From positions 256,747-320,746 of the forward strand of contig WGNX01000003.1 of the NCBI GenBank assembly GCA_016124335.1: DNA of 64,000 nt, written 5' to 3'. Origin of the DNA: Alphaproteobacteria bacterium. GTDB lineage: Bacteria; Pseudomonadota; Alphaproteobacteria; CACIAM-22H2. The translations under genes and the position numbers were made by a program. The notes beneath the pieces are model-generated. The model searched no databases. It had not been told where the DNA came from and worked only from the letters and a program-made list of their open reading frames with translations. Below are positions 1 through 64,000 of the stretch, in pieces. Positions within the stretch are counted from its first letter, which is position 1, and every line of letters starts with the position of its first letter.

Positions 1-531
1 GATGAAGGCGCGCCCGTCTACGCGTACGACCCGGTCAAGGCCAAGGCGCTGCTCGCCGAAGCGGGCTTCGCGAACGGCTTCGACGTCGACCTCTACTCGT
101 ATCGCGAACGCAACCAGGCCGAGGCGATGGTGGGCTATCTGCGCGCCGTCGGCATCCGGGCGAACCTGCGCTTCCTGCAATACGCGGCGTTCCGCGACCA
201 GCTGCGCGCCGGGGCCGCGGCCTTCGCGCACCAGACCTGGGGCTCGTTCTCGGTCAACGACGTGTCGGCAAGCACGCCCGTCTTCTTCAAGTTCCAGGAC
301 GACGACGCGACGCGCGATCCGGAAGTGCGCGACCTGCTGGAGAAGGGCGACGGATCGGTCGATCCGGCCGCGCGCAAGGCGGCCTACCGCCAGGCGCTGG
401 CCATGATCGCCGATCGGGCCTATACGGTGCCGCTCTATTCGCTGACCACGTTCTACGTGATGTCGAGCGACCTTGCGTTCACCGCCTACCCGGACGAGCT
501 GCCGCGCTTCTGGGAAACGCGCTGGAAGTAA
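1..531 (+). CDS. ABC transporter substrate-binding protein, family 5 (C-terminal part)
   Basis: The frame is open from base 1 to TAA at 529-531, giving the last 176 residues of a periplasmic solute-binding protein of the DppA/OppA type (SBP_bac_5). It reads through an AYDPVKAKALLAEAGF segment, typical of the second lobe of these proteins, and ends FWETRWK. The permease starts 14 bases downstream, so this is the binding component of the peptide/nickel-type transporter that follows. The N-terminus and signal peptide lie outside the window. Di- or oligopeptide substrate is inferred from the M20 peptidase at the end of the operon. Confidence 0.85.
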   Translation, partial: DEGAPVYAYDPVKAKALLAEAGFANGFDVDLYSYRERNQAEAMVGYLRAVGIRANLRFLQYAAFRDQLRAGAAAFAHQTWGSFSVNDVSASTPVFFKFQDDDATRDPEVRDLLEKGDGSVDPAARKAAYRQALAMIADRAYTVPLYSLTTFYVMSSDLAFTAYPDELPRFWETRWK

Positions 532-544
532 GGCACTCGGTCCA

Positions 545-1462
545 ATGCTGGGGTTCGCCGTCCGCCGGCTTGCGCTCGCGCTCGCAGTAGCACTGGCCGT
601 GTCGGCGGCGAGCTTCGTCCTGCTGCGCCTTTCCGGCGACGTGGCTGCGGCCATCGCCGGCGAGGGCGCCAGGGCCGAAGACATCGCGTTCGTGCGCAAG
701 GCCTATGGGCTCGACCGGCCGCTGATCGTCCAGTACGCCGAATGGCTGGGCAACACGCTGCGCGGCGATCTGGGCACGTCGCTTTATTTCAAGACCGACG
801 TGTCCGCACTCGTCGCCGACAAGCTTCCCGTCACGCTCATCCTCGGGCTCAGCTCGGTGCTGTTCGCGCTCGCGGTCTCGCTGCCGTTGGGCATTCTCGC
901 GGCGATCTTTCCGAACACCTGGATCGACCGGTTGTGCCTCGCCCTTGCGGTGCTGGGGCAGGCACTGCCCAACTTCTTCTTCGCGCTGTGCCTGATCCTG
1001 CTTTTCTCGATCTCGCTGCGCTGGCTGCCGGTTTCGGGAACGGGCACCTGGCTGCATTTCGTCATGCCGACGATCGCGCTGGGCTACTACGTGGCGCCCG
1101 CCTTCATGCGCCTCATCCGCGCCGGCATGATCGAAACGCTTGCGGCGGACTATGTGCGCACGGCGCGCGCAAGCGGCCTTTCGCCGGCAAGCGTGGTGTT
1201 CAAGCATGCGCTGCGCAATGCGCTGATCCCGGTGGTGGCGCTTGCCGCCGTGCAGCTTGGCTTCCTGCTGGGCGGCTCGATCGTCATCGAGACGATTTTC
1301 GCGCTCGACGGTCTTGGCTATCTCGCCTACCAGAGCATCACCTACAAGGATTTCCCGACCACGCAGGCCGTCGTGCTGCTGCTTTCGGTCGTCTACATCT
1401 TCCTGACGTTCACGGCAGACATCGTCAACGCGTGGCTCGACCCGCGCCTCAGGGTCGCCTGA
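545..1462 (+). CDS. Peptide-type ABC transporter permease, DppB-like
   Basis: A 305-residue inner-membrane protein beginning MLGFAVRRLALAL, with one N-terminal helix, a periplasmic stretch and five more hydrophobic segments. The EAA loop is visible near residue 195 (DYVRTARASGLSPASVVFKHALRNAL), characteristic of DppB/OppB. An upstream in-frame ATG at 473 lies inside the binding-protein gene, so 545 was chosen. It is one of two channel subunits; the partner permease starts one base after its stop. Confidence 0.9.
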   Translation: MLGFAVRRLALALAVALAVSAASFVLLRLSGDVAAAIAGEGARAEDIAFVRKAYGLDRPLIVQYAEWLGNTLRGDLGTSLYFKTDVSALVADKLPVTLILGLSSVLFALAVSLPLGILAAIFPNTWIDRLCLALAVLGQALPNFFFALCLILLFSISLRWLPVSGTGTWLHFVMPTIALGYYVAPAFMRLIRAGMIETLAADYVRTARASGLSPASVVFKHALRNALIPVVALAAVQLGFLLGGSIVIETIFALDGLGYLAYQSITYKDFPTTQAVVLLLSVVYIFLTFTADIVNAWLDPRLRVA

Positions 1463-1463
1463 C

Positions 1464-2336
1464 ATGGACGCCGCCCTGCCCACGCACGCTGCCATGCTTC
1501 GCGGCCGGATTTTCGGCCATGTCGGGCTGATGACGGGTATCGCGATCCTCGTCGTCGCGTTCGCCTGCGCGATTTTCGCGCCGCTGCTGGCCCCGCACGA
1601 TCCCTATTTCCAGGATCTCGCGGCACGCCTGGTGCCGCCGGTCTGGCAGCCGCGCGGCACGTGGCTGCATCCGCTGGGCACCGACAATCTTGGCCGCGAC
1701 TATCTCTCGCGCACGATCTATGGCGCACGCGTCTCGCTGCTGATCGGCTTCTCGGTGATGCTCGTCTCCGGCCTGATTGGCACGACGATGGGGCTTGCAG
1801 CCGGCTATTTCGGCGGCCGGACCGACATGGCCGTCAGCTTCATCGTGACCGCACGCCTTGCAATGCCGGTCGTGCTCGTCGCGCTCGCCGTGGTGGCGCT
1901 GGTCGGCGGCTCGCTCGTGGTCGTGATCGCGGTGCTGGGCCTGCTCAAATGGGACCGGTTCGCCGTCGTGATGCGCGCGGCGACACAGCAGGCGCGTGCG
2001 CAAGACTATGTCGCCGCCGCGAAGGCGACGGGCGCCTCCACGCTGCGCGTGCTTCTGGGCGAGGTGCTGCCCAACATCCTCCCCCAACTGGTCGTCGTCG
2101 CCACGCTCGAGATGGCGAGCGCCATCCTGCTCGAAGCGGCACTCTCGTTCCTCGGCCTTGGCGTGCAGCCGCCGCTGCCCAGCTGGGGCCTGATGATCTC
2201 GGAAGCCAAGGCCTACATGTTCTTCAGCTTCTGGATGATCGCCATCCCCGGCACGGCACTGGGCCTTCTCGTGCTGGCGATCAACCTTGTGGGCGACGGC
2301 ATTCGCGACGTGGCCGCACCCGAGGGCCGGGCATGA
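1464..2336 (+). CDS. Peptide-type ABC transporter permease, DppC-like
   Basis: A 290-residue membrane protein with about six hydrophobic segments. It carries the DppC/OppC landmarks HPLGTDNLGRDYLSR near residue 70 and an EAA loop (QDYVAAAKATGASTLRVLLGEVLPN) near 180, followed by LSFLGLGVQPPLPSWG, diagnostic of this subfamily. It starts one base after the DppB-like gene and its stop overlaps the next start (ATGA), so expression is probably coupled. Confidence 0.9.
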   Translation: MDAALPTHAAMLRGRIFGHVGLMTGIAILVVAFACAIFAPLLAPHDPYFQDLAARLVPPVWQPRGTWLHPLGTDNLGRDYLSRTIYGARVSLLIGFSVMLVSGLIGTTMGLAAGYFGGRTDMAVSFIVTARLAMPVVLVALAVVALVGGSLVVVIAVLGLLKWDRFAVVMRAATQQARAQDYVAAAKATGASTLRVLLGEVLPNILPQLVVVATLEMASAILLEAALSFLGLGVQPPLPSWGLMISEAKAYMFFSFWMIAIPGTALGLLVLAINLVGDGIRDVAAPEGRA

Positions 2337-3298
2337 GCGCGATCCTGACGGTCGAGGGGCTCGAGGTCGACCTTTCGGTGCCGGCCGGGACGCTGCACGC
2401 CGTGCGCGACGTTTCCTTCGAGGTCGCGCGCGGCGAGACGCTCTGCATCGTGGGCGAATCCGGCTGCGGCAAGTCGATGACGGCGCTGGCGCTGATGGGC
2501 CTGCTGCCGCGCAACGCCCGACGTCGGGCGCGGCGGCTCGTCTTCGACGGAATCGACCTTGCCGCCGCCTCGCGCACGCAGACCAACGATCTGCGCGGCA
2601 GCCGGATGTCGATGATCTTCCAGGAGCCGATGACGGCGCTCAACCCGGCCTACACGATCGGCAACCAGCTCTGCGGCGTCTATCGCCGCCACAAGGGCGG
2701 CTCGGCCGCGGCCGCGCGCGAACGCGCCGCCTTCCTTCTCGGCAAGGTCGGCATCGCGGCGGCAGGCGAAAGGCTCGGCCAGTATCCGCACCAGCTTTCC
2801 GGCGGGCTGCGCCAGCGCGTGATGATCGCGATGGCGCTGATGTGCGATCCCGCGTTGATCGTGGCCGACGAGCCGACGACCGCGCTCGACGTGACGATCC
2901 AGGCGCAGATCCTGAAGCTGCTCAAGGATCTCCAGGACGAATTCGGCATGGCGCTGGTGCTGATCACGCACGATCTGGGCGTCGTTGCGCGCGTGGCCGA
3001 CAGCGTGGCGGTGATGTACGCCGGCGCGATCGTCGAGCGTGGCACGGCCGCACAGGTCTTTGCGGCACCCCGCCATCCTTATACGGCCGGGCTGATCGAC
3101 TGCATTCCCGTCCCCGGGCGCACGAAGCCGGGCGAACGGCTCGGCGCCATTCCGGGAACGGTGCCGGCGCTGGTGGGGAACATCACGGGCTGCGCGTTTC
3201 GCTCGCGCTGCGCCCACGCGCAGGCCCGGTGCGAGGACGCGCCGCCGCAACACGCCGAAGGCGGCCATGAATGGGCCTGCATCCGGGGGGCCGCATGA
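2333..3298 (+). CDS. Peptide-type ABC transporter ATPase, DppD-like
   Basis: A 321-residue ATPase with Walker A GESGCGKS at residues 41-48, signature LSGGLRQRV, Walker B LIVADEP followed by TTALD, and the C-terminal oligopeptide-type extension with cysteines (GCAFRSRCAHAQARC) that marks the OppD/DppD family. The ATG at 2333 overlaps the previous TGA and was chosen over far-upstream in-frame ATGs inside the permease gene. It pairs with the next ATPase to power import. Confidence 0.92.
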   Translation: MSAILTVEGLEVDLSVPAGTLHAVRDVSFEVARGETLCIVGESGCGKSMTALALMGLLPRNARRRARRLVFDGIDLAAASRTQTNDLRGSRMSMIFQEPMTALNPAYTIGNQLCGVYRRHKGGSAAAARERAAFLLGKVGIAAAGERLGQYPHQLSGGLRQRVMIAMALMCDPALIVADEPTTALDVTIQAQILKLLKDLQDEFGMALVLITHDLGVVARVADSVAVMYAGAIVERGTAAQVFAAPRHPYTAGLIDCIPVPGRTKPGERLGAIPGTVPALVGNITGCAFRSRCAHAQARCEDAPPQHAEGGHEWACIRGAA

Positions 3299-4269
3299 GC
3301 CCGCTCATGCGCATCGAAGGCGCGCGGCGCACATTCTCGGTCTCGCGCGGCCTGTTGGCGCGCAAGCGCACGCTGCACGCGGTCAACGGCGTCGATCTGG
3401 AAATCGAAAAAGGCGAAGTGCTGGGAATCGTGGGCGAGTCCGGCTGCGGCAAGTCCACGCTGGCGCGCATGCTGCTGGGGCTCATTCCCGCAAGCGCCGG
3501 ACGCATCGTGCTGGACGGCGCCGAAGTCGGCCGGATGGACGCCCGCGCGCTTGCCGCGCGCGTGCAGCCGGTGTTTCAGGACCCTTACGGCTCACTCAAC
3601 CCGCGAAAGCGCATCGCCTCGATCGTGGCATTGCCACTTGTCGTGCATGCCATCGGCGACCGGGCCGAGCGGCGACGGCGCGCGGTCGAGATGCTCGAGC
3701 GCGTGGGCCTTCCCGCAAGGCTTGCCGACAATTATCCCGGCCAGCTTTCGGGCGGCCAGCGCCAGCGCGTGGCGATCGCGCGCGCGCTCGTCATGCAGCC
3801 CGAAATCGTCGTGTGCGACGAGCCGACCTCCGCGCTCGACGTTTCGGTGCAGAGCCAGATCCTGAACCTGCTGATGGATCTCCGGCGCGAATTCGGCCTC
3901 ACCTATGTGTTCATCAGCCATAATCTCGCGGTGGTCGAGCATGTCGCCACGCGCGTGGCGGTCATGTATCTGGGCCGCATCGTCGAGCTGGCGCCGGCCG
4001 AGGAAATATTCGCAAGGCCGCGCCATCCTTATACGCAGGCGCTGCTCGCCTCGGTGCTGACGCCGGAGCCCGGCAAGGGCCTTCCCGACACGCATCTGGG
4101 CCTTGCCTTCCCCGATCCGCTGGACCCGCCACCCGGATGCGGCTTCAATCCGCGCTGCGCCTATGCACGCGCCGTCTGCCGCAAGCGCATGCCTGCGCTT
4201 GCCGAAGACGGCCCGGCGCGCGTCGCCTGCCACGCCTACGACCCGATTCACGGAAAGGAATTCGCATGA
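3295..4269 (+). CDS. Peptide-type ABC transporter ATPase, DppF-like
   Basis: A 324-residue ATPase with Walker A GESGCGKS near residue 52, signature LSGGQRQRV, Walker B VVCDEP followed by TSALD, and the OppF-like C-terminus with a cysteine cluster (GCGFNPRCAYARAVC). An upstream in-frame ATG at 3271 exists, but 3295 overlaps the preceding stop as ATGA, matching the other junctions of this operon. The next gene starts by the same ATGA overlap. Confidence 0.92.
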   Translation: MSPLMRIEGARRTFSVSRGLLARKRTLHAVNGVDLEIEKGEVLGIVGESGCGKSTLARMLLGLIPASAGRIVLDGAEVGRMDARALAARVQPVFQDPYGSLNPRKRIASIVALPLVVHAIGDRAERRRRAVEMLERVGLPARLADNYPGQLSGGQRQRVAIARALVMQPEIVVCDEPTSALDVSVQSQILNLLMDLRREFGLTYVFISHNLAVVEHVATRVAVMYLGRIVELAPAEEIFARPRHPYTQALLASVLTPEPGKGLPDTHLGLAFPDPLDPPPGCGFNPRCAYARAVCRKRMPALAEDGPARVACHAYDPIHGKEFA

Positions 4270-5654
4270 GCCGCGAGACCGCCATCGCCAACGCCGAACG
4301 CTATTTCGACGAGGGCGGCTACAAGGCCGATCTCGCGCGCCGCGTCGCGATGAAGACGGAAAGCCAGAATCCCGACCGCGGGCCGGAGCTGGCCGAATAC
4401 CTGACGGGCGAGATGATCCCCACGCTCGAGAAGCTGGGCTTCAAATGCCGCGTTCTGAACAATCCGCGCGCGAAGGGCCCGTTCCTGATCGCCGAACGCA
4501 TCGAGGACCCCAAGGCGACAACCGTGTTCGGCTACGGCCATGGCGACGTGATCCGCGGGCTCGAACCGCAATGGCGCGAAGGCCTGTCGCCGTGGACGCT
4601 CAAGGAGGAAGGCGATCGCTGGTACGGCCGCGGCACGGCCGACAACAAGGGCCAGCATTCGATCAATATCGGCGCGCTCGCGGCCGTGCTGAAGGCGCGC
4701 GGCAAGCTCGGCTTCAACGCCAAATACCTCATCGAGATGGGCGAGGAGACCGGTTCGCCCGGTCTGCGCGAGGTGTGCGAACAGAACAAGGAATTGTTCA
4801 AGGCCGACGTGCTGATTGCCTCCGACGGGCCGCGCCTGCGCGCCGACCGGCCGACGCTGTTCCTGGGCTCGCGCGGTGCGTTCAATTTCGATCTCGAGAT
4901 TGACGCGCGCGCGGGCGGGCACCATTCGGGCAACTGGGGCGGGCTCATCTCCAATCCGGGCCTGCAGCTGGCTCATGCGATCGCCTGCATTGCGGGGCCC
5001 ACCGGCCAGATCCGCGTGCCGGAATGGGTGCCGGGCGAAGTGCCTGCAAGCGTGCGCCGTGCACTGGCCGACTGCGAGGTCGATGGCGGCGCTGACGGCC
5101 CGCAGATCGAACCCGGTTGGGGCGAACCGGGCCTGACGCCCTCCGAGCGCGTGTTCGGCTGGAGTTCGTTCGAGGTTCTCGCCTACCGGACCGGCAATCC
5201 CGACAACCCGGTCAACGCGATCCCGCCCAAGGCATGGGCACGCTGCCAGCTTCGTTTCGTGGTCGGCGTCGATCCGGCCAATATCCTGCCTGCCCTTCGC
5301 CGCCATCTCGACCGGCACGGCTTCCCGATGGTCAAGCTGGCGTCAACGCGCGAGGAAGTGTTCCACGCCACGCGGCTTGATCCCGAGCATCCGTGGGTCA
5401 ATTTCGCCGTCGACAGCCTGCGGCGCACGACCAATGCCAAGCCTGCGGTGCTGCCCAATCTCGGCGGCTCGCTGCCCAACGACATCTTCAGCGAGGTTCT
5501 GGGCCTGCCCACGGTCTGGGTACCGCATTCCTACCCGGCCTGTTCGCAGCACGCGCCCAACGAACACCTTCTGCCGGCGGTCGCGCGCGAGGGCCTGCGG
5601 CTGATGGCCGGGCTCTACTGGGACATCGGCGAGAAAGCTTCCCGCCCGTTGTGA
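4266..5654 (+). CDS. M20 family metallopeptidase
   Basis: A 462-residue cytoplasmic zinc hydrolase of the M20 (dipeptidase/deacylase) family. The first metal histidine sits in GYGHGDVI, the bridging aspartate in RGTADNKGQ, and the catalytic glutamate pair in EMGEETGSPG. A dimerisation domain follows (AGGHHSGNWGG onward). A late SYPACSQHAPNEH segment carries the last metal histidine. It is the final gene of the peptide ABC operon, with an ATGA overlap, so it probably hydrolyses the imported compound. The exact substrate cannot be told. Confidence 0.88.
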   Translation: MSRETAIANAERYFDEGGYKADLARRVAMKTESQNPDRGPELAEYLTGEMIPTLEKLGFKCRVLNNPRAKGPFLIAERIEDPKATTVFGYGHGDVIRGLEPQWREGLSPWTLKEEGDRWYGRGTADNKGQHSINIGALAAVLKARGKLGFNAKYLIEMGEETGSPGLREVCEQNKELFKADVLIASDGPRLRADRPTLFLGSRGAFNFDLEIDARAGGHHSGNWGGLISNPGLQLAHAIACIAGPTGQIRVPEWVPGEVPASVRRALADCEVDGGADGPQIEPGWGEPGLTPSERVFGWSSFEVLAYRTGNPDNPVNAIPPKAWARCQLRFVVGVDPANILPALRRHLDRHGFPMVKLASTREEVFHATRLDPEHPWVNFAVDSLRRTTNAKPAVLPNLGGSLPNDIFSEVLGLPTVWVPHSYPACSQHAPNEHLLPAVAREGLRLMAGLYWDIGEKASRPL

Positions 5655-5742
5655 GCCCCGCTCACAAGGCCGATAGACAATCTCGTTAGCCGGTCAACCG
5701 GCGGCGGCGCATTCTCCCTGGCACCGACACAAGGAGAAGACC

Positions 5743-6129
5743 ATGCCGCTCGTCCGCATCGACGTTCCCGATACGCTTTCCCACGACACCCGCCGCGCCG
5801 TCGCCGACGGCGTGCATTCCGCACTCGTCGAGGCCATCGGCATCCCGGCCGACGACCGCTTCCAGGTCGTGACCGCGCATCCCGCCGGCGGCCTCATCGC
5901 CGACCCGAACTACATGGGCATATCGCGCGGCGCCGGCTTCCTGGCCGTGCAGGTCTTCCTGCGGCGCGGCCGCAGCGACGAGCTGAAGCGCGCGCTTTAC
6001 GCCGCGATCGTGCGCAACCTCGCCCGCAACGCGAACATCCGGCCGGAAGACGTCCTGATCGCGCTGACCGAGAACGAACTGCCGGACTGGTCGTTCGGCA
6101 ACGGCATCGCGCAGTACGCACCGGGCTGA
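5743..6129 (+). CDS. Tautomerase family protein
   Basis: A 128-residue protein beginning MPLVRIDVPDTLS. After methionine removal, Pro-1 would be the catalytic base of the 4-oxalocrotonate tautomerase superfamily. Its length is about twice a classic 4-OT monomer, matching the longer tautomerase group. A clear ribosome-binding site (aaggagaag) lies just upstream. It stands alone between the peptide operon and modABC, so its substrate is unknown. Confidence 0.8.
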   Translation: MPLVRIDVPDTLSHDTRRAVADGVHSALVEAIGIPADDRFQVVTAHPAGGLIADPNYMGISRGAGFLAVQVFLRRGRSDELKRALYAAIVRNLARNANIRPEDVLIALTENELPDWSFGNGIAQYAPG

Positions 6130-6138
6130 CGGCCGCGG

Positions 6139-6188
6139 TTGACAGCGGCGCAGGACGCATGGCGTTATATCCGGACGGATATAGCGCC
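6139..6188 (+). promoter_or_regulatory. modA promoter with overlapping ModE-type Mo-box
   Basis: A TTGACA -35 hexamer (6139-6144) is followed by a dyad at 6161-6188. The arms GGCGTTATATCC and GGATATAGCGCC are inverted repeats with 11 of 12 matches around a 4-base centre. The TATAT-containing arms resemble the molybdate-responsive ModE operator. The left arm covers the likely -10 region, so a bound ModE-like repressor would block modABC when molybdate is sufficient. No ModE gene is in the window. Confidence 0.75.
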
Positions 6189-6202
6189 ACGCAGGAGAAG
6201 CC

Positions 6203-6946
6203 ATGCGCCGTTTCGCCGCATTCGTCCTTGCAGCCGGCCTGTTCGCGGCCCCTGTGGCACGCGCGCAGGAGCTGCTCGTCTTCGCCGCGGCCTCGCTCAC
6301 CGACGCGCTGCAACAGGCCGCGAAGGCGACCGGCCGGAAGGCGCGCTTTTCGTTTGCCGCGTCCTCGACGCTCGCCCGCCAGATCGAGAACGGCGCACCC
6401 GCCGACATCTTCGCCTCGGCCGACGAGGACTGGGCGAACTACCTTGCCGAGCGCGGCAAGCTCGTGCCCGGCACGCGTACGACGCTGCTGTCGAACCAGC
6501 TGGTTCTGATCGTCCCGGCGGACCGCAAGCGCGCGATCTCGATCGCCAAGGGCATGGACATGATGGCCCTCCTGGCCGGCGGACGCCTTGCGGTGGGCGA
6601 TCCGGCGCTTGTCCCGGCCGGGCGCTATGCGCGCCAGTCGCTCGAATGGCTGGGCATCTGGGCGACGGTCGAGCCGCGGCTCGCGCGCGCGGAATCGGTG
6701 CGCGCGGCCATGGCGCTGGTCGAACGCGGCGAGACGCCGCTCGGCATCGTCTACGCGACCGATGCTCTCGCCGACCCGAAGGTTGCCGTCGCGGCGACGT
6801 TGCCGGCGGAAAGCCATGCACAGATCGCCTACCCGTTCGCGATCGTCGCCGGCCGCGATACGCCGGCCGCACGCGACTTCCTTGCGGCGTTGCAGTCGCC
6901 AGCGGCAAGGATCGTTTTCCGCCGCAACGGCTTCGCGATGGAATGA
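6203..6946 (+). CDS. modA: Molybdate ABC transporter substrate-binding protein
   Basis: A 247-residue periplasmic protein with a signal peptide ending near ARAQ and the ModA landmarks LLVFAAASLTDAL, FSFAASSTLARQIENGAP and ADIFASADEDW in the N-terminal lobe. A ribosome-binding site (aggagaag) precedes ATG 6203. It binds molybdate/tungstate for the ModBC transporter immediately downstream and is preceded by a Mo-box, which supports the assignment. Confidence 0.93.
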   Translation: MRRFAAFVLAAGLFAAPVARAQELLVFAAASLTDALQQAAKATGRKARFSFAASSTLARQIENGAPADIFASADEDWANYLAERGKLVPGTRTTLLSNQLVLIVPADRKRAISIAKGMDMMALLAGGRLAVGDPALVPAGRYARQSLEWLGIWATVEPRLARAESVRAAMALVERGETPLGIVYATDALADPKVAVAATLPAESHAQIAYPFAIVAGRDTPAARDFLAALQSPAARIVFRRNGFAME

Positions 6947-6956
6947 CGCGCATCTT

Positions 6957-7649
6957 ATGGACCTGCTCAGTGCGACCGAATTCGAGGCACTGCGCCTCAG
7001 CTTGCGGGTGGCGCTCGTCGCGGTCGCGGCGACGTTGCCGCTCGCCGTGCTTGTCGCCTGGGCGCTTGCCCGGTGCCGATTTCCCGGCAAGGGGCTGATC
7101 GCCGGCTTTCTCCATCTGCCGCTTGTGCTGCCGCCGGTCGTCGTCGGCTATGTTCTTCTTCTCCTTTTCGGCGTGCGCGGGCCGATCGGGTCGTGGCTCG
7201 ATGCCGCCTTCGGTATCCGGCTTGTCTTCACGGCCAACGGCGTGGCGCTTGCCACGGCGGTAATGATCTTTCCGTTGATTGTGCGCGCGGTACGCCTGTC
7301 GATCGAAGCACTCGATCCGGGCCTCGACGAAGCGGCGCGCACGCTGGGTGCCGGCCCGATCGACAGGTTCGTGACGGTTTCGCTGCCGTTGATGCTGCCC
7401 GGGATCCTTTCGGGTGCGGTCGTCGCCTTCGCGGCAAGCCTCGGCGAATTCGGCGCCGTCATCACGTTTGCGGCGAACGTGCCGGGTGAAACGCAGACGC
7501 TGCCGCTGGCGATCTACGCCGCCACGCAGACGCCGGGCGGCGACGTCGCGGCCGCGCGTCTGGCCACGATATCCATGACGCTGGCGCTCGCGGGCCTCGT
7601 CTTCTCGGAATACCTGGCGCGCCGCGTGAGCCGGATGCTGGGCCGTTAG
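6957..7649 (+). CDS. modB: Molybdate ABC transporter permease
   Basis: A 230-residue inner-membrane protein, the usual ModB length, with five to six hydrophobic segments. LPLVLPPVVVGYVLLLLFG is near residue 55 and the EAA-type loop (LDEAARTLGAGPIDRF) near 125. The ATG at 6957 lies 10 bases after the modA stop. In-frame ATGs further upstream fall inside modA. The stop is directly followed by the modC ATG. Confidence 0.93.
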   Translation: MDLLSATEFEALRLSLRVALVAVAATLPLAVLVAWALARCRFPGKGLIAGFLHLPLVLPPVVVGYVLLLLFGVRGPIGSWLDAAFGIRLVFTANGVALATAVMIFPLIVRAVRLSIEALDPGLDEAARTLGAGPIDRFVTVSLPLMLPGILSGAVVAFAASLGEFGAVITFAANVPGETQTLPLAIYAATQTPGGDVAAARLATISMTLALAGLVFSEYLARRVSRMLGR

Positions 7650-8762
7650 ATGATCGATCTCGATTTCCGCGAGCGCCTCGGCAGCTTCGATCTCGACATA
7701 AGGTTGGCGGCGCCTGCGGGTGTCGTGGCGCTTTTCGGCCGTTCCGGGTCGGGCAAGACATCCGTCGTGCGCGCCATTGCCGGCCTTTCGCGGCCCCGGG
7801 AAGGCCGCATCGCCGTCGCCGGGACGGCGCTGTTCGATTCCGCCGCCGGAATCGACCTCCCGGCCGAACGCCGCCGCGTGGGCTACGTGTTTCAGGACGC
7901 GCGCCTGTTTCCGCACATGAACGTCGAAGCGAACCTGCGCTACGGCCAGCGCCGGTCGGGCGCCGCCGAAGGGCCGGACGAATTCGGCGCGATCGTCGAG
8001 CTTCTCGGCATCGGTGCGCTTCTGGCGCGCCGGCCCGGCACGCTGTCGGGCGGCGAGCGGCAGCGCGTGGCCGTCGGCCGCGCCCTGCTCGCCCGACCGC
8101 GCGTGCTTCTGATGGATGAGCCGCTCGCCTCGCTTGACGCCGCACGCAAGGCGGAGGTGCTGCCTTATCTCGACGGGCTGCGCCATCGCCTCGGCATCCC
8201 GATCGTCTATGTGACGCATTCCATCGACGAGGTGTTGCGGCTCGCCGACACGCTCGCACTTGTCGACGGCGGGCGCATCGCCGTGGCGGGCCCGGTCACG
8301 GAGGTAATGGCACGCGTCGATCTGGGCCCGCTGGTGGGCCGGTTCGAGGCCGGTGCGGCAATCGATACCGTCATTGCCGGACACGACGACCGCTATGCCC
8401 TTACGCGGCTTGCCTTCGACGGCGGCGAACTCGTCGTGCCGGCAGTCGATGCCGCACCCGGTACCGAACTTCGAGTCCTGGTGCGCGCACGCGATGTCAT
8501 GCTGGCCACGCAGCCGCCCGGAGCCATTTCGGCGCGCAACGTCTATGCCGGCCGCATTTCGGCGCTCGCCCTCGAGGAAGGGGCGCATGCCGAAGCCGCG
8601 ATAGCGGTCGGCGGTGTCCGGTTGCGCGCGCGCATCACCCGCGCGGCGGTTGCCGAACTTGGCCTTTCCGCGGGCATGCCGGTCTATGCGATCGTCAAGT
8701 CGGTCGCCGTCGGAAGACCCGGCATCGGCGCCCGAAATTCGAGTGGACGCACCCCCGCCTGA
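7650..8762 (+). CDS. modC: Molybdate ABC transporter ATPase
   Basis: A 370-residue ATPase with Walker A GRSGSGKT at residues 30-37, signature LSGGERQRV, Walker [12 protein letters not shown], and a C-terminal extension ending in a MOP/TOBE-like molybdate domain ([11 protein letters not shown] onward). It starts immediately after the modB stop. Together modABC forms a complete high-affinity molybdate importer, relevant because molybdoenzymes need this cofactor metal. Confidence 0.92.
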
Positions 8763-8799
8763 CCCCTTACGAAAAGGGCCTTACAGCGAGGCCCGACAT

Positions 8800-9309
8800 A
8801 TGGACTTGAAAGACTACATCCGCGACGTCGCCGATTTCCCCAAGCCGGGCATCCTTTTCCGCGACATTTCACCGCTTCTCGCCGACGCAGGCGCCTGGCG
8901 GGCGACGATCGAACGTCTTGCCGACGTTGTCGGCCCCCACAAGCCCGCGATCCTGGCCGGGATCGAGAGCCGCGGCTTTCTGGTGACTGCCCCCTTGGCC
9001 CTGCATATGGGCTGCGGGTTCATGATGGTGCGCAAGCGCGGCAAGCTGCCCGGCCGGACGATCCCGCACACCTACGCGCTCGAATATGGCGAGGACACGA
9101 TCGAAATACAGGACAACGCGGTCAAGCCGGGCACGCGCGTCGTGGTGCTCGACGACGTGCTCGCCACCGGCGGCACGCTCAATGCCGCGATCTCGCTGCT
9201 CGGCAAGGCCGGCGCCGACGTGCGCGCGGCATGCTGCATCATCGAACTGACGTTCCTCGAAGGCCGCAAGCGCTTGCCCGTGCCCTTCGAAAGTCTCGTG
9301 CGCTATTGA
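8800..9309 (+). CDS. apt: Adenine phosphoribosyltransferase
   Basis: A 169-residue purine salvage enzyme (adenine + PRPP to AMP). The PRPP-binding motif [14 protein letters not shown] is near residue 115 and the family start [18 protein letters not shown] is present. The ATG at 8800 follows modC by 37 bases. A small hairpin (8776-8781 with 8789-8794) lies just upstream without a T run, so it is probably not a terminator, and apt may be read from the mod operon. Confidence 0.93.
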
Positions 9310-9330
9310 CCTGAAGGGGGTCGGATCGCG

Positions 9331-11697
9331 ATGGCGCTCGACTCCTTCTTCTTCGCGGTGCTTGCCGTCGTACTCGGCGCCTGCTGCCTCTACCTGTGGC
9401 GCAGGAATATCCGGATTTCCCGATCCGAACGACGCCAGGCGGATTTCGCCAAATCGAATGCCGACTGGATGTGGGAGCGCGACGCCGAACAGCGCTTCAC
9501 GATGATGACCGGGGCCGAGGTCACCGGTCTCGTCGAAGCGAACTATATCGGCCGGACGATGCTCGACAAATGTCCCGATGGGACCGATCCGGTCGTCTGG
9601 GAGCGCCACATCGCCGATCTTCGCGAACACCGGCCGTTCCGCGACCTCGTCATCAGCCGGCGCAGGGACGACGGCAGCCGCGTCTGGTTCGCGGTTTCGG
9701 GGCGCCCCTTCTTCGACGCGAAAGGCCGTTTCGCGGGCTACCGCGGCACGTCGCGGATCGTCACCGACGTCGTCCAGCGCGAACGCGATATCGCCGACCG
9801 GACGAACGAACTCGAACTCGCGCAGGCGCGCCTGCTCGACTTCGCCGCCGCCACGTCCGACTGGCTGTGGGAGATGGATTCTGACCTCCGCTTCTCCTAC
9901 TTCTCCAAGCCGCTCATCGCCGCGGTACCTGGCGCCCCCGCCGGCGGGATCGGCCAGTCGCTGTGGGACCTGCCCGCGCATTACGCAAGCTCGCCGGCGG
10001 GCCTTCAGGCCGTGCGCGCCGCGATGGTCGCCCGCGAACCGTTCCGCGACTTCCGCCTTCGCCGGAAAGCCGACGACGGCAAGATGCTGACGATTTCGTT
10101 CTCCGGCCGGCCGATCGTCGATGCGGAAGGCCGCTTCCGCGGCTATCGCGGAACGGCGCGCGACATCACGGCGGAGATATCGGCAAGCGAGACGGCTTTC
10201 GAGGCCGAACGGCGGCTTCATCAGGCCCTCGACGCGATCGGCGCCTCGCTCGCCGTCTACGACATCGAGGACCGACTCACGTTCCGCAACCGGACCTTCT
10301 CGTCGGCGTCCAATTCCGACCCGACATTCGGCATCGGCATGACGTTCGGCCAGATCATCCGCGCGATGCTCGACCACGGGAAGATCGACACGGGCAACAT
10401 GACCCGCGACGCCTGGCACGAGTGGCGCATGCAGCGGCACGCGGCCTGCGCCGAGCCCATCGACGTGACATTCTCGAACGGGCGCACGCTGCAGATCGTC
10501 GAACGGCGCACGCCGGACGGCGGGATCGTGCTGATCGGAGTCGATGTAACGCAGGTCCGCCGCGGCCGCGAGGAAGCCGATCAGCAGGCGCACATCCTCA
10601 CGCGCGTTTTCGAGAGCATCGACGAGGGAATTCTCGTTTACGATTCGAATGCGTGTCTTGCGGCCTGGAACGAACGGGCGATCGGCATCATCGGCATACC
10701 CAACGACATGCTATATGCCGGCGCGCCCTTCACGGAATCCATCCGCTACCAGCTCGCCCGCGGCGATTTCGGGCATTTCGACAATCCGGAGGCGGAGGTG
10801 CTGCGCCGTCTCGAACTCAACCGCAGTACGGCTTCGACCACCGAGGGATGGCGACCGAACGGCCGCTACATCCGCGCCCGGCGCACGCTGCTGCGCGACG
10901 GTGGCTGGGTCACGCTGTTCACCGACATGACCGAGCAGCACCGTTTCGAGGACGCGCTGCGCGAGGCCAAGGAAGCCGCCGAATCGGCCAACCGCTCCAA
11001 GTCGGACTTCCTCGCGCACATGAGCCACGAACTGCGCACGCCGCTCAACGCCGTGATCGGCTTTTCCGAGATCATCCATCGCGAGATGTTCGGACCGGTC
11101 GGCGAAACGCGCTATATCGAGTACGCGCGCGACATCCACGCGAGCGGCACGCATCTTCTGAACGTGATCGGCGACATCCTCGACATCGCCAAGGCGGAAG
11201 CCGGGACCGCCGAACTCGACGAGCACGCATGCGACATCAAGGATCTCGTCGACGCGAGCGTGCGGCTGATCGAGCCCCGCGCGCAGGCCGGACAGATCCG
11301 CGTGGAAATCCGCATCGCGCCCGAGATGCCGAAAATCGACGCCGATGCGCGCCGCATGAAGCAGGTCCTGATCAACCTGCTCGCCAACGCCGTCAAGTTC
11401 ACGCCGCCGGGCGGCCGCGTCGCCGTCGAAGCCGGTCTGGACGGCGAAGGGGGTGCACGTTTCGTCGTTCGCGATACAGGCATCGGCATGCGCGCGGAAG
11501 ACATCCCGCGTGCGCTCGAACCCTTCGCGCAGGTCGACAACGCGCTATCGCGCCGGTTCGAGGGCACGGGCCTCGGCCTGCCACTGTCGAAGAAGCTGGT
11601 CGAACTGCATGGCGGGCATCTGACGATCGAAAGCGTCATCGATCGCGGCACGACGGTAACCGTCGTTCTGCCACACACGCGCACGCTTCGGGTCTGA
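9331..11697 (+). CDS. Multi-PAS sensor histidine kinase
   Basis: A 788-residue kinase with an N-terminal membrane helix (about residues 4-22). Four PAS-like repeats begin near 45 (NADWMWERD), 170 (TSDWLWEMD), 295 and 425 (FESIDEGILVYD). A HisKA domain has phosphoacceptor H566 in SHELRTPLN. The HATPase domain shows N-box LINLLANAVKF, VVRDTGIGM and GTGLGLPLSKKL. No periplasmic sensor domain or response regulator is nearby, so it is an orphan kinase, probably sensing a cytoplasmic or redox signal through PAS domains. Confidence 0.9.
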   Translation: MALDSFFFAVLAVVLGACCLYLWRRNIRISRSERRQADFAKSNADWMWERDAEQRFTMMTGAEVTGLVEANYIGRTMLDKCPDGTDPVVWERHIADLREHRPFRDLVISRRRDDGSRVWFAVSGRPFFDAKGRFAGYRGTSRIVTDVVQRERDIADRTNELELAQARLLDFAAATSDWLWEMDSDLRFSYFSKPLIAAVPGAPAGGIGQSLWDLPAHYASSPAGLQAVRAAMVAREPFRDFRLRRKADDGKMLTISFSGRPIVDAEGRFRGYRGTARDITAEISASETAFEAERRLHQALDAIGASLAVYDIEDRLTFRNRTFSSASNSDPTFGIGMTFGQIIRAMLDHGKIDTGNMTRDAWHEWRMQRHAACAEPIDVTFSNGRTLQIVERRTPDGGIVLIGVDVTQVRRGREEADQQAHILTRVFESIDEGILVYDSNACLAAWNERAIGIIGIPNDMLYAGAPFTESIRYQLARGDFGHFDNPEAEVLRRLELNRSTASTTEGWRPNGRYIRARRTLLRDGGWVTLFTDMTEQHRFEDALREAKEAAESANRSKSDFLAHMSHELRTPLNAVIGFSEIIHREMFGPVGETRYIEYARDIHASGTHLLNVIGDILDIAKAEAGTAELDEHACDIKDLVDASVRLIEPRAQAGQIRVEIRIAPEMPKIDADARRMKQVLINLLANAVKFTPPGGRVAVEAGLDGEGGARFVVRDTGIGMRAEDIPRALEPFAQVDNALSRRFEGTGLGLPLSKKLVELHGGHLTIESVIDRGTTVTVVLPHTRTLRV

Positions 11698-11701
11698 GGC
11701 T

Positions 11702-12505
11702 TCAGCGCGTCGTGTGTTCCTTGGCCCAGCCAAGAACGGCGGCCATCGTGCGCTGCAGCCTCTCGATCATCGCGGCCGCACGCGCCGGATCCCAACGATA
11801 AGGCGGCGATTCCGCCATATACGCCGCCATCGCCTTTTCGAGCTGAAGCGCGTGAACCCCGCCTGCCGGCGTCCCGTACCGGCGCGTGATGTAACCGCCC
11901 TTGAACCGGCCATTGACGACTAGGCTCATGCCCGGCCCGTCGAGCGCCGCGCGTGCGCACTCGGTCAGGCCTGCATCGGCCGATGCACCGGACGCCGAGC
12001 CAAGATTGAGATCGGGCAGCCGTCCCTCAAAGAAGCGTGGAACGACCGACCAGATCGAGTGGCCGTCCCACAGCACGGCGATGCCGTGCCGCGCGCGGAT
12101 GGCATCAAGTTCGGCCGCGAGCGCCGCATGGTAGGGCCGCCAGAACCGCTCGACGCGCTCGGCGATTTCTGCGGCATCCGGCGCCTGGCCATCGCGGTAG
12201 ACCGGCTCGCGCGCGAACGTGCTCGATGGAACAAGCTCGGTGTTGTCGGCGCCCGGATACAGCGGCTTGCCTGCCGGATCGCGGTTCAGGTCGATCGCAT
12301 AGCGCGAGTAATTCGCGACGAGATAGCTGGCACCGATCGACGGCGCGAACGCATAGAGCTTCTCGACATGCCAGTCGGTGTCGGGCATCGCTGCCGCTTC
12401 GGGCGTGAGCCGGCGGGCAATGTCGTCGGGAACGTATGTGCCCGAATGCGGCACGCTGACCAGCAGCGGTGACGCGCCGGCAGTGAACTCGAAAATCGGC
12501 TTCAA
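11702..12505 (-). CDS. hutG: N-formylglutamate deformylase
   Basis: A 267-residue N-formylglutamate amidohydrolase, the last step of the HutF branch of histidine degradation (N-formylglutamate to glutamate + formate). Landmarks are VSVPHSGTYVP near the start, ANYSRYAIDLNRDP and LWDGHSIWS. The start is TTG at 12505 with a good ribosome-binding site (aaaggaag) 6 bases upstream. It is divergent from hutF over only 63 bases, so a shared control region is likely. Confidence 0.9.
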   Translation of the reverse strand: MKPIFEFTAGASPLLVSVPHSGTYVPDDIARRLTPEAAAMPDTDWHVEKLYAFAPSIGASYLVANYSRYAIDLNRDPAGKPLYPGADNTELVPSSTFAREPVYRDGQAPDAAEIAERVERFWRPYHAALAAELDAIRARHGIAVLWDGHSIWSVVPRFFEGRLPDLNLGSASGASADAGLTECARAALDGPGMSLVVNGRFKGGYITRRYGTPAGGVHALQLEKAMAAYMAESPPYRWDPARAAAMIERLQRTMAAVLGWAKEHTTR

Positions 12506-12568
12506 GAGACTTCCTTTCCGTCTTCGCAGCCTTCAAGAATAGGCGCTTCGACGAAGGACGCCAGCCCC

Positions 12569-13942
12569 ATGCCGAGTTTTTTCGCCCCCCTCGCCCTGCT
12601 GCCTGCCGGATGGACGCGCGACGTGCGCTTCGATGTCGGCCCGCGCGGCGACATCGTTTCCGTAACGGCAGGGGCCGACGGCGCTGATGCCGCACGGCTC
12701 GACGGGCCCGTCCTTCCCGGGCTTGCCAACCTGCACAGCCATGCCTTCCAGCGCGCGCTGGCAGGGCTTGGCGAGCGCGCCGGTCCGCAAGGCGACAGTT
12801 TCTGGACGTGGCGCGACATCATGTATGGCTTCGTGCGCCGGCTTTCGCCGCGCGACGTCGAGGCGATCGCCGCCCAGCTTTACGTGGAACTTGCCCGCCA
12901 CGGCTATACAGGCGTTTGCGAGTTCCACTACCTGCACAACGATCCGACCGGCGAACGCTACGAAACGCCGACCGAAATGGCCGATCGCATTGTCGCCGCC
13001 GCCGCCGCTGCGGGTCTTGGCCTTACGCTGCTGCCCGTGCTCTACCAGAACGGCGGCTTTGGCGGTACGGCGCCAAGCGAAGGCCAGCGACGCTTCGTGA
13101 TGGACGACGACGGTTATGCCGATCTTGTCGAACGGCTCGTGCGCCGGCACCGCAACGACCCTCAGGTGCGCGTGGGTATCGCCCCGCATTCGCTTCGCGC
13201 GGCAACGCCCGAAGCGATGGCCCGCGCCTGCGGCATGCTTGCGCGGCTCGACGCGACGGCACCGATCCATATCCACATCGCCGAGCAGCCCAAGGAAGTC
13301 GCCGATTGCCGCGCCTGGTCGGGCACCACGCCGATCGACTGGCTTCTTTCGAATGCCGAGGTCGACGGGCGCTGGTGCCTCATCCACGCGACGCACGCCA
13401 CACCGGCTGAAATCGAGGGCATCGCGAAGCGCGGTGCGGTCGCCGGGATCTGCCCGACGACGGAAGCCAATCTCGGCGACGGCCTGTTCACGCTGGGCCC
13501 GTATCTGAAGGCCGGCGGCGCGTTCGGCGTGGGAAGCGATTCGAACGTCTCGACGAGCCCGGTCGAGGAACTTCGCTGGCTGGAATACGGCCAGCGCCTT
13601 GTCCATCAGGCCCGCAACGTGACGCTCGACACGCCGGGCGCATCGACCGGCGCCTTCCTGTTGGAGAAGGCGCTTGCCGGCGGCGCGCAAGCTGCCGGCC
13701 GGCGGATGGGGGCACTTGCGCCCGGCTTTCGCGCGGATTTCGTGGTCCTCGACGCCGAATCGCCCGCACTCGTCGGGCGCGCGCCCGACACGCTTGTCGA
13801 CGGCTGGCTGTTCTGCGGAAACGCGAACCCGGTGCGCGACGTCGTGATCGGCGGGGAATGGGTGGTGCGCGAAGGGCACCATCGCTACGAGGATCAGGCC
13901 GCTGCCGACTACGCCAAGACGATCCGGCGGCTGACCGCCTGA
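12569..13942 (+). CDS. hutF: Formimidoylglutamate deiminase
   Basis: A 457-residue amidohydrolase-superfamily enzyme converting N-formimino-L-glutamate to N-formyl-L-glutamate + ammonia. The metal-binding histidines H56 and H58 sit in LANLHSHAF, with further ligands in HIHIAEQ and a VGSDSN aspartate late in the barrel. It lies divergent to hutG, which acts on its product. hutH lies separately at 36414. hutU and hutI are not in the window. Confidence 0.9.
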   Translation: MPSFFAPLALLPAGWTRDVRFDVGPRGDIVSVTAGADGADAARLDGPVLPGLANLHSHAFQRALAGLGERAGPQGDSFWTWRDIMYGFVRRLSPRDVEAIAAQLYVELARHGYTGVCEFHYLHNDPTGERYETPTEMADRIVAAAAAAGLGLTLLPVLYQNGGFGGTAPSEGQRRFVMDDDGYADLVERLVRRHRNDPQVRVGIAPHSLRAATPEAMARACGMLARLDATAPIHIHIAEQPKEVADCRAWSGTTPIDWLLSNAEVDGRWCLIHATHATPAEIEGIAKRGAVAGICPTTEANLGDGLFTLGPYLKAGGAFGVGSDSNVSTSPVEELRWLEYGQRLVHQARNVTLDTPGASTGAFLLEKALAGGAQAAGRRMGALAPGFRADFVVLDAESPALVGRAPDTLVDGWLFCGNANPVRDVVIGGEWVVREGHHRYEDQAAADYAKTIRRLTA

Positions 13943-13944
13943 AT

Positions 13945-14847
13945 TCAGCCGTTCTGGTCGCTCGCCAGCGCCAGGTCGACCGGCCGCAGATCGACCGACA
14001 CGTCAAGCCGATGCGTGCCGCCGCCAAGGATGACACCGCGGATCGGCGCCACGTCGCCGTAGTCGCGACCCCACCCGAGCACCACATGTTCTTCCGAAAC
14101 GACCAGATCGTTGGTCGGATCGAGATCGATCCATCCCGCACCGGGCACGAACGCGCCGATCCACGCGTGGCTGGCATCCGCGCCGATACGGCGCGTCTGG
14201 CCAACGGGCGCGTGCGTGCGGATGTAGCCGGAAACGTAACGCGCGGCGAGGCCCATGGCGCGCGCGCAGGCGATCATCACATGCGCGAAATCCTGGCACA
14301 CGCCGCGGCGCAGCTGCATGACTTCCCGGACGGCCGTCGCGACGCCCGTCGCGCGCGGATCGAATGCAAAATCGCTCTTGATGCGGCGGTTGAGATCGAG
14401 AAACGCGGAAAGGACCGGCCGGCCCGGTGCGAAGGAGGGAAGTGCGAAATCGCGCACCGCGTCGTCAATCGCCACGAGCGGGGATTCGCGCACGAATTCG
14501 ACAGCACCCGTTTCGGCCGGCAGGCCGCCGCCGTCCAGCGCGTCGCGCACCTGTTCCCACGGCGGCGTCGATTCGGCCGCGGGCGGGGCCGGAAAGCGCA
14601 CCTCGACGGCGCAGCGCGCATCGACGACCAGTTCCTCGTGCGGCTCTTCCAGCGACATATACGTCGACACGTTGCCGAAATAGTCGGTCGTGTCGTGCAC
14701 GCGCACGGGTGCCGGCGTGGCGATCACGGTCGAGCGGAGCACGCGCTGCCAGGGCAGCCCACGCGGCGTCAGCCGCATGACGTGATAGGAAAGGTCGACC
14801 GGTTCGGCATAACGATAGGTCGTCCGGTGCACGACATCGTAGATCAT
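13945..14847 (-). CDS. Transglutaminase-like protein (third gene of the cassette)
   Basis: A 300-residue protein with an N-terminal transglutaminase-associated beta region (MIYDVVHRTTYRYAEPV) and a papain-like core. The catalytic triad is visible as C184 in RGVCQDFAH, H227 in ASHAW and D243 in DLDPTND. No signal peptide is seen. Its ATG overlaps the upstream stop by 4 bases (ATGA), so it is translated with the ATP-grasp/alpha-E protein. The family is conserved in this context, probably as a peptidase or amide-forming enzyme; the substrate is unknown. Confidence 0.88.
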   Translation of the reverse strand: MIYDVVHRTTYRYAEPVDLSYHVMRLTPRGLPWQRVLRSTVIATPAPVRVHDTTDYFGNVSTYMSLEEPHEELVVDARCAVEVRFPAPPAAESTPPWEQVRDALDGGGLPAETGAVEFVRESPLVAIDDAVRDFALPSFAPGRPVLSAFLDLNRRIKSDFAFDPRATGVATAVREVMQLRRGVCQDFAHVMIACARAMGLAARYVSGYIRTHAPVGQTRRIGADASHAWIGAFVPGAGWIDLDPTNDLVVSEEHVVLGWGRDYGDVAPIRGVILGGGTHRLDVSVDLRPVDLALASDQNG

Positions 14848-17396
14848 GCGCCCTCACCGCGGGCGGGCGCGATCTCGAACCCGATCGACTGGACCGTTTC
14901 GACATGGCTGAAATAGGCGCGGGTCAGCGCTTCGGAAAGTTCGGCAAGCCGGGCCTGTGTGCCGGCGAGAAGATCGAACAGCATCGACATCGCATCGCGA
15001 TCGGCGGTCGAGCCGATGCGCTCGACGTCGAACAGCTCGATGGCCGTCAATGCCGCGCGCGCGATCTTCTGCTCGGGCTGGGAAAGCGGGCGTATGTCGC
15101 GCCGCGCAAGCCGGTCGAGATGCTCGGCGATCTGTTGGAGCTGGAATTGTACCGAGCGCGGGTTTGTCTCGTCGCACAGCAGCAGGTCCAGCACGGGTGC
15201 GGCCTGCACGGCGGCCATATAGCGCGTGCGGTAGGTAATCGAGCTGTCGCACAGCTCGAGCAGCATGCGCAGCCACGGTTCCGACCCCGGACCCGCGGCC
15301 GAGCAGATGTCGCGCACGACGGTGGCACCGTGCAAGGCACGCTCGATCCGCCGGCCAAGATCGAGGAAGCGCCAGCCCGATCCGCGCGTCATGTTCTCCG
15401 ACGCCATGCCGTGAAAGGCCGCGCACACGCCGATCGCATGGTCCATTCCCTCGAGCAGCCGGTCGGCGTCGCCCGGCTGGCCTTCCAGCCGCAGGCGCGC
15501 GTCGCGCAGCAGCTCGTTGACGACGTTCCACATGTCGGCCGAAAGCCGGTCGCGCACCGTGGGCGCGATGCGCTGGATCGCCTGGAACAGGTGCGAAAGG
15601 CCTTGGTCGCGGCCGCAGGCATGGCCCATCGCCTCGATCATCGAACGGCCGTCTGGCAGGCCGCCCATCGCGCGCTCGACGAGGCCCCGGTCGCCCAGCA
15701 TGCGCGCGAGCGCCTGGAATTCGGCAAGTTCGCGGGCCGAGGAACCGCCGGCCGGGATGCGCATCAGGCACGCGCGCATGAGGCGGGCGGCATTGTCGAG
15801 CCGCTCGGCGTAGCGGCCAAGCCAATAGAGATTGTCGGCCACGCGGCTCTGCAGTTCGCCGGCCGACCGGCGCAGCGGTTCGCGCGAGGCGGGCTTGCGC
15901 GTGTCGACGACCACCGGCACCACGTCGCGCTCGATCACCCACGTATCCTTCGCGGCACCGCCGCGCTGCATGGAGATGTCGATGCCGCTGTCGTCGGCGG
16001 CCACGCGCGTCATGCCGCCGGGCATCGGCACGTAGTTGCCTTCGTGATGCACGAGGAAGCAGCGCACCATCAGCGGGCGCGGCACGAGGCCGGTCGGCGT
16101 CCACACCGGCATCGCCGACTTGTGCAGGCGCGATTGGGCCACATAACGGTGCGGGCGCGCGGCGAGGCGCTCGACGAAGGCCTTGCGACGCGCCGGCTCG
16201 ACCTCGGAGCCCACGACCGTCGGCTCCAGCGCATCGCCCGGAAAGCACGGCCGGAACACGTAGTCCTCGAGGCGCGCCGTGACCTGATCGAAAACCGGGC
16301 GCTGGCCGAGCCACCATGTCTCGACCGACGGCAAACCCAGATCCTCGCCGAGCAGCCGCGTCGCAAGCCCCGGCAGGAACGGCAGGATGGCCGGCGTCTC
16401 GACGACGCCCGCCCCCAGCGCATTGGCGATCGTCACGCTGCCCGCACGAACGGCATCCACAAGGCCCGCCACGCCGATCGCCGATTCCGGCCGCAGTTCG
16501 ACCGGGTCGCAGTAATCGTCGTCGAGGCGGCGCAGGATCACGTCAACCTGCTGGAGACCGCCCAGCGTCTTCAGGAAGACCTTGGCGTCGCGAACGGTGA
16601 GGTCGGCGCCTTCGGCAAGCGTCAGGCCGAGCTGGCGGGCAAGATAGACATGCTCGAAATAGGTCTCGCTGTAGGGGCCGGGCGTCAGCAGCACGATGCG
16701 CGGATTTTCACGGTGGCGCGGGGCGAGTTGGGAAAGCGCCGACTGCCAGATGTCGTAGAACGCGCCAAGCCGGCGCACGGCTGACGCCTGGAACAGCTCG
16801 GGCAGCGTGCGCATCAGCACGTTGCGGTTTTCGAGCGCATATCCCGCACCCGAGGGCGCATTGACGCGATCGGCGCAGACCCGCCAGCGCCCGTCGAGCC
16901 CGCGCGCGAGGTCGGCCGCATAGAAATGGAGATGCGGCGCACCGTTCGCCGGCACGATCCCGTGGCAGGGCCGCAGGAACGCCGGGTTGGCATGAACGAG
17001 TGCGGGCGGCAGCAGCCGGTCGCGGATCAGCGTCTGTGCGCCGTAGATGTCGGCGAGGATCCGGTCGAGCAGTCGGGCGCGGCGCACCAGCGAGGTTTCG
17101 ATCTCGGCCCATTCTTCGGCCGGGATCGGAAGCGGGATCAGGTCGAACTGCCACGGGCGCTGCGGCCCGCGCGTTTCGGCAAAGACGTTATAGGTGACGC
17201 CGTTCTCGTCGTACTGCCGGCGCGCGCGATCGACGCGCTCGGCCAACGCGCCTTGCGGCAGCGTGCGCATGGCACCCATCAGCGGCTGCCAATGCGGACG
17301 TATCTGCCCGCCGCCCGTCACCATCTCGTCGAACGGCGGCAGCTTTGCCTCCGCCGACGCGGCAACGGCGGCCTCGCTCAGGCGCGCTTCCTCCAT
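14844..17396 (-). CDS. Circularly permuted ATP-grasp / alpha-E domain fusion protein
   Basis: An 850-residue fusion. About residues 60-480 match the circularly permuted ATP-grasp family (HLHFYAADLARG, VLLTPGPYSETYFEH, ADLTVRDAKVFLKTLGGL). The remainder is the helical alpha-E domain (ADNLYWLGRYAERLDNAARL, WRFLDLGRRIERA). These are often two adjacent genes. An in-frame TTG at 17429 is possible, but ATG 17396 has an AGGAG site and is preferred. ATP-grasp folds usually form amide bonds, so peptide ligation is inferred, not shown. Confidence 0.85.
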   Translation of the reverse strand: MEEARLSEAAVAASAEAKLPPFDEMVTGGGQIRPHWQPLMGAMRTLPQGALAERVDRARRQYDENGVTYNVFAETRGPQRPWQFDLIPLPIPAEEWAEIETSLVRRARLLDRILADIYGAQTLIRDRLLPPALVHANPAFLRPCHGIVPANGAPHLHFYAADLARGLDGRWRVCADRVNAPSGAGYALENRNVLMRTLPELFQASAVRRLGAFYDIWQSALSQLAPRHRENPRIVLLTPGPYSETYFEHVYLARQLGLTLAEGADLTVRDAKVFLKTLGGLQQVDVILRRLDDDYCDPVELRPESAIGVAGLVDAVRAGSVTIANALGAGVVETPAILPFLPGLATRLLGEDLGLPSVETWWLGQRPVFDQVTARLEDYVFRPCFPGDALEPTVVGSEVEPARRKAFVERLAARPHRYVAQSRLHKSAMPVWTPTGLVPRPLMVRCFLVHHEGNYVPMPGGMTRVAADDSGIDISMQRGGAAKDTWVIERDVVPVVVDTRKPASREPLRRSAGELQSRVADNLYWLGRYAERLDNAARLMRACLMRIPAGGSSARELAEFQALARMLGDRGLVERAMGGLPDGRSMIEAMGHACGRDQGLSHLFQAIQRIAPTVRDRLSADMWNVVNELLRDARLRLEGQPGDADRLLEGMDHAIGVCAAFHGMASENMTRGSGWRFLDLGRRIERALHGATVVRDICSAAGPGSEPWLRMLLELCDSSITYRTRYMAAVQAAPVLDLLLCDETNPRSVQFQLQQIAEHLDRLARRDIRPLSQPEQKIARAALTAIELFDVERIGSTADRDAMSMLFDLLAGTQARLAELSEALTRAYFSHVETVQSIGFEIAPARGEGA

Positions 17397-17438
17397 CGAC
17401 TCCTCTGGACCAGTCAGGCGAACCGCCAAGCTTGGGCG

Positions 17439-20400
17439 CTAGGCTCGGCGTAGGTCAAGGGTAAGCGGAAAGTCCGGATTGGTCGCCGGTTCGCGCGGTT
17501 TCATGGGTCCGGGCGTATGGCCGATGTCGAAGAAGCGCGCGCGCCGCCGCGCCTCGGCCTCGTTCGCGTTCACGGGGAAGCGGTCGTAGTTGCGCCCGCC
17601 CGGGTGCGCGACGTGATAGGTGCATCCCCCCGCCGAACGGCCGCTCCACGAGTCGTAGAGATCGAAGACGAGCGGCGCATGCACGCCAACCGTCGGGTGC
17701 AGCGCCGACGACGGGTTCCACGCGCGAAAGCGCACGCCCGCGACATATTCGCCGGCAACGCCCGTCGGATGGAGCGGGACACGCACGCCGTTGCAGAGCA
17801 CCATGTGACGGCCATCGACGAGATTGCGCACGTGCATCTGCACGCGCTCGACCGAACTGTCGACATAACGCACCGTTCCGCCCGCCGCCGCTTCCTCGCC
17901 CAGCACATGCCAGGGCTCGAGCGCGTGGCGAAGCTCCATCTCCACCCCGCGATAGGCAACCGAGCCGAGCTTGGGGAAGCGGAATTCGTGGTGCGGCTCG
18001 AACCACTGGTCCTCGAACCCGTAGCCCGCATCGCGCAGCAGTTCGAGCACGTCGGTCATGTCTTCGCGCACGAAATGCGGCAGCAGGAACCGGTCGTGAA
18101 TGCGGTTGCCCCAGCGCACGAGGCGGTGCGTATAGGGCTCTTCCCAGAAATGCGCGACGAGGCTGCGCAGCAGCAGCTGCTGGACGAGGCTCATGCGGCC
18201 ATGCGGCGGCATCTCGAAGGCGCGCAGCTCGACCAGTCCGCGCCGGCCGCCGGAATGATCGGGTGAAAAGAGCTTGTCGATGCAGAACTCGGTGCGGTGC
18301 GTATTGCCGGTGACGTCGACGAGCACGTTGCGCAGCACGCGATCGACGAGCCACGGCGGGATGCCAGCCGTCTCGCGTGTCGGCAGCTGGGAAAGCGCCA
18401 GCTCCAGCTCGTGCACCTGATCCTCGCGCGCTTCGTCCACGCGCGGATGCTGCGAGGTGGGGCCGATGAAAAGGCCGGAGAACAGGTAGGAAAGGCTCGG
18501 ATGGTTGTGCCAGAAGCGCAGCATCGAGCCGAGCAGGTCGGGCCGGCGAAGCCAAGGCGAATCGGCCGGCGTGCTGCCGCCGAGGACGAAATGGTTGCCG
18601 CCGCCCGTGCCGACGTGACGGCCGTCGAGCATGAATTTCTCGGTGCCCAGACGCGTCTGGCGCGCTTCCTCGTAGAGCGAGGTCGTGCGGTCGACCAGCT
18701 CGGTCCACGACGACGCGGGATGAACATTCACCTCGATCACGCCGGGGTCGGGCGTCACCGAGAAATTTTCGATCCGCGGATCTGACGGCGGCGCGTAGCC
18801 TTCGATCAGCACGGGCTGGCCAAGATCGGCCGCCGTGTCCTCGATATGGCCGATCAGGTCGAGATAGTCCTCCGCCGTCGGGATCGGCGGCATGAAGACA
18901 TGCAACAGCCCGTCGCGCGGCTCGATGCACATCGCCGTGCGCACGACCCACGAAGCCGAATCCTGCGGCTTTATCGCATTGCGTTCGCGACGGCGCATTT
19001 CCTCGATCATGCGCCGGTCGGGCACCGGGCGGCCGTCGGGCCCCACGCCCATGCCGCCCTGATGCGCGAAGCCCGGCCGCGGCGCATTGCCCGACACGGC
19101 GAGCGCGTGCTCGCGCCGGTCGCGCGGCGGCAGCGGCAACAGGTCTTCCAGCGGGTCGCGTTCCCAGTGAAACGGATAGTCGGCCGGCGCCACCCACGGC
19201 ACGCTGTCGAGCGGCAGGCGGAAGCCCATCGGCGAATCGCCGGGGATGAGGAACATGTGCTGCGGGCGAACGAACCAGAAGCCGCTCGTCCACCGGTTCG
19301 CGCCGCCCTGCCAGCCTTTCTGGATGGGCAGCGCCACGCCGACCGGCCCGTCGAGGCCCTTCTCGAAGATGCGCGCAAGGCGCGTGCGCTCTTCCGGGTC
19401 CTTCAGGTTCGATTTCAGCGGATCGACATTCACCGGCAGGCGCTGCTCGCGCCACAGATAGTACCAGGCGTCCTCGTAGGCGCGTTGCGCGAACTGCTCG
19501 GGAATTCCCAGCCGCTCGCACAGCCTGTGCGCGAAACGCTCGGCGTGCTCGTAGTTGACGTTGGACTTCAGCGTGTCGTCGGCGACCAGCGAATGGTCGC
19601 GCCAGATCGGCTCGCCGTCCTTGCGCCAGTAGCAGCCCAAGGCCCAGCGCGGCAGGCTTTCGCCCGGGTACCATTTGCCCTGCCCGTAATGGAGCAGCGC
19701 GCCCGGCGACCAGATTCGCTGAAGCCGCTTGAGGAGATTTCCCGCAAGCCGCCGCTTGGTCGGGCCGAGGGCCGCCGTGTTCCACTCCGGCCCTTCCATG
19801 TCGTCGATCGACACGAAGGTCGGCTCTCCCCCCATCGTCAGACGCACGTCGCCGCGCGCGAGATGGCCGTCGACCTCGTGACCAAGCGCCTCGATGCGCG
19901 CCCAGGCTTCCTCGGTATAGGGCTTGGTCACGCGCGCGCTTTCGCGGATGCGCGTGACTTTCATCTCGTGCCCGAAAGTGACTTCGCACTTCTCGAGCAT
20001 TCCTTCGACGGGTGCCGCCGAAGAAGGTGCCGGCGTCGCGGCAAGCGGGATATGACCCTCGCCCGTCATCAGGCCGGATGTCGGGTCGAGACCGATCCAT
20101 CCGGCACCGGGCAGATAGACCTCGGTCCACGCGTGCAGATCGGTGAAATCGACCTCCGTACCCGATGGACCGTCGAGCGCCTTCTGGTCGGCCACGAGCT
20201 GGATCAGGTAGCCGGAAACGAACCGCGCGGCAAACCCCAGATGGCGCAGGATCTGGACGAGCAGCCAGCCCGTATCGCGGCACGAACCCTTCGCGCGCTC
20301 GAGCGTCTGCTCGCAGGTCTGCACGCCCGGCTCCATGCGGATGATGTAGCCGATGTCATTCTGGAGGCGCTGGTTGAGCCCGACGAGGAAATCGACCGTG

Positions 20401-20819
20401 CGCTGCTCGCTGCGCGGCACTTCCTTGAGCCAGCGCGCCAGCATCGGGCCCGCCGGTTCGGGCTTCATGAAGGGTGCCAGATCGTCGAGCAGCCCTTCCT
20501 CGTATTTGAAGGGCCATGCTTCCGCATACGGCTCGAGGAAGAAATCGAACGGATTTATGACCGCCATGTCGGCGACCAGATCGACCTCGACCGTGAAATG
20601 GTCGGTCTTTTCCGGGAAAACAAGCCGCGCGAGCCAGTTGCCCTGCGGATCCTGCTGCCAATTGAGGAAATGGGGCTTCGGTTCGATCGTCAGCGAATAG
20701 GACAGCACCGGCGTACGCGTGTGCGGCGCCGGTCTCAGGCGGACGACCTGCGGACCGAGATTGATGAGCCGGTCGTACGTGTAGGCCGTCCGATGGTGCA
20801 GTGCGACGTGAAGGGTCAT
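17439..20819 (-). CDS. DUF2126/transglutaminase giant protein (first gene of the cassette)
   Basis: A 1126-residue cytoplasmic protein. Residues 1-260 form a transglutaminase domain like the third gene (C180 in KGSCRDTGW, H229 in DLHAWTEV, D245 in GLDPTSG). The rest corresponds to the large DUF2126 region with GGEPTFVSIDDMEG, GTGGGNHFVLGG and RTEFCIDKLFSP. In-frame codons continue upstream to 20933, but MTLHVALHHRTAY at 20819 matches the family start. It leads the minus-strand cassette, 42 bases before the next start. Function is experimentally unknown to me. Confidence 0.85.
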   Translation of the reverse strand: MTLHVALHHRTAYTYDRLINLGPQVVRLRPAPHTRTPVLSYSLTIEPKPHFLNWQQDPQGNWLARLVFPEKTDHFTVEVDLVADMAVINPFDFFLEPYAEAWPFKYEEGLLDDLAPFMKPEPAGPMLARWLKEVPRSEQRTVDFLVGLNQRLQNDIGYIIRMEPGVQTCEQTLERAKGSCRDTGWLLVQILRHLGFAARFVSGYLIQLVADQKALDGPSGTEVDFTDLHAWTEVYLPGAGWIGLDPTSGLMTGEGHIPLAATPAPSSAAPVEGMLEKCEVTFGHEMKVTRIRESARVTKPYTEEAWARIEALGHEVDGHLARGDVRLTMGGEPTFVSIDDMEGPEWNTAALGPTKRRLAGNLLKRLQRIWSPGALLHYGQGKWYPGESLPRWALGCYWRKDGEPIWRDHSLVADDTLKSNVNYEHAERFAHRLCERLGIPEQFAQRAYEDAWYYLWREQRLPVNVDPLKSNLKDPEERTRLARIFEKGLDGPVGVALPIQKGWQGGANRWTSGFWFVRPQHMFLIPGDSPMGFRLPLDSVPWVAPADYPFHWERDPLEDLLPLPPRDRREHALAVSGNAPRPGFAHQGGMGVGPDGRPVPDRRMIEEMRRRERNAIKPQDSASWVVRTAMCIEPRDGLLHVFMPPIPTAEDYLDLIGHIEDTAADLGQPVLIEGYAPPSDPRIENFSVTPDPGVIEVNVHPASSWTELVDRTTSLYEEARQTRLGTEKFMLDGRHVGTGGGNHFVLGGSTPADSPWLRRPDLLGSMLRFWHNHPSLSYLFSGLFIGPTSQHPRVDEAREDQVHELELALSQLPTRETAGIPPWLVDRVLRNVLVDVTGNTHRTEFCIDKLFSPDHSGGRRGLVELRAFEMPPHGRMSLVQQLLLRSLVAHFWEEPYTHRLVRWGNRIHDRFLLPHFVREDMTDVLELLRDAGYGFEDQWFEPHHEFRFPKLGSVAYRGVEMELRHALEPWHVLGEEAAAGGTVRYVDSSVERVQMHVRNLVDGRHMVLCNGVRVPLHPTGVAGEYVAGVRFRAWNPSSALHPTVGVHAPLVFDLYDSWSGRSAGGCTYHVAHPGGRNYDRFPVNANEAEARRRARFFDIGHTPGPMKPREPATNPDFPLTLDLRRA

Positions 20820-20927
20820 TTGGCCTTGCCGACACTTGCCAGAAGGAAAACGTCCGCCGAAAGGTGCGACGGATCGCCATGCGTTGCAAGGCCGGCTGCC
20901 CTGCCCGCCCGCGGCGCGCAAAGCATC

Positions 20928-20962
20928 GTGCAATGGTCGCGCCAGCCCGTTAGATTGCGTGC
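20928..20962 (+). promoter_or_regulatory. Candidate leaderless promoter of the exporter gene
   Basis: The -10 candidate TAGATT (20951-20956) ends exactly 6 bases before the GTG start at 20963, so transcription would begin at or next to the start codon. The -35 region (20928-20933, GTGCAA) matches only weakly. No Shine-Dalgarno sequence is visible. Confidence 0.45.
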
Positions 20963-22180
20963 GTGGTGCCGCAAACGACGATTCCAGCCGCGCGGCCGCC
21001 GCTGTGGTTGCTTGTGGGCATCAGCAGTTGCGGGCCATTCGCGCTCAACGTTTTCCTGCCTTCGCTGCCGCGGCTTGCCGAAGCGTTCAACTCGACCTAC
21101 GCGACGGCGCAACTTGCGTTGACACTGTACCTTGTGGGAGTCGCGGCCGGACAGCTTGTCTACGGCCCGTTTTCCGACCGCTACGGCCGTCGTCCGGTCC
21201 TCGTCATCGGGCTGGTCCTGGGGATCGCCGGCAGCATCGGCTGCCTTCTGGCACCGACGATGGAGGCGCTGCTCGTCGGCCGGCTCGTGCAGGCGTTTGG
21301 CGCATGCTCGGGGCTGGTGCTGGCGCGCGCCATCGTGCGCGACCTGCACGCGCGGGACCGCGCGGCAAGCGAGCTTGCCTACGTCACGATGGGCATGTCG
21401 CTGATGCCGATGGTGGCGCCGTCGATCGGCGGCGCCCTCGACGAGATTTTCGGCTGGCGGGCAAGCTTCGCCCTGATCCTGGCATTCGTCGCGATCGTCG
21501 CGGCTGCAAGCTACCTGCGCTGCCCCGAGACGAACCATCACCGGATCGCGACGGTGGAACTGGGCCAGCTCGCGCGCGGCTGGACGTCGCTGATCGGCAG
21601 CCGCGCCTTCCTCGGCTACACGATGGCGATGACGGCGAACACGATGGCGTTTTTCAGCTTCCTCGTCGCCGCTCCCTACCTGACCGTCTCGGTCCTCGGC
21701 CGGCCGCCGGTCGAGTACGGGATCTGGTTTGCCGGCTGCGCGTTCGGCTATTTGCTCGGCAACTACGCCACGGGGCGCTATTCCCAGCGTCTGGGCGTCG
21801 ACCGGATGGCGAAGATCGGCAACTACCTGACGTACCCCGGCACGGTTTTCGCGGTGATCTGGGCCTATTTCCTCGACCTCGAACTGAACGCCCTGTTCCT
21901 GCCGATGTTCCTCGTGTGCTTCTGCCACGGCATCTCCCAGCCCAACCTGATTGCCGGTGCGGTCAGCGTGAATCCGCGCCTGGCGGGTTCCGCGTCGGGC
22001 CTGCTGGGTTGTTTCCAGATGTCGCTGGGGGCGCTTGCGACGTTTCTGGTCGGCCACATACAGGACGACACGATGCGCCCGGTCGCCGTTACGGTTCTCG
22101 TGTGCTGCATGGCGGCCGGCCTGTTTCATCGCCTTGCGATCCGCGCGATGCATCCGGAAAGCCGCCCGATCCCCGGTTAG
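20963..22180 (+). CDS. Bcr/CflA-type MFS drug exporter
   Basis: A 405-residue major facilitator with 12 hydrophobic segments. It has GPFSDRYGRRPVL between helices 2 and 3 and FGACSGLVLARAIVRDL near residue 100, typical of the Bcr/CflA subgroup. The GTG start is the only good in-frame start ahead of the first helix. Proton-driven export of drugs or small metabolites is the family role. A second member of the same subgroup lies at 49396-50604 on the other strand. Confidence 0.88.
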   Translation: MVPQTTIPAARPPLWLLVGISSCGPFALNVFLPSLPRLAEAFNSTYATAQLALTLYLVGVAAGQLVYGPFSDRYGRRPVLVIGLVLGIAGSIGCLLAPTMEALLVGRLVQAFGACSGLVLARAIVRDLHARDRAASELAYVTMGMSLMPMVAPSIGGALDEIFGWRASFALILAFVAIVAAASYLRCPETNHHRIATVELGQLARGWTSLIGSRAFLGYTMAMTANTMAFFSFLVAAPYLTVSVLGRPPVEYGIWFAGCAFGYLLGNYATGRYSQRLGVDRMAKIGNYLTYPGTVFAVIWAYFLDLELNALFLPMFLVCFCHGISQPNLIAGAVSVNPRLAGSASGLLGCFQMSLGALATFLVGHIQDDTMRPVAVTVLVCCMAAGLFHRLAIRAMHPESRPIPG

Positions 22181-22183
22181 CAG

Positions 22184-22212
22184 TTGCCACGGGGCGGCCC
22201 GGCGCATACATA
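22184..22212 (+). promoter_or_regulatory. Leaderless-type promoter of the 105-residue protein gene
   Basis: TTGCCA (22184-22189, 5 of 6 to TTGACA), a 17-base spacer, then TACATA (22207-22212). The ATG at 22219 follows 6 bases later, so the transcript would start at the codon. It begins 3 bases after the exporter stop, indicating an independent promoter. Confidence 0.55.
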
Positions 22213-22218
22213 TGCCGC

Positions 22219-22536
22219 ATGGCCGAAGCCCCTGCCGAGAAGCCCAAGCTCGACGAGAAGCGCAAGCTCGAGCTTCAGAACGTGCTCAACCGCTGCAGCG
22301 TGATCACCGGGATTTTCGACACCCGGATGGATAACGTGAACTGCAAGGCGTTCCACGCCATCCGCGAAATCATGGATATCTATCTTGGCGCCGCGATCCG
22401 CCAGATTTCGGCGAACGTCGATTTCATCGACGAGGGCGTGAAGCTGAAGGACGAGGAAAAGAAAAGCCTCGAAGACGTCATCACGAAGATCTTCGGCGAT
22501 CTTCACCCCAAGGCGCCGCCCCCGGCTGCCGGCTAG
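22219..22536 (+). CDS. Small helical protein of unknown function
   Basis: A 105-residue protein without signal peptide or membrane helix. It has a charged lysine-rich N-terminus, predicted helices throughout (REIMDIYLGAAIRQISANVD, DEEKKSLEDVITKIFGDL) and a proline/alanine tail. Two cysteines occur (NRCSV and NVNCKAF). I do not recognise the family. It has its own leaderless-type promoter and ends in a 4-base shared stop with the convergent gene. Confidence 0.7.
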   Translation: MAEAPAEKPKLDEKRKLELQNVLNRCSVITGIFDTRMDNVNCKAFHAIREIMDIYLGAAIRQISANVDFIDEGVKLKDEEKKSLEDVITKIFGDLHPKAPPPAAG

Positions 22537-22985
22537 TATCCCGCCGCGCGCAGTTCGGCCGGGCGCAGTTTCCACACGCGGCAGCCCGACATTCCCTGAT
22601 GCTCGAAAAGATAGATCGCCGGCGGCTTCGCGCCGACGTTCGGATGATCGGCCAGAAGGTCGCTGCCCGCCGCCGCGGCACCATAGGTCTTTCCGTCGGC
22701 CAGTACCTTGCCGCGCAACTGTTCGAACTGCCCGAAATCGCGGGAACGGCAAGCCGCCGACGCCTTGGCGTCGTACTGCGCGATCTCGTTGAGCGGCTTT
22801 TTCGTCTTGAGGTAGACAGGTCGCGGCCGCGGCGGCTCCGGCGCCGGGGCCGCTTCGACCGGCGTGCGGCCGACCGGATCGAATTTCGGGTTGAGGTGCA
22901 TGTCGTTCGTACGCGACAGATCCTGCCCCCAGGCGCCGGGCGCGCCGGAGATCAAGATCGCGGCAAGGATGAATGCGCGTCGCAT
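22533..22985 (-). CDS. Secreted protein of unknown function
   Basis: A 150-residue protein with a signal peptide (MRRAFILAAILISG, cleavage probably after AWG), a proline-rich linker (APAPEPPRPRPVY) and a C-terminal half with two cysteines (AACRSRDF and SGCRVWKLRP) that could form a disulfide in the periplasm. I do not recognise it. Its stop overlaps that of the plus-strand neighbour. Confidence 0.65.
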   Translation of the reverse strand: MRRAFILAAILISGAPGAWGQDLSRTNDMHLNPKFDPVGRTPVEAAPAPEPPRPRPVYLKTKKPLNEIAQYDAKASAACRSRDFGQFEQLRGKVLADGKTYGAAAAGSDLLADHPNVGAKPPAIYLFEHQGMSGCRVWKLRPAELRAAGY

Positions 22986-23035
22986 GGCCCGATCTTAAGG
23001 CCAGCGGGTGCGGACGCGCCACTCGACGCGGCCGC

Positions 23036-23065
23036 TTGGCGCGAGGGGGCGTGTCAGCCTAAAGT
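23036..23065 (+). promoter_or_regulatory. Leaderless-type promoter of the 65-residue gene
   Basis: TTGGCG (23036-23041), an 18-base spacer, then TAAAGT (23060-23065), followed after 6 bases by the ATG at 23072. The same TAAAGTCGC string precedes the gene at 53328. Confidence 0.5.
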
Positions 23066-23071
23066 CGCAGC

Positions 23072-23269
23072 ATGGATATCCAGTCGGTCCGACCCGGCCA
23101 GCGCTTCGTGAGCCACGAGCTTTATTCATGGATCGTGGATGAAGTGCTCCAAGACGGCTATAGCGTCCCGCATGCGCGGCTACGTGCACTGTATGATCCT
23201 GAAATCGTTCGCATTGTCGCCTGCCCGGTTCTGCTGAATCCGGCCCGATTTAAACCCGCCGACGCCTGA
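23072..23269 (+). CDS. Small protein of unknown function (65 residues)
   Basis: A short reading frame coding for a mostly soluble peptide (SHELYSWIVDEVLQDGY, RLRALYDPEIVRIVACPVL). Support comes from the leaderless-type promoter placed exactly before the ATG and from lack of overlap with other genes. No recognisable motif. It is the first of three unrecognised plus-strand genes ahead of the Rieske gene. Confidence 0.5.
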   Translation: MDIQSVRPGQRFVSHELYSWIVDEVLQDGYSVPHARLRALYDPEIVRIVACPVLLNPARFKPADA

Positions 23270-23300
23270 ATTGGCCGCATGCCTGCAAAATCTTTGGGCA

Positions 23301-23329
23301 TTGACTTTGGATTTATCTGGTATTTTAAT
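23301..23329 (+). promoter_or_regulatory. Strong sigma70-like promoter in AT-rich DNA
   Basis: TTGACT (23301-23306), a 17-base spacer, then TTTAAT (23324-23329) is the closest match to TTGACA/TATAAT that I saw in the window. It lies inside a longer frame that could start at 23279. Transcription would begin near 23336, so the gene should start at ATG 23357. Confidence 0.65.
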
Positions 23330-23356
23330 AAATTACATTTTGTATTGGTGACAACA

Positions 23357-23803
23357 ATGTTTCCTGGCGCCTATGCAGAAGCAGAAGAAGCAAGCGAGCG
23401 CCGCTATCTCGTCGCCACGCTGCTTTATGACGCCTGGCTTCCCCGCGCGCTCGAAGCGCATCTGCCGGATGCCGAGCGAAAAGCATTCTATTGGAGCGGA
23501 ATCTATGGATCGGCTCGCACGCGGATCTCCGAGGTCTGGGTCCGCGCGCGACCGCACATGCGCGCACCCCGGCCTGACTTCGCCGCGCGCGCGAAGGTTG
23601 CCGACATCGAGCCGACGGTTGTCGTTATGTTGGCGCCGGAACGGACACCGCGCCGCACATTCTTCGACGTGCTTATGCGCTTTGACCGGCCGATCGACCC
23701 TGCCTATGTAAAGGCAATGGCGGATGCGTTCCTTCTGTATGTCGGTTCGCAGCTTGCGATGCGCATGCTCGAGAACCTGAAAGCGGCCACCGCATTTGTT
23801 TGA
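23357..23803 (+). CDS. Protein of unknown function (148 residues)
   Basis: Begins MFPGAYAEAEEASERR at 23357. The upstream in-frame ATG at 23279 is rejected because the intervening 78 bases are AT-rich and carry a near-consensus promoter. The product looks soluble and helical with an arginine-rich middle (IYGSARTRISEVWVRARP). A C-terminal part may be a beta-alpha segment (EPTVVVMLAPERTPRRTFFDVLMRF). No family recognised. It is flanked on both sides by AT-rich sequence. Confidence 0.55.
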   Translation: MFPGAYAEAEEASERRYLVATLLYDAWLPRALEAHLPDAERKAFYWSGIYGSARTRISEVWVRARPHMRAPRPDFAARAKVADIEPTVVVMLAPERTPRRTFFDVLMRFDRPIDPAYVKAMADAFLLYVGSQLAMRMLENLKAATAFV

Positions 23804-23850
23804 GTCCCGACTCGTTATTTAAAGTTGATTTTGTTACAAATTCCTAATTA

Positions 23851-23875
23851 CGTTCCGCTGTATTTCGACGGAACG
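23851..23875. repeat. Stem-loop in the AT-rich gap between two orphan genes
   Basis: CGTTCCG (23851-23857) and CGGAACG (23869-23875) form a perfect 7-base stem with an 11-base loop. It sits 13 bases before ATG 23889, so it would fold in the leader of that gene, or serve as a DNA dyad. No T run follows, so termination is unlikely. Confidence 0.5.
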
Positions 23876-23888
23876 ACCCGAAATCCGA

Positions 23889-24287
23889 ATGACCCCGCGT
23901 TTGCACCGCCTGCCCGCCGTCGTCGACGCACGGGGCTTTTGCGATCCGACTGCGCCGGCTTGGCTTGCACAAGGCCCGATCCCGTCCGTTTTCGAGTTCG
24001 CCCGGACCTGCGGCGTCACCGGACGACTGATTGCCGGCGACGGGGCCGCCACAAATGCCCGGGTCGCGGCGATCCTCTATCTCGGCGGCGGCCTGTTTGA
24101 CGGGCCCGGTGCCGAACGTGCCCGGTTCGGCGTGTTGCTCCGCGTGCGCGGGCGCCTGCCGCCGGCCGCCTACCGGTTCGAGGTTCCGCTCGCCTCGTTC
24201 CCGGCCCTCGCCGACGTGCCGATCCATCGGCTCGTGCCCGGCCGGGCACGCGCGTTGCGCGCAAATCACTATTTTCTCGTCCGCTAG
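23889..24287 (+). CDS. Protein of unknown function (132 residues)
   Basis: A GC-rich frame coding for MTPRLHRLPAVVDARGF and ending NHYFLVR. It is rich in Ala, Arg and Pro, with no signal peptide or membrane helix. A glycine-rich turn (YLGGGLFDGPG) is followed by alternating hydrophobic residues suggesting beta strands. No family recognised. A minus-strand frame overlaps it (23844-24473), but the plus frame has the better start context. Moderately sure it is real. Confidence 0.45.
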   Translation: MTPRLHRLPAVVDARGFCDPTAPAWLAQGPIPSVFEFARTCGVTGRLIAGDGAATNARVAAILYLGGGLFDGPGAERARFGVLLRVRGRLPPAAYRFEVPLASFPALADVPIHRLVPGRARALRANHYFLVR

Positions 24288-24404
24288 GCATCTGCCGGTA
24301 ACGCGACGTGCTGCATTATCGGCAGCGCCACGGGCCCGGCGTGTTGCACCGGTATGCCCCTGTGGTAACGTAAATGTAACAATACTTTGCAGGGGGTCTG
24401 CACG

Positions 24405-25649
24405 ATGGACGGAGCCGGGCGTGAAGCGCGGGCGACTATTTCGCCGGCAGCTGCAGCGTGCGTGGCGCGGCATGTGCCGGGCCGGTCACTCGAACGCGAT
24501 TTCTATGTCGACGAGTCGCTGTTCGCCGCCGACGTGGCGCGCATCCATCACCGCCATTGGCTGTTCGTCGGCTATTCCTTCGAGGTCGCAAACCCCGGCG
24601 ACTACCTGACCTATTCGGTCGCGGGTGCGGAGATCGTCGTCGTCCGGGGGCAGGACGGCGCGATCCGCGCGTTCCACAACGTGTGCCGCCATCGCGGCTC
24701 GAAAGTGTGCCTGAGCGAACACGGCCACGGCAGCGTGCTTGCGTGCCCCTATCACAAGTGGACCTATCGTCTCGACGGCAGCCTGATGTTCGACACGAAG
24801 AAGGAATTCGGCGTCGACCGTTCGGAGCTGGGCCTTCGGCCCGTCAAACTCGTCGATGCAGGCGGCCTGCTGTTTTTCTCGCTTGCCGAAAACCCGCCGG
24901 ACTTCGGCGATGCGGCGGCGACGATCGCGCGCAAGATGAAGCCGCATGCGATCCACCGCGCCAAGATCGCGCACGAGATCGATTATGTCGTCAAGGCGAA
25001 CTGGAAGGTCGTCTTCCAGAACAATCGCGAGTGCTATCACTGCACGCCCAACCACAAGGAATACAACACCGCCGCCTACGACGTGATGCGCGACAACGCC
25101 GTCGTCGATCCGACGCTTCAGCCCGCCATGGACGCCGTCATCGAGCAGGCAAATGCGCGCTTCGCCGAGCTTGGCCTCGACACGGGCGACGCGAGTTCGA
25201 ACATGACGGGCAGGAACTGGCGCTGCCATCGCACGCCGGTCATGGAAGGCTTCCTCACGCAGAGCATGGACGGCAAGCTCGTCTCTTCGCTGATGGGCGA
25301 CATCAAGGAGCCGGACAGCGGCACGCTTCGCACGACCGTGTTCCCGAACTTCTGGCAGCACACGAACTGCGATTTCGCCGCCGCCGCCCGGCTCACGCCG
25401 ATCGGCCCGGGCGAGACGCATGTGCGCGGCTATTGGCTCGTCGATGCACGCGCGGTCGAAGGCAAGGACTATACGCTCGAACGTCTCCTGCCGATCTGGG
25501 ACATCACGAACAAGCAGGACTGGAAGATCTGTGCCGACCAGCAGGCCGGCGTCAGTTCGCCGGGCTACGTCCCTGGCCCCTACTCCACCCTGCGCGAGCG
25601 CAACGTCGCGCATTTCGACGACTGGTACATCGGAGAACTGCGTGGCTGA
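24405..25649 (+). CDS. Rieske non-heme iron oxygenase, large subunit (GbcA-like)
   Basis: A 414-residue ring-hydroxylating-type oxygenase. The [2Fe-2S] Rieske motif is C94-x-H96 (VCRHRG) with C114-x2-H117 (CPYHKW). The mononuclear iron site shows ECYHCTPNHKEY. The entry HRHWLFVGYSFEV resembles glycine-betaine/stachydrine demethylases more than aromatic dioxygenases. ATG 24405 has an aggggg ribosome-binding site. It overlaps by 8 bases the FAD/GcvT gene, so oxidative N-demethylation of a quaternary amine is inferred. No reductase gene is nearby. Confidence 0.82.
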   Translation: MDGAGREARATISPAAAACVARHVPGRSLERDFYVDESLFAADVARIHHRHWLFVGYSFEVANPGDYLTYSVAGAEIVVVRGQDGAIRAFHNVCRHRGSKVCLSEHGHGSVLACPYHKWTYRLDGSLMFDTKKEFGVDRSELGLRPVKLVDAGGLLFFSLAENPPDFGDAAATIARKMKPHAIHRAKIAHEIDYVVKANWKVVFQNNRECYHCTPNHKEYNTAAYDVMRDNAVVDPTLQPAMDAVIEQANARFAELGLDTGDASSNMTGRNWRCHRTPVMEGFLTQSMDGKLVSSLMGDIKEPDSGTLRTTVFPNFWQHTNCDFAAAARLTPIGPGETHVRGYWLVDARAVEGKDYTLERLLPIWDITNKQDWKICADQQAGVSSPGYVPGPYSTLRERNVAHFDDWYIGELRG

Positions 25650-28065
25650 TCTTCCCGGCCACGCGCGCATCGTGGTCATCGGCGGCGGGGCGATCGGTTG
25701 CTCCATCGCATATCACCTCGCGAAGCTCGGCGAGCGCGACGTCGTCGTCCTTGAAAAGGCGGCGCTGACGCACGGCTCGACGTGGCATGCGGCGGGCCTG
25801 GTGGGCCAGTTGCGCTCGAAGCGCAACCTGACCCGCCTGATGCAGTATTCCGCGCAGCTCTACGGCAAGCTCGAAGCGGAAACCGGCCAGGCCGTCGAGT
25901 GGAAGCCGGTCGGCAGCCTTCGCCTCGCGTCCTCGCAGGAGCGCTGGAGCGAACTCAAGCGCATGGCAACGACCGCGCGCAGTTTCGATTTCGAGCTGCA
26001 TACGCTTTCGCCGAAGGAAGCGCAGGAGAAGTTCCCGCTCATCTCGCTCGACGGTGTCGTCGGCGCGGTCTTTGTTCCCGATGACGGTTCGGTCGACCCG
26101 TCCAGCCTGACGCATGCCTATGCGAAGGGTGCACGGGCGGGCGGCGTCAAATTCGTCGAAGGGATACTCGTCAAAGGCTTCGAGACGAAGGATCGCCGCA
26201 TCGTCAAGATCCGCACCGACAAGGGCGACATCGGATGCGAAATCGTGGTCAACGCGGCCGGCATCTGGGCGCGCGACGTCGCGGCCATGGCCGGCGTGCG
26301 CGTACCGGCGGGTGCGGTCGAGCATCAGTACCTCATTACCGAAAAGCGCAACGACATGCCCAAGGGCCTGCCGACGCTGCGCGATCCCGACAACATCTTC
26401 TATCTGAAGCCCGAGCCCGGCGCGCTTGCCATCGGCGGCTGGGAACAGGGCACGCCCACCTTCGGATCGAAGGGCGTGCCGTTCGAATTCGGGCGCGAGC
26501 TCTTCCCGCCCAACCAGGACCGGCTCGAGGCATTCTTGCTGCCGGCGGCCGAACGGCTGCCGATCCTCAACGAGATCGGCATCCGCACCGTCATCAACGG
26601 GCCCATCCCGATCTCGCCCGATGGCGAACCGATCATGGGGCTGGCGCCCGAGCGCGAGAATTTCTACGTCGCCTGCGGCTTCACCTCGGGTATCGCCGCG
26701 TCGGGCGGTGCTGGCAAGGCGATGGCCGAGTGGATCGTCGGCGGCGAACCGTCGATGGATCTGTGGGCGTTCGACGTGCGGCGCTTCGGCGCGCATCACA
26801 TGTCCGCGAAGTATCTTGCCGAACGCAGCGTCGACAGCTACTGGCGCTACTACCAGATCCACTATCCGATCGAGGAGCTGGAGAGCGCGCGCGGCGGCCG
26901 GCGCAGCCCGCTTTATACGGTCCTGAAAGCCAAGCGCGCCGTCTACGGCTCGCGCTTCGGCTGGGAGCGGCCCAACTGGTTTGCGCCCGACGGCACAGAG
27001 GCCGTCGATCGGCCATCGTTCGAATCCCGCCCCAACTGGTTTTCCCCCGTCGCGGCCGAGTGCCGGGCCGCGCGCGAACGCGCGGTGCTGATCGACCAGA
27101 GTTCGTTCTCAAAGTTCGAACTGTCGGGTCCCGGCACGTTCGCGGCACTCCAGCGCATCGCCGCCAACGACCTCGACAAGCCGGCAGGCAGCCTTGTCTA
27201 TACCCAGCTGTGCAACGTGCGCGGCGGCATCGAGGCGGATCTCACCTTCGTGCGGCTCGACGAGAACCGCTTCTACATGGTCACCGGCAGCGCCTTCGGC
27301 GTGCGCGACATGGGCTGGATACGCGCCCATCTGCCTGTCGACGGGTCGGTCAACGTGAGTGACGTCACCTCGGCGCGTGCGACGATCAATCTGGCCGGCC
27401 CGCGCGCACGCGACATCCTTGCCGCCGTCGCGGAAGGCGACGTGTCGAACGCCGCCTTCCCCTACATGACGGCGCAGGAAATCCGCATCGGCTTCGCGCC
27501 GGTTCTGGCAATGCGCGTGACGTATGTGGGCGAACTGGGCTGGGAACTTCACATGCCGGTCGAGTATGCCCAGCATGTCTACGAGCTGCTTTGGGAAGCC
27601 GGCAAGTCGCATGGCCTTGCCGACGCGGGTTATCGCGCGATCGACTCGCTGCGGCTGGAGAAGCGCTACCTCTATTGGGGCGCGGATATCACGCCCGATT
27701 ACACGCCCTATGAAGCCGGTCTGGGCTTTGCCGTCGCGCTTGGCAAGAAGGGCGATTTCATCGGCCGCGCCGCGCTCGAAAAGGCGAAGGCCGAAGGCCC
27801 GAAGCGCAAGCTGATCGTGATGACGGTCGATGCGCCCGTGCAGCTCTATGGCGGCGAATCGATCGTTCTCGACGGGAAGGTCGTCGGCGTCACGTCTTCG
27901 GCCGGATGGGGCCACACGGTCGGCAAGGCGATTGCCTTCGGCTACGTGCCCGCGGCACATGCCGCGGCGGCGGATTTCGAGATCGAGGCATTCACCAAAC
28001 GCTGGCCCGCCAGACGCATCGACGGCTGCGCCGTCGACCCCAAGCGCACGAAGATCCTCGCCTAA
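25642..28065 (+). CDS. FAD-dependent dimethylglycine/sarcosine-dehydrogenase-like protein with GcvT domain
   Basis: An 807-residue, two-module enzyme. The N-terminal DAO fold has VVIGGGAIGCS near residue 10 and the THGSTWHAAGL segment whose His usually carries FAD covalently in this family. From about residue 430 come the GcvT folate-binding domain (DQSSFSKFELSGPG, LGWELHMPVEYA) and its C-terminal barrel. It oxidises an N-methyl group, passing formaldehyde to tetrahydrofolate. The start is GTG 25642, overlapping the Rieske stop. Probable substrate is the demethylated product of that oxygenase. Confidence 0.85.
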   Translation: MADLPGHARIVVIGGGAIGCSIAYHLAKLGERDVVVLEKAALTHGSTWHAAGLVGQLRSKRNLTRLMQYSAQLYGKLEAETGQAVEWKPVGSLRLASSQERWSELKRMATTARSFDFELHTLSPKEAQEKFPLISLDGVVGAVFVPDDGSVDPSSLTHAYAKGARAGGVKFVEGILVKGFETKDRRIVKIRTDKGDIGCEIVVNAAGIWARDVAAMAGVRVPAGAVEHQYLITEKRNDMPKGLPTLRDPDNIFYLKPEPGALAIGGWEQGTPTFGSKGVPFEFGRELFPPNQDRLEAFLLPAAERLPILNEIGIRTVINGPIPISPDGEPIMGLAPERENFYVACGFTSGIAASGGAGKAMAEWIVGGEPSMDLWAFDVRRFGAHHMSAKYLAERSVDSYWRYYQIHYPIEELESARGGRRSPLYTVLKAKRAVYGSRFGWERPNWFAPDGTEAVDRPSFESRPNWFSPVAAECRAARERAVLIDQSSFSKFELSGPGTFAALQRIAANDLDKPAGSLVYTQLCNVRGGIEADLTFVRLDENRFYMVTGSAFGVRDMGWIRAHLPVDGSVNVSDVTSARATINLAGPRARDILAAVAEGDVSNAAFPYMTAQEIRIGFAPVLAMRVTYVGELGWELHMPVEYAQHVYELLWEAGKSHGLADAGYRAIDSLRLEKRYLYWGADITPDYTPYEAGLGFAVALGKKGDFIGRAALEKAKAEGPKRKLIVMTVDAPVQLYGGESIVLDGKVVGVTSSAGWGHTVGKAIAFGYVPAAHAAAADFEIEAFTKRWPARRIDGCAVDPKRTKILA

Positions 28066-28757
28066 AGATCCTCGATCCGCGACACCGCCAGATCGGCCAG
28101 CGGCGCAAGCGCTGCGCGGTGGGCCGCCTCGCGCGCGACGGCCACCGCATAGGCGCCGCCCGCACGCGCAAGCTTCATGTCGTTTTCCGAATCGCCGACG
28201 ACCGCGATCTCGCTCGCGCGCACGCCGGCAATTTTCGCAAAGTCGCGGACCGCCGCCGGATCGGGCTTCGGGGCGCTTGGCCCGTCATAGCCCGTGACGA
28301 ACGCGAACGCGCCGCCCACGCCAAGTGCGGCAAGCTGCTCTTGCGCGGAGGCACGGCTGTCGTTCGTCGCCACACCCAGCGCGATTCCGCGCGCGGCAAG
28401 GCGGCCGACGGTGCCCTTGAGATCGCCCAGCGCCGTCACGTTGGCGAGGATCGCGCGCGCGAATATGCCGTCGAGCCGCGTGGCATCCGCCGGGTCGAAC
28501 GGAAGCCCGCGCAGTTCGCGCCATCGGCGCGCGATCGCGGCATTCGGGTTGTTCGCGAAGAACGCGTCCACCGCGAAAGTTCCGGCTGCCTCGTTCCAGC
28601 CGACGGCTTCGCACAGCTGCACCGCGAGTGCCCCGTCGCCGTCGGCGAAGGCAAGCGCGCCGGCCTTCATCGTGCCAGCCCAGGTACGGTCGAAATCGAC
28701 GAGCGTGCCGTCCTTGTCGAACAGGACGCCGCGGATATGTCGCGGCAGCGCGCTCAC
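28062..28757 (-). CDS. HAD-family phosphatase next to the phosphonate-type transporter
   Basis: A 231-residue haloacid-dehalogenase hydrolase. Motif I is LFDKDGTLVDF with D14 and D16, motif IV is VVGDSENDMKLA, and a helical cap lies between (KAGALAFADGD onward). The start is GTG 28757, whose GTGA overlaps the permease stop, so it is co-translated with the transporter. It probably dephosphorylates a small phosphoester. True phosphonatase PhnX needs a cap lysine Schiff base, which I cannot confirm. Confidence 0.8.
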   Translation of the reverse strand: MSALPRHIRGVLFDKDGTLVDFDRTWAGTMKAGALAFADGDGALAVQLCEAVGWNEAAGTFAVDAFFANNPNAAIARRWRELRGLPFDPADATRLDGIFARAILANVTALGDLKGTVGRLAARGIALGVATNDSRASAQEQLAALGVGGAFAFVTGYDGPSAPKPDPAAVRDFAKIAGVRASEIAVVGDSENDMKLARAGGAYAVAVAREAAHRAALAPLADLAVSRIEDL

Positions 28758-30421
28758 CGCGCGCGCCAGGCCTGCGTCCGCCGGCCAAGCCAGGCCGCGA
28801 GAAGCGAATGCAGGACTTTCGCCGCGGCCGACGTGGCCACGATCGTGCAGCCCATCGCCGCAGCCGCCGCGGTGAAGCCGGCCTCGTCCATGTTCACGAT
28901 CGCGACGGAAGCAAGCTTGGTATAGGGGCCGTACAGGAAGATGACGGCCGACACGGTCGTCATCGCGTTGACGAACATGTAGAACCAGACATCGAGCAGT
29001 GCGGGCGAGCTGACCGGCAGCGTCACGCGCCACGCGGTCCGCCACACCGACACCTTGAGTGACGCCGACACGCTCTCGAATTCCGGGTCGAGCTGCTTGA
29101 GCGCCTGCAGCGAGGTCAGGTGGGCGACCGTATAGAAGTGCGCGATCGTGTTGAGCACGAGGATCGCGAGCGTGCCGTAGATGAACCCGAAGGGATTGCG
29201 CGGCGAATTGAAGAAGAAGATGTAAGCGATACCAAGCACGAGGCCCGGCACCGCCAAGGGAATCATCGCGAGCAGGTGGACGAGTCCGCGCAGGAACTCG
29301 GCCCCACGCGTCTTGTCGACGAGCCAGGCGCCGAACGAGATCACCGAGCAGCCGATCGTGGCCACGCACACGGCCATGGCGAGCGTGTTGAAATACGAAC
29401 TCCAGCCCGATGCATCGGCATTGGTGAATGCGTAATTGCGCAGCGAAATCGAAAGATTGTACGGCCAGTACTGGATCAGGCTTGCCCAGAACGACACGCC
29501 GAGCACGACAAGGATGCACGCCGCGATCAATCCGCAGAAGGCCAGCAGTGCCATGTCGCGCCCGCGGCGTTTCTGCGGCTCGAACGGCACGGCACGTGCG
29601 CTCAGCAGCGCCACCTGCCGGCGGGCGACCCATCGGTCGGCCGCAAAGGCGATGGCCGCCGGCAACAGCAGCACCATGCCGACGACGGCCCCCATCTCGA
29701 AATTCTGCTGGCCGATGACCTGCTTGTAGACGTCCGTCGCAAGCACGTTGAACCGGCCGCCGATGACCTTCGGAATGCCGAAATCCGTCGCGACCATCGT
29801 GAAAACGACGAAGAAAGCGCTGACCACGCCGTATTTGACCCCCGGCAGCGTGACGGTCAGGAACACGCGGATACGGCCGGCACCCAGCACTTCGGCCGCC
29901 TCGTAGTGGCGGCGGTCGGCAATGGCCAATGCCGTCGACAGGATCAGGAAGGCGTGCGGGAAGCAGTAATAGACCTGCGCGATGACGATGCCGATCGGAC
30001 CGTAAACCGGCTCGCCGAAAAGCAGGAACCGCGCAAATCCCTGATTGCCGAAAAGGTAGATCAGCGCGATCGCGGGCAAGAGCGACGGCGCGAGGATCGG
30101 AACCAGACCGAGTGCGCGGAAAACGCCGCGCCCCGGCATCGTGGTGCGCCGGATCGCATAGGCGTAGACGAATGCAATCGGCACGACGATGCACGTGGCG
30201 AGCAGCGAAACCCAAAGCGTATTCCAGAGCGAGGCGACGAGCGACGGCGTGCCGAAATAGCGCTCGAAATTCGCAAGCCCGACGAACTTCCCGTCGTGGT
30301 CGCGGAAGCTCTTCTCGAAGAGCATCGCCAGGGGCAGCACGAGCGCCACGAACAGGAACCCCGTCGCCGCCACGAGGGCGGCGCGCTGGCTGACGGCATC
30401 TGCATCAAGGCGCGTTCGCAA
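28754..30421 (-). CDS. ABC permease, 2-aminoethylphosphonate type (fused two-domain)
   Basis: A 555-residue permease of about 12 hydrophobic segments. It contains two EAA loops (HYEAAEVLGAGRIRVFLTVTLPG near 180 and FESVSASLKVSVWRTAWRVTLP near 465), so both channel halves are in one chain. This fused layout and sequence resemble the putative 2-aminoethylphosphonate importer family and the related FbpB-type iron permeases. It lies 6 bases downstream of the ATPase gene and overlaps the HAD gene. Confidence 0.8.
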   Translation of the reverse strand: MRTRLDADAVSQRAALVAATGFLFVALVLPLAMLFEKSFRDHDGKFVGLANFERYFGTPSLVASLWNTLWVSLLATCIVVPIAFVYAYAIRRTTMPGRGVFRALGLVPILAPSLLPAIALIYLFGNQGFARFLLFGEPVYGPIGIVIAQVYYCFPHAFLILSTALAIADRRHYEAAEVLGAGRIRVFLTVTLPGVKYGVVSAFFVVFTMVATDFGIPKVIGGRFNVLATDVYKQVIGQQNFEMGAVVGMVLLLPAAIAFAADRWVARRQVALLSARAVPFEPQKRRGRDMALLAFCGLIAACILVVLGVSFWASLIQYWPYNLSISLRNYAFTNADASGWSSYFNTLAMAVCVATIGCSVISFGAWLVDKTRGAEFLRGLVHLLAMIPLAVPGLVLGIAYIFFFNSPRNPFGFIYGTLAILVLNTIAHFYTVAHLTSLQALKQLDPEFESVSASLKVSVWRTAWRVTLPVSSPALLDVWFYMFVNAMTTVSAVIFLYGPYTKLASVAIVNMDEAGFTAAAAAMGCTIVATSAAAKVLHSLLAAWLGRRTQAWRAR

Positions 30422-30427
30422 GGCGCT

Positions 30428-31498
30428 TCAGCCGGCAAAGACGCGCAGACGCTCGGCCGGGAGCGCGACCTTTATGCGTGCGCCGGCCGCAATCGAATGA
30501 TCGCGCAGCAGATTGGCCGAGAAATCCGCACTGATGCTCATGCCGCCGGGCCCGGCGAGGCGCGCACGGCTGAACGCGCCCATGAAGACGAGTTCTTCGA
30601 CCGTGACGTCGACGCGGTTGGGCGTACCGTCGCCCACGCCGCGCACCATCACGTCTTCGGGCCGCACGCAGATGCGCAGGTCCGAACCGGGATTGGCGCC
30701 ATCGGGCGTCGGCGCATCGATCTCCACGCCGCCCGAAACGATCCGCCCGGGGGCCAGCATCTTGGCCTTGAGGAAGTTCGTCGTGCCGACGAAGTCGGCC
30801 ACGAACGGTGTTGCGGGCGCGGCATAGATTCGAGCCGGCGTGTCGTACTGCTCGATGCGGCCGGCATTCATAACCGCAATCCGGTCGGCCATCGTCAGCG
30901 CTTCTTCCTGATCGTGGGTAACCATGATCGTGGTCACGCCGAGCCGATGCTGAAGCGCACGGATCTCGTGGCGCAGATAGACGCGAACTCGCGCGTCGAG
31001 CGCCGACAGCGGTTCGTCGAGCAGCAGCAGGCCCGGCGAGATGGCGAGCGCGCGCGCCAGCGCCACGCGCTGCTGCTGCCCGCCGGATATCTGGGCCGGA
31101 TATTTCTTCGCTTCGCCCGGAAGGCCGACGAGCGTCAGGAGTTCGTCGACGCGCGCGGCGATTTCGCCAGCACTCTTGCCGCGTCCGTGCAGGCCGTAGC
31201 CCACATTGTCGAACACCGTCAGGTTGGGAAACAGCGCATAGGACTGGAACACGATGCCGAAATCGCGCTGCGTGGGCGGCAGGTTCGAGATTTCGCGCCC
31301 GTCCTGGATGATGCGCCCGCCGCTCATCGTCTCGAGCCCGGCGATCATGCGCAGCAGCGTCGTCTTGCCGCAACCCGATGGACCGAGCAGGCAGACGAAT
31401 TCGCCGCGATTGACGTTGAATGTTGCGTCGCGGACGGCCTGGAACTGCCCGAAATGTTTCGCGACGCGATCGACGACGAGATAAGGCTGCTGGGACAT
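30428..31498 (-). CDS. ABC transporter ATPase, 2-aminoethylphosphonate/iron type
   Basis: A 356-residue ATPase with Walker A GPSGCGKT at residues 39-46, Q-loop FQSYALFPNLTVFDNV, signature ISGGQQQRV, Walker B LLLDEPLSALD and a C-terminal TOBE region. The ATG at 31498 (MSQQPYLVV) is preferred; an in-frame GTG at 31516 would add six residues. It is the second gene of the importer operon, separated from the binding protein by a perfect stem-loop. Confidence 0.86.
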   Translation of the reverse strand: MSQQPYLVVDRVAKHFGQFQAVRDATFNVNRGEFVCLLGPSGCGKTTLLRMIAGLETMSGGRIIQDGREISNLPPTQRDFGIVFQSYALFPNLTVFDNVGYGLHGRGKSAGEIAARVDELLTLVGLPGEAKKYPAQISGGQQQRVALARALAISPGLLLLDEPLSALDARVRVYLRHEIRALQHRLGVTTIMVTHDQEEALTMADRIAVMNAGRIEQYDTPARIYAAPATPFVADFVGTTNFLKAKMLAPGRIVSGGVEIDAPTPDGANPGSDLRICVRPEDVMVRGVGDGTPNRVDVTVEELVFMGAFSRARLAGPGGMSISADFSANLLRDHSIAAGARIKVALPAERLRVFAG

Positions 31499-31521
31499 GC
31501 TTATGGCGTACAACACCGAAA

Positions 31522-31549
31522 CTCCCCGCGCCAGTGTCGGCGCGGGGAG
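31522..31549 (-). terminator. Stem-loop between binding-protein and ATPase genes (attenuator-like)
   Basis: CTCCCCGCGCC (31522-31532) and GGCGCGGGGAG (31539-31549) form a perfect 11-base stem with a 6-base loop in the 72-base gap. Only a short GTTT follows in the transcribed direction, so it is at best a partial terminator. A 3' stabilising hairpin raising binding-protein mRNA over its partners is a common arrangement. Confidence 0.6.
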
Positions 31550-31570
31550 CCGTCGGTTCCCGTCAGAGTT

Positions 31571-32611
31571 TCACTTCGGCGCGGACTTGCCGTCGTAACG
31601 CTTCGTCCATTCTGCGAGCGTCTTCGCGCGATTGTTCGCCATCGCCGCGAAATCCATCTTCAGCAGGCGCGCTTCGGTTTCGGCGGGATAGTTCGGTGCC
31701 GTTCCCTTGGCGGCCGGGCTGGCGACGATGTTGTAGTATTTCGCGTACAGCTCGTTGGCGGCCGGCGAGGCGGAGAAATCCATCAGCTTCTGCGCCGCTG
31801 CCATGTTCTTGGTCGCCTTGACGATCGCCGAGGCTTCCATGTCCCAGCCCACGCCGTCCGTCGGGACGACGATCTCGACCGGTGCGCCCTTGGTCTTTTC
31901 CGACGCGGCGCGCATGTCGAAGCTGATGCCGATCGCGAACTCGCCGCGCGCGGCCTGCACGCAGGGTGCGGAGCCCGAATGCGTATAGACGCCGATGTTG
32001 TCGTGCAGCTTGTCCATATATGACCACGCCGGGCCGTCGCCCATCAGCTGCTGCCAGGCCGCGACGGTCAGGTAGCCCGTGCCCGACGAAGCCGGGTTGG
32101 GCATCACGATCTTGCCCTTGTAAGCCGGGTTCAGCAGGTCGGCCCATTTCGTCGGCACGGGCAGGTTCTGCGCCTTGGCGACGGCCGTGTTGAAGCAGAC
32201 CGCGGCCGCGAACGCATCGATGCCGTGCCAGGTGAACGGGGCAGTCTGGTCCTTGAAAAGCGGCTTTAGCGCGTCATAGCCCTTCGGCTTGTAATCCGCG
32301 AGCAGGCCGTCTTTCTCGAATGCGAGCAGCGAGGTGACCGCGAGGCCCCAGATGGCGTCGGCGCGCGGGTTATCCTTTTCGGCGAGGAAGCGGGCCGTGA
32401 TCGTGCCGGTCGAATCGCGCACCCAGGCGATCTCGACATCGTTGACGGCCTTCTCGAAGGCGTCCTTGAACGGCTGGAGCTGCTCGTTCTCGAGGGCGGT
32501 ATAGACCGTGATCCGCGTGCGCTGCTGCGCATCGGCCGCACCTGCGCCGAACGCCATGATCGCGGCCGCAGCCGTCAGGGTGATGCCGAGAGACGTGAAT
32601 TTGCTTTTCAT
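31571..32611 (-). CDS. ABC transporter substrate-binding protein, 2-aminoethylphosphonate type
   Basis: A 346-residue periplasmic binding protein with a signal peptide (MKSKFTSLGITL to about ADAQ). The core begins RITVYTALENEQLQPFKDAF, with the WGLAVTSLLAFEKDGLLADYKP and PNPASSGTGYLTVAAWQQL segments typical of the putative 2-aminoethylphosphonate/iron binding family (SBP_bac_1/6 fold). An in-frame ATG further upstream (32785) precedes non-family sequence and was rejected. It is the first gene of the minus-strand importer operon. Confidence 0.85.
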   Translation of the reverse strand: MKSKFTSLGITLTAAAAIMAFGAGAADAQQRTRITVYTALENEQLQPFKDAFEKAVNDVEIAWVRDSTGTITARFLAEKDNPRADAIWGLAVTSLLAFEKDGLLADYKPKGYDALKPLFKDQTAPFTWHGIDAFAAAVCFNTAVAKAQNLPVPTKWADLLNPAYKGKIVMPNPASSGTGYLTVAAWQQLMGDGPAWSYMDKLHDNIGVYTHSGSAPCVQAARGEFAIGISFDMRAASEKTKGAPVEIVVPTDGVGWDMEASAIVKATKNMAAAQKLMDFSASPAANELYAKYYNIVASPAAKGTAPNYPAETEARLLKMDFAAMANNRAKTLAEWTKRYDGKSAPK

Positions 32612-32899
32612 TTTTGCCTCGCCTTCGTTTTTGGTTGGGACATCCTTTTCGGGATCGCTGGGCCGTCGCCCTCCGCGACGAACATGCCGGAATTCAAGGT
32701 CCGTTCTGTTGCAATTATATGACCATCGGCGGATGAAACCACATCCGCGAAGATCCCGCACGACCCGGCTTTTCCTCCCCCGCAAGCCGGACGCCGGGCG
32801 AGGATAGCTGCCGCACCGGGCGAGGGAAACGAGATTCGGCGTTTCATTCCATTATGCTAGCCGTAGCATCGTACCCGGCCCGACCAAGGAGGATCGAAC

Positions 32900-33343
32900 A
32901 TGCCCGAATTGATGACGCTCGCCGCCGCCGACCGGATTGCCGCAAGCGCGCTGGCGCAGGGCCGCAATCTGGGCCTCGCACCGCTGACGGTGGTCGTGCT
33001 CGATGCCGGCGGGCATGTCGTCCTCGCCCGCCGCGAAGACAATTCCGGGATCCTGCGGTTCGAGATCGCGTACGGCAAAGCCTGGGGGGCACTTGGCATG
33101 GGTTTCGGCACGCGCGAGCTGGCCGAACGCGCTGTCAAAGCCCCGTCTTTCCTGGCGGCATTGGCCGCCGCAAGCGGCGGCCGTGCAATTCCGTCGCCGG
33201 GCGGGGTCCTCATTCTGGCGGCTGACGGCCGCACGATCGGCGCGGTCGGGATTTCGGGTGACACGGGCGACAACGACGAGGCCTGTGCAGTCGTCGGGAT
33301 CGGTGCTGCCGGCTTCCAGGCGGCGCCGGGACTCAAGAAGTAG
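32900..33343 (+). CDS. GlcG/HbpS family protein
   Basis: A 147-residue cytoplasmic protein of the heme-binding GlcG/HbpS family. It has VVVLDAGGHVVLARREDNS near residue 30, YGKAWGALGMG near 58, and a glycine-rich end (IPSPGGVLIL, GAVGISGDTGDNDEACA). A strong ribosome-binding site (aaggagga) precedes the ATG, and TATGCT at 32853-32858 could be its -10. Members often sit beside oxidation pathways, but the biochemical role is not firmly known. Confidence 0.82.
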   Translation: MPELMTLAAADRIAASALAQGRNLGLAPLTVVVLDAGGHVVLARREDNSGILRFEIAYGKAWGALGMGFGTRELAERAVKAPSFLAALAAASGGRAIPSPGGVLILAADGRTIGAVGISGDTGDNDEACAVVGIGAAGFQAAPGLKK

Positions 33344-33387
33344 AAAAATGAACGGCTTAATGGTTTTGGGCGGTACGATGTGACCAC

Positions 33388-33416
33388 TGGAGAGCGCGCA
33401 AAAATTGGCGTACATT
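33388..33416 (+). promoter_or_regulatory. Candidate promoter of the HTH/PAS-like regulator
   Basis: TGGAGA (33388-33393), 17 bases, TACATT (33411-33416) would start transcription near 33423, downstream of a possible TTG start at 33405. This supports ATG 33453 as the true start. Confidence 0.4.
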
Positions 33417-33452
33417 CTTCACAAAGACAACGTACCGTCGGGGTCCATCGAC

Positions 33453-34562
33453 ATGAAAAGCCGGATCAGCGATCTGTTTTTCCAGGCGACCGCACGTCGG
33501 CACATCTCGCTCAAGGCCATTGCGCGCATCGCCGGATGCAGCGCCATCTCCGTCGAACGCCTGAAATCGGGCGAGACGAAGAAGCTCGACATCGAACTCG
33601 TCTACCGGGTCGCGCGCACGCTGCCGGATGCCGACGCCTTCATCCAGGAAGTCATGCCCGGCCTTTCCGGCGCGCGCGTTTCGCCCGAACTTGCGTCGAT
33701 CGATTCCAAACTCGACGAGATCTGCCAGTTTTTCGTGAATTCCGGCGGCACGCTGCGCCCAGAGCCCTTCCGTTCCGTCTGGTGCCTCGACGATGGCACG
33801 TGCGTGCATGTCGTCGAGGGCTTCGCGACGACCGCCCGGCAGATCGCAGGCATTCCCGCGGGCGACCGGGGCAACGCGACCGATTTCGTGTGCCGGGGAT
33901 TTGGCTGGGTTGCCGTGGGCGAGCGCGACGGCTTCGGCCTGCTTGGGTTCGACCGCGAACATGTCGATCCGCGCGCCTGCGCCAAGGCGCTTTCCGTCAT
34001 GGAAGCGATGCCTTACGAGCGCGTGCGCATCGAGGTGTGCGGCGAGGAACCCATCCTCGAGTCGATCGGCGATGCCCGGCGTATCCTCGAGCGCCGCATC
34101 CGCGCCTCGCGGCCGACGCCGCACGACTGGGTCGATGTCGAAGTGCCGGTCGACAGTGCCGACGAACGGCTGCAGCGCGTTCTCGAATCGCGCTTCAACG
34201 AGGATCCGCTGGGCCATATGGTGCGCATGTTGCGCGAAGGCGAGAGCTCGCTCTTCTCGGTCCGTGCCGGAGAAGCCTACTGCTATCACATCGGCTCGAA
34301 ATTCAACGCGCCGACGCAGTCCGAAACCGGCATGCGCGTCCTCGACAGAACCAACCATGTCCAGTACTCGGCCATGATCGACCGGCACATCGTGAAGGCA
34401 AACCGCGCGTCGAAACCGACCGTTTCGCGTATCGGGGTCGATTTCGGGTTCCGCCGGATTCTCTATGAGCGACTCGCGTTGCCGTTCCGTCTCGACGACC
34501 GGGATTTCGTGCTGACGACCTCGAAAATCCTCCAGGATTCGGCACCCGTCACACTCAACTGA
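33453..34562 (+). CDS. Helix-turn-helix regulator with PAS-like C-terminus
   Basis: A 369-residue protein. Residues 10-65 (LKAIARIAGCSAISVERLKSGETKKLDIELVYRVARTL, given here only as the region's span) form an XRE-like DNA-binding fold. The middle holds an unrecognised alpha/beta domain (GWVAVGERDGFGLLGFD). The C-terminal hundred residues resemble a PF07310-type PAS fold (AYCYHIGSKF, FRRILYERLALPF). It resembles the separate PAS protein at 39471. A one-component sensor-regulator is inferred. The ligand and targets are unknown, and the adjacent orphan at 34715 may be a target. Confidence 0.6.
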   Translation: MKSRISDLFFQATARRHISLKAIARIAGCSAISVERLKSGETKKLDIELVYRVARTLPDADAFIQEVMPGLSGARVSPELASIDSKLDEICQFFVNSGGTLRPEPFRSVWCLDDGTCVHVVEGFATTARQIAGIPAGDRGNATDFVCRGFGWVAVGERDGFGLLGFDREHVDPRACAKALSVMEAMPYERVRIEVCGEEPILESIGDARRILERRIRASRPTPHDWVDVEVPVDSADERLQRVLESRFNEDPLGHMVRMLREGESSLFSVRAGEAYCYHIGSKFNAPTQSETGMRVLDRTNHVQYSAMIDRHIVKANRASKPTVSRIGVDFGFRRILYERLALPFRLDDRDFVLTTSKILQDSAPVTLN

Positions 34563-34714
34563 GTGGCGCCGCAAATTTTCTCCACCGAACGGTCCACAGG
34601 CGACAATATTGCGGGGCCGAAGCCTCGCTATTGAAATCCATTCCGCGCCCTGCTTTCCGGAGTGACGGCATTGCCGTCGCGCGAGTCCAATGTCAGCCCG
34701 GAAAGGAACTCCCC

Positions 34715-35509
34715 ATGGAATTCATCGATGCCTTCGACCCAGACAACGCGGCGTGCGAGCGCAAGTTCGCGTTCCGCAGCTGGACCCGGATTGCGGCAAG
34801 CTTCGAGGAACTTGGCTATCGCGTCCATGTCACGCGCCGCATGGCCGACGTACGCGCCTTTTGGGAACGCCTGCCCGATGCGAAGCGACAGGTGATCCGC
34901 ATGCCGCCGGTCCAGGATGTCGCTTATCATCCGAATGTCCTGCCGGAAGATTTCATCGCCTTCCAAGCCACACGTGCCGGCGACAACGCCCCGACCGCGA
35001 TGGTCGGCGCGCGCCGCGTTTGGGTCGAACGGTCGCTGAAAGAGGAGATGGAGGATCTCACCTTCTGGTACGGCGATCGCGCAGAGGAAATGCGCAAGCA
35101 GGGTCGCCGATGCGAGGTGAGTGCTCCCTCGGCACGCGAGATCGATTCGGAACATATCGCGTGGATGGGGGCTGGCATGAACGTGTCGGGTGATCCGCTC
35201 ATCTATCGCGCAATCGTCCGCGCCTCGCTGTTTTATGTGGCGACACACTGGCGGTTCAAGGCAACCGTATCGATCGTCGAACGCTCTACGTTCCGGGTTC
35301 ACGGCTTCGACTGGTACGGCTTCCGGCGCAACGAGATGGCTGTCTATCGCGACGACAACGAGTTCCTGCTCGCAACGATGCCGCGCCGCGAACTTCTTGC
35401 CGAAGCGCGACATGCGGCTTTTGCCGATGTGGGAAAACCGCTGCTGTCACGCCGCCATCCGGCCGTCGTGCCGGTTCCGGCCGCCGAACCGGTGCCCGTC
35501 GCCGGTTAG
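34715..35509 (+). CDS. Protein of unknown function (264 residues)
   Basis: Starts at ATG 34715 with a clear ribosome-binding site (ggaaagga). Soluble, mixed alpha/beta and rich in Trp, Tyr and Arg, with segments AFRSWTRIAASFEELGYRV, FWERLPDAKRQVIRMPP and WFYGD-like LTFWYGDRAEEMRK. The end is a proline/valine tail (VPVPAAEPVPVAG). No recognised motif; some acyltransferase-like flavour but not enough to claim it. It follows the HTH/PAS-like regulator by 152 bases. Confidence 0.6.
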   Translation: MEFIDAFDPDNAACERKFAFRSWTRIAASFEELGYRVHVTRRMADVRAFWERLPDAKRQVIRMPPVQDVAYHPNVLPEDFIAFQATRAGDNAPTAMVGARRVWVERSLKEEMEDLTFWYGDRAEEMRKQGRRCEVSAPSAREIDSEHIAWMGAGMNVSGDPLIYRAIVRASLFYVATHWRFKATVSIVERSTFRVHGFDWYGFRRNEMAVYRDDNEFLLATMPRRELLAEARHAAFADVGKPLLSRRHPAVVPVPAAEPVPVAG

Positions 35510-36291
35510 GCCGGCCCGCCCTCGCGCGCGATCGCCGATATCGGCGAGAGGATCTCGATGCCGCCCGTGATCGGCAGCAACGCGCCGGTCACGAAGGCGG
35601 CGCGTGGCGAGAGCAGGAAGGCAATGACGTCCGCCACGTCTTCTGCCCGGCCCAGCCGGCCGAGCGGCGTGCGCAGTTTCGCGCCCGCGACCAGCCCGTC
35701 GTATTTGTCGGCAAAGCCGTTGCGGACCATCGGCGTGTCGATGATGCCGGGTGCCACGGCATTGACGCGGATGCCCGAAGGGCCGAGTTGCTGGGCCATT
35801 CCGTAAGTGAGCGTTGCCACGCCGCCCTTGGCCGAGCCGTAGGCGAGATTGGCGCCGCCGTTGGCATGCGCGATCGACGAGATATGGACGATCGCGCCGC
35901 CCGAATCCTGGGCCTGCATCTGCCGGACGGCGGCCTTCGAGAACCGGAAAACGGCGCCGAGATTGATGTCGACGAGCCGGTCCCACTCGTCGTCTTCCAT
36001 CTCGACGAATTTCACCGGCCGCGACGCGCCGGCCCCGTTGACGAGGTTGTCGAGCCTGCCGAAGCGCTCGACCGCAAGCCCGACAAGTCGCGCCGGCAGC
36101 TCGCGCGCGCGAACGTCGCCCGCAAGTGCGGCGACCTCGCAGCCGCCCTCGGCAAGTTCGCCCGCAAGCGCGTCGAGCGGTCCGCTTTCAAGGGCCGTCA
36201 GCACCAGGCGATGGCCGTCGCCGGCGAGGCGGCGCGCAAGGGCGGCGCAGATGCCGCCCGAGGCGCCGGTAACGAGTGTAACGGGATTCAT
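35506..36291 (-). CDS. Short-chain dehydrogenase/reductase
   Basis: A 261-residue classical SDR (NAD(P)-dependent oxidoreductase). The nucleotide motif is TGASGGIC at residues 8-15, where the usual final Gly is Cys. NGAG, ISS and YGSAK supply the catalytic Ser/Tyr/Lys, and PGIID follows. The C-terminus ALLPITGGIEI is typical of 3-oxoacyl-ACP-reductase-like members. The start at 36291 has a leaderless-type promoter. It is divergent from hutH; the substrate is not predictable. Confidence 0.85.
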   Translation of the reverse strand: MNPVTLVTGASGGICAALARRLAGDGHRLVLTALESGPLDALAGELAEGGCEVAALAGDVRARELPARLVGLAVERFGRLDNLVNGAGASRPVKFVEMEDDEWDRLVDINLGAVFRFSKAAVRQMQAQDSGGAIVHISSIAHANGGANLAYGSAKGGVATLTYGMAQQLGPSGIRVNAVAPGIIDTPMVRNGFADKYDGLVAGAKLRTPLGRLGRAEDVADVIAFLLSPRAAFVTGALLPITGGIEILSPISAIAREGGPA

Positions 36292-36299
36292 GGATTCAT

Positions 36300-36327
36300 A
36301 ATGTATGCAGATGCCGCGACCGATCAA
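36300..36327 (-). promoter_or_regulatory. Leaderless-type promoter of the SDR gene
   Basis: On the minus strand TTGATC (36327-36322), a 16-base spacer, then TACATT (36305-36300), followed after 8 bases by ATG 36291. Confidence 0.5.
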
Positions 36328-36413
36328 TTCATTCCGCGCGACAATGCGCTTGCCACCCGAACGGTGCGCGTGTTTGCTGACGACAACCCGATACGAAGAA
36401 AGCCGCCCCGAAG

Positions 36414-37961
36414 ATGAAGCCCGCGACACTCGAAACCGGCGAAGCGCCCCTCGCGCTGTGGCGTGAGATCATGGCCGGACGGGGCCTTGTCGCGGGCGAA
36501 CGGGCGGGCCGCGCGATCGCCGCGGGCCACGCCTTGCTCGCCAAGGCCGCGCGCGGCAACGACGCGATCTACGGGGTCAATACCGGGTTCGGAAAGCTCG
36601 CAAGCGTACGCATTCCCACCGACCGGCTGGCGGAGTTGCAGGTCAACATCGTCCGCTCGCACTGTGCCGGCGTCGGCGCGCCGCTGCCCGAACCGGTCGT
36701 GCGTCTCGTGCTGGCGCTCAAGCTTGCGAGCCTCGCGCACGGCGCCTCGGGCATCCAGCCCGCGATCGTGGCATTGCTCGAAGGCATGCTCGCGCGCGGC
36801 GTCCTGCCGGTCGTGCCCGCCCAAGGCTCGGTCGGCGCATCCGGCGATCTGGCGCCGCTTGCACATCTTGCCGCCGTGATGATCGGCGAGGGCGAGGCCT
36901 TCCATGCCGGCGAACGCATGCCGGGCGGGGCGGCACTCGCGCGCGCCGGGCTTTCCCCCGTGGCGCTCGGGCCGAAGGAAGGTCTGGCACTCTTGAACGG
37001 CACGCAGGTATCGACCGCGCTTGCACTGGCCGGCCTGTTCGCGATCGAGAATGCGTTCGGTGCGGCACTCGTCACCGGTGCCATGGCCGTCGACGCGGCC
37101 GCTGGCGCCGACACGCCATTCGACGCCCGCATCCAGCAGCTGCGCGGGCAACCCGGCCAGATCGATGTTGCCGCCGCACTCCGCGCGCTGATGGCCGACA
37201 GCGAGATCCGCCGCTCGCACCTTGCCGACGATCCGCGCGTACAGGACCCCTATTCGCTGCGCTGCCAGCCGCAAGTGATGGGTGCCGCACTCGACGTGCT
37301 GCGCGCGGCCGCGTCGATGCTCGAACGCGAGGCCAACGGCGTTACCGACAATCCGCTCGTGATGGCCGATACCGGCGAGGTGCTGTCGGGCGGAAATTTC
37401 CACGCCGAGCCGGTCGCGTTCGCCGCCGACATGCTGGCACTGGCCGCGGCCGAGATCGGCAATCTTTCGCAGCGTCGCTGCGCGATGCTGGTCGATCCGG
37501 TCCTGTCGGGATTGCCGGCCTTCCTTATCCCCAAGCCCGGCATCAATTCCGGCTTCATGGTCGCCGAAGTAAGCTCGGCAGCGCTCGCCTCGGAGAACCG
37601 GATGCGCGCCGCACCGGCGTCGACCGACACGATCCCCACGTCGGCGAACCAGGAGGATCACGTTTCGATGGCCGCCCACGGCGCGCGGCGCCTGACGCCG
37701 ATGGCCGAGAACCTCGCGGCGATCGTCGGGATCGAGGCGATGATGGCCGCACAGGGAATCGAGATGCGCAAGCCCCTGCGGCCCGGCCCGCGCGTTGCCG
37801 TTTCGCTTGCGCGTGTGCGCGAACATTCCGCCTTTCTCGAATCCGACCGCGCGCTTGCCGGCGAGATGGCGGCAATTGCCGCATTGGTGGCCGACGGCTC
37901 GTTGCTCGGCGATCACGCGGATATCCGCGCGCTTCTGCCTTCCGGCGGACCGCTCCGCTAG
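36414..37961 (+). CDS. hutH: Histidine ammonia-lyase
   Basis: A 515-residue lyase converting L-histidine to urocanate + ammonia. A142-S143-G144 in [14 protein letters not shown] forms the MIO electrophile. [12 protein letters not shown] near residue 53, [14 protein letters not shown] and [15 protein letters not shown] near 415 are family hallmarks. It stands alone, about 22 kb from hutF/hutG. The enzymes for the middle steps (hutU, hutI) are not in the window. Confidence 0.93.
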
Positions 37962-38088
37962 ACCGTCACGCCCGGGCGAACGGCGCGAGCCTGATCGTGA
38001 CCGGCGGTGGCCGTCACCCCGAATTCTGCAAATTTTGCGGAAAATGGGCATCGTGGAGCCTGCGGCCGAAACGCGCTAGAATGGAATG

Positions 38089-39447
38089 ATGAGCAGTTCC
38101 GCCCTCGGCAGCGCGCTGAGCGCGCTTTTCGCAAACCGCACGGCGATCGACTATCGCGCGGCGAATATCGCGAATGCGCAGACCGACGGATACAAGGCCG
38201 TCGAGGCACGCCTGTCCAGCTACGTGACGCAAGGCGCCACCGGCGGCGTGCTCGCCACGCCGGTCCTGTCGAGTGCTGCGCAGGGCGCGATCCTCCAGTC
38301 GGCCGCAGCGACGTCTTTTGCGGTGACCGGCTCGGGCTTCCTTCCCGTTCAAGACGGCACATCGGGTAGCGGTGAAACGCTCTTCACCCGCCGCGCCGAT
38401 TTTGCACCGGACGAGAACGGCTTCCTTCGCAACGGTGCCGGCAAGGTACTCTACGCGCTGCCGGCCAACGGTTCCGGGCCGCTTGTTCCGGTGCAGATCA
38501 ACCGGGCCGCCCTGCCGGCCCAGCCCACGGCCAACGCCGTTTATGCCGCGAACCTTCCCGCCAATGCGCCTGCGGGCAGCGTCGTGAATGGCGGCACGGT
38601 CACGATCACCGACGCGCAAGGCCAGGCGCAGAGTTTCTCGATCACCTGGTACAACCGCTCCACGCCGGGCGGGACCCTGCCGGGCGTCCCTGCGGGTGCG
38701 ACGACGGGGACAGGCGGCATTCCCGCTTCGGCCGCGGGCACCATCCCGCAATGGCGCGCCGTGCTCACGGCGCAGACCGGTTCGGCCAACAGGCCGGAAT
38801 CGCTTGCACTCGATTTTTCGTTCGGCACGACGGCAGGGGTCGATGCCGGCTTGCCCGTCTCGGTCAACGTGCAGTCGACCAACCCCGCCACGCTTTCGGC
38901 CGCGACGACCGGCGGCCGCGTCGCGATCGGCTATCGCGCGCCCGGTGCGGCGGCCGCCCCGCTCCAGCAGATCAATGTCGAGTTCGGCGCGCCAGCGGCT
39001 TCGGGCGGCGCGTCGACATTGGGCGCGCCGGGCGGGCTCACCTCGTTCGGGGCCACCGGCATCTCGATTTCGCGCAGTTCGGCCGACGGTTATCCCTCCG
39101 GCACGTTCGTGGGCGCCGGGATCGATTCCGGCGGACAGGTTTATGCGAGCTACACGAACGGCCAGCGTGTCGCCCAATACCAGGTCGCGGTCGCGAATTT
39201 CGCCAACGCAGGCGGGCTTGTTGCCGGGAACGGCGAGGCGTTTCGCGCTGCCGATGCATCGGGCACGCCCACGATCGGCAGTGCGGCAGGCGGCGGCATC
39301 GCGTCGAACGCGCTCGAAGGTTCGAACGTCGATCTGGGTACCGAGATCACGCGTTCGCTCGTGGCGCAGCGCGCCTATTCGGCGAGCGCGAGGCTGGTGA
39401 CGACAAGCGACGAGATGCTCAAGGAACTCCTGCGCGTGCGCCGCTAG
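38089..39447 (+). CDS. Stand-alone flagellar hook protein FlgE-like
   Basis: A 452-residue protein (an in-frame ATG at 38086 adds one Met). The N-terminus TAIDYRAANIANAQTDGYKA matches the rod/hook Flg_bb_rod domain. The C-terminus GSNVDLGTEITRSLVAQRAYSASARLVTTSDEMLKEL (described by region, about residues 412-448) matches Flg_bbr_C. The middle is rich in Ala, Gly, Ser and Thr. No other flagellar gene is in the window. TAGAAT at 38077-38082 suggests leaderless start at 38089. It may be a spare hook subunit or a repurposed surface protein. Confidence 0.78.
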   Translation: MSSSALGSALSALFANRTAIDYRAANIANAQTDGYKAVEARLSSYVTQGATGGVLATPVLSSAAQGAILQSAAATSFAVTGSGFLPVQDGTSGSGETLFTRRADFAPDENGFLRNGAGKVLYALPANGSGPLVPVQINRAALPAQPTANAVYAANLPANAPAGSVVNGGTVTITDAQGQAQSFSITWYNRSTPGGTLPGVPAGATTGTGGIPASAAGTIPQWRAVLTAQTGSANRPESLALDFSFGTTAGVDAGLPVSVNVQSTNPATLSAATTGGRVAIGYRAPGAAAAPLQQINVEFGAPAASGGASTLGAPGGLTSFGATGISISRSSADGYPSGTFVGAGIDSGGQVYASYTNGQRVAQYQVAVANFANAGGLVAGNGEAFRAADASGTPTIGSAAGGGIASNALEGSNVDLGTEITRSLVAQRAYSASARLVTTSDEMLKELLRVRR

Positions 39448-39470
39448 AAATCGCTCGAAGGGCAAGGGAC

Positions 39471-39968
39471 GTGGGCTTCAGGCTCGTTTCGGAACTTCGA
39501 CTCAACCCTGCGTCCGCCACGCTGCCGGAGCCTCTCGCCGAAATGTACCGGTACTGGGAGGGCCGCCGCGGAGATCGCGCGATGCCGGTCCGCGCGGATA
39601 TCGATCCGCTCGATCTGAGTGCCCGGCTGGGGCGCATCCATCTGCTCGATGTCGAAGGGCCCGGATTGTTCCGCTACCGCGTCTACGGCAGCCGGATGAC
39701 AAATCCGGACGCACGCGACATGACCGGCAAGACCACCGTCGACTACGCCGATACGCAATTCGGCATCCTGGTCACGCGTCATCTCGCGCAATGCGTCGCC
39801 GAGCGTGCCCCGGTCTGCTACGAAATCCGCGGCACGCTCGACGACGATCCCTATTTCTACACACGCATCGCGCTGCCGCTGGCGGGCGCCGATGGAAATG
39901 TCGCGATGATCCTTGTCGGTTCCGAACGTGGATCGGTCCCCATGAGGGTCCAGCGCGACGTCCTCTAG
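39471..39968 (+). CDS. PAS-domain protein (PF07310 type)
   Basis: A 165-residue protein made almost entirely of one PAS-like domain of the alphaproteobacterial PF07310 family (LAEMYRYWEGRRGDRAMP, IHLLDVEGPGLFRYRVYGS, FYTRIALPLAGADG). It has no output domain. The start is GTG 39471 with a gggcaaggga ribosome-binding site, 23 bases after the hook-like gene stop, so the two may be co-transcribed. A signalling or protein-interaction role is inferred. Confidence 0.78.
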   Translation: MGFRLVSELRLNPASATLPEPLAEMYRYWEGRRGDRAMPVRADIDPLDLSARLGRIHLLDVEGPGLFRYRVYGSRMTNPDARDMTGKTTVDYADTQFGILVTRHLAQCVAERAPVCYEIRGTLDDDPYFYTRIALPLAGADGNVAMILVGSERGSVPMRVQRDVL

Positions 39969-40045
39969 GGCCCTTCACTTGTTGCCGCCGGTGCGGTACG
40001 GGTTATGCAGCGGTCTGACCGACATACGATTCAGCAACGGCGATC

Positions 40046-41305
40046 ATGAAAGTTCTCGTCCTGGGCGGCGGCGTCATCGGCGTCACGACCGCGTACTATC
40101 TCGCCCGTGCCGGCCACGAGGTAACGGTCGTCGACCGCCAGGCCGGCCCTGCGCTCGAGACGAGCTTTGCCAACGCAGGTGAAATATCGCCGGGCTATGC
40201 GTCGCCTTGGGCTGGTCCGGGCATTCCGGTCAAGGCGGTCAAATGGCTGCTGATGCCGCACGGGCCGCTCGTCGTGCGGCCGCGCTTCGACCCGGCGATG
40301 TGGGCCTGGATCATCCGCATGCTGCGCAACTGCACGTCGGCACGCTATGCCCGCAACAAGAACCGCATGGTGCCGCTGGCCGAATATAGCCGCGACAGCC
40401 TGCGCGACCTGCGCGCCGAGACCGGCATTTCCTACGACGAACGAAGCCAGGGCACGCTTCAGCTTTTCCGCACGCAAAAGCAGCTCGACGCGATCGGCTC
40501 GGACATTGCGGTGCTGCGCTCGATCGGCGTGCCCTTCGAGGTTCTCGACCGCGATGGATGCATCCGCATCGAGCCGGCGCTGGCGCGCGTGCGCGAGCGG
40601 TTCGTGGGCGGCCTCCGGCTTCCCAACGACGAAACGGGCGACTGCCATCTGTTCACGACCCGGCTTGCCGAAATGTCCGCAGGCCTTGGCGTCCGGTTCC
40701 TCTACGACACGCAGATCCATGCGATCGAGCGGTCCGGCGGGCGGATCGAACGGGTTTCGACAAGTGCCGGCACGCTTTCGGCCGACGCCTATGTCGCGGC
40801 ACTGGGCAGCTACACGCCGCTGCTGCTGCGCCCGCTCGGCCTTCACCTGTCGGTCTACCCGGTCAAAGGCTATTCGCTGACGCTGCCCATCGTCAATCCG
40901 GCAGCAGCCCCCGAGTCAACCGTGATGGACGAAACCTACAAGGTCGCGATCACGCGACTGGGGACGCGCATCCGCGTAGGCGGCACCGCCGAGATTTCGG
41001 GCTTCGACACGACGCTGCGCGAGAGCCGCCGCGCCACCCTCGCCCATTCGGTCGGCGATCTCTATCCCGGCGGCGGCGATATTTCGCGCGCGACCTTCTG
41101 GTGCGGCCTCCGGCCGATGACGCCGGACGGCCCGCCGGTGATCGGGCGCACGCCGATCGCAAACCTTTTTCTCAACACCGGCCACGGCACGCTTGGCTGG
41201 ACGATGGCTTGCGGCTCGGGCCGGGTGCTTGCCGACCTGCTTTCGGGAACCACACCGGCCATCGATCTGGAAGGTCTGTCGCTGGCGGCGCACCGGACCT
41301 TCTAG
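40046..41305 (+). CDS. dadA: D-amino-acid dehydrogenase
   Basis: A 419-residue FAD enzyme oxidising D-amino acids to 2-oxo acids with electrons to the respiratory chain. The dinucleotide motif [21 protein letters not shown] opens the protein. [21 protein letters not shown] near residue 40 and the end ([20 protein letters not shown]) are DadA hallmarks. No alanine racemase gene is adjacent. Its stop shares 4 bases with the convergent exporter gene. Confidence 0.92.
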
Positions 41306-42720
41306 GTCGACGGCTCCTGCGCGGCCCGTCGGTCGTGTTGCAGGCGGATTGAACTTATCGCCGCCGCGCATAGCGCGAAGACCGCGGCGATGATCAACCC
41401 GATCTGCAGCGCTTTGCCGTCGGGCGCATGATCGAAGAGCAGCGACATCGCAAGCGCGCCGATCGTCTGGCCCATCAGCCGCGCGGTTCCCTGCATGCCG
41501 CCGGCCGCCCCGCTGCGCTTTTTCGGGGCGGAAAGCAGAAGCACCTGGTTGTTGGCGGTCTGGAACAGGCCGAAACCGATCCCGCACAGCGCGATGCCGG
41601 AAACCAGCGGCGCAAGGCCGCCATAGAGCGGCCATGCACCGCCGATCGCAAGCCCGACGCCGAGCAGGCTGCCGCCGGCAGCGCAGATGAGCCCCGTGGG
41701 CATTCGCTTCGACAGGCGCGCGGATATCGGTGCCGTCACCGCGACGAGCAGCGGCCACACCATCATCACCGAACCGGCTGTGAAGATGCTGAGGCCCATC
41801 TGATGCTGGATCAGGAACGGGATTGCCAGGTAGCCCATCGTCTGGCCCGAAAAGCAGCTGATGGATGCCGCGACGGAATAGCGGAACGAGCCGTTGCGGA
41901 ACAGGTCGATCGGGATCAACGGCGCTTCGACCCGCCGTTCGCGCAGGATCACCGCCGCAAGGCAGGTGGCGGCACCCGCCAGCATCGCCGTGCCCGCGAG
42001 CCCGCGCGTCGCCGCAATATCGGCACCCAGCACGAGCAGCACGAAGAAGCCGGTATTGAAGCCGGCACTGACGCCGTCAAGCCGCCGGCCCGACCCGACG
42101 GGCCGCGGCAGGTTGCGCGAACCGAGGAGAACGAATGCGCCGATGGGAATGTTGACGATGAAAAGCCAAGGCCAGTCCGCGACCGAAAGGATCATCGCGC
42201 CGATCGCGGGGCCCGCCGCGGAGGAGAGCGCCACCGCCATGGCGTTCCAGCCCAGCGCATGGGCCAGCACCTCGGGGCGGAAGGTGAAGCGGATCATCAT
42301 CGCGCCAAGCCCCATGATCGCCCCGCCGCCCAGGCCCTGGACGAAGCGTGCGAAGACAAGCATCGACATGTTCGGCGCCGCGGCGCACGCGGCCGAGGCA
42401 AGCGTGAAGATCAGGACACCTGCAAGGTAGACCTTCCGGCCGCCGATGCTTTCGCCCAGCGCCGCGCAAGGCAGCAAAGCCACCACGACGCCAAGTTGGT
42501 ACATCGTCACGATCCAGACCGCTTCGCCCGCCGATACGCCGAAAGCGACCGTGATCGACGGCAGCGCGATATTCGCGATCGCGCCGTCGAGCACGACCAA
42601 CGTCACCGTCGTCAGGATGACCGCAAGCGACAGGGCGGTATTGCGTGCCTGCTGGCGGTCCGCCGCTTCACCCTCGGCGGCATTTGCGCGGGGGGCGTCC
42701 TTGTGCTCTGGGTGACTCAT
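41302..42720 (-). CDS. MFS exporter, DHA2 (14-helix) type
   Basis: A 472-residue membrane protein. It has the DHA2 signature [15 protein letters not shown] in the first helix, [13 protein letters not shown] near residue 130, and about 14 hydrophobic segments. [10 protein letters not shown] at 42720 is preferred over upstream in-frame codons to 42819. Drug or metabolite export is the family role; the substrate is unknown. Divergent from the ynjB-like gene with a 173-base control region. Confidence 0.87.
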
Positions 42721-42893
42721 GACCTTCGGGGGGTGGGCACTCGGGTTGCCTGACGGGGATCCATGGTAATGCCATAGCCGAATTTCCGATATCCGCTTCG
42801 GACGCAATGTAACCTGCAATGACGGGCGCCGAACCGATTTGGAACCCGATGATGCTAAGTTATCCCCCCAACGACCGTACGGGATTGCGCCAG

Positions 42894-44108
42894 ATGCTGA
42901 AGCGACTTCTCCTCAGTGCCCTTGCCGCGGCGACGATTGCCGCCACACCCGCGCTTGCGATCGAACCAGATCCGGCGAACTGGCCGGCCGTCGTCGCGAA
43001 GGCGCGCGGGCAGACCGTCTACTGGAACGCCTGGGGCGGCGAGCAGCGCATCAACGACTACATCGCCTGGGTCGGCACGCAGGTCGCCGCCCGCTACGGG
43101 ATAACGCTCGAACACGTGAAGCTCGCAAGCACGAGCGACGCCGTTTCCAAGGTGGTCGCCGAAAAGGCGGCCGGGCGCAGCGCGGGCGGAACGGTCGATC
43201 TCATCTGGATCAACGGCCCGAATTTCGCGTCGATGAAGCAGAACGGCCTTCTCTTCGGGCCGTGGGCGGAAAGCCTGCCGAATTTCCGTTTTGTCGACGC
43301 GGCCGGAAATCCCGAGATCCGGCGCGACTTCACGGTGCCGACCGAAGGGCTGGAAGCGCCGTGGGACCGCGCGCAGATCGTCTTCGAATATGACGGCACC
43401 TATGTGAAGGCGCCGCCGCGTTCGGCCGAAGCGCTGCTTGCCTGGGCGAAGGCGAACCCCGGCCGGTTCGCCTTTCCCGATCCGTCGAATTTCCTTGGCG
43501 CCACGTTCCTGAAGCAGGTGTTGAGCGAACTGGCGGCCGACAAGGCACGCCTGCTGGAACCGGCGAACGACGTTGATTTTCCGGCCGCCACGCGGCCGCT
43601 TTGGGCCTATCTCGACGCCCTGACGCCGGCGCTCTGGCGCGGCGGCCGGGCCTATCCGGCAAATTCCGCCGAACTGCGCCGGCTGCTCGCCGATCGCGAA
43701 ATCGCGATCACGCTCTCGTTCAACCCGGCGGAGGCAAGCGCGGCCATCGCCAATCGCGAATTGCCCGACAGCGTGCGCACCTATGTTTTCGACGGCGGAA
43801 CGATCGGCAACGCGAGCTTCGTGGCGATCCCGTTCAACGCCGCGCACAAGGAAGGTGCCATGGTCGTCGCGGACTTCCTGCTGTCACCCGAAGCGCAGCT
43901 CAGGAAACAGGATCCGGCGGGCTTCGGCGGCTTCACGGTTCTTGCCGCAGAACGGCTCCCGCCCGACATGCGCCAGGCCTTCGCGGGGCAAAAGCGCGGC
44001 ATCGCGACGCTGTCGACCGAAGAACTCGGCGCGCATCTTCCCGAACCGCATCCTTCCTGGATGACGCGGATCGAGGCGGAGTGGAAAAAGCGCTACGGCG
44101 CCCGATAG
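42894..44108 (+). CDS. ynjB: YnjB-type ABC substrate-binding protein
   Basis: A 404-residue periplasmic protein with signal peptide MLKRLLLSALAAATIAATPALA, then VYWNAWGGEQRINDYIAWV, SDAVSKVVAEKAAGRSAGGTVDLIWINGPNF, typical of the E. coli YnjB family (described in two pieces). Start 42894 was chosen because upstream residues disrupt the signal peptide. With ynjC and ynjD it forms a complete importer. The substrate of the family is not established; relation to thiamine-type binding proteins is only structural inference. Confidence 0.82.
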   Translation: MLKRLLLSALAAATIAATPALAIEPDPANWPAVVAKARGQTVYWNAWGGEQRINDYIAWVGTQVAARYGITLEHVKLASTSDAVSKVVAEKAAGRSAGGTVDLIWINGPNFASMKQNGLLFGPWAESLPNFRFVDAAGNPEIRRDFTVPTEGLEAPWDRAQIVFEYDGTYVKAPPRSAEALLAWAKANPGRFAFPDPSNFLGATFLKQVLSELAADKARLLEPANDVDFPAATRPLWAYLDALTPALWRGGRAYPANSAELRRLLADREIAITLSFNPAEASAAIANRELPDSVRTYVFDGGTIGNASFVAIPFNAAHKEGAMVVADFLLSPEAQLRKQDPAGFGGFTVLAAERLPPDMRQAFAGQKRGIATLSTEELGAHLPEPHPSWMTRIEAEWKKRYGAR

Positions 44109-44113
44109 CTCCG

Positions 44114-45799
44114 ATGTTCCGTTTCGCTCCGGCGGCGACCATCCTTCTGGTGCTCGGGCCCGTCGCGGCGGGCCTTGCCGGGACGGTGCTGCCGGCGTTC
44201 GGTTATCTGCCGGCCTTGGGCGGAACGGCTCTTTCGCTCGATCCCTGGCGGGTCCTTGCCGGAACGCCGGGGCTCGACCGGTCGGTTGCGGTTGCCTTGA
44301 TCGTCGGGCTGTCGACGACAGCACTTTCGCTGGCCGTGGTCCTCGCGATTTCGGCGGCGAGCTACGGCACGGTGGCCTTCGCGTTCGCCCGGCGCACGCT
44401 TTCGCCGCTCCTCGCCGTACCGCATGTCGCGGTGGCATTGGGGCTGGCCTTCGTGATGGCGCCTTCGGGCCTCGCATTCAGGATCTTCGCAACGTTCACG
44501 GGCTGGCCGGACCGGCCGCCCGACCTGCTGATCGTCAACGATCCGTGGGGCCTATCGCTCTGCGCCGGGCTTTCGCTCAAGGAAATCCCGTTCCTGTTCC
44601 TCATGCTGCTCGCCGCACTGCCGCAGACCGACGCCGACCGCTCGCTCGCCGTCGCGCGTTCGCTGGGGTACGGGCGCGTCGCGGCATGGCTCAAGGTCGT
44701 CGTGCCGCGCCTCTATCCGCAGATGCGCCTGCCGGTCCTCGCCGTGCTCGCCTATAGCGTCTCCGCCGTCGACGTGGCGCTCGTTCTCGGCCCGACCACG
44801 CCGCCGCTGCTTGCCGTGCGCATCGTGCAATGGATGAGCGACCCCGATCTGGCGTTGCGCTTCGTCGCGGCGGCCGGCGCGGTCCTGCAGGCGGTCCTCG
44901 TCGTTGTCGCGCTGGCGGCGTGGCGGCTTGGCGAGCTTGCGCTTTCCTATCTTGCGCGTGACTGGCTGATCGGCGGGACGCGACGGGCAGGCGACGCGGC
45001 GATCAGGGGATTTGCCGCCGTTACGGGTGCCGCGATGCTGGTCGTTCTGCCGCTCGCGGCCTATTCGCTTGTCGCGTGGTCGTTCGCGGATTTCTGGACC
45101 TATCCGCAGGCTGCACCCGCAGCATGGACGCTGCGCAACTGGACCGGGGAAGGCGCGCGCGTCGGCCATCTGCTCGCCAACAGTCTCCTCGTCGCGCTGC
45201 TGGCAAGTGCGCTATCGCTTGTCCTTGCGGTCGGCTGGCTCGAGAACGACGTGCGCCGCGGGCGGGAATACGCCGGCAGCGCCGCGCTGTGGATCGTCTA
45301 TGTTCCGCTCGTTGCGCCGCAGATCGCCTATCTTCCCGGCATCCAGATCCTGCTTGTGCGCGCGGCACTCGACGAGACGCTCGCCGCCGTCGTGCTCGTG
45401 CACGTCGTCTATGTCCTGCCTTACGTGTTCCTGTCGTTGAGCGATCCATGGCGGACCTTCGACGCGCGCTACCGGCTTGCGGCGGCCGGACTTGGCGCAT
45501 CGCCGGACCGTTTCCTCTTCCGTATCCGGCTGCCGATGTTGCTGCGCGCCCTGCTGACCGCCTTCGCGCTCGGCGTTGCCGTCTCGATCGGGCAGTACGT
45601 CGCGACCGCGCTTGTCGCCGGCGCGCACTGGCCGACGATCACGACCGAGGCCATCGCCCTTTCTGCCGGCGGGAACCGGCGGATCGTCGCGATCTATGCC
45701 CTGCTGCAATCGGCAATACCGTTCGTCGGGTTCTTCCTCGCCCTCGCGATACCCGCAATCGTCTTCCGGAACCGTCGCGCGTTGCGGGGTGCGGGATGA
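44114..45799 (+). CDS. ynjC: YnjC-type ABC permease (fused two-domain)
   Basis: A 561-residue permease with about 12 hydrophobic segments and two EAA loops (DRSLAVARSLGYGRVAAWLKVVVPRL, near residue 180; ARYRLAAAGLGASPDRFLFRIRLPML, near 455; named by region). One chain therefore carries both channel halves, as in E. coli YnjC. It begins 5 bases after ynjB and overlaps ynjD by ATGA. Confidence 0.85.
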   Translation: MFRFAPAATILLVLGPVAAGLAGTVLPAFGYLPALGGTALSLDPWRVLAGTPGLDRSVAVALIVGLSTTALSLAVVLAISAASYGTVAFAFARRTLSPLLAVPHVAVALGLAFVMAPSGLAFRIFATFTGWPDRPPDLLIVNDPWGLSLCAGLSLKEIPFLFLMLLAALPQTDADRSLAVARSLGYGRVAAWLKVVVPRLYPQMRLPVLAVLAYSVSAVDVALVLGPTTPPLLAVRIVQWMSDPDLALRFVAAAGAVLQAVLVVVALAAWRLGELALSYLARDWLIGGTRRAGDAAIRGFAAVTGAAMLVVLPLAAYSLVAWSFADFWTYPQAAPAAWTLRNWTGEGARVGHLLANSLLVALLASALSLVLAVGWLENDVRRGREYAGSAALWIVYVPLVAPQIAYLPGIQILLVRAALDETLAAVVLVHVVYVLPYVFLSLSDPWRTFDARYRLAAAGLGASPDRFLFRIRLPMLLRALLTAFALGVAVSIGQYVATALVAGAHWPTITTEAIALSAGGNRRIVAIYALLQSAIPFVGFFLALAIPAIVFRNRRALRGAG

Positions 45800-46437
45800 C
45801 CGGCACGCTGCGCCTCGACGGCATCCGCATCCGGATCGCGGGCCGCGAACTGCTTTCGCTTTCCGCAACGATCGGCCCGGGCGAGGTTCTTACCGTCATG
45901 GGCCCGTCGGGTTCCGGCAAATCGACGCTGCTTGCCTTCATCGCCGGAACGCTTGGCCCGCCGTTCGAGGCGCAAGGATCGGTCGTCCTCGGCACGCGCA
46001 CGCTCGACCGATCGCCGCCGGAGCGCCGCCGGATCGGCATCCTGTTTCAGGACGACCTGCTTTTCCCGCACCTGTCGGTCGGCGGAAATCTCGCATTCGC
46101 AATCCCGCCCGATATCCGCGAGCGCGCCGAACGGCGCGCACGGGTCGAGGCCGCGTTGACCGAGGCCGGTCTGGAAGGATTTTCCGACCGCGATCCGGCA
46201 ACCCTTTCGGGCGGGCAGCGGGCGCGGGTTTCCGCTTTGCGGGTCATCCTTTCGCAGCCCGAAGCCCTGCTGCTGGACGAGCCATTCTCCAAGCTCGATG
46301 CCGCGCTGCGCGACCAGTTCCGCAACTTCGTCTTCGGCGAGGTGCGCCGGAACCGGTTGCCGACCGTTCTTGTCACACACGATCCGGCCGACGCGGCGGC
46401 CGCAGGCGGTCAACTCGTGGCGATCGCGCGCGCATAG
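45796..46437 (+). CDS. ynjD: YnjD-type ABC ATPase
   Basis: A short 213-residue ATPase with Walker A GPSGSGKS at 36-43, Q-loop LFQDDLLFPHLSV, signature LSGGQRARV, Walker B LLLDEPFSKLD and no regulatory C-terminal domain, as expected for YnjD. It overlaps the permease stop by 4 bases and runs 28 bases into the convergent btaB gene. Confidence 0.88.
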   Translation: MTGTLRLDGIRIRIAGRELLSLSATIGPGEVLTVMGPSGSGKSTLLAFIAGTLGPPFEAQGSVVLGTRTLDRSPPERRRIGILFQDDLLFPHLSVGGNLAFAIPPDIRERAERRARVEAALTEAGLEGFSDRDPATLSGGQRARVSALRVILSQPEALLLDEPFSKLDAALRDQFRNFVFGEVRRNRLPTVLVTHDPADAAAAGGQLVAIARA

Positions 46438-47054
46438 ACGGCATAACCACCCGCAAGCATGTCGACGCGGTGCCGGAAGCCGCGTTGCGTGGCCATGCCG
46501 GCGAACGCATCGGCGAATTCGCGGCGCGGCTCGACCGAGAAGGCCCGCAGCCAGCGCCGCAAGGCCCATCGCATTGGCCCCGGCATGCCCGCCATCGGCC
46601 CGAAATCGACGATCGCGACGCGCGCGCCCGGTGCCGCGACGTCGAAGGCACGCCGAAGTGCCGCACGCCAATCCGGGATCATCGACAGCGCATAGGACAC
46701 GAAAACGCGATCGAAGGTCCGGCGGCCGAATAGCGCGGCGGGATCGAAATCGCCCGCGTCGGCGACCGCCAAAACGGCATTCGCGCGCAGCGTTTCGCTC
46801 GCACGCGCGAGCATCTCGCGGCTGATGTCGAGGCCGAACAATACGGCCTGCGGATGCAGCCGGGCCGCATGCGCGAGGTTGCGGCCCGTTCCGCAGCCGA
46901 TTTCGAGCACGGCGGCACCGGGTGCCGGATCGAGTTCGGCAATCAGGGCGTCACGGCCGATCAGGTAATATTTTCGTGTCAGGTCGTAAATCGGCACCTG
47001 CCAGCGATAGATGCGATCCATATGTTCGGCGTGGCGCGCGGGGATGTCGGTCAT
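46410..47054 (-). CDS. btaB: Betaine-lipid N-methyltransferase
   Basis: A 214-residue SAM-dependent methyltransferase with motif I VLEIGCGTGRN at about 49-59 and YRWQVPIYDLTRKYYLIGRD near the start, typical of BtaB. It would trimethylate diacylglyceryl-homoserine to the betaine lipid DGTS. It overlaps btaA by 4 bases (ATGA), the standard btaAB arrangement. Upstream in-frame codons lie inside btaA and were ignored. Confidence 0.85.
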   Translation of the reverse strand: MTDIPARHAEHMDRIYRWQVPIYDLTRKYYLIGRDALIAELDPAPGAAVLEIGCGTGRNLAHAARLHPQAVLFGLDISREMLARASETLRANAVLAVADAGDFDPAALFGRRTFDRVFVSYALSMIPDWRAALRRAFDVAAPGARVAIVDFGPMAGMPGPMRWALRRWLRAFSVEPRREFADAFAGMATQRGFRHRVDMLAGGYAVYARAIATS

Positions 47055-48310
47055 CGCGGAGCGGCACCCCGCAAACGGTAGAGATGGAAGCCGCCATAGA
47101 TTGCCGACCGGTCGCGCCGGCCCAGTGCCGCGCTGGTTTCCCGCGCATAGTCCCAGTCCGCCAGCATGTCCGCCGGCAGGCGGCCGGGCAGCAAGGATGG
47201 CTCGGCCGCCGTCCGGAAAATGACGCGTGCACCGGGTCGCGCCGCGCGGCGGATAGCCCTCCACAGCCGGCAAAGCGTGGCGTCGTCCATCCAGTCCTGC
47301 GCGTCGAGCAGCACGAAGGCATCGAAACTCGAGGCGCGCGCACCTTCCAGCACGTCGATCAGGTTGGCATGTCGCAGTTCGATGCGCCCGGCACGGGCGC
47401 GAAACGGCTCGAAATTCCCGGCCAGCAGATGTGCGGGAAGGGCCCGCGCGCCGATGTCCGGATAGCGGCGGCCGAAAGCCTGCCACGCGAAATAATTCGA
47501 ATCGATCGGGAAGTCGCAGGCCAGCCGCTCGAGCCGCGTCTCCAGCACGTCGGCCATCGATCCGCCGTCCGGTGCGGAACCGAGAAGCTCCCGGTACTGC
47601 GCCGGCGGGATACCAAGCCCGTAGAGCGATGCCGGATTGCGCACGAGCGCGCGCAGGACCGGCGACCGCAGGACCGGGCGGATTTCGGTCTCGAAGATCC
47701 GACGCTGCTCGGCTGCATCGCGCGCCTCGAGCATCCGGCGCGGATCCCGGCCATGCAGGCGGGCGAGCAGGTGGCCGGCGGCAATGAACCGGCCGAGCAG
47801 CCCGGTCCGATAGATATTGCGTGCGAAAATGTCGATCCGTCGGCGGCCGCGCCAGTCGCGCCGATCCCAGTAGGCGCGCGTGGCCGGATCGAGCTTTTCG
47901 CGCAGATGGAGCGCATAGATTTCGGGATTGCCGGATTCGCCGCTTGCGCCGAGAAACCGGAAATAGCTCGAATGGTCGGGCAGCGTCGTGAGCGCCGCGA
48001 TCTTCAGTCGGTTGAGTGCGATGTGGTGCCCGTTGAGATCGACGGCGAGGACGAAGGCCGGATCGGCGGCGAGATAGGCAAGCGCGTTGCAGCCGCCCGA
48101 AGCGATCGTGACGATCCGCGCGCCCGGTTCGAGCGCGAGTGCTTCAAGATCGACGGCGGGGTCTTCCCAGATCTGCGCATAGACAAGGCCCGAGAACAGG
48201 AAGGTGAACAGCCGCTCCTGAATTCCCTCGCGCGAAAGCGGCCGGCTGCGGCGCACTGCGTTCTTGACGTTCCTGAACGTGGCGGGCACCGCCAGACCGT
48301 CGCTCTGCAT
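47051..48310 (-). CDS. btaA: Diacylglycerol 3-amino-3-carboxypropyltransferase
   Basis: A 419-residue DUF3419/BtaA-family enzyme that transfers the 3-amino-3-carboxypropyl group of SAM to diacylglycerol, the first step of DGTS synthesis. Visible landmarks are LVYAQIWEDPAVDLEAL near residue 43, TIASGGCNALAYL near 69 and AVDLNGHHIALNRLK. Betaine lipids commonly replace phospholipids when phosphate is scarce. No classical Pho box was seen upstream. Confidence 0.88.
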   Translation of the reverse strand: MQSDGLAVPATFRNVKNAVRRSRPLSREGIQERLFTFLFSGLVYAQIWEDPAVDLEALALEPGARIVTIASGGCNALAYLAADPAFVLAVDLNGHHIALNRLKIAALTTLPDHSSYFRFLGASGESGNPEIYALHLREKLDPATRAYWDRRDWRGRRRIDIFARNIYRTGLLGRFIAAGHLLARLHGRDPRRMLEARDAAEQRRIFETEIRPVLRSPVLRALVRNPASLYGLGIPPAQYRELLGSAPDGGSMADVLETRLERLACDFPIDSNYFAWQAFGRRYPDIGARALPAHLLAGNFEPFRARAGRIELRHANLIDVLEGARASSFDAFVLLDAQDWMDDATLCRLWRAIRRAARPGARVIFRTAAEPSLLPGRLPADMLADWDYARETSAALGRRDRSAIYGGFHLYRLRGAAPR

Positions 48311-48318
48311 CCTGTTTC

Positions 48319-48347
48319 CCCGACTTCGATTCGTCCGACCCGACTTC
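48319..48347 (-). repeat. Nine-base direct repeat upstream of btaA
   Basis: CCCGACTTC occurs at 48319-48327 and 48339-48347, exactly 20 bases apart (about two helical turns), just before the btaA start at 48310. On the coding strand this reads GAAGTCGGG twice. It does not match the 11-base period of a Pho box. It could bind an activator. Confidence 0.35.
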
Positions 48348-48407
48348 CTCGATAGGCCGGGTGGATTGCGGCTGCGTTAAAGCCGGATGACGGTTCGGCG
48401 ACGGACG

Positions 48408-49319
48408 TCAGGCGAGCGGTCCCCGTGCGGCGGCGAGGATGCGGTACCAGTCTTGCGCCTCCAGCGCCATCGTGCAGGCGCGTGCGATGCTCTGCACGCG
48501 ATCGAACCGCGTCGATCCGATGATCGGCACGGGCCGGCTCGGCAGGCGCAGCAACCACGCGATCGCGACGGCGGCGATGTCGTCGATCCCGTATCTGGCG
48601 CCGGCTTTGGCCAGCGCCTCGCGCACGGGCCTTGCCGTTGCATCTTCCGGGTTGGCAAGTCGGCCGCCGCCAAGCGGCGACCAGATCATCGGTGCCGCGT
48701 CGTCTTGTTGCGCCTGCGCGAGCGTGCCGTCGTCGAGCGCGTCGAGCCGCATGAGCGACATTTCGACCTGATTCGTCACGATGGGGACGGTCATCCGCGA
48801 CTGGAGAAGCGACACCTGCGCCGGTGCATGGTTCGAAACGCCGACGGCAAGAACCTTGCCCGATGCCACAAGGTCTTCGAGTGCCCGCGCCGTCTCTTCG
48901 GCAGGCGCCAGAAAATCGGGCCGGTGGAGGAGCAGGAGATCAAGCCGGTCGGTTCCGATTTCCTTCAGCGAATTCTCGACCGAAGCGAAGATGTGTGTGC
49001 GCCCGGCGTCATAGTGCTTCTCTCGGTTGTGTGGGCGCGCCGGACCGACCGGACGGATGCCGAATTTGGTGACGATCTCGATCGCGTCGCGTCCGCTCGC
49101 GCTTTCGCGCAAGGCCGCGCCGAGATGACCCTCGACGGCAAAACCGCCATAGATGTCGGCAAGGTCGATCGTCGTGATGCCGATCTCGACGCATCGGTCG
49201 ATAAACCGCGCGAGGCCGGGAGGCGTTTTTGTTTCTTCGCCCTTCAGCGCACGCCAGGCTCCCCACGCAAGCCGGGAAACCTCCGGACCGCGCACATGCA
49301 ATTTCTGTCTTGGAACCAT
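48408..49319 (-). CDS. Aldo/keto reductase
   Basis: A 303-residue NADPH-type aldo-keto reductase similar to the YdhF group. It shows GITTIDLADIYGGF with the catalytic Asp and Tyr, LDLLLLHRPDFLA, VGVSNHAPAQ and PIIGSTRFDRVQSI (nucleotide-binding Arg). MVPRQKLHVRG at 49319 is the sensible start; the longer frame to 49499 is arginine-rich and non-family. It lies between the exporter gene and btaA on the same strand. Confidence 0.86.
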   Translation of the reverse strand: MVPRQKLHVRGPEVSRLAWGAWRALKGEETKTPPGLARFIDRCVEIGITTIDLADIYGGFAVEGHLGAALRESASGRDAIEIVTKFGIRPVGPARPHNREKHYDAGRTHIFASVENSLKEIGTDRLDLLLLHRPDFLAPAEETARALEDLVASGKVLAVGVSNHAPAQVSLLQSRMTVPIVTNQVEMSLMRLDALDDGTLAQAQQDDAAPMIWSPLGGGRLANPEDATARPVREALAKAGARYGIDDIAAVAIAWLLRLPSRPVPIIGSTRFDRVQSIARACTMALEAQDWYRILAAARGPLA

Positions 49320-49395
49320 CGAACGTCGCCCCCCGGGACTACCGTGTGGCGAGAACCGGGTTGCAAAGTCAACAGCGATGGATCGGGCAACGCGC

Positions 49396-50604
49396 CTAGT
49401 TCGCGTTCCGGCGATCGAGGGCCAGCCAGAACGACAGCTGCGCGAGCACACATGCGGCAAGCAGGACGCTGCCCACCGCCACGGCGGGGTTCCCGCCAAG
49501 TCCGCTCAACATCGAGCAGACGGCGCCGACCGCCATCTGGACAGATCCATAAAGCCCAGAGGCCGACCCGGCGATGGACGGATTGACGCCGAGCGCCGAC
49601 GACATTGCCAGGGGCGACGCAATGCCCGCCCCCATCGTCAGGAAGAGCATCGGCACGATGATCGCCGCGACTCCGAGCGAACCGAAAAGAGCGACGGCAA
49701 GCAGTACGATCGCGCAGGTAAAGCTCAACGCATTGCCGAGAACCATCAGCCGGTAGTTGCGTACACGGCCGATCAGGCGGCTGGCGGCAAGGCTGCCCAG
49801 CCACGCGCCGATGATGTTGACCATCAGGTAGAAGCCGACTTCGTGCTGCGGCCGGTGGAGCTGGTTGACGAAAATGAACGGCGCCGCGCTGACGAACGCG
49901 TAGACCGACGTCGTCGCGCAGCTTCCGCCGATCGCATAGCCCAGAAAAGTGCGCGAGCGCACGAGGTGCCCGTAGCTGCGCAGGATCGAGCGCGCGTCAT
50001 GGCTTGTGGTGCCGCCGGTCTCCGGAAGCATGCGCCAGACGAGCAGGAAGTTCGCGAAGCCGAGCAGGCTCAGAACCGCGAAGATCGAGCGCCAGCCGGT
50101 GATGTCGGCCAGCAGCGAGCCGAGCACCGGCGACAGGCCCGGCCCCGCCATCACCATGAGATTCATCAGCGACAGTTTCCTGGCGGCGTCGGTCCCCTCC
50201 GTGCTGTCGCGCACGATGGCGCGGCCGAGCACCAGCCCCGTACAGCCACCCAGCGCCTGCACGAACCGCAGTACGATAAGCGTGTGGATCGTGGGCGCCA
50301 GCATTGCAGCAAGGCTCGCCGCGGCGTAGGCCGCCATGCCCGCGAACAGCACCGGCCGCCGACCGTACCGGTCGGAGATCGGGCCGTATGTGAGCTGGCC
50401 GACAGAAAGCCCCGCGATATAGACGCCAAGCGTGAGCTGGGCCGTCCCGATCCCGGCACCGAAATCCTGCGCAACGAGCGGCAGGGCGGGCACGAAGATA
50501 TGCATCGCGACCGTCCCGCTGATCGTGATGATCGCAAGAAGCCACAGCGGCGCATGCCTTTTCGGCGACTGAGGGAGTGCCGCAGGATCGGGCGGGGCAT
50601 TCAT
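49396..50604 (-). CDS. Bcr/CflA-type MFS drug exporter (second copy)
   Basis: A 402-residue, 12-helix transporter of the Bcr/CflA group with GPISDRYGRRPVLFAG, QALGGCTGLVLGRAIVRD and an N-terminal proline-rich tail. Start 50604 (MNAPPDP) was chosen over upstream codons to 50733. It has the same family and length as the exporter at 20963 but clearly different sequence, so it is not a recent duplicate. Confidence 0.87.
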   Translation of the reverse strand: MNAPPDPAALPQSPKRHAPLWLLAIITISGTVAMHIFVPALPLVAQDFGAGIGTAQLTLGVYIAGLSVGQLTYGPISDRYGRRPVLFAGMAAYAAASLAAMLAPTIHTLIVLRFVQALGGCTGLVLGRAIVRDSTEGTDAARKLSLMNLMVMAGPGLSPVLGSLLADITGWRSIFAVLSLLGFANFLLVWRMLPETGGTTSHDARSILRSYGHLVRSRTFLGYAIGGSCATTSVYAFVSAAPFIFVNQLHRPQHEVGFYLMVNIIGAWLGSLAASRLIGRVRNYRLMVLGNALSFTCAIVLLAVALFGSLGVAAIIVPMLFLTMGAGIASPLAMSSALGVNPSIAGSASGLYGSVQMAVGAVCSMLSGLGGNPAVAVGSVLLAACVLAQLSFWLALDRRNAN

Positions 50605-50913
50605 CGCAGGCACGCCCGGACATCGTTTTTGCCGATCGGCCACGACAGCCGATCGACCGGCCCCGCCTTTGCCATCCCGCTCGCAACGCCGCGCTTCATG
50701 CCCGCCTGAAATACCACTCCGATCCATCGGCACGCCATCCGAATGCCCGCTGGGCAGCCATGTCGTCAGGGGCCGGTCGCGAAAATCGGGACGAACGCCC
50801 GAATGTACGTCGGGCCAGCTCGGCGAAATATCGGCGGACCTCTATATTGGCGGTTGGTCGTGATCGGCCTTGCACCCCGGTTAGGGCCGGCCGCGGCGAT
50901 AGGGAGATGAGGA
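50605..50913. other. Intergenic region (309 bases), no gene seen
   Basis: Short overlapping frames here lack coding features. A dyad GCCCGA (50797-50802) / TCGGGC (50810-50815) with a 7-base centre and a TATATT hexamer at 50843-50848 suggest the promoter of the M14 gene. Its leader ends with a gggagatgagga ribosome-binding stretch. Confidence 0.5.
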
Positions 50914-52062
50914 ATGAAGGTCAATTCGGCATTCTTTGGCGGACGCATCGAGGCAATCGCCGAGCCGTCCCGCGGGGAGACGAAGCTGCGACTGATGCCG
51001 GACCCGGGGTTGGGCTTCCGCCAATGGTTCTATTTCGCCGTCGAGGGATCGGGTCCCGCGGTGCCCCATCCGATTTCTATCGACGTTAGCGGCTCGCTGG
51101 TCCCGGCCGGCTGGAACGACTATCAGGCGTTCCGATCCGTCGACAACGTCAACTGGGAACGCGTGGCCACGACCTATCGATCCGAGCGGCTTGTCATCGA
51201 GCATGTACCTGCGGATGTAACGACCTACTACGCGTATTTCCCGCCCTATCGGCCCAGCGACCACGAGAAGCTGCTGAAGCAATGCGCGATCGACGGGCGT
51301 TTTTCGGTCGATACGCTCTGCACGGACGGGCCGGAAGATCGCTACGACCTGATCGGCGTCGGCAGCGCCGAGGCGGCCGCGCTCAAAATCTGGGTGATCG
51401 GCCGGCAGCATCCGGGCGAGGTGCAAGCCAGCTGGTGGATGGAGGGATTCATTCGACGCCTTCTCGACCGGAACGACGTTGAAGCAAAAGCTCTGCTCGG
51501 GCGCGTTCGGCTTTTCATCGTTCCGAACATGAACCCGGACGGAAGCCGTCTTGGCCTCCATCGCACGAACAGGCACGGCCGGAACCTGAACGCGTCGTGG
51601 GATGCACCGTCTGCCGACGAGACCCCTGCCGTATTCGCGGCGCTGACCCGCATGGAGCACGCGGGCGTGGACTTCTGCCTCGATGTCCACGGCGATGAAG
51701 AACTCCCCTACGCGTTCGTCGCGAATGTCGACCGCGTCGCCCCGGTCCCGGACGAAATCGCCGAGATATGCGATGCCTTCCAGCAGGCCCTCGCGTCGAA
51801 GGACCCCGGCTTCCTGTCGAGAGCCGGACGCACGCGGCCCCATACCCTGCGCAATCCACTGTCGTTCTGCTCGCCGCAGGTCATGCACCGTTTCCGGAAA
51901 CCCGCGGCGACCCTGGAACTGCCGTACAAGAAATTCCAGGCCGGCCAAGATCAGGAACGGGAGTACGGACCCGCGGGCTGCATTGCGACCGGCCGCGCGT
52001 CGGTCTCCGCTCTCGCGGCGATGCTCGACGCCCTGATTTCGCTGAGACGGCGGGCGGGATAA
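50914..52062 (+). CDS. M14 family zinc carboxypeptidase, cytosolic type
   Basis: A 382-residue protein with an N-terminal beta-sandwich (MKVNSAFFGGRIE to about residue 130) followed by the M14 catalytic domain. HPGE at 166-169 supplies metal ligands H166 and E169, NPDG and GRNLNASW mark the substrate site, DVHGDE carries the third ligand, and a late TLELPYKKF holds the catalytic Glu. No signal peptide. The layout resembles bacterial relatives of cytosolic carboxypeptidases. Substrate unknown. Confidence 0.84.
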   Translation: MKVNSAFFGGRIEAIAEPSRGETKLRLMPDPGLGFRQWFYFAVEGSGPAVPHPISIDVSGSLVPAGWNDYQAFRSVDNVNWERVATTYRSERLVIEHVPADVTTYYAYFPPYRPSDHEKLLKQCAIDGRFSVDTLCTDGPEDRYDLIGVGSAEAAALKIWVIGRQHPGEVQASWWMEGFIRRLLDRNDVEAKALLGRVRLFIVPNMNPDGSRLGLHRTNRHGRNLNASWDAPSADETPAVFAALTRMEHAGVDFCLDVHGDEELPYAFVANVDRVAPVPDEIAEICDAFQQALASKDPGFLSRAGRTRPHTLRNPLSFCSPQVMHRFRKPAATLELPYKKFQAGQDQEREYGPAGCIATGRASVSALAAMLDALISLRRRAG

Positions 52063-52160
52063 AGCTGATATTCCAGACTGGAAAAGCCGTCCGGGATTTC
52101 GCACCCGGCAAAACCAGGATGGACAACACGATCCGGAATAACTAATAGCAACCGGCTAGA

Positions 52161-52235
52161 GCCGGGTTAGCTCAGCGGTAGAGCAGCGGTTTTGTAAACC
52201 GAAGGTCGGGGGTTCAATCCCCTCACCCGGCACCA
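52161..52235 (+). tRNA. tRNA-Thr (anticodon TGT)
   Basis: A 75-base cloverleaf. The acceptor arms GCCGGGT/ACCCGGC pair, and the D arm is GCTC...GAGC. The anticodon loop TTTGTAA gives TGT (Thr, ACA codons). The T arm GGGGG TTCAATC CCCTC pairs with one G-T. The CCA end is encoded at 52233-52235. Its last 13 bases overlap the end of the convergent epimerase gene. No integrase or att repeat was seen beside it. Confidence 0.93.
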
Positions 52236-53239
52236 GCTCCCGCCTTGGCGGGTTGGCGCGCGTTGGCGCGATACCAGTCGATCGTCCGGCGGATTCCTTC
52301 TTCGAGCCCCACGCGCGGCGCGAAGCCGAGGATGTCCTTTGCACGCGTCGTGTCGGCCACCTTTCGCGATTCACCCGCCGGCCGGCTGGCATCCCAGACC
52401 ACATCCGGCCGGACGCCGGCCGCAGCGAATACGTAGCCGACCAGTTCGCGAACCGAATAGCCGCGCCCGCTGCCGAGATTGACCGGCCCCTTGCCGAGGC
52501 CGCGCTCGTAGGCCGCAAGGAGCCCGTCGACCGCGTCTTCGACATAGAGGAAGTCGCGGACGGCGCTGCCGTCGCCCCAAACGACGAACGGGTCCTCGCC
52601 CGAAAGGGCGCGCGCGATCAGGGCCGGGACGACAAGTGCGGTCTTCGGATCGAAATCGTCGTGCGGACCGAACGTGTTCACCGGCCGCACGATGGCGATG
52701 TTCTCCATCCCGTATTCGATGCGGTAGGCCTCGATCAACTTCTCGACGATACGTTTTGACCAAGCGACATATTCGTTGCCGGGGTGCGGGTTCGCGGTCC
52801 ATGTCAGGTCTTCGCGATAGACCTCCATCGGCGGATAGACCGACACGGTGCTCGTATAGACGATGCGTGCCACGCGCGCGCGACGTGCGGCCTCCAGCGT
52901 GTTCATGCAGACGAGCGTGTTGTCGGCGAGCATCGTGGCGCCGCGCGCGATCTGGATGGAGATCGACCCGCGCCGGCCCGCGAGGTGGAACAGACCGTCC
53001 GCCCCCTCCGCCACGCGATCGGCAAAGCAGCGGTCGGCCAGATCGCCGGCAAAATGCTCGACACCCTCCGTCGGCGACGGAAAATCTTGCGGCGGTCGCC
53101 GGGTCGAAACCGCGCGGACGCGGGCACCACTGGCAAGCAGCCGCGGAATCAAAGCGCGCCCATACAATCCGGTAGCCCCGGTAACCAGTATCGTCTTGCC
53201 GGCATAGGGGTTCAGGTCTTTTATCGCGTCGAGCGGCAT
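52223..53239 (-). CDS. NAD-dependent epimerase/dehydratase (extended SDR)
   Basis: A 338-residue nucleotide-sugar-type epimerase with GATGLYG at 21-27, YTSTVSVYPP supplying the catalytic Ser/Thr, NTFGPHDDFDP and GDGSAVRDFLYVEDAVDGL. The Tyr/Lys region reads NEYVAWSKRIVEK: the spacing is Y-x4-K rather than Y-x3-K. Start 53239 has TATTTT 7 bases upstream; upstream in-frame codons to 53290 are non-family. Its 3' end overlaps the tRNA. Probably acts in envelope polysaccharide synthesis; the sugar is unknown. Confidence 0.85.
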   Translation of the reverse strand: MPLDAIKDLNPYAGKTILVTGATGLYGRALIPRLLASGARVRAVSTRRPPQDFPSPTEGVEHFAGDLADRCFADRVAEGADGLFHLAGRRGSISIQIARGATMLADNTLVCMNTLEAARRARVARIVYTSTVSVYPPMEVYREDLTWTANPHPGNEYVAWSKRIVEKLIEAYRIEYGMENIAIVRPVNTFGPHDDFDPKTALVVPALIARALSGEDPFVVWGDGSAVRDFLYVEDAVDGLLAAYERGLGKGPVNLGSGRGYSVRELVGYVFAAAGVRPDVVWDASRPAGESRKVADTTRAKDILGFAPRVGLEEGIRRTIDWYRANARQPAKAGAGAG

Positions 53240-53327
53240 ACAATTGAAAATACACCATTGCCGGGCGAAGAGCGAATTTTCCGGCTGCATTTCCCAACGG
53301 CAGCGCTACCAGCTAAAGTCGCCGCGC

Positions 53328-54107
53328 ATGTTCGCCAAAGGCCCCCTCCAGATCCGGCACGCCGTCGTCACGATGCTCGACGCGTTCGTGAAGACCGTGG
53401 AAGCGGAGGTCGATCGGTTGGGCGGCAAGATCGGACCCGACGACGTGGAGCGCATCGCCGAAGCGATGAAGGCGTCGGGCGAGATGGACAATTTCTATCG
53501 CGCGGTTTTCCAGCAGATCGTCAGTACGATCGTCGATGCGCAGAACCTGAACCGACGCGTCAATTCCTTCGGCCGTCTCGTCGTTCACCCGCTGTCGGAT
53601 TTCTTCCAGTCCCAGCAGCTTGATCGCGGCATGCTGCACAACTTCTTCTTCTTCATCCACTCGCTGGTCGGCGAGGAGGAAGAGGAATGGAACGCGCAAT
53701 GCAACGCGATTGTCGACGAGATCCGCGAGAAGAAGGGCGAAGCCTTCGGCTGGGACGATTTCTATACCGACCCGCGCGCCGAAGCGATTTTCTGGATGGT
53801 GCTCGTGAAGATCGCGCAGGCCTTCAAGCGCTTCGAGACCCGGCGCGACTGGTTTTTCCGGATCATGCAGCACAAGCAGACCTCGATCAGCCTGGCACCG
53901 AACAAATACGTCCAGGTCGGCGACGGGCTGGAAGTGGCCCAGTTCACCAAGGCCGATTTCCTGACCGTCTTCGACAACCTGTTTGCGTCCGTCCGCAAAC
54001 TTCCACTGGAAGCCGTGGTCCGTTTCGAGGCTGCGACCGGAATGACGCCGACGGCCGCTTTTGACAGCTTTTTCCATGAGTTAGCGATCTATAAGGCAAA
54101 CGGCTGA
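53328..54107 (+). CDS. Soluble helical protein of unknown function (259 residues)
   Basis: Starts MFAKGPLQIRHAV at 53328, with TAAAGT (53314-53319) 8 bases upstream, suggesting a leaderless transcript; in-frame codons back to 53244 are not needed. The protein is helical, rich in Phe and acidic residues (LHNFFFFIHSLVGEEEEEWN), without signal peptide or membrane segment. I do not recognise a family. It is divergent from the epimerase and followed by a lipoprotein gene. Confidence 0.7.
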   Translation: MFAKGPLQIRHAVVTMLDAFVKTVEAEVDRLGGKIGPDDVERIAEAMKASGEMDNFYRAVFQQIVSTIVDAQNLNRRVNSFGRLVVHPLSDFFQSQQLDRGMLHNFFFFIHSLVGEEEEEWNAQCNAIVDEIREKKGEAFGWDDFYTDPRAEAIFWMVLVKIAQAFKRFETRRDWFFRIMQHKQTSISLAPNKYVQVGDGLEVAQFTKADFLTVFDNLFASVRKLPLEAVVRFEAATGMTPTAAFDSFFHELAIYKANG

Positions 54108-54160
54108 AATTTCTTGCGGGCGTTCACGCTTTCTTAGTAAATTTGGTTCAAATTTTAGAC

Positions 54161-54577
54161 ATGTCCAAGATAATTCACCACGTCCGGACCCTTGCCATCG
54201 TGCTCCTTGCGGGCACGACGCTCGCTGCCTGCACGGGTTTCCGGACCCCGACATTCCAGGGCAGTCCGCCCTTGAGCGCGGTTCCGGACAAGGTGAAGAC
54301 GTTTGCCGCACCGTATACCGACCATATCGGCCTCGGCGCCTATGGTGCCGCGATCCTGCTTGGTCCCAATCTTCTGCCGGGCCGCTGCGAAGGTCTCTTC
54401 ATGCAGGGTGACCGTGCGCTCGTGTGCGACCAGATCGCCCGTTACAACGGTGAACCGCCTGCGAAGCCCGATCCGAACGGGCAATATAGCTGCATCCGCA
54501 CGCTTGGCGGCGTGACCGAGTGTGCGCCGCGCACGGCTTCAAGGCAGCCCGAAGCGGTCCCCGTTCCTTCGCCCTAG
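54161..54577 (+). CDS. Small lipoprotein of unknown function
   Basis: A 138-residue protein with a lipoprotein signal peptide (MSKIIHHVRTLAIVLLAGTT) and lipobox LAAC, so Cys-23 or so would be lipidated and the protein anchored in the envelope. The mature part has four further cysteines (GRCEGLF, LVCDQI, YSCIRT, TECAPR), suggesting two disulfides. An in-frame TTG at 54143 is less likely. AT-rich promoter sequence precedes it. Confidence 0.75.
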   Translation: MSKIIHHVRTLAIVLLAGTTLAACTGFRTPTFQGSPPLSAVPDKVKTFAAPYTDHIGLGAYGAAILLGPNLLPGRCEGLFMQGDRALVCDQIARYNGEPPAKPDPNGQYSCIRTLGGVTECAPRTASRQPEAVPVPSP

Positions 54578-54593
54578 TTCCGACGACAGGATT

Positions 54594-54833
54594 TCAGTGA
54601 TGTTCGCCGCCCTCTTCCTTCTTGGCGGGCTTGGCGGCTGACGGCGCCATCCAGATCGATCCCTGAAGCGGCTTGCCCGGTCCTGCGTGAAAAACGCGCG
54701 GGTTGGAGGCGTTGATCGCATCGGCGTCCTTGTTAACCTTCGGCGGCGAGCTGTTGGGGCGCGGGTCCTCGTTGGCCAGCGCGGGCGCCGCGGCCAGCAA
54801 CGAAACTGCAATCAAAACAACGCGCAGGCGCAT
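54594..54833 (-). CDS. Small exported protein of unknown function
   Basis: A 79-residue protein with signal peptide MRLRVVLIAVSLLAAAPALA and a short polar, Pro/Lys-rich mature part ending EEGGEHH, which might bind metal. Start 54833 has a ggaga ribosome-binding site; ATGs at 54848 and 54866 are in frame. It faces the DedA gene across a 120-base control region. Confidence 0.65.
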   Translation of the reverse strand: MRLRVVLIAVSLLAAAPALANEDPRPNSSPPKVNKDADAINASNPRVFHAGPGKPLQGSIWMAPSAAKPAKKEEGGEHH

Positions 54834-54953
54834 CGAAATTCTCCGCATTCCCTCGCGACCCGGCACTTCCGCCGGCGCCGAGACGTGCTAACGTCCCAGC
54901 CCTCATATAGGTCGCAAAAGACCTTACCACAATCCGGTCAGGGACGCCTTTTC

Positions 54954-55595
54954 TTGGAAATCCCCAACGACATTCAACGACTTGCGGCCGAGTACGGAAA
55001 TTTCGCATACGCGATCGTTTTCATCTGGACCTTCTTTGAGGGCGAGACGTTCGTCATCTTCGCCGGTGCCGCCGCCCAGCAGGGCGCACTGCACTTCTGG
55101 ATCCTTCTGCTTTGTGCGTGGTTCGGCAGCTTCACCGGCGACCAGATGTGGTTCTGGCTCGGCCGGCGTTTCGGCCGGCGCATCCTTGAAAGGCGGCCGA
55201 ACTGGCGCCACGGGGTCGATGGGGCGCTCGAACTGCTCAAACGCTACGACACGTGGTTCATCCTGTCGTTCCGTTTCGTCTATGGCGTGCGGAACTTCGC
55301 CTCTTTCGCGATGGGCCTCGCCCAGGTCCACCCGCTGCGCTTCGCGCTGCTGAACTTCGTCGCCGCCTTCGTCTGGGCGACCACGTTCGCGGGATTCGGC
55401 TATATGTTCGGGCGTGCACTTGAATCGGTGATGGGCGATATCGCCGAATATTTCCTCTACATCATGCTCGGCGTGTTCGTGCTGTCCTCGACCATCGTCT
55501 ATCTCGTGCACCGCCGCCAGTCACGCAAGGCCATTGCGGCGTCGGCCGCACGCGAGGCGGCCGGCGATCCGCCGACAAGGAACGCTGCGGACTAG
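54954..55595 (+). CDS. DedA/SNARE-associated family membrane protein
   Basis: A 213-residue inner-membrane protein. It has a re-entrant FIWTFFEGETFVIFAGAAAQ segment (the glutamate of DedA proteins) and the arginine motif FRFVYGVRNFASFAMG. Three or more further hydrophobic segments and a basic tail follow. The only plausible start is TTG 54954. DedA proteins act as lipid scramblases/flippases linked to undecaprenyl phosphate or phospholipids. Confidence 0.78.
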   Translation: MEIPNDIQRLAAEYGNFAYAIVFIWTFFEGETFVIFAGAAAQQGALHFWILLLCAWFGSFTGDQMWFWLGRRFGRRILERRPNWRHGVDGALELLKRYDTWFILSFRFVYGVRNFASFAMGLAQVHPLRFALLNFVAAFVWATTFAGFGYMFGRALESVMGDIAEYFLYIMLGVFVLSSTIVYLVHRRQSRKAIAASAAREAAGDPPTRNAAD

Positions 55596-55628
55596 AGCCG
55601 CACCGTTCGCGCGCGTCCGGTCCTGCGT

Positions 55629-56327
55629 TCAATTCAACAAGCGTGAGATATGGGATTTTCGCGCGACCAGAAACGCGCGAAGGCGCGCCTTGTAATCGGG
55701 GCCGACGGCGATCTTGACGGAAGGCCGATGCGCCAGCGCCGCCCGCCAATCCGCAACCCGCGGCTTGCCGGACAGAATGCCGAAGTCGCCAATCGCGTCG
55801 AAGACGTCGAAATATCGGAATACCGGACCGAATGCCGCGTCGACGAGCGAGAAGTGCGACCCGTCGAAATATGGCCCCGCCGGATTGAGGCGCTTCTCAA
55901 GCTGCCCGAATTTTCCCGCGAGGGCACGCGCCTTGGCATCAAAGGTGCCCGCATTGGCTGCGGCATAGAACCCTCCGATATCATTCAGGACCGAGGACCC
56001 GAATTCGATCCACGAGCGGTGTTCGGCGCGTGCAAGCGGGTCAGCGGGATGAAGCGGGTTCAGCTGGGTCTCTTCGAGATACTCGAGAATCACCGCACTT
56101 TCGAAGACGGCATGGTCACCGATCTTCAGGACCGGTGTTCGGCCGAGCGGCGAGATCGCGGTGAACCAGCCGGGCTTGTCAGCCAAGTCCACGTCAATCC
56201 GCTCGAACGGCACGGACTTCTCGTTCAATGCGATGACTGCACGCTGCACGTACGGGCAGAGATGGTGGCTGATAAGGGTAAGTTTTCCGACCAGAGCTTC
56301 GGCGTTCGTTCCAGGCGCGTGTAGCAT
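55629..56327 (-). CDS. Glutathione S-transferase family protein
   Basis: A 232-residue GST. The N-terminal thioredoxin fold has LISHHLCPYVQRAVIALNEK (possible catalytic Cys in CPY), GRTPVLKIGDHAVFES with the cis-Pro and ESAVILEYLEE. The C-terminal helical domain has SLVDAAFGPVFRYFDV. An aggagg ribosome-binding site precedes ATG 56327. It is downstream of the DoxX gene on the same strand, 25 bases away, in the MarR-controlled unit. Confidence 0.87.
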   Translation of the reverse strand: MLHAPGTNAEALVGKLTLISHHLCPYVQRAVIALNEKSVPFERIDVDLADKPGWFTAISPLGRTPVLKIGDHAVFESAVILEYLEETQLNPLHPADPLARAEHRSWIEFGSSVLNDIGGFYAAANAGTFDAKARALAGKFGQLEKRLNPAGPYFDGSHFSLVDAAFGPVFRYFDVFDAIGDFGILSGKPRVADWRAALAHRPSVKIAVGPDYKARLRAFLVARKSHISRLLN

Positions 56328-56352
56328 CGATGCCTCCTGACGATTCCGACAC

Positions 56353-56781
56353 CTAATGGGCGAGCTTCGGGACCGGCACTTCCACCGAGCGCGACATCGC
56401 ATAGTCGCCATCCCCCAGGAGGAACTGCACCACGCTGGCCGCAAGCAGGAATGCCGGGTACTCCCAACCGCCGTTCGCGGCGGTGAAAACCCAACCGTTC
56501 GCGCCATGGACCCAGATGATCGCCCCGAAAAGGGCCGGTGCAAGCGCGAGCGCGACCCAGCGCGCCTGAACACCGAGAATGAGCAATGCGCCGCCGATGG
56601 CCTCGGCTGCAAACGTCGCGTAGGCGAGCCACGCCGGCAAACCGACGGCAACGAAGAACCCCGCGGTGCCGTCCAGCCCGAAGGTCATCAGCTTCAAGAC
56701 GATGCTGTGCGCCAAATACATGATCCCGAGGCTTACCCGGAGCAGCAGCGCTGCCAGGCCGGTATTGATCTGAGTTGGCAC
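56353..56781 (-). CDS. DoxX family membrane protein
   Basis: A 142-residue protein with four hydrophobic helices. LLLRVSLGIMYLAHSIVLK and FAAEAIGGALLILGVQARW are typical of DoxX/YphA. The start is GTG 56781 with an aggaga site. DoxX proteins occur in redox and thiol stress systems. It is transcribed divergently from the marR-like gene and with the GST, suggesting response to an electrophile. Confidence 0.84.
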   Translation of the reverse strand: MPTQINTGLAALLLRVSLGIMYLAHSIVLKLMTFGLDGTAGFFVAVGLPAWLAYATFAAEAIGGALLILGVQARWVALALAPALFGAIIWVHGANGWVFTAANGGWEYPAFLLAASVVQFLLGDGDYAMSRSVEVPVPKLAH

Positions 56782-56801
56782 GGATCTATTCTCCTAAATT
56801 G

Positions 56802-56861
56802 ATGTATCTGCATTCACTTTAATGCGATTGCATTTATATGTCAAGCTTGATGCAGTTGCAT
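56802..56861. promoter_or_regulatory. Triple operator-like dyads in the MarR/DoxX divergent region
   Basis: ATGCGATTGCAT (56822-56833) and ATGCAGTTGCAT (56850-56861) are ATGC-N4-GCAT inverted repeats 28 bases apart. A weaker copy, ATGTATCTGCAT, lies at 56802-56813, 20 bases from the first. The third dyad sits between the -35 (56847-56852) and -10 (TAAGAT, 56869-56874) of the marR gene. The others flank the DoxX promoter side, as expected of MarR autoregulation. Confidence 0.65.
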
Positions 56862-56880
56862 AAAAACGTAAGATGCAGGC

Positions 56881-57333
56881 ATGAAAGAGAATCCGACCGA
56901 AACCACGATACGCGCATGGACGCGCCTGATGACCGCGCAGCAGCTCGCACTTTCATCGATCGAGCATGCACTTAAAGCGGCCGAACTGCCGTCCCTCGTC
57001 TGGTACGATGTTCTTCTGGAGCTGGAGCGCGCCGGCGAAACCGGACTGCGTCCGTTCGAACTCGAGCGCGCGATGCTGCTGGCACAGTACAACCTGTCGC
57101 GGCTTGTCGATCGGATCGAACGTTCGGGCTATGTCGAGCGGCGTGCTTGCGCGGACGACGGCCGCGGACAGCTGATCGTGATCACGGATCGCGGCAAGAA
57201 CATGCGCCGCAAGATGTGGCCCGTCTACGCCCGCGCGATCGAGGCCGCCGTCGGTCGGCACTTATCCGCACGACAAGCAGATACGCTGTCGGAAATGCTT
57301 GGTTATTTGATTGACCGCCTGAAGGGCGGCTAG
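56881..57333 (+). CDS. MarR family transcriptional regulator
   Basis: A 150-residue winged-helix repressor. The recognition helix region is ERAMLLAQYNLSRLVDRIER and the wing RACADDGRGQLIVITDRG (DDGR is a MarR hallmark). The ATG follows TAAGAT by 6 bases, so the mRNA may be leaderless. It most likely represses itself and the divergent DoxX-GST unit through the dyads between them. The inducing ligand is unknown. Confidence 0.88.
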   Translation: MKENPTETTIRAWTRLMTAQQLALSSIEHALKAAELPSLVWYDVLLELERAGETGLRPFELERAMLLAQYNLSRLVDRIERSGYVERRACADDGRGQLIVITDRGKNMRRKMWPVYARAIEAAVGRHLSARQADTLSEMLGYLIDRLKGG

Positions 57334-58250
57334 GTCGCTCCTGTGCGCGGTTTCGGCACGATCAGCGCAAGCGCGAGCGCTGCCACGACGCAGGCCATCG
57401 CCAACGCTTCGTGCCAGCCCAGCGCCTCGCCCAACAGCCACGACGACGAAAGCACGCCGACGACGGGCACAGCGAGCGTGCCGATCGACGCGACCGACGC
57501 GGGCAGGATCTCGAGCGTGCGGAACCACGCCCAGTGGCAGAAGATCATCGGGACGGTCGACGCATAGGCAGCACCAAGAAAGCCCGGCAGCGTCATGCTC
57601 CCGCGCGGCAGCATGGCGCCGGCCTCGCCGAAGACCTCGAACCACACCATGCCCGCGACCAGCGGAACGCCGGCGATGGCAAGCTGCCAGGCCGTGAGCG
57701 TCACGGCCGACATTTCGAAGCGCTGCGCCTTGAGCGCCACCGTGCCCGCCGCCCAGCCGACAGCGGCGGCCAGCATCAGAAGCAGGCCCGCCGTCGAGTG
57801 GGCAAGCGTGTCGCCCGCCGGCAATGCCAGAAGGCCGAGCCCGCCAACGCCAAGCCCCAGCGCCAGCGTCTTGCGCGCGGTGAAACGTTCGCCCACGAAG
57901 ATCGCGCCGAACACCGCCGCCCAGATGGGCATCGTGAATGCGACGAGCACGGCGCGGCCGGCCGCCATGAATTTGAGGCCGTATGCCGACGTCACCTGCC
58001 AGATGGCGATGTTGAGGATTGCGGTGAGCGCAAAGACAGCCTCGCGTCCGCGCGGCAGGCCCAGCGGCAACCGCCGCGCGAGCGCCAGCGCGAACAACCC
58101 GGCCGCCCCGACATAGACGCAGATCACACGGAAGGTCCAAGGCCCCAGTTCGAGCACGGCGAGTTTCATCGCCGGCCAGTTGGCGCCCCAGAAGATCGCC
58201 AGCAGCGCAAGCAGGACCGCGCCCTCGTTGCGCGCGCGCGGCTCGCTCAT
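57330..58250 (-). CDS. EamA/DMT family transporter
   Basis: A 306-residue, ten-helix drug/metabolite transporter made of two EamA repeats (LLALLAIFWGANWPAMKLAV and the second from about residue 150). Start 58250 lies 10 bases after the TusA-like gene stop on the same strand, so they are probably one transcript. Export of an amino acid or metabolite is the family role; the substrate is unknown. Confidence 0.85.
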   Translation of the reverse strand: MSEPRARNEGAVLLALLAIFWGANWPAMKLAVLELGPWTFRVICVYVGAAGLFALALARRLPLGLPRGREAVFALTAILNIAIWQVTSAYGLKFMAAGRAVLVAFTMPIWAAVFGAIFVGERFTARKTLALGLGVGGLGLLALPAGDTLAHSTAGLLLMLAAAVGWAAGTVALKAQRFEMSAVTLTAWQLAIAGVPLVAGMVWFEVFGEAGAMLPRGSMTLPGFLGAAYASTVPMIFCHWAWFRTLEILPASVASIGTLAVPVVGVLSSSWLLGEALGWHEALAMACVVAALALALIVPKPRTGAT

Positions 58251-58260
58251 CGCGCGACCG

Positions 58261-58491
58261 TCAGCCGGCCTTGCGGATTTCGAAGACGAAGACGCCGTCG
58301 GCTTCGGTCGAACTGACGAGCGTGACATCGCCGGCCCGGCAGAACGCCTCGAAATCGCGCGAGGCGCCGGGGTCCGTGGCCAGCACGCGCAGCGTCCCGC
58401 CCGGTGCGACGGTCCCCAGCGCCTTTCGCGCACGCAGGACCGGCAGCGGGCAGTTCAGGCCCTTGACGTCGAGTGTGGTGATATTGCTCAT
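58261..58491 (-). CDS. TusA/SirA-like sulfur carrier
   Basis: A 76-residue protein with the TusA motif GLNCPLPVLRARKAL, where C14 in the CPxP signature would carry persulfide sulfur, and the beta-alpha end SSTEADGVFVFEIRKAG. It faces the YeeE/YedE gene across 56 bases, the usual partnership (YeeD/YeeE) for thiosulfate-derived sulfur. Confidence 0.88.
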   Translation of the reverse strand: MSNITTLDVKGLNCPLPVLRARKALGTVAPGGTLRVLATDPGASRDFEAFCRAGDVTLVSSTEADGVFVFEIRKAG

Positions 58492-58511
58492 GATCGCGGG
58501 AACCTTACGGG

Positions 58512-58540
58512 TTGTCGCGCAATCCGGGCAAGCTTACATT
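58512..58540 (+). promoter_or_regulatory. Leaderless-type promoter of the YeeE/YedE gene
   Basis: TTGTCG (58512-58517), a 17-base spacer, TACATT (58535-58540), then 7 bases to ATG 58548. No Shine-Dalgarno sequence is seen. Confidence 0.5.
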
Positions 58541-58547
58541 GCGCGCC

Positions 58548-59648
58548 ATGCTTGACCTGCCTGCATACCAGACCGTCGCCTGGCTCGGCTTTGCCGCCGG
58601 CCTCGCCTTTGGCGCCATCGCCCAGCGCACCAATTTCTGCACGATGGGGGCACTTTCCGACGTCCTCTATATGGGCAGCTTCGTGCGCCTGCGCATGTGG
58701 TTGCTGGCCATGGCCGTCGCCATCGCGGGCAGTCAGGCCCTGGCCGCCACCGATCTCGTCGATCTCGGCGGATCGATCTATCTGGCGCCGTCGTTGGGCT
58801 GGCTCGGCGCGATTTTGGGCGGGCTGCTCTTCGGCTTCGGCATGACCATCGCGGGCGGTTGCGGCAACCGCAACCTCGTCCGCCTCGGGGCGGGAAACCT
58901 CAAGAGTCTGGTCGTTCTCCTCGTGCTCGGCTTCTTTGCGTACATGACGCTGCGTGGCCTCACCGGTGCACTGCGCGTTGCCGTGATCGAGCCGGCGGCG
59001 ATCGATCTGCGCCGCTTCGGCTTCGAAACGCAGGGCCTGCCCGCGTTCCTTTCGGCGGCAGGCATCGGTCCGGCAACCGCGCGCGCCGTGGTGGCATTCG
59101 CCGCAGTCGCGACCCTTCTGGCCTATTGCCTTTCAGATCCGGAATTCCGCGCCCGGCCGGCGGCGATCGGCGGCGGCGTCGGGATCGGCGCATTGATTGT
59201 CGCGGGCTGGGCGATCACGGGCATTGCGGGTGCCGACGATTTCGAGCCCACGCCGATCGCCTCCTTCACGTTCATCGCGCCGACGGGCGACGCGCTCGTT
59301 TACGCAATGACCTGGACGGGTGCGAGGATGAATTTCGGCATTGCCACGGTGCTGGGCGTCATCGTCGGCGCCTTCTTGGCAGCCAAGGCATCAGGCGAAT
59401 TCCGCATCGAGGCGTTCTCGGACGTCGCCGACATGAAGCGCCATCTTGGCGGTGCCGCATTGATGGGCATCGGCGGTGTCACGGCGCTGGGCTGCACGAT
59501 CGGCCAGGGACTGACGGGGATCTCGACGCTGGCCGCCGGCTCGGTCATCGCCGTGCTCGCGATCTGCGTGGGCGGTTACGCCGGCTTCAAGTATCTCGAG
59601 GAAGGCACACTTGTCGGGGCGCTTCGGGCGATTGCAGAGCGGACATGA
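58548..59648 (+). CDS. YeeE/YedE family sulfur-compound transporter
   Basis: A 366-residue membrane protein with about nine hydrophobic segments. The conserved cysteines of thiosulfate channels are seen in RTNFCTMGALSD, IAGGCGNRNLVR and ALGCTIGQGLTG. By analogy with TsuA/YeeE it imports thiosulfate or a related sulfur species, handing sulfur to the divergent TusA-like protein. The gene overlaps the Nudix start by ATGA. Confidence 0.86.
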   Translation: MLDLPAYQTVAWLGFAAGLAFGAIAQRTNFCTMGALSDVLYMGSFVRLRMWLLAMAVAIAGSQALAATDLVDLGGSIYLAPSLGWLGAILGGLLFGFGMTIAGGCGNRNLVRLGAGNLKSLVVLLVLGFFAYMTLRGLTGALRVAVIEPAAIDLRRFGFETQGLPAFLSAAGIGPATARAVVAFAAVATLLAYCLSDPEFRARPAAIGGGVGIGALIVAGWAITGIAGADDFEPTPIASFTFIAPTGDALVYAMTWTGARMNFGIATVLGVIVGAFLAAKASGEFRIEAFSDVADMKRHLGGAALMGIGGVTALGCTIGQGLTGISTLAAGSVIAVLAICVGGYAGFKYLEEGTLVGALRAIAERT

Positions 59649-60034
59649 GCGGGCGGCGCTTTCCGGTTTCGATCAAGGGGGTCGTATCGATCGACGGGAA
59701 GTTCTGCCTTCTGAAAAACGAACGGCACGAATGGGAACTGCCCGGCGGCCGGCTCGAACCGGGCGAGACGCCGGAAGCCGCGTGCGTGCGTGAAATCGCC
59801 GAAGAACTAGGGATCGAGGCGCGCATCGAGCGCATCCTCGATACCTGGGTCTACGACATCATTGGGGCGGGTGAAGTGCTGATCGTCACCTACGCCTGCG
59901 CGCCGCTGACGGGCGCCATCCCGAGGCTGAGCGACGAACACAAGGCCTTGGGCCTGTTCGGACCGACGGAAATCGGCAGCCTGAACATGCCCGTCGGCTA
60001 CAAGCGTTCGCTCGCAGCGTACGGCACGCGCTAA
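59645..60034 (+). CDS. Nudix hydrolase
   Basis: A 129-residue Nudix protein with the complete box GGRLEPGETPEAACVREI followed by AEELGI near residues 35-58. Start 59645 overlaps the YeeE/YedE stop (ATGA). It would hydrolyse a nucleoside-diphosphate-linked compound. The link to sulfur genes is positional only. Its stop shares 4 bases with the convergent binding-protein gene. Confidence 0.88.
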   Translation: MSGRRFPVSIKGVVSIDGKFCLLKNERHEWELPGGRLEPGETPEAACVREIAEELGIEARIERILDTWVYDIIGAGEVLIVTYACAPLTGAIPRLSDEHKALGLFGPTEIGSLNMPVGYKRSLAAYGTR

Positions 60035-61053
60035 GGAACGAGCTTGCGCTCGGCCGGCGGTGGCAGGAACTTGTCGGTGTAGACATCCTCCGGCTTCACC
60101 TTGCCGGCCACGCCATAGGCTTCCGCGACGGTGGCGATCGATTTTGCAAGCCGGTCGGCGGGAACGGCCGACAGGCCGTTCTTCTTCACGTTGTCAGTCA
60201 ACATCGTCATGTCGCGGACCATCTCGAAGCGTTCAAGCTCGATCGCCTCGTTGAACAGCGGATCGCGCTTCTTGAGCTGGGCCATGCCCGTCTTCGGGTC
60301 GGCCAGCGCATCGCGGATGCCGGCGATGGTCGCACGGATGAAGCGGCGCACCGTATCCGGGTTCCTGGCGGCATAGTCCTGGCTGACGATCAGCGCCGAG
60401 CCGAGCAGGTCCACGCCGTATTCGTTGTAGCGATAGACCGTCAGATCAGAGGGCGCCACGCCCGCCATCTTGATGTTGAACACGCTTGTCGAGATGAACC
60501 CGGTCACGCCGTCGACCTGTTTCTGGACAAGCAGCGTCTCGCGCAGCTGCGGCGTGACGTTCTGCCAGGCGATCTTCGCAAGATCGATGCCCTGCGCACG
60601 CGCGAAAGCCGGGAAGAGCATGCGGCCGGCATCCGCTTCGGGTGCGGCCAGTTTCTTGCCTTCGATGCCCTTGGGATTGGCGACCGTGCCCTTGCGCAAA
60701 ATGACCGCTGCAAGCGACTGATCCATCACCAGCAGCACGCCGGTGATCTTGTTCGTGTTGGCCGGGTTGGCGTCGAACGGGATCAGCGTGTTGAGATCGG
60801 CATAGCCGATGTCGTAGGCGCCCGAGGCGACTTTTGTCACCGTGTCGCCGGACCCGAACCCGCGATCCATCGTGACCGCAAGCCCTTCGCGCGCAAAATG
60901 GCCCTTGTCGGCCGCCATCGTGAACACCGCATGATTGCCCTGCAGCGCCCAATCGAGCGCGAATTTTATCGGCTGCTGCGCCTGCGCGCCGACGGACGTG
61001 GCCGCGAGCAGGGTTGCGGCGCAGGCGGCTGCGCGCACGACGAAACGGTTCAT
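60031..61053 (-). CDS. ABC substrate-binding protein, NMT1/THI5-like
   Basis: A 340-residue periplasmic protein with a signal peptide (MNRFVVRAAACAATLLAATS to AQAQ), then IKFALDWALQGNHAVFTMAADKG, the family entry of NMT1/THI5/SsuA binding proteins for thiamine precursor, taurine or sulfonates. No cognate permease or ATPase is in the window, so it is an orphan component. Nearby sulfur genes and the flavin monooxygenase hint at a sulfonate, which is inference only. Confidence 0.82.
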   Translation of the reverse strand: MNRFVVRAAACAATLLAATSVGAQAQQPIKFALDWALQGNHAVFTMAADKGHFAREGLAVTMDRGFGSGDTVTKVASGAYDIGYADLNTLIPFDANPANTNKITGVLLVMDQSLAAVILRKGTVANPKGIEGKKLAAPEADAGRMLFPAFARAQGIDLAKIAWQNVTPQLRETLLVQKQVDGVTGFISTSVFNIKMAGVAPSDLTVYRYNEYGVDLLGSALIVSQDYAARNPDTVRRFIRATIAGIRDALADPKTGMAQLKKRDPLFNEAIELERFEMVRDMTMLTDNVKKNGLSAVPADRLAKSIATVAEAYGVAGKVKPEDVYTDKFLPPPAERKLVP

Positions 61054-61143
61054 GGTGGCCCCTCGGAAATGCGTTATCGCTCGGGCAAACGATGCCAGTC
61101 CGTGCGCCCGCGCGTCAACGACCGGACAGTTGAATTTTGCAAA

Positions 61144-61332
61144 TTACAGGCGCGGCATCGCCGACGAGCCAAGGCTCGCCAGCATGTTCGTCTGTGCGTC
61201 GATCAAACCGACAGAGGCACTCGACGGGCGCAGGATGTTATGGACCATCCGCTCGACCTTCGAGCACGCCGTGGCGCATTCGAGCTTTTCGCTCGGCTGA
61301 CGGTCGGTCGTGCACAGGTTGCGGCAGGCCAT
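61144..61332 (-). CDS. Twin-CX3C cysteine mini-protein
   Basis: A 62-residue peptide, MACRNLCTTDRQ onward, with cysteines at 3, 7, 19 and 23, i.e. two CX3C pairs separated by 11 residues. A helix-like middle (KVERMVHNILRP) and a polar tail follow. A strong ribosome-binding site (aaaggag, 7 bases before ATG 61332) and an FNR-type box upstream make it a convincing gene. No family recognised. The cysteines could bind an Fe-S cluster or a metal, or form two disulfides. Confidence 0.62.
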   Translation of the reverse strand: MACRNLCTTDRQPSEKLECATACSKVERMVHNILRPSSASVGLIDAQTNMLASLGSSAMPRL

Positions 61333-61382
61333 GGGGGGCTCCTTTGATGCGTACAGTCTCGCATCACCCCGAGCAACGAACT

Positions 61383-61396
61383 TTGATCCAGATCAA
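61383..61396 (-). promoter_or_regulatory. FNR/ANR/FixK-type box
   Basis: TTGATCCAGATCAA is a perfect TTGAT-N4-ATCAA dyad, the consensus of oxygen-sensing Crp/Fnr regulators. Its centre is about 57 bases before the mini-protein ATG. If the site sits at -41.5, transcription starts about 16 bases before the codon. A very AT-rich stretch (61406-61428) immediately upstream could act as an UP element. No Fnr gene is in the window. Confidence 0.7.
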
Positions 61397-61433
61397 GCTC
61401 GGGAAGATATTTTTATTTATATATATCAGTAAC

Positions 61434-62483
61434 TTAAGCGAGAATTTGTGTCGGCGCGATACGCGGCTCGGTGAAATGCGGGAGCACGCGCGCACCAATC
61501 AGCTCGCACGCAGCAAGCAACTGCGCCTGTGCCACGTCGCCACCGCCAAGCATCATCGAAACGCGCGTCAGGCCGCTTGCGGCCAGCCGCTCGAGATGGC
61601 GCAGCAGATCGTCCGGCGTGCCGACGACGGCAAGCCCCAGCGCTTCAAGCGCGGGCAGCGACATCGGGCGTTCGATCATCGGCACCATCCAGCGCAGGGC
61701 CGCGAGCGAATCCTGGGTCTCGACCTGCGCCTTCACGACCGGAGCCGAGCCTTCAAGGATGTGCCGGAACGCCCAGGCGAGCCCGGGTCCGGCAATGCGG
61801 CGAGCTTCGGCACGGTCCTCGTGAACGAAGGCGCCGATGGTGAAAGCCGTCTGCCCTTGCGGAAAACGCTCGCGATAGCGCTGGAGATTGAGCGACGCGA
61901 TCGGCCATGGCTCGTAAGGGCCGCATTGCGCGTCCATTCCGAGATCGGCGGCAAGATCGAACGTGGGCGTGCTGACGCAGGCCATCCAGCCGCGCACGAG
62001 GCGCGTGTCCGGCAGCGGCGCCACCGGCTCGCGGATACCGAAGCGCTCGACTTCGCCGCGCATCAGGATGTTGCGCAGCTCGCCCAGCCCCTCGATCATC
62101 CGCGTGCGGCCGCCTTCGTAGTCCTGCCCGAATCCCTTGAGTTCGGCCGGCGCGATCCCGCGGCCCACGCACCAGATCGCCCGCCCGCCCGAAAGCATGT
62201 CGAGCGTGGCCAGCCGCTCGGCGATGCGCAGCGGGTCGTGGAGCGGCATCGGGAACATGCCAAGACCGAGTTGCAGCGACTTGGTTTCGCGCGCAAGTGC
62301 CGCAAGAAGCATCTCCGGACACGAGGTTTTCGAGTAGTCGCCCTGGAAATGGTTCTCGGAAATCCACAATCCGGCGAAATCGGCGCGGTCGGCTTGCACG
62401 GCAAGTGCGATCGCATCATCGAATGCGACGCGCGGATCGCGGCCTTGGGGCGTCGCCAGGCTGAGGGTGAGATCGACGAGCAT
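61434..62483 (-). CDS. LLM class flavin-dependent oxidoreductase
   Basis: A 349-residue luciferase-like (TIM-barrel) monooxygenase using reduced flavin. Landmarks are FAGLWISENHFQGDYSK near residue 36, DMLSGGRAIWCVGRGIAP near 95 and VVGTPDDLLRHLERLAASG late. These enzymes oxidise alkanes, sulfonates or other small molecules. The cysteine mini-protein gene and the binding-protein gene follow on the same strand. Confidence 0.86.
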   Translation of the reverse strand: MLVDLTLSLATPQGRDPRVAFDDAIALAVQADRADFAGLWISENHFQGDYSKTSCPEMLLAALARETKSLQLGLGMFPMPLHDPLRIAERLATLDMLSGGRAIWCVGRGIAPAELKGFGQDYEGGRTRMIEGLGELRNILMRGEVERFGIREPVAPLPDTRLVRGWMACVSTPTFDLAADLGMDAQCGPYEPWPIASLNLQRYRERFPQGQTAFTIGAFVHEDRAEARRIAGPGLAWAFRHILEGSAPVVKAQVETQDSLAALRWMVPMIERPMSLPALEALGLAVVGTPDDLLRHLERLAASGLTRVSMMLGGGDVAQAQLLAACELIGARVLPHFTEPRIAPTQILA

Positions 62484-62542
62484 GGATGGGCTGTCTTACC
62501 CTTGAATCAGGCCGAACTAAAGGACCCGTTTGGAAGTTCAGG

Positions 62543-62567
62543 TTGCAGGTGGGCACCCGCCCTGCAA
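62543..62567. promoter_or_regulatory. Operator-like dyad upstream of fccA
   Basis: TTGCAGG (62543-62549) and CCTGCAA (62561-62567) are perfect 7-base inverted arms, and inner bases also pair except at two positions. It lies between the divergent LLM and fccA genes, about 65 bases before the TTGTCA hexamer of the latter. Confidence 0.45.
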
Positions 62568-62632
62568 GAAACGGTGCAGGAGACGCGTGCAAGCCCGTGG
62601 TGCAAAACGGATTGGCGCGATCGCGGCGTATC

Positions 62633-62661
62633 TTGTCACCTTTCGCCTGCGAACCCATATG
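62633..62661 (+). promoter_or_regulatory. Candidate fccA promoter
   Basis: TTGTCA (62633-62638, 5 of 6), a 17-base spacer, then a weak CATATG (62656-62661). Transcription would start near 62668, either leaderless at ATG 62670 or with a short leader to ATG 62700. Confidence 0.45.
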
Positions 62662-62699
62662 CGGTTAAAATGTCCGGAAACCGGGGAAGCGCCGCCGCC

Positions 62700-63011
62700 A
62701 TGAACGCCCTCGCCTGCATCGCCGCATGCCTGACCGTCCTGCTGGCCGTCGCCGGGCCGGCAGCCGCGCAATCGCTGGCGCCGACGACCGGCCATACGCT
62801 TGCCGCGACCTGCACAAGCTGTCACGGGCCGGGCGGCCGCAGCCCGGGTGCGATGCCGTCGATCAACGGCCGCAGCGAAGCCGAGATCGCGAAGACAATG
62901 CACGAATTCAAGGACGACAGCCGGCCCGCGACCGTGATGAACCGGCATGCCAAGGGATTCAGCGACGGCGAGATCGCGGCGATCGCGAAGGAGGTAGCGT
63001 CATGGCGATGA
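62700..63011 (+). CDS. fccA: Flavocytochrome c sulfide dehydrogenase, cytochrome subunit
   Basis: A 103-residue periplasmic c-type cytochrome. Signal peptide MNALACIAACLTVLLAVAG to AAAQ, heme motif CTSCH with C38, C41 and H42, and a distal Met in ATVMNRH. ATG 62700 has a ggggaag site; ATG 62670 is in frame and could be used by a leaderless mRNA. It overlaps fccB and would accept electrons from its FAD. Confidence 0.83.
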   Translation: MNALACIAACLTVLLAVAGPAAAQSLAPTTGHTLAATCTSCHGPGGRSPGAMPSINGRSEAEIAKTMHEFKDDSRPATVMNRHAKGFSDGEIAAIAKEVASWR

Positions 63012-64000
63012 AGCGACGCACCTTTGTCGGCGCGATTGCCGCGGCCGCAATACTGCCGGCGGTCGCCGTTCGCGCGCAGGCGCCTGCGAAGGCGCGCGTC
63101 GTGGTCATCGGGGGTGGCTTCGGGGGCACCACGGCCGCGAAGTTCCTCCGCCTCGAGGACCCCGGCATCGCGGTCACGCTTGTCGAGCCGAAGGCGGAGT
63201 TCCACACCTGCCCCGCCTCGAACTACGTGATCGGCGGGTTCCGCAAGCTGGCGGATATCGTGCAGGACTATTCCGCGCTGGCCGGCCGGCATGGCGTGCG
63301 CCACGTGCGCGAAGCGGCCGTCGCGATCGATCCGGCATCCAAGACCGTGCGCCTTTCGGGTGGACAGACCCTTGCCTACGACAAGCTCGTGCTTTCACCC
63401 GGCGTGGACATGCGCTGGGGTGACATCGAGGGCTATGACGAAGCGGCATCGGCAACGATGCCGCATGCCTGGCACGCCGGCCCGCAGACCGCACTGCTGC
63501 GCCGCCAGCTCGAGGCGATGCCCGATGGCGGCGTGGTGGCACTTTCGATACCGGGGCTTCCCTATCGCTGCCCGCCTGGCCCGTACGAGCGGATCTCGCT
63601 GATCGCGCACTATCTGAAGATGGCCAAGCCGCGCTCGAAGATCCTTGCGCTCGACGGCAAGGATGCGTTTTCCAAACAGGCGCTGTTCCAGGACGGCTGG
63701 GCCGAACTTTACAAGGACATGATCGAGTGGGTGCCGCTGGGCCAGGACGGCAAGATCGTCGAAGTCGTACCCGGTGAAATGACGCTGGTGAGCGAATTCG
63801 GCCAGCGCCACAAGGCCGCCGTCGCCAACGTGATCCCGCCGCAGTTTGCCGGGAATATCGCGCGCGAGTCCGGCCTTGCCGACAAGGCGGGCCAGTTCGA
63901 AGGCTGGTGCCCGATCGATCCCTTCACGTTCGAATCCACGCTGGCGAAAGATGTCTACGTGATCGGCGACGCCGCCAACGGCGGCGTGATGCCGAAATCG
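63002..64000 (+). CDS. fccB: Flavocytochrome c sulfide dehydrogenase, flavoprotein subunit (partial)
   Basis: The open frame runs off the window end (at least 333 residues). Tat-type leader MKRRTFVG after MA, then VVVIGGGFGG (FAD), C70 in FHTCPASNYVIGGF, the position of the covalent 8-alpha-S-cysteinyl FAD link, and C190 in YRCPPGPYER, a redox-active cysteine position. The family oxidises sulfide to sulfur in the periplasm. An aaggagg site lies 5 bases before ATG 63002; ATG 63008 is an alternative. Confidence 0.88.
   Translation, partial: MAMKRRTFVGAIAAAAILPAVAVRAQAPAKARVVVIGGGFGGTTAAKFLRLEDPGIAVTLVEPKAEFHTCPASNYVIGGFRKLADIVQDYSALAGRHGVRHVREAAVAIDPASKTVRLSGGQTLAYDKLVLSPGVDMRWGDIEGYDEAASATMPHAWHAGPQTALLRRQLEAMPDGGVVALSIPGLPYRCPPGPYERISLIAHYLKMAKPRSKILALDGKDAFSKQALFQDGWAELYKDMIEWVPLGQDGKIVEVVPGEMTLVSEFGQRHKAAVANVIPPQFAGNIARESGLADKAGQFEGWCPIDPFTFESTLAKDVYVIGDAANGGVMPKS

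Follow-up and report, generated by a model that had tools for sequence, protein, structure and literature searches.

A FlgE-type hook protein paralogue with a candidate leaderless start and diverged D0 ends in an alphaproteobacterial genus

The usual view of the bacterial flagellum allows one hook-subunit protein per flagellum. The gene considered here, flgE3, lies in a stretch of 64,000 nucleotides (the window) that forms positions 256747-320746 of contig 11 in an assembly of 2.9 Mb, 75% complete, with Rhodospirillales MAGs, Tagaea sp. CACIAM 22H2 among them, as its named relatives. A preliminary description of the window had reported no other flagellar genes in the 64 kb, and this was borne out for the six families covered by a search of the whole genome (Flg_bb_rod, Flg_bbr_C, Flagellin_N, FlgD, FlhA and FliG_C), none of which had a match elsewhere in the window. 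The gene and its downstream neighbour are as follows.

38086..39447, + strand: flgE3, FlgE-type hook protein paralogue, 452 aa from the ATG at 38089 or 453 aa from the ATG at 38086
39471..39968, + strand: PAS_5 (PF07310) single-domain protein, 165 aa, GTG start, 23 nt after flgE3

The second ATG (38089) is probably the conserved start codon of flgE3. Pfam matches to the product comprised Flg_bb_rod (23.1 bits, cut-off 20.7), the FlgE/F/G D1 domain (28.5 bits, cut-off 27) and Flg_bbr_C (52.5 bits, cut-off 23), and since the N-terminal and C-terminal domains both exceed their cut-offs the two ends of the protein are present, in agreement with its initial characterisation as a full-length FlgE-like protein with both conserved ends. 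FlgE3 passes all the curated cut-offs of the FlgE/F/G axial protein superfamily (TIGR03506, PF00460, PF22692, PF06429), scoring 183.5 bits against 70.25 for the TIGR03506 subfamily model, and misses the NCBIfam equivalog cut-off for FlgE, for which the best model was NF004242 (202.1 bits vs 365). The canonical and second copies from the same genome, at 234.4 and 243.9 bits, miss that cut-off too, so this genus falls outside the model's range. On its sequence FlgE3 is classed as a FlgE paralogue rather than an equivalog hook protein. The distal rod proteins FlgG and FlgF belong to the same TIGR03506 superfamily, but FlgE3 falls far below the FlgF and FlgG cut-offs (96.3 vs 178.5 and 82.9 vs 252.75 bits respectively) and, unlike them, has an extra domain matching FlgE D2. 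Salmonella FlgE was its top sequence match among solved structures (6.8e-24). An AlphaFold2 model, with a mean pLDDT of 68.5, has the order helix, beta domains, helix, and its top matches by Foldseek and VIA-align were hook proteins (7cbm, 8z5y, 6jzt, 1wlg), the best being the Salmonella FlgE fragment 1wlg (Z 18.9, 3.3 A over 265 residues). The predicted structure is consistent with the D0-D1-D2 fold of a hook subunit, its D0 helices being predicted at low confidence (D0 parts mostly at pLDDT <50).

An obvious explanation for a lone hook gene is that it is the only one the bacterium has, within a scattered flagellar regulon, a case that the preliminary description had itself raised. Two further FlgE-type genes were found in this genome, making three in all.

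C11:228149-229594 (L005:13147-14595): solitary FlgE2-type copy, about 65 kb upstream of flgE3
C14:18337-19809: canonical flgE, in a flagellar cluster on contig 14

The contig 14 cluster contains, according to Pfam, flagellin, FlaF, FlgK, FliK, FliF, a sigma-54 activator, FlhA and an SRP54-type GTPase, and a separate genome search placed flgD there; the gene between flgK and flgE is flgL-like by position only, with no Pfam match. It is true that the flagellin and FliG genes are spread across several contigs, but with a canonical flgE beside flgK and the flgL-like gene, in the company of flgD, fliK, fliF and flhA, the reading of flgE3 as the sole flgE is rejected and retains next to no probability. 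The suggestion that flgE3 is a second hook subunit holds in so far as it is a hook-type paralogue existing beside a canonical flgE, but it is one of three such genes and not of two. No flagellar neighbours were seen among the genes called around the solitary contig 11 copy, which is 95% identical between this genome (G000) and that of a related species (G008) and has a sigma-54-like site upstream. The six Flagellin_N matches of this genome lie on four contigs (C11, C14, C3 and C15), of which one is on contig 11, outside the window. Ten of the 11 genus genomes have one FlhA each, and none was found in the fragmented G001 assembly; going by FlhA, this bacterium would have a single set of flagellar export genes.

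The distribution of flgE3 is patchy. It was found in four of the 11 genus genomes, namely the window genome, G008, G007 and G010, with identities to the window protein of 79%, 69% and 61% respectively, the G010 copy being split over two contigs with an exact overlap of 119 bases. As it was not found in the other seven (G001 fragmented), the gene is evidently dispensable. In each of G002-G005, which are 94-98% complete, FlgE occurs as a single copy. When 61 genomes were searched, all close relatives of FlgE3 fell within the genus, the best-scoring match outside it being 36% identical. Recent transfer on a plasmid is not suggested, plasmid-borne homologues all being <60% identical, with the top identities among the matches listed at 28-33%. 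In a tree of 23 sequences, which addressed the call for a phylogeny against true FlgE, the four FlgE3 copies form a monophyletic paralogue clade of their own with support of 100/100 on a stem of 0.65 changes per site, the G010 row being a partial piece of 370 aa with a long branch. Other expansions of the hook-type genes occur in the genus: G007 carries a tandem pair of canonical-type flgE next to flgK and a flgL-like gene (L056), and a second flgK/flgL-like/flgE module is present in both G006 and G009 (L061-L064), the neighbours in these three genomes being named from sequence starts.

Patchy presence is what would be expected of an old duplicate in slow erosion, with weak expression or none, and this explanation also draws on the relaxed constraint on the D0 ends of FlgE3 (below) and on the ratios of nonsynonymous to synonymous change. 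The dN/dS values (Nei-Gojobori) of three FlgE3 pairs were 0.149, 0.250 and 0.213, above that of the solitary FlgE2 pair (0.052); those of two G006/G009 pairs were 0.081 and 0.063. However, the canonical G000/G008 pair has a value similar to those of FlgE3, at 0.155, and the three full-length FlgE3 genes and both pieces of the fourth have intact frames with no stop or frameshift although synonymous sites are far diverged (pS about 0.54-0.58 in the three pairs). The arrangement of a -10-like element and ATG described below is, moreover, kept in all four. Erosion thus appears distinctly unlikely, and the substitution ratios indicate that FlgE3 is under purifying selection, somewhat weaker than that on most of the other copies. 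The gene is conserved and intact, codes for a FlgE-shaped protein and belongs to a paralogue clade of its own.

The region immediately before the start codon sets the clade apart from its relatives.

38077..38082, + strand: TAGAAT, -10-like element, 6 nt before the ATG at 38089 in a leaderless arrangement

At the corresponding position before the aligned ATG the orthologues have TACAAT (7 nt), TAAAGT (6 nt) and TACACT (7 nt), so that T, A and T at hexamer positions 1, 2 and 6 are common to all, and none of the four has a Shine-Dalgarno match of >3 nt. The reverse is true of the other FlgE copies of the genus whose starts were examined: all 16 have a Shine-Dalgarno match of 4-7 nt and match TATAAT at no more than two of six bases at the hexamer position. 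Such an element is rare in the background also, a 5/6 match to TATAAT at 6-7 nt occurring at one of the 1703 ATGs on both strands of the window, which is the ATG at 38089, while among 100 called gene starts, taken from the window and five related loci with the window gene entered from its first ATG, none had a match of 5/6 or better and two had one of at least 4/6. The earlier proposal that TAGAAT is placed for a leaderless mRNA is supported, because the hexamer without a Shine-Dalgarno sequence is found in 4/4 FlgE3 and the opposite in 16/16 others, and flgE3 may accordingly be read from a leaderless transcript. A generic scan for sigma-70 promoters and terminators (37900-40100) found nothing, with no convincing -35; the support is therefore limited to the -10 element and no -35 is claimed. 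Upstream regions were also scanned with the sigma-54 consensus. Sigma-54-like sites, combining GG-N10-GC spacing with a TTGC box, were found upstream of three copies outside the FlgE3 clade (the solitary copies of G000 and G008 and the second tandem copy of G007), and no such site was found upstream of the window flgE3 or its G007 orthologue. A looser GG-N10-GC pattern without the box matches upstream of the G008 FlgE3, and the scan of this clade covered the window, G007 and G008, so it is for the window and G007 copies that independence from sigma-54 has the best support. Among alphaproteobacteria leaderless transcripts are no rarity, according to the available portion of one study (PMC7566282).

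A second peculiarity of the clade lies in the terminal D0 regions of the protein.

38089..38223, + strand: N-terminal D0 helix region (residues 2-46), divergent relative to every other FlgE in the genus
39304..39444, + strand: C-terminal D0 helix region (residues 407-453), also diverged

D0 is the part that polymerises and lines the hook, and it is usually the most fixed part of the hook proteins of this genus; in FlgE3 it has diverged like the rest. The N-terminal region contains an AlphaFold2 helix (4-46), predicted at low confidence. Among themselves the canonical and FlgE2-type groups differ at 12.7% of D0 positions (2-46 plus 407-453) and at 32.5% of the rest, whereas FlgE3 differs from the other copies at 51.7% of D0 and 46.2% of the rest. 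As a yardstick, canonical FlgE of the genus and Ferrovibrio FlgE are 53-54% identical in D0 and 30-33% elsewhere. These D0 statistics are based on the three full-length FlgE3, the split G010 copy being left out. A contrast as high is given by six of 452 circular shifts of the two-ended mask, which was picked after the C-terminal divergence was seen; in a preceding one-ended test (residues 2-75) 22% of circular shifts were as high, which is not significant, while none of 2000 column permutations reached the observed value. Positions invariant in the 14 other copies and changed in all three FlgE3 amount, with domain borders estimated by us, to 10/20 in the N-terminal D0 helix (residues 2-39), 5/15 in Dc N, 0/20 in D1 N, 8/73 in D2, 7/41 in D1 C and 11/35 in the C-terminal part. 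Codon-level ratios of D0 to the rest were 1.0-1.4 for the three FlgE3 pairs vs 0.26-0.78 for six other pairs, with wide and overlapping intervals. The strong conservation of D0 relative to D2 that is typical of hook proteins is present in the other copies of the genus and missing from FlgE3.

The loss of this special constraint counts against ordinary co-assembly of FlgE3 with canonical FlgE, and it is because the ends that serve assembly have drifted so unusually that a surface or signalling role borrowed from the flagellum, as first proposed alongside the second-subunit idea, has to be weighed. FlgE3 would then keep the hook fold and build no hooks, being either a secreted or surface protein or a regulator that signals the state of export or assembly, with a PAS protein as its partner in some species. 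Its separate promoter and the want of the six flagellar families elsewhere in the window fit such a role, but FlgE3 retains both D0 ends and most of the residues invariant in FlgE, and also the C-terminal residues concerned with export. Salmonella FlgE has three described export signals, one of them a hydrophobic signal at the N-terminus, and the comparison covered the other two: the gate recognition motif is given as residues 39-43 of FlgE in the part of PMC8983047 consulted, and R380 and Y382 as C-terminal export-signal residues in that of PMC10936197.

38212..38226, + strand: position of the export-gate recognition motif, LSSYV, from alignment to Salmonella FlgE 39-43

The first residue of the motif is Phe in all 14 other full-length copies and Leu in all four FlgE3, while Arg429 and Tyr431 of FlgE3, corresponding to R380 and Y382, are kept and I376 is replaced by Leu425. 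FlgE3 may well still be exported.

The PAS neighbour bears on the same alternative. The downstream ORF scores 50.6 bits for Pfam PAS_5 (cut-off 22) and misses the NCBIfam equivalog cut-off for MopJ (47.7 bits vs 200). It adjoins flgE3 in this species and in G008, where it is 77.9% identical, an operon-like arrangement that would favour a signalling function; however, it is not present within the stretches around FlgE3 in G007 or G010 (for the latter, the downstream stretch L065), so two of four species are without the partner, and with 20 PAS_5 matches in this genome a PAS neighbour is less telling. The pairing of flgE3 with a PF07310 protein noted at the outset is therefore real at this locus, but a conserved pair is rejected, and the two genes probably constitute an operon in one sub-lineage, that of this species and G008 only. 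On balance a role apart from hooks is rather unlikely. Another PAS_5 match lies about 3.2 kb from a flagellin pair at the start of contig 11.

The best guess, which could about equally well prove right or wrong, is that FlgE3 can be exported and serves as a minor or alternative subunit of the hook type, expressed outside the sigma-54 flagellar programme. The gene would be transcribed by a housekeeping-type sigma factor, independently of that programme, and the protein would leave through the single flagellar type III gate by means of the C-terminal signal that it keeps and a gate motif with leucine in first place, to act as a minor or alternative axial subunit rather than as part of the bulk hook lattice. 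It might be located at the hook end, or in hooks built under other conditions, with the PAS protein as an optional and perhaps regulatory partner. The change from Phe to Leu in the gate motif, the dispensability of FlgE3 and the lack of a recognised -35 count against this explanation. A more speculative scheme, and an improbable one, is that FlgE3 is a hook-protein derivative freed from lattice assembly, produced constitutively from a leaderless mRNA and either held ready or exported via the flagellar gate, which caps or modulates hooks or reports the status of the export gate, with a PAS sensor co-expressed in two species.

Among known systems the closest is the canonical FlgE of the genus itself (the contig 14 copy and its orthologues), with which FlgE3 shares domains, fold and 53-56% identity over its full length; FlgE3 differs in being about 25-40 residues shorter, in its diverged D0, in the lack of a Shine-Dalgarno sequence and in lying, in the window, outside any flagellar cluster. 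Helicobacter pylori similarly has a FlgE homologue beside its main hook protein, and the FlgE2 structure 5npy, which we take to be HP0908, matches the FlgE3 fold (Z 14.9) with 18% identity over the aligned part. Both HP0870 and HP0908 are listed as flgE in a table of PMC2864241, the part of that paper drawn on here. Campylobacter jejuni likewise has two full hook-protein genes, Cj0043 (FlgE) and Cj1729c (FlgE2); the Campylobacter hook proteins are of 58 and 92 kDa, and the likeness to FlgE3 lies in the second hook gene, promoter and D0 aside. A second hook-type gene in one bacterium is thus already known from these two organisms, as far as the sources consulted go. In the accessible part of PMC5069557 the purified C. 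jejuni hook held one product despite the two genes, which advises caution over the reading of FlgE3 as a minor subunit. The portions seen of the literature on multiple hook proteins, HP0908 and Tagaea contained no description of flgE3, and as far as these searches go what is unusual here is that the leaderless start is shared by several species and that constraint on the D0 ends is relaxed.

With as many as three hook-type genes, two to six FliG_C matches, several flagellins and one export gate where found, the genus suggests that motor and hook parts can be as variable as flagellins. FlgE3 is a natural case in which a hook protein's self-assembly ends have been freed from constraint while the gene is still under selection, and it makes a division of labour among hook paralogues testable. 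The FliG_C counts refer to each of the 11 genomes and include some fragments at contig ends. The matches, of two types about 62% identical, include C11:75743 and C10:34054 in this genome and C89:15082 (L055:3423-4445) in G007, where one FliG gene is situated about 5 kb away from flgE3, with kinase-like and chemoreceptor-like genes nearby (neighbours named by eye).

Follow-up and report, generated by a model that had tools for sequence, protein, structure and literature searches.

The window, by which we mean the whole 64,000-nucleotide stretch of DNA analysed here, belongs to the genus Tagaea (Rhodospirillales, alphaproteobacteria), as given by named loci from the genome collection. Its minus strand carries a short ORF (61332 to 61144) encoding a cysteine mini-protein of 62 residues, MACRNLCTTDRQPSEKLECATACSKVERMVHNILRPSSASVGLIDAQTNMLASLGSSAMPRL. 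The translation agrees with the product described in a first-pass annotation, which had not named the strand: Cys residues are found at positions 3, 7, 19 and 23, forming a CX3C-X11-CX3C motif, and there are no other cysteines. The mini-protein gene and its surroundings are as follows.

58261..58491, minus strand: TusA sulfur carrier (PF01206, E 6e-20), part of the constant neighbourhood
58512..59648, plus strand: YeeE/YedE sulfur transporter (PF04143, E 2e-64), part of the constant neighbourhood
59645..60034, plus strand: NUDIX-type gene between the YeeE and NMT1 genes
60031..61053, minus strand: NMT1/THI5-like substrate-binding protein (PF09084, E 8e-32), downstream neighbour
61144..61332, minus strand: twin-CX3C mini-protein gene (62 aa; Cys 3, 7, 19, 23)
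61338..61346, minus strand: Shine-Dalgarno region (AAGGAG) before the mini-protein ATG
61383..61396, no strand assigned: FNR box TTGATCCAGATCAA, whose half sites form a perfect palindrome, 50 nt before the mini-protein ATG
61434..62483, minus strand: luciferase-like (LLM) flavin monooxygenase (PF00296, E 7e-37), upstream neighbour
62700..63011, plus strand: small cytochrome c beside the sulfide dehydrogenase gene (PF00034/PF13442), part of the constant neighbourhood
63003..64000, plus strand: flavoprotein of flavocytochrome c sulfide dehydrogenase (FCSD), incomplete because the window ends here

The twin motif is rare in this DNA. Among the 529 ORFs of 40 codons or more that the six reading frames of the window contain, two CX3C pairs separated by 8-16 residues occurred in just two, the mini-protein ORF and one long ORF. 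Because of this rarity and the invariance of the four cysteines in seven homologues, the motif is more than a chance arrangement. A Shine-Dalgarno sequence precedes the gene in all seven genomes that carry it, as GGAGCCCCCC in six and as AAGGGGG in G010. Comparison of close pairs gave dN/dS values of about 0.17 (G000/G008) and 0.28 (G009/G006), by which purifying selection acts on the gene; distant pairs were saturated and uninformative, leaving the close pairs alone usable. A non-coding locus, with an ORF arising by chance within an FNR-controlled leader or small RNA, could be argued from the shortness of the ORF and the lack of a Pfam match, but it is very improbable in view of the codon-position pattern, which fits coding in the close pairs, the dN/dS values below 1, the conservation across seven genomes of the start, the cysteines and the Shine-Dalgarno, and an Rfam scan that gave no match. 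Terminator and promoter scans found nothing. Judged from its sequence, the ORF is a real gene.

Homologues of 58-62 residues were found by profile search in 7 of the 11 available Tagaea genomes (G000, which contains the window, and G001, G006, G007, G008, G009 and G010); a first search of relatives had given five. The remaining four genomes (G002, G003, G004 and G005) do not carry the gene. Pairwise identity between homologues goes down to 31%, and the only invariant columns in the seven-row alignment, in which a contig end cuts one row short, are M1, C3, C7, C19, C23, R28, L34 and P36. The first-pass annotation had staked its proposal on homologues keeping the four cysteines, and all four are indeed retained, with a CX3C-X10/11-CX3C spacing in every homologue. 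The job of the mini-protein is thus very probably done by its four thiols. In the trees of YeeE and FCSD, which are unrooted, one branch parts carriers from non-carriers, so a single gain or a single loss of the gene suffices to explain its distribution.

Within the collections searched, the mini-protein is restricted to Tagaea as far as sequence can tell. The other 12 genomes of the host family contained no credible match, the single weak one lying inside a longer ORF that lacks the cysteines. Samples at class, order and phylum level outside Tagaea gave weak local matches only, and those that were read belong to other ORFs, in which the four cysteines are missing; the order-level search covered the 23 genomes of the host family, the class and phylum sampling was partial, and the searches used one genome per species, some of them incomplete. 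Plasmids and viral contigs gave no homologue. A scan of 84,980 species for an FNR box, an ATG and a twin CX3C in fixed layout returned 46 stretches, of which only the mini-protein's own five loci keep its sequence together with a strong Shine-Dalgarno. Most of the other stretches hit a stop before the fourth cysteine, and the few open ones, two Comamonas testosteroni loci among them, have nothing else in common with the mini-protein. Pfam showed no family for the window protein at E up to 1, a sequence-profile search of the PDB found no solved relative, and no paper on a Tagaea twin-CX3C mini-protein was found in the literature.

The genes flanking the locus fall into a constant and a variable part. 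In Tagaea, TusA and YeeE/YedE lie on one side and the small cytochrome c and FCSD on the other, while the interior genes vary; some copies of the region are cut by contig ends. The window FCSD is 70% identical to a protein at locus L023 that matches PF21706 and PF09242. In G000, G007 and G008 the interior consists of NMT1, the mini-protein and LLM, and LLM is found at the mini-protein locus only in this group. In G001, G006, G009 and G010 the mini-protein gene is divergent from a CcdA-related membrane protein around the FNR box; in G001 the gene is divided between the ends of two contigs, one of which also carries FCSD and the other a YeeE-like stretch. In G006 and G009 the counterpart of the window NUDIX gene directly follows the mini-protein gene in convergent orientation. 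Non-carriers G002, G003 and G004 have NMT1 divergent from a shorter CcdA paralogue, and G005 has NMT1 between the same flanks. The first-pass annotation had placed the gene between LLM and NMT1. The positions are correct, but neither gene adjoins the mini-protein gene in the other carrier clade, and a functional operon with either was rejected since both vary among carriers. None of the genes seen adjoining the mini-protein gene is concerned with copper or Fe-S biogenesis, a point against metal binding.

The constant flanks raise the question of a role in sulfur metabolism. The carriers have the mini-protein between TusA/YeeE and cytochrome c/FCSD, and from this location one could argue for a sulfane-sulfur carrier or persulfide buffer working with TusA/YeeE import and FCSD sulfide oxidation. 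Such a role is rather unlikely, as the non-carriers retain the sulfur genes without the mini-protein, and the gene, behind a box of its own, lacks operon linkage. Furthermore, the sulfur carriers that are known have one or two exposed cysteines and not four clustered ones.

The membrane protein that neighbours the gene in the second carrier clade matches CcdA (PDB 5vkv, E 3e-4), with no Pfam match at E 0.1. Compared with the CcdA/DsbD membrane thiol transporters, it keeps aligned LPL..P and FGWTP motifs, but other residues stand in place of both redox cysteines in all Tagaea copies that were read (SPCVLPL to GAAMLPL and WTPC to WTPI; the G005 copy was left out of the extracted set). Copies are located at L023:9320-10012, L024:8818-9510, L025:7912-8604 and L022:7745-8335, and further copies lie between NMT1 and cytochrome c at L077, L079 and L080. 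The divergent arrangement around one FNR box in four genomes, together with the loss of the redox cysteines from a CcdA-like protein, could mean that the mini-protein supplies a CcdA-derived transporter as a soluble thiol or metal shuttle. We consider this partnership improbable because the two genes are found apart in six genomes: G000, G007 and G008 have the mini-protein and no match to the paralogue, and G002-G004 have the shorter paralogue and no mini-protein.

In contrast to the genes around it, the FNR box is a fixed companion of the mini-protein gene. An FNR-type box upstream had been noted before, and it proved to be a perfect palindrome. The palindrome TTGATCYRGATCAA is present 50-73 nt upstream of the ATG in all seven carriers, which places an TTGATNNNNATCAA box at promoter distance as in an FNR regulon, and a TTGAYNNNNRTCAA site was found in none of the four non-carriers (10.6-18 kb stretches of the region read). 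The gene on the opposite side of the box differs between the carrier clades. Because the site occurs in 7/7 carriers and 0/4 non-carriers while the opposite-side gene varies, the box follows the mini-protein gene. In the 2.9 Mb of the window genome that were scanned (about 75% complete), TTGATCNNGATCAA occurs once, at the mini-protein upstream site. A looser pattern gave ten sites and a reversed control pattern nine, so most of the looser sites are chance matches. Two of them precede genes that we called by reading the sequence: L096 (G000:C5:295175-295188) is in front of a gene resembling cytochrome oxidase subunit II, and L097 (G000:C8:51791-51804) lies before an FNR-type regulator gene, which suggests autoregulation of the latter. 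This regulator, encoded on contig C8 of the window genome (HTH_Crp_2, E 1e-20), has an N-terminal CX2CX7C motif and one further cysteine, as expected for the regulator of an FNR regulon. The mini-protein gene would accordingly be one that FNR activates at low oxygen.

The location of the product was read from the sequence of its N-terminus. Every homologue has Cys 3 at its start and lacks a hydrophobic N-terminal segment, in line with the earlier statement that there is no signal peptide and supporting a putative cytoplasmic location. Structure prediction, which had also been proposed, was done with AlphaFold2 for one protein of each carrier clade, using shallow six-row alignments. The two models agree on three helices, a short, a long and a third one, located in the window protein at residues 2-6, 13-34 and 38-55, at low confidence (pLDDT 74 and 75, pTM 0.4). 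In these low-confidence models the four cysteines sit on the first hairpin. Foldseek found no significant match (E 2.4 or worse). Helical hairpins with twin CX3C make up most of the weak structural matches, namely Tk-hefu, the Ara h 1 and Pis v 3 leaders, BWI-2c and Tim9/Tim10, with saposins and dioxygenases also among them. The matches support a predicted hairpin with four clustered cysteines, not kinship.

Because known hairpins with twin CX3C are oxidised, disulfides are the second reading to be weighed: C3-C23 and C7-C19 bonds would lock the hairpin, for structure or as a redox switch, and reduction at low oxygen would alter activity. Twin-CX3C disulfide hairpins dominate the weak matches, although none is significant (best Z 4.1, Foldseek as above). 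We regard this explanation as unlikely, since a protein without export signal is expected to meet a reducing cytoplasm, and a low-oxygen box would have it made in the state that least favours disulfides.

Our preferred reading, to which we assign a probability of roughly 0.4, is that of an FNR-switched cytoplasmic mini-protein whose thiolates bind one soft metal unit in a small carrier or buffer role. When oxygen is low, FNR would switch the gene on. The N-terminal half would fold into the predicted alpha-helical hairpin with a CX3C on each arm, and because cysteines at i and i+4 of a helix face the same side, the four thiols could form one cluster. The reduced cytoplasm at low oxygen would keep these thiols as thiolates, which could bind Cu(I), Zn(II) or an Fe-S cluster, and the small protein may then carry or buffer metal, or carry electrons, in respiration at low oxygen or in sulfur metabolism. 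Metal binding is ranked first because compartment and control favour thiolates and because in the cytosolic protein Csp3 Cu(I) is bound by the two thiolates of a CXXXC pair on a helix (PMC5171941). Counting against the metal reading are the low confidence of the models, the disulfides of twin-CX3C hairpins whose structure is known, and the four Tagaea genomes that do without the mini-protein.

If metal is bound in the cytoplasm, the twin-CX3C hairpin would prove capable of acting as a minimal site for metal in a bacterium, beyond its use as a disulfide-locked eukaryotic fold. The mini-protein is small enough for chemical synthesis. Its gene is also a neat case of one confined to a single genus in which four cysteines and a promoter site responsive to oxygen are conserved more strictly than any other feature. 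Tentatively, and short of even odds, we propose a new bacterial family: a minimal twin-CX3C alpha-hairpin, reduced in the cytoplasm, with a four-thiolate metal or cluster site and made under FNR control at low oxygen.

The first-pass annotation had compared the cysteine spacing with that of the small Tims (Tim8/9/10/12/13) of the mitochondrial intermembrane space. The mini-protein shares with them a small size and a twin CX3C, placed on two helices in the predicted fold, and the likeness in the paired motif stands. Sequence kinship was not found: no member matched a Tim family in Pfam, and no Tim chain was matched by PDB profile, both at E up to 10. The structural likeness is weak. Tim9/Tim10 (2bsk_C) was the top VIA-align match for one low-confidence model, with Z 4.1 and an rmsd of 5.7 Å over 57 residues, Z values of about 4 being common for helical proteins according to the method's own note; the comparison for the second model listed no Tim. 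Unlike the small Tims, the mini-protein is bacterial, lacks an oxidising compartment or Mia40 route and shows no evidence for hexamers. Alphaproteobacteria are the bacterial class related to mitochondria; we nevertheless take the likeness as convergent and not as descent.

Alpha-hairpinins are secreted peptides, and no mini-protein homologue has the hydrophobic N-terminus that secretion would suggest. They have a four-Cys motif CX3C-Xn-CX3C with n of 4-20 in a helix-loop-helix (PMC11591084). The mini-protein, with a spacing of 10-11 and a predicted helix-loop-helix, falls within the motif of the plant alpha-hairpinins and vicilin leader peptides; these are plant disulfide peptides, whereas the mini-protein is putatively cytoplasmic and has an extra predicted C-terminal helix. 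Twin-CX3C hairpins of known structure, both alpha-hairpinins and small Tims, form disulfides and not metal sites (PMC11591084, PMC5203823).

For metal binding there is a parallel with the Csp3 copper storage proteins, which, as predicted for the mini-protein, are all-helical and cytosolic with CXXXC pairs directed toward one core (PMC5171941). Csp3 has 18-19 cysteines in a tetramer of four-helix bundles, compared with four in some 60 residues and no Pfam match for the mini-protein. The Csp copper storage proteins have 13-19 cysteines in a four-helix bundle, and the mini-protein has three predicted helices, which sets it apart from that family. The motif and the hairpin are known from eukaryotes, and the cytoplasmic, FNR-controlled bacterial setting appears to be new.
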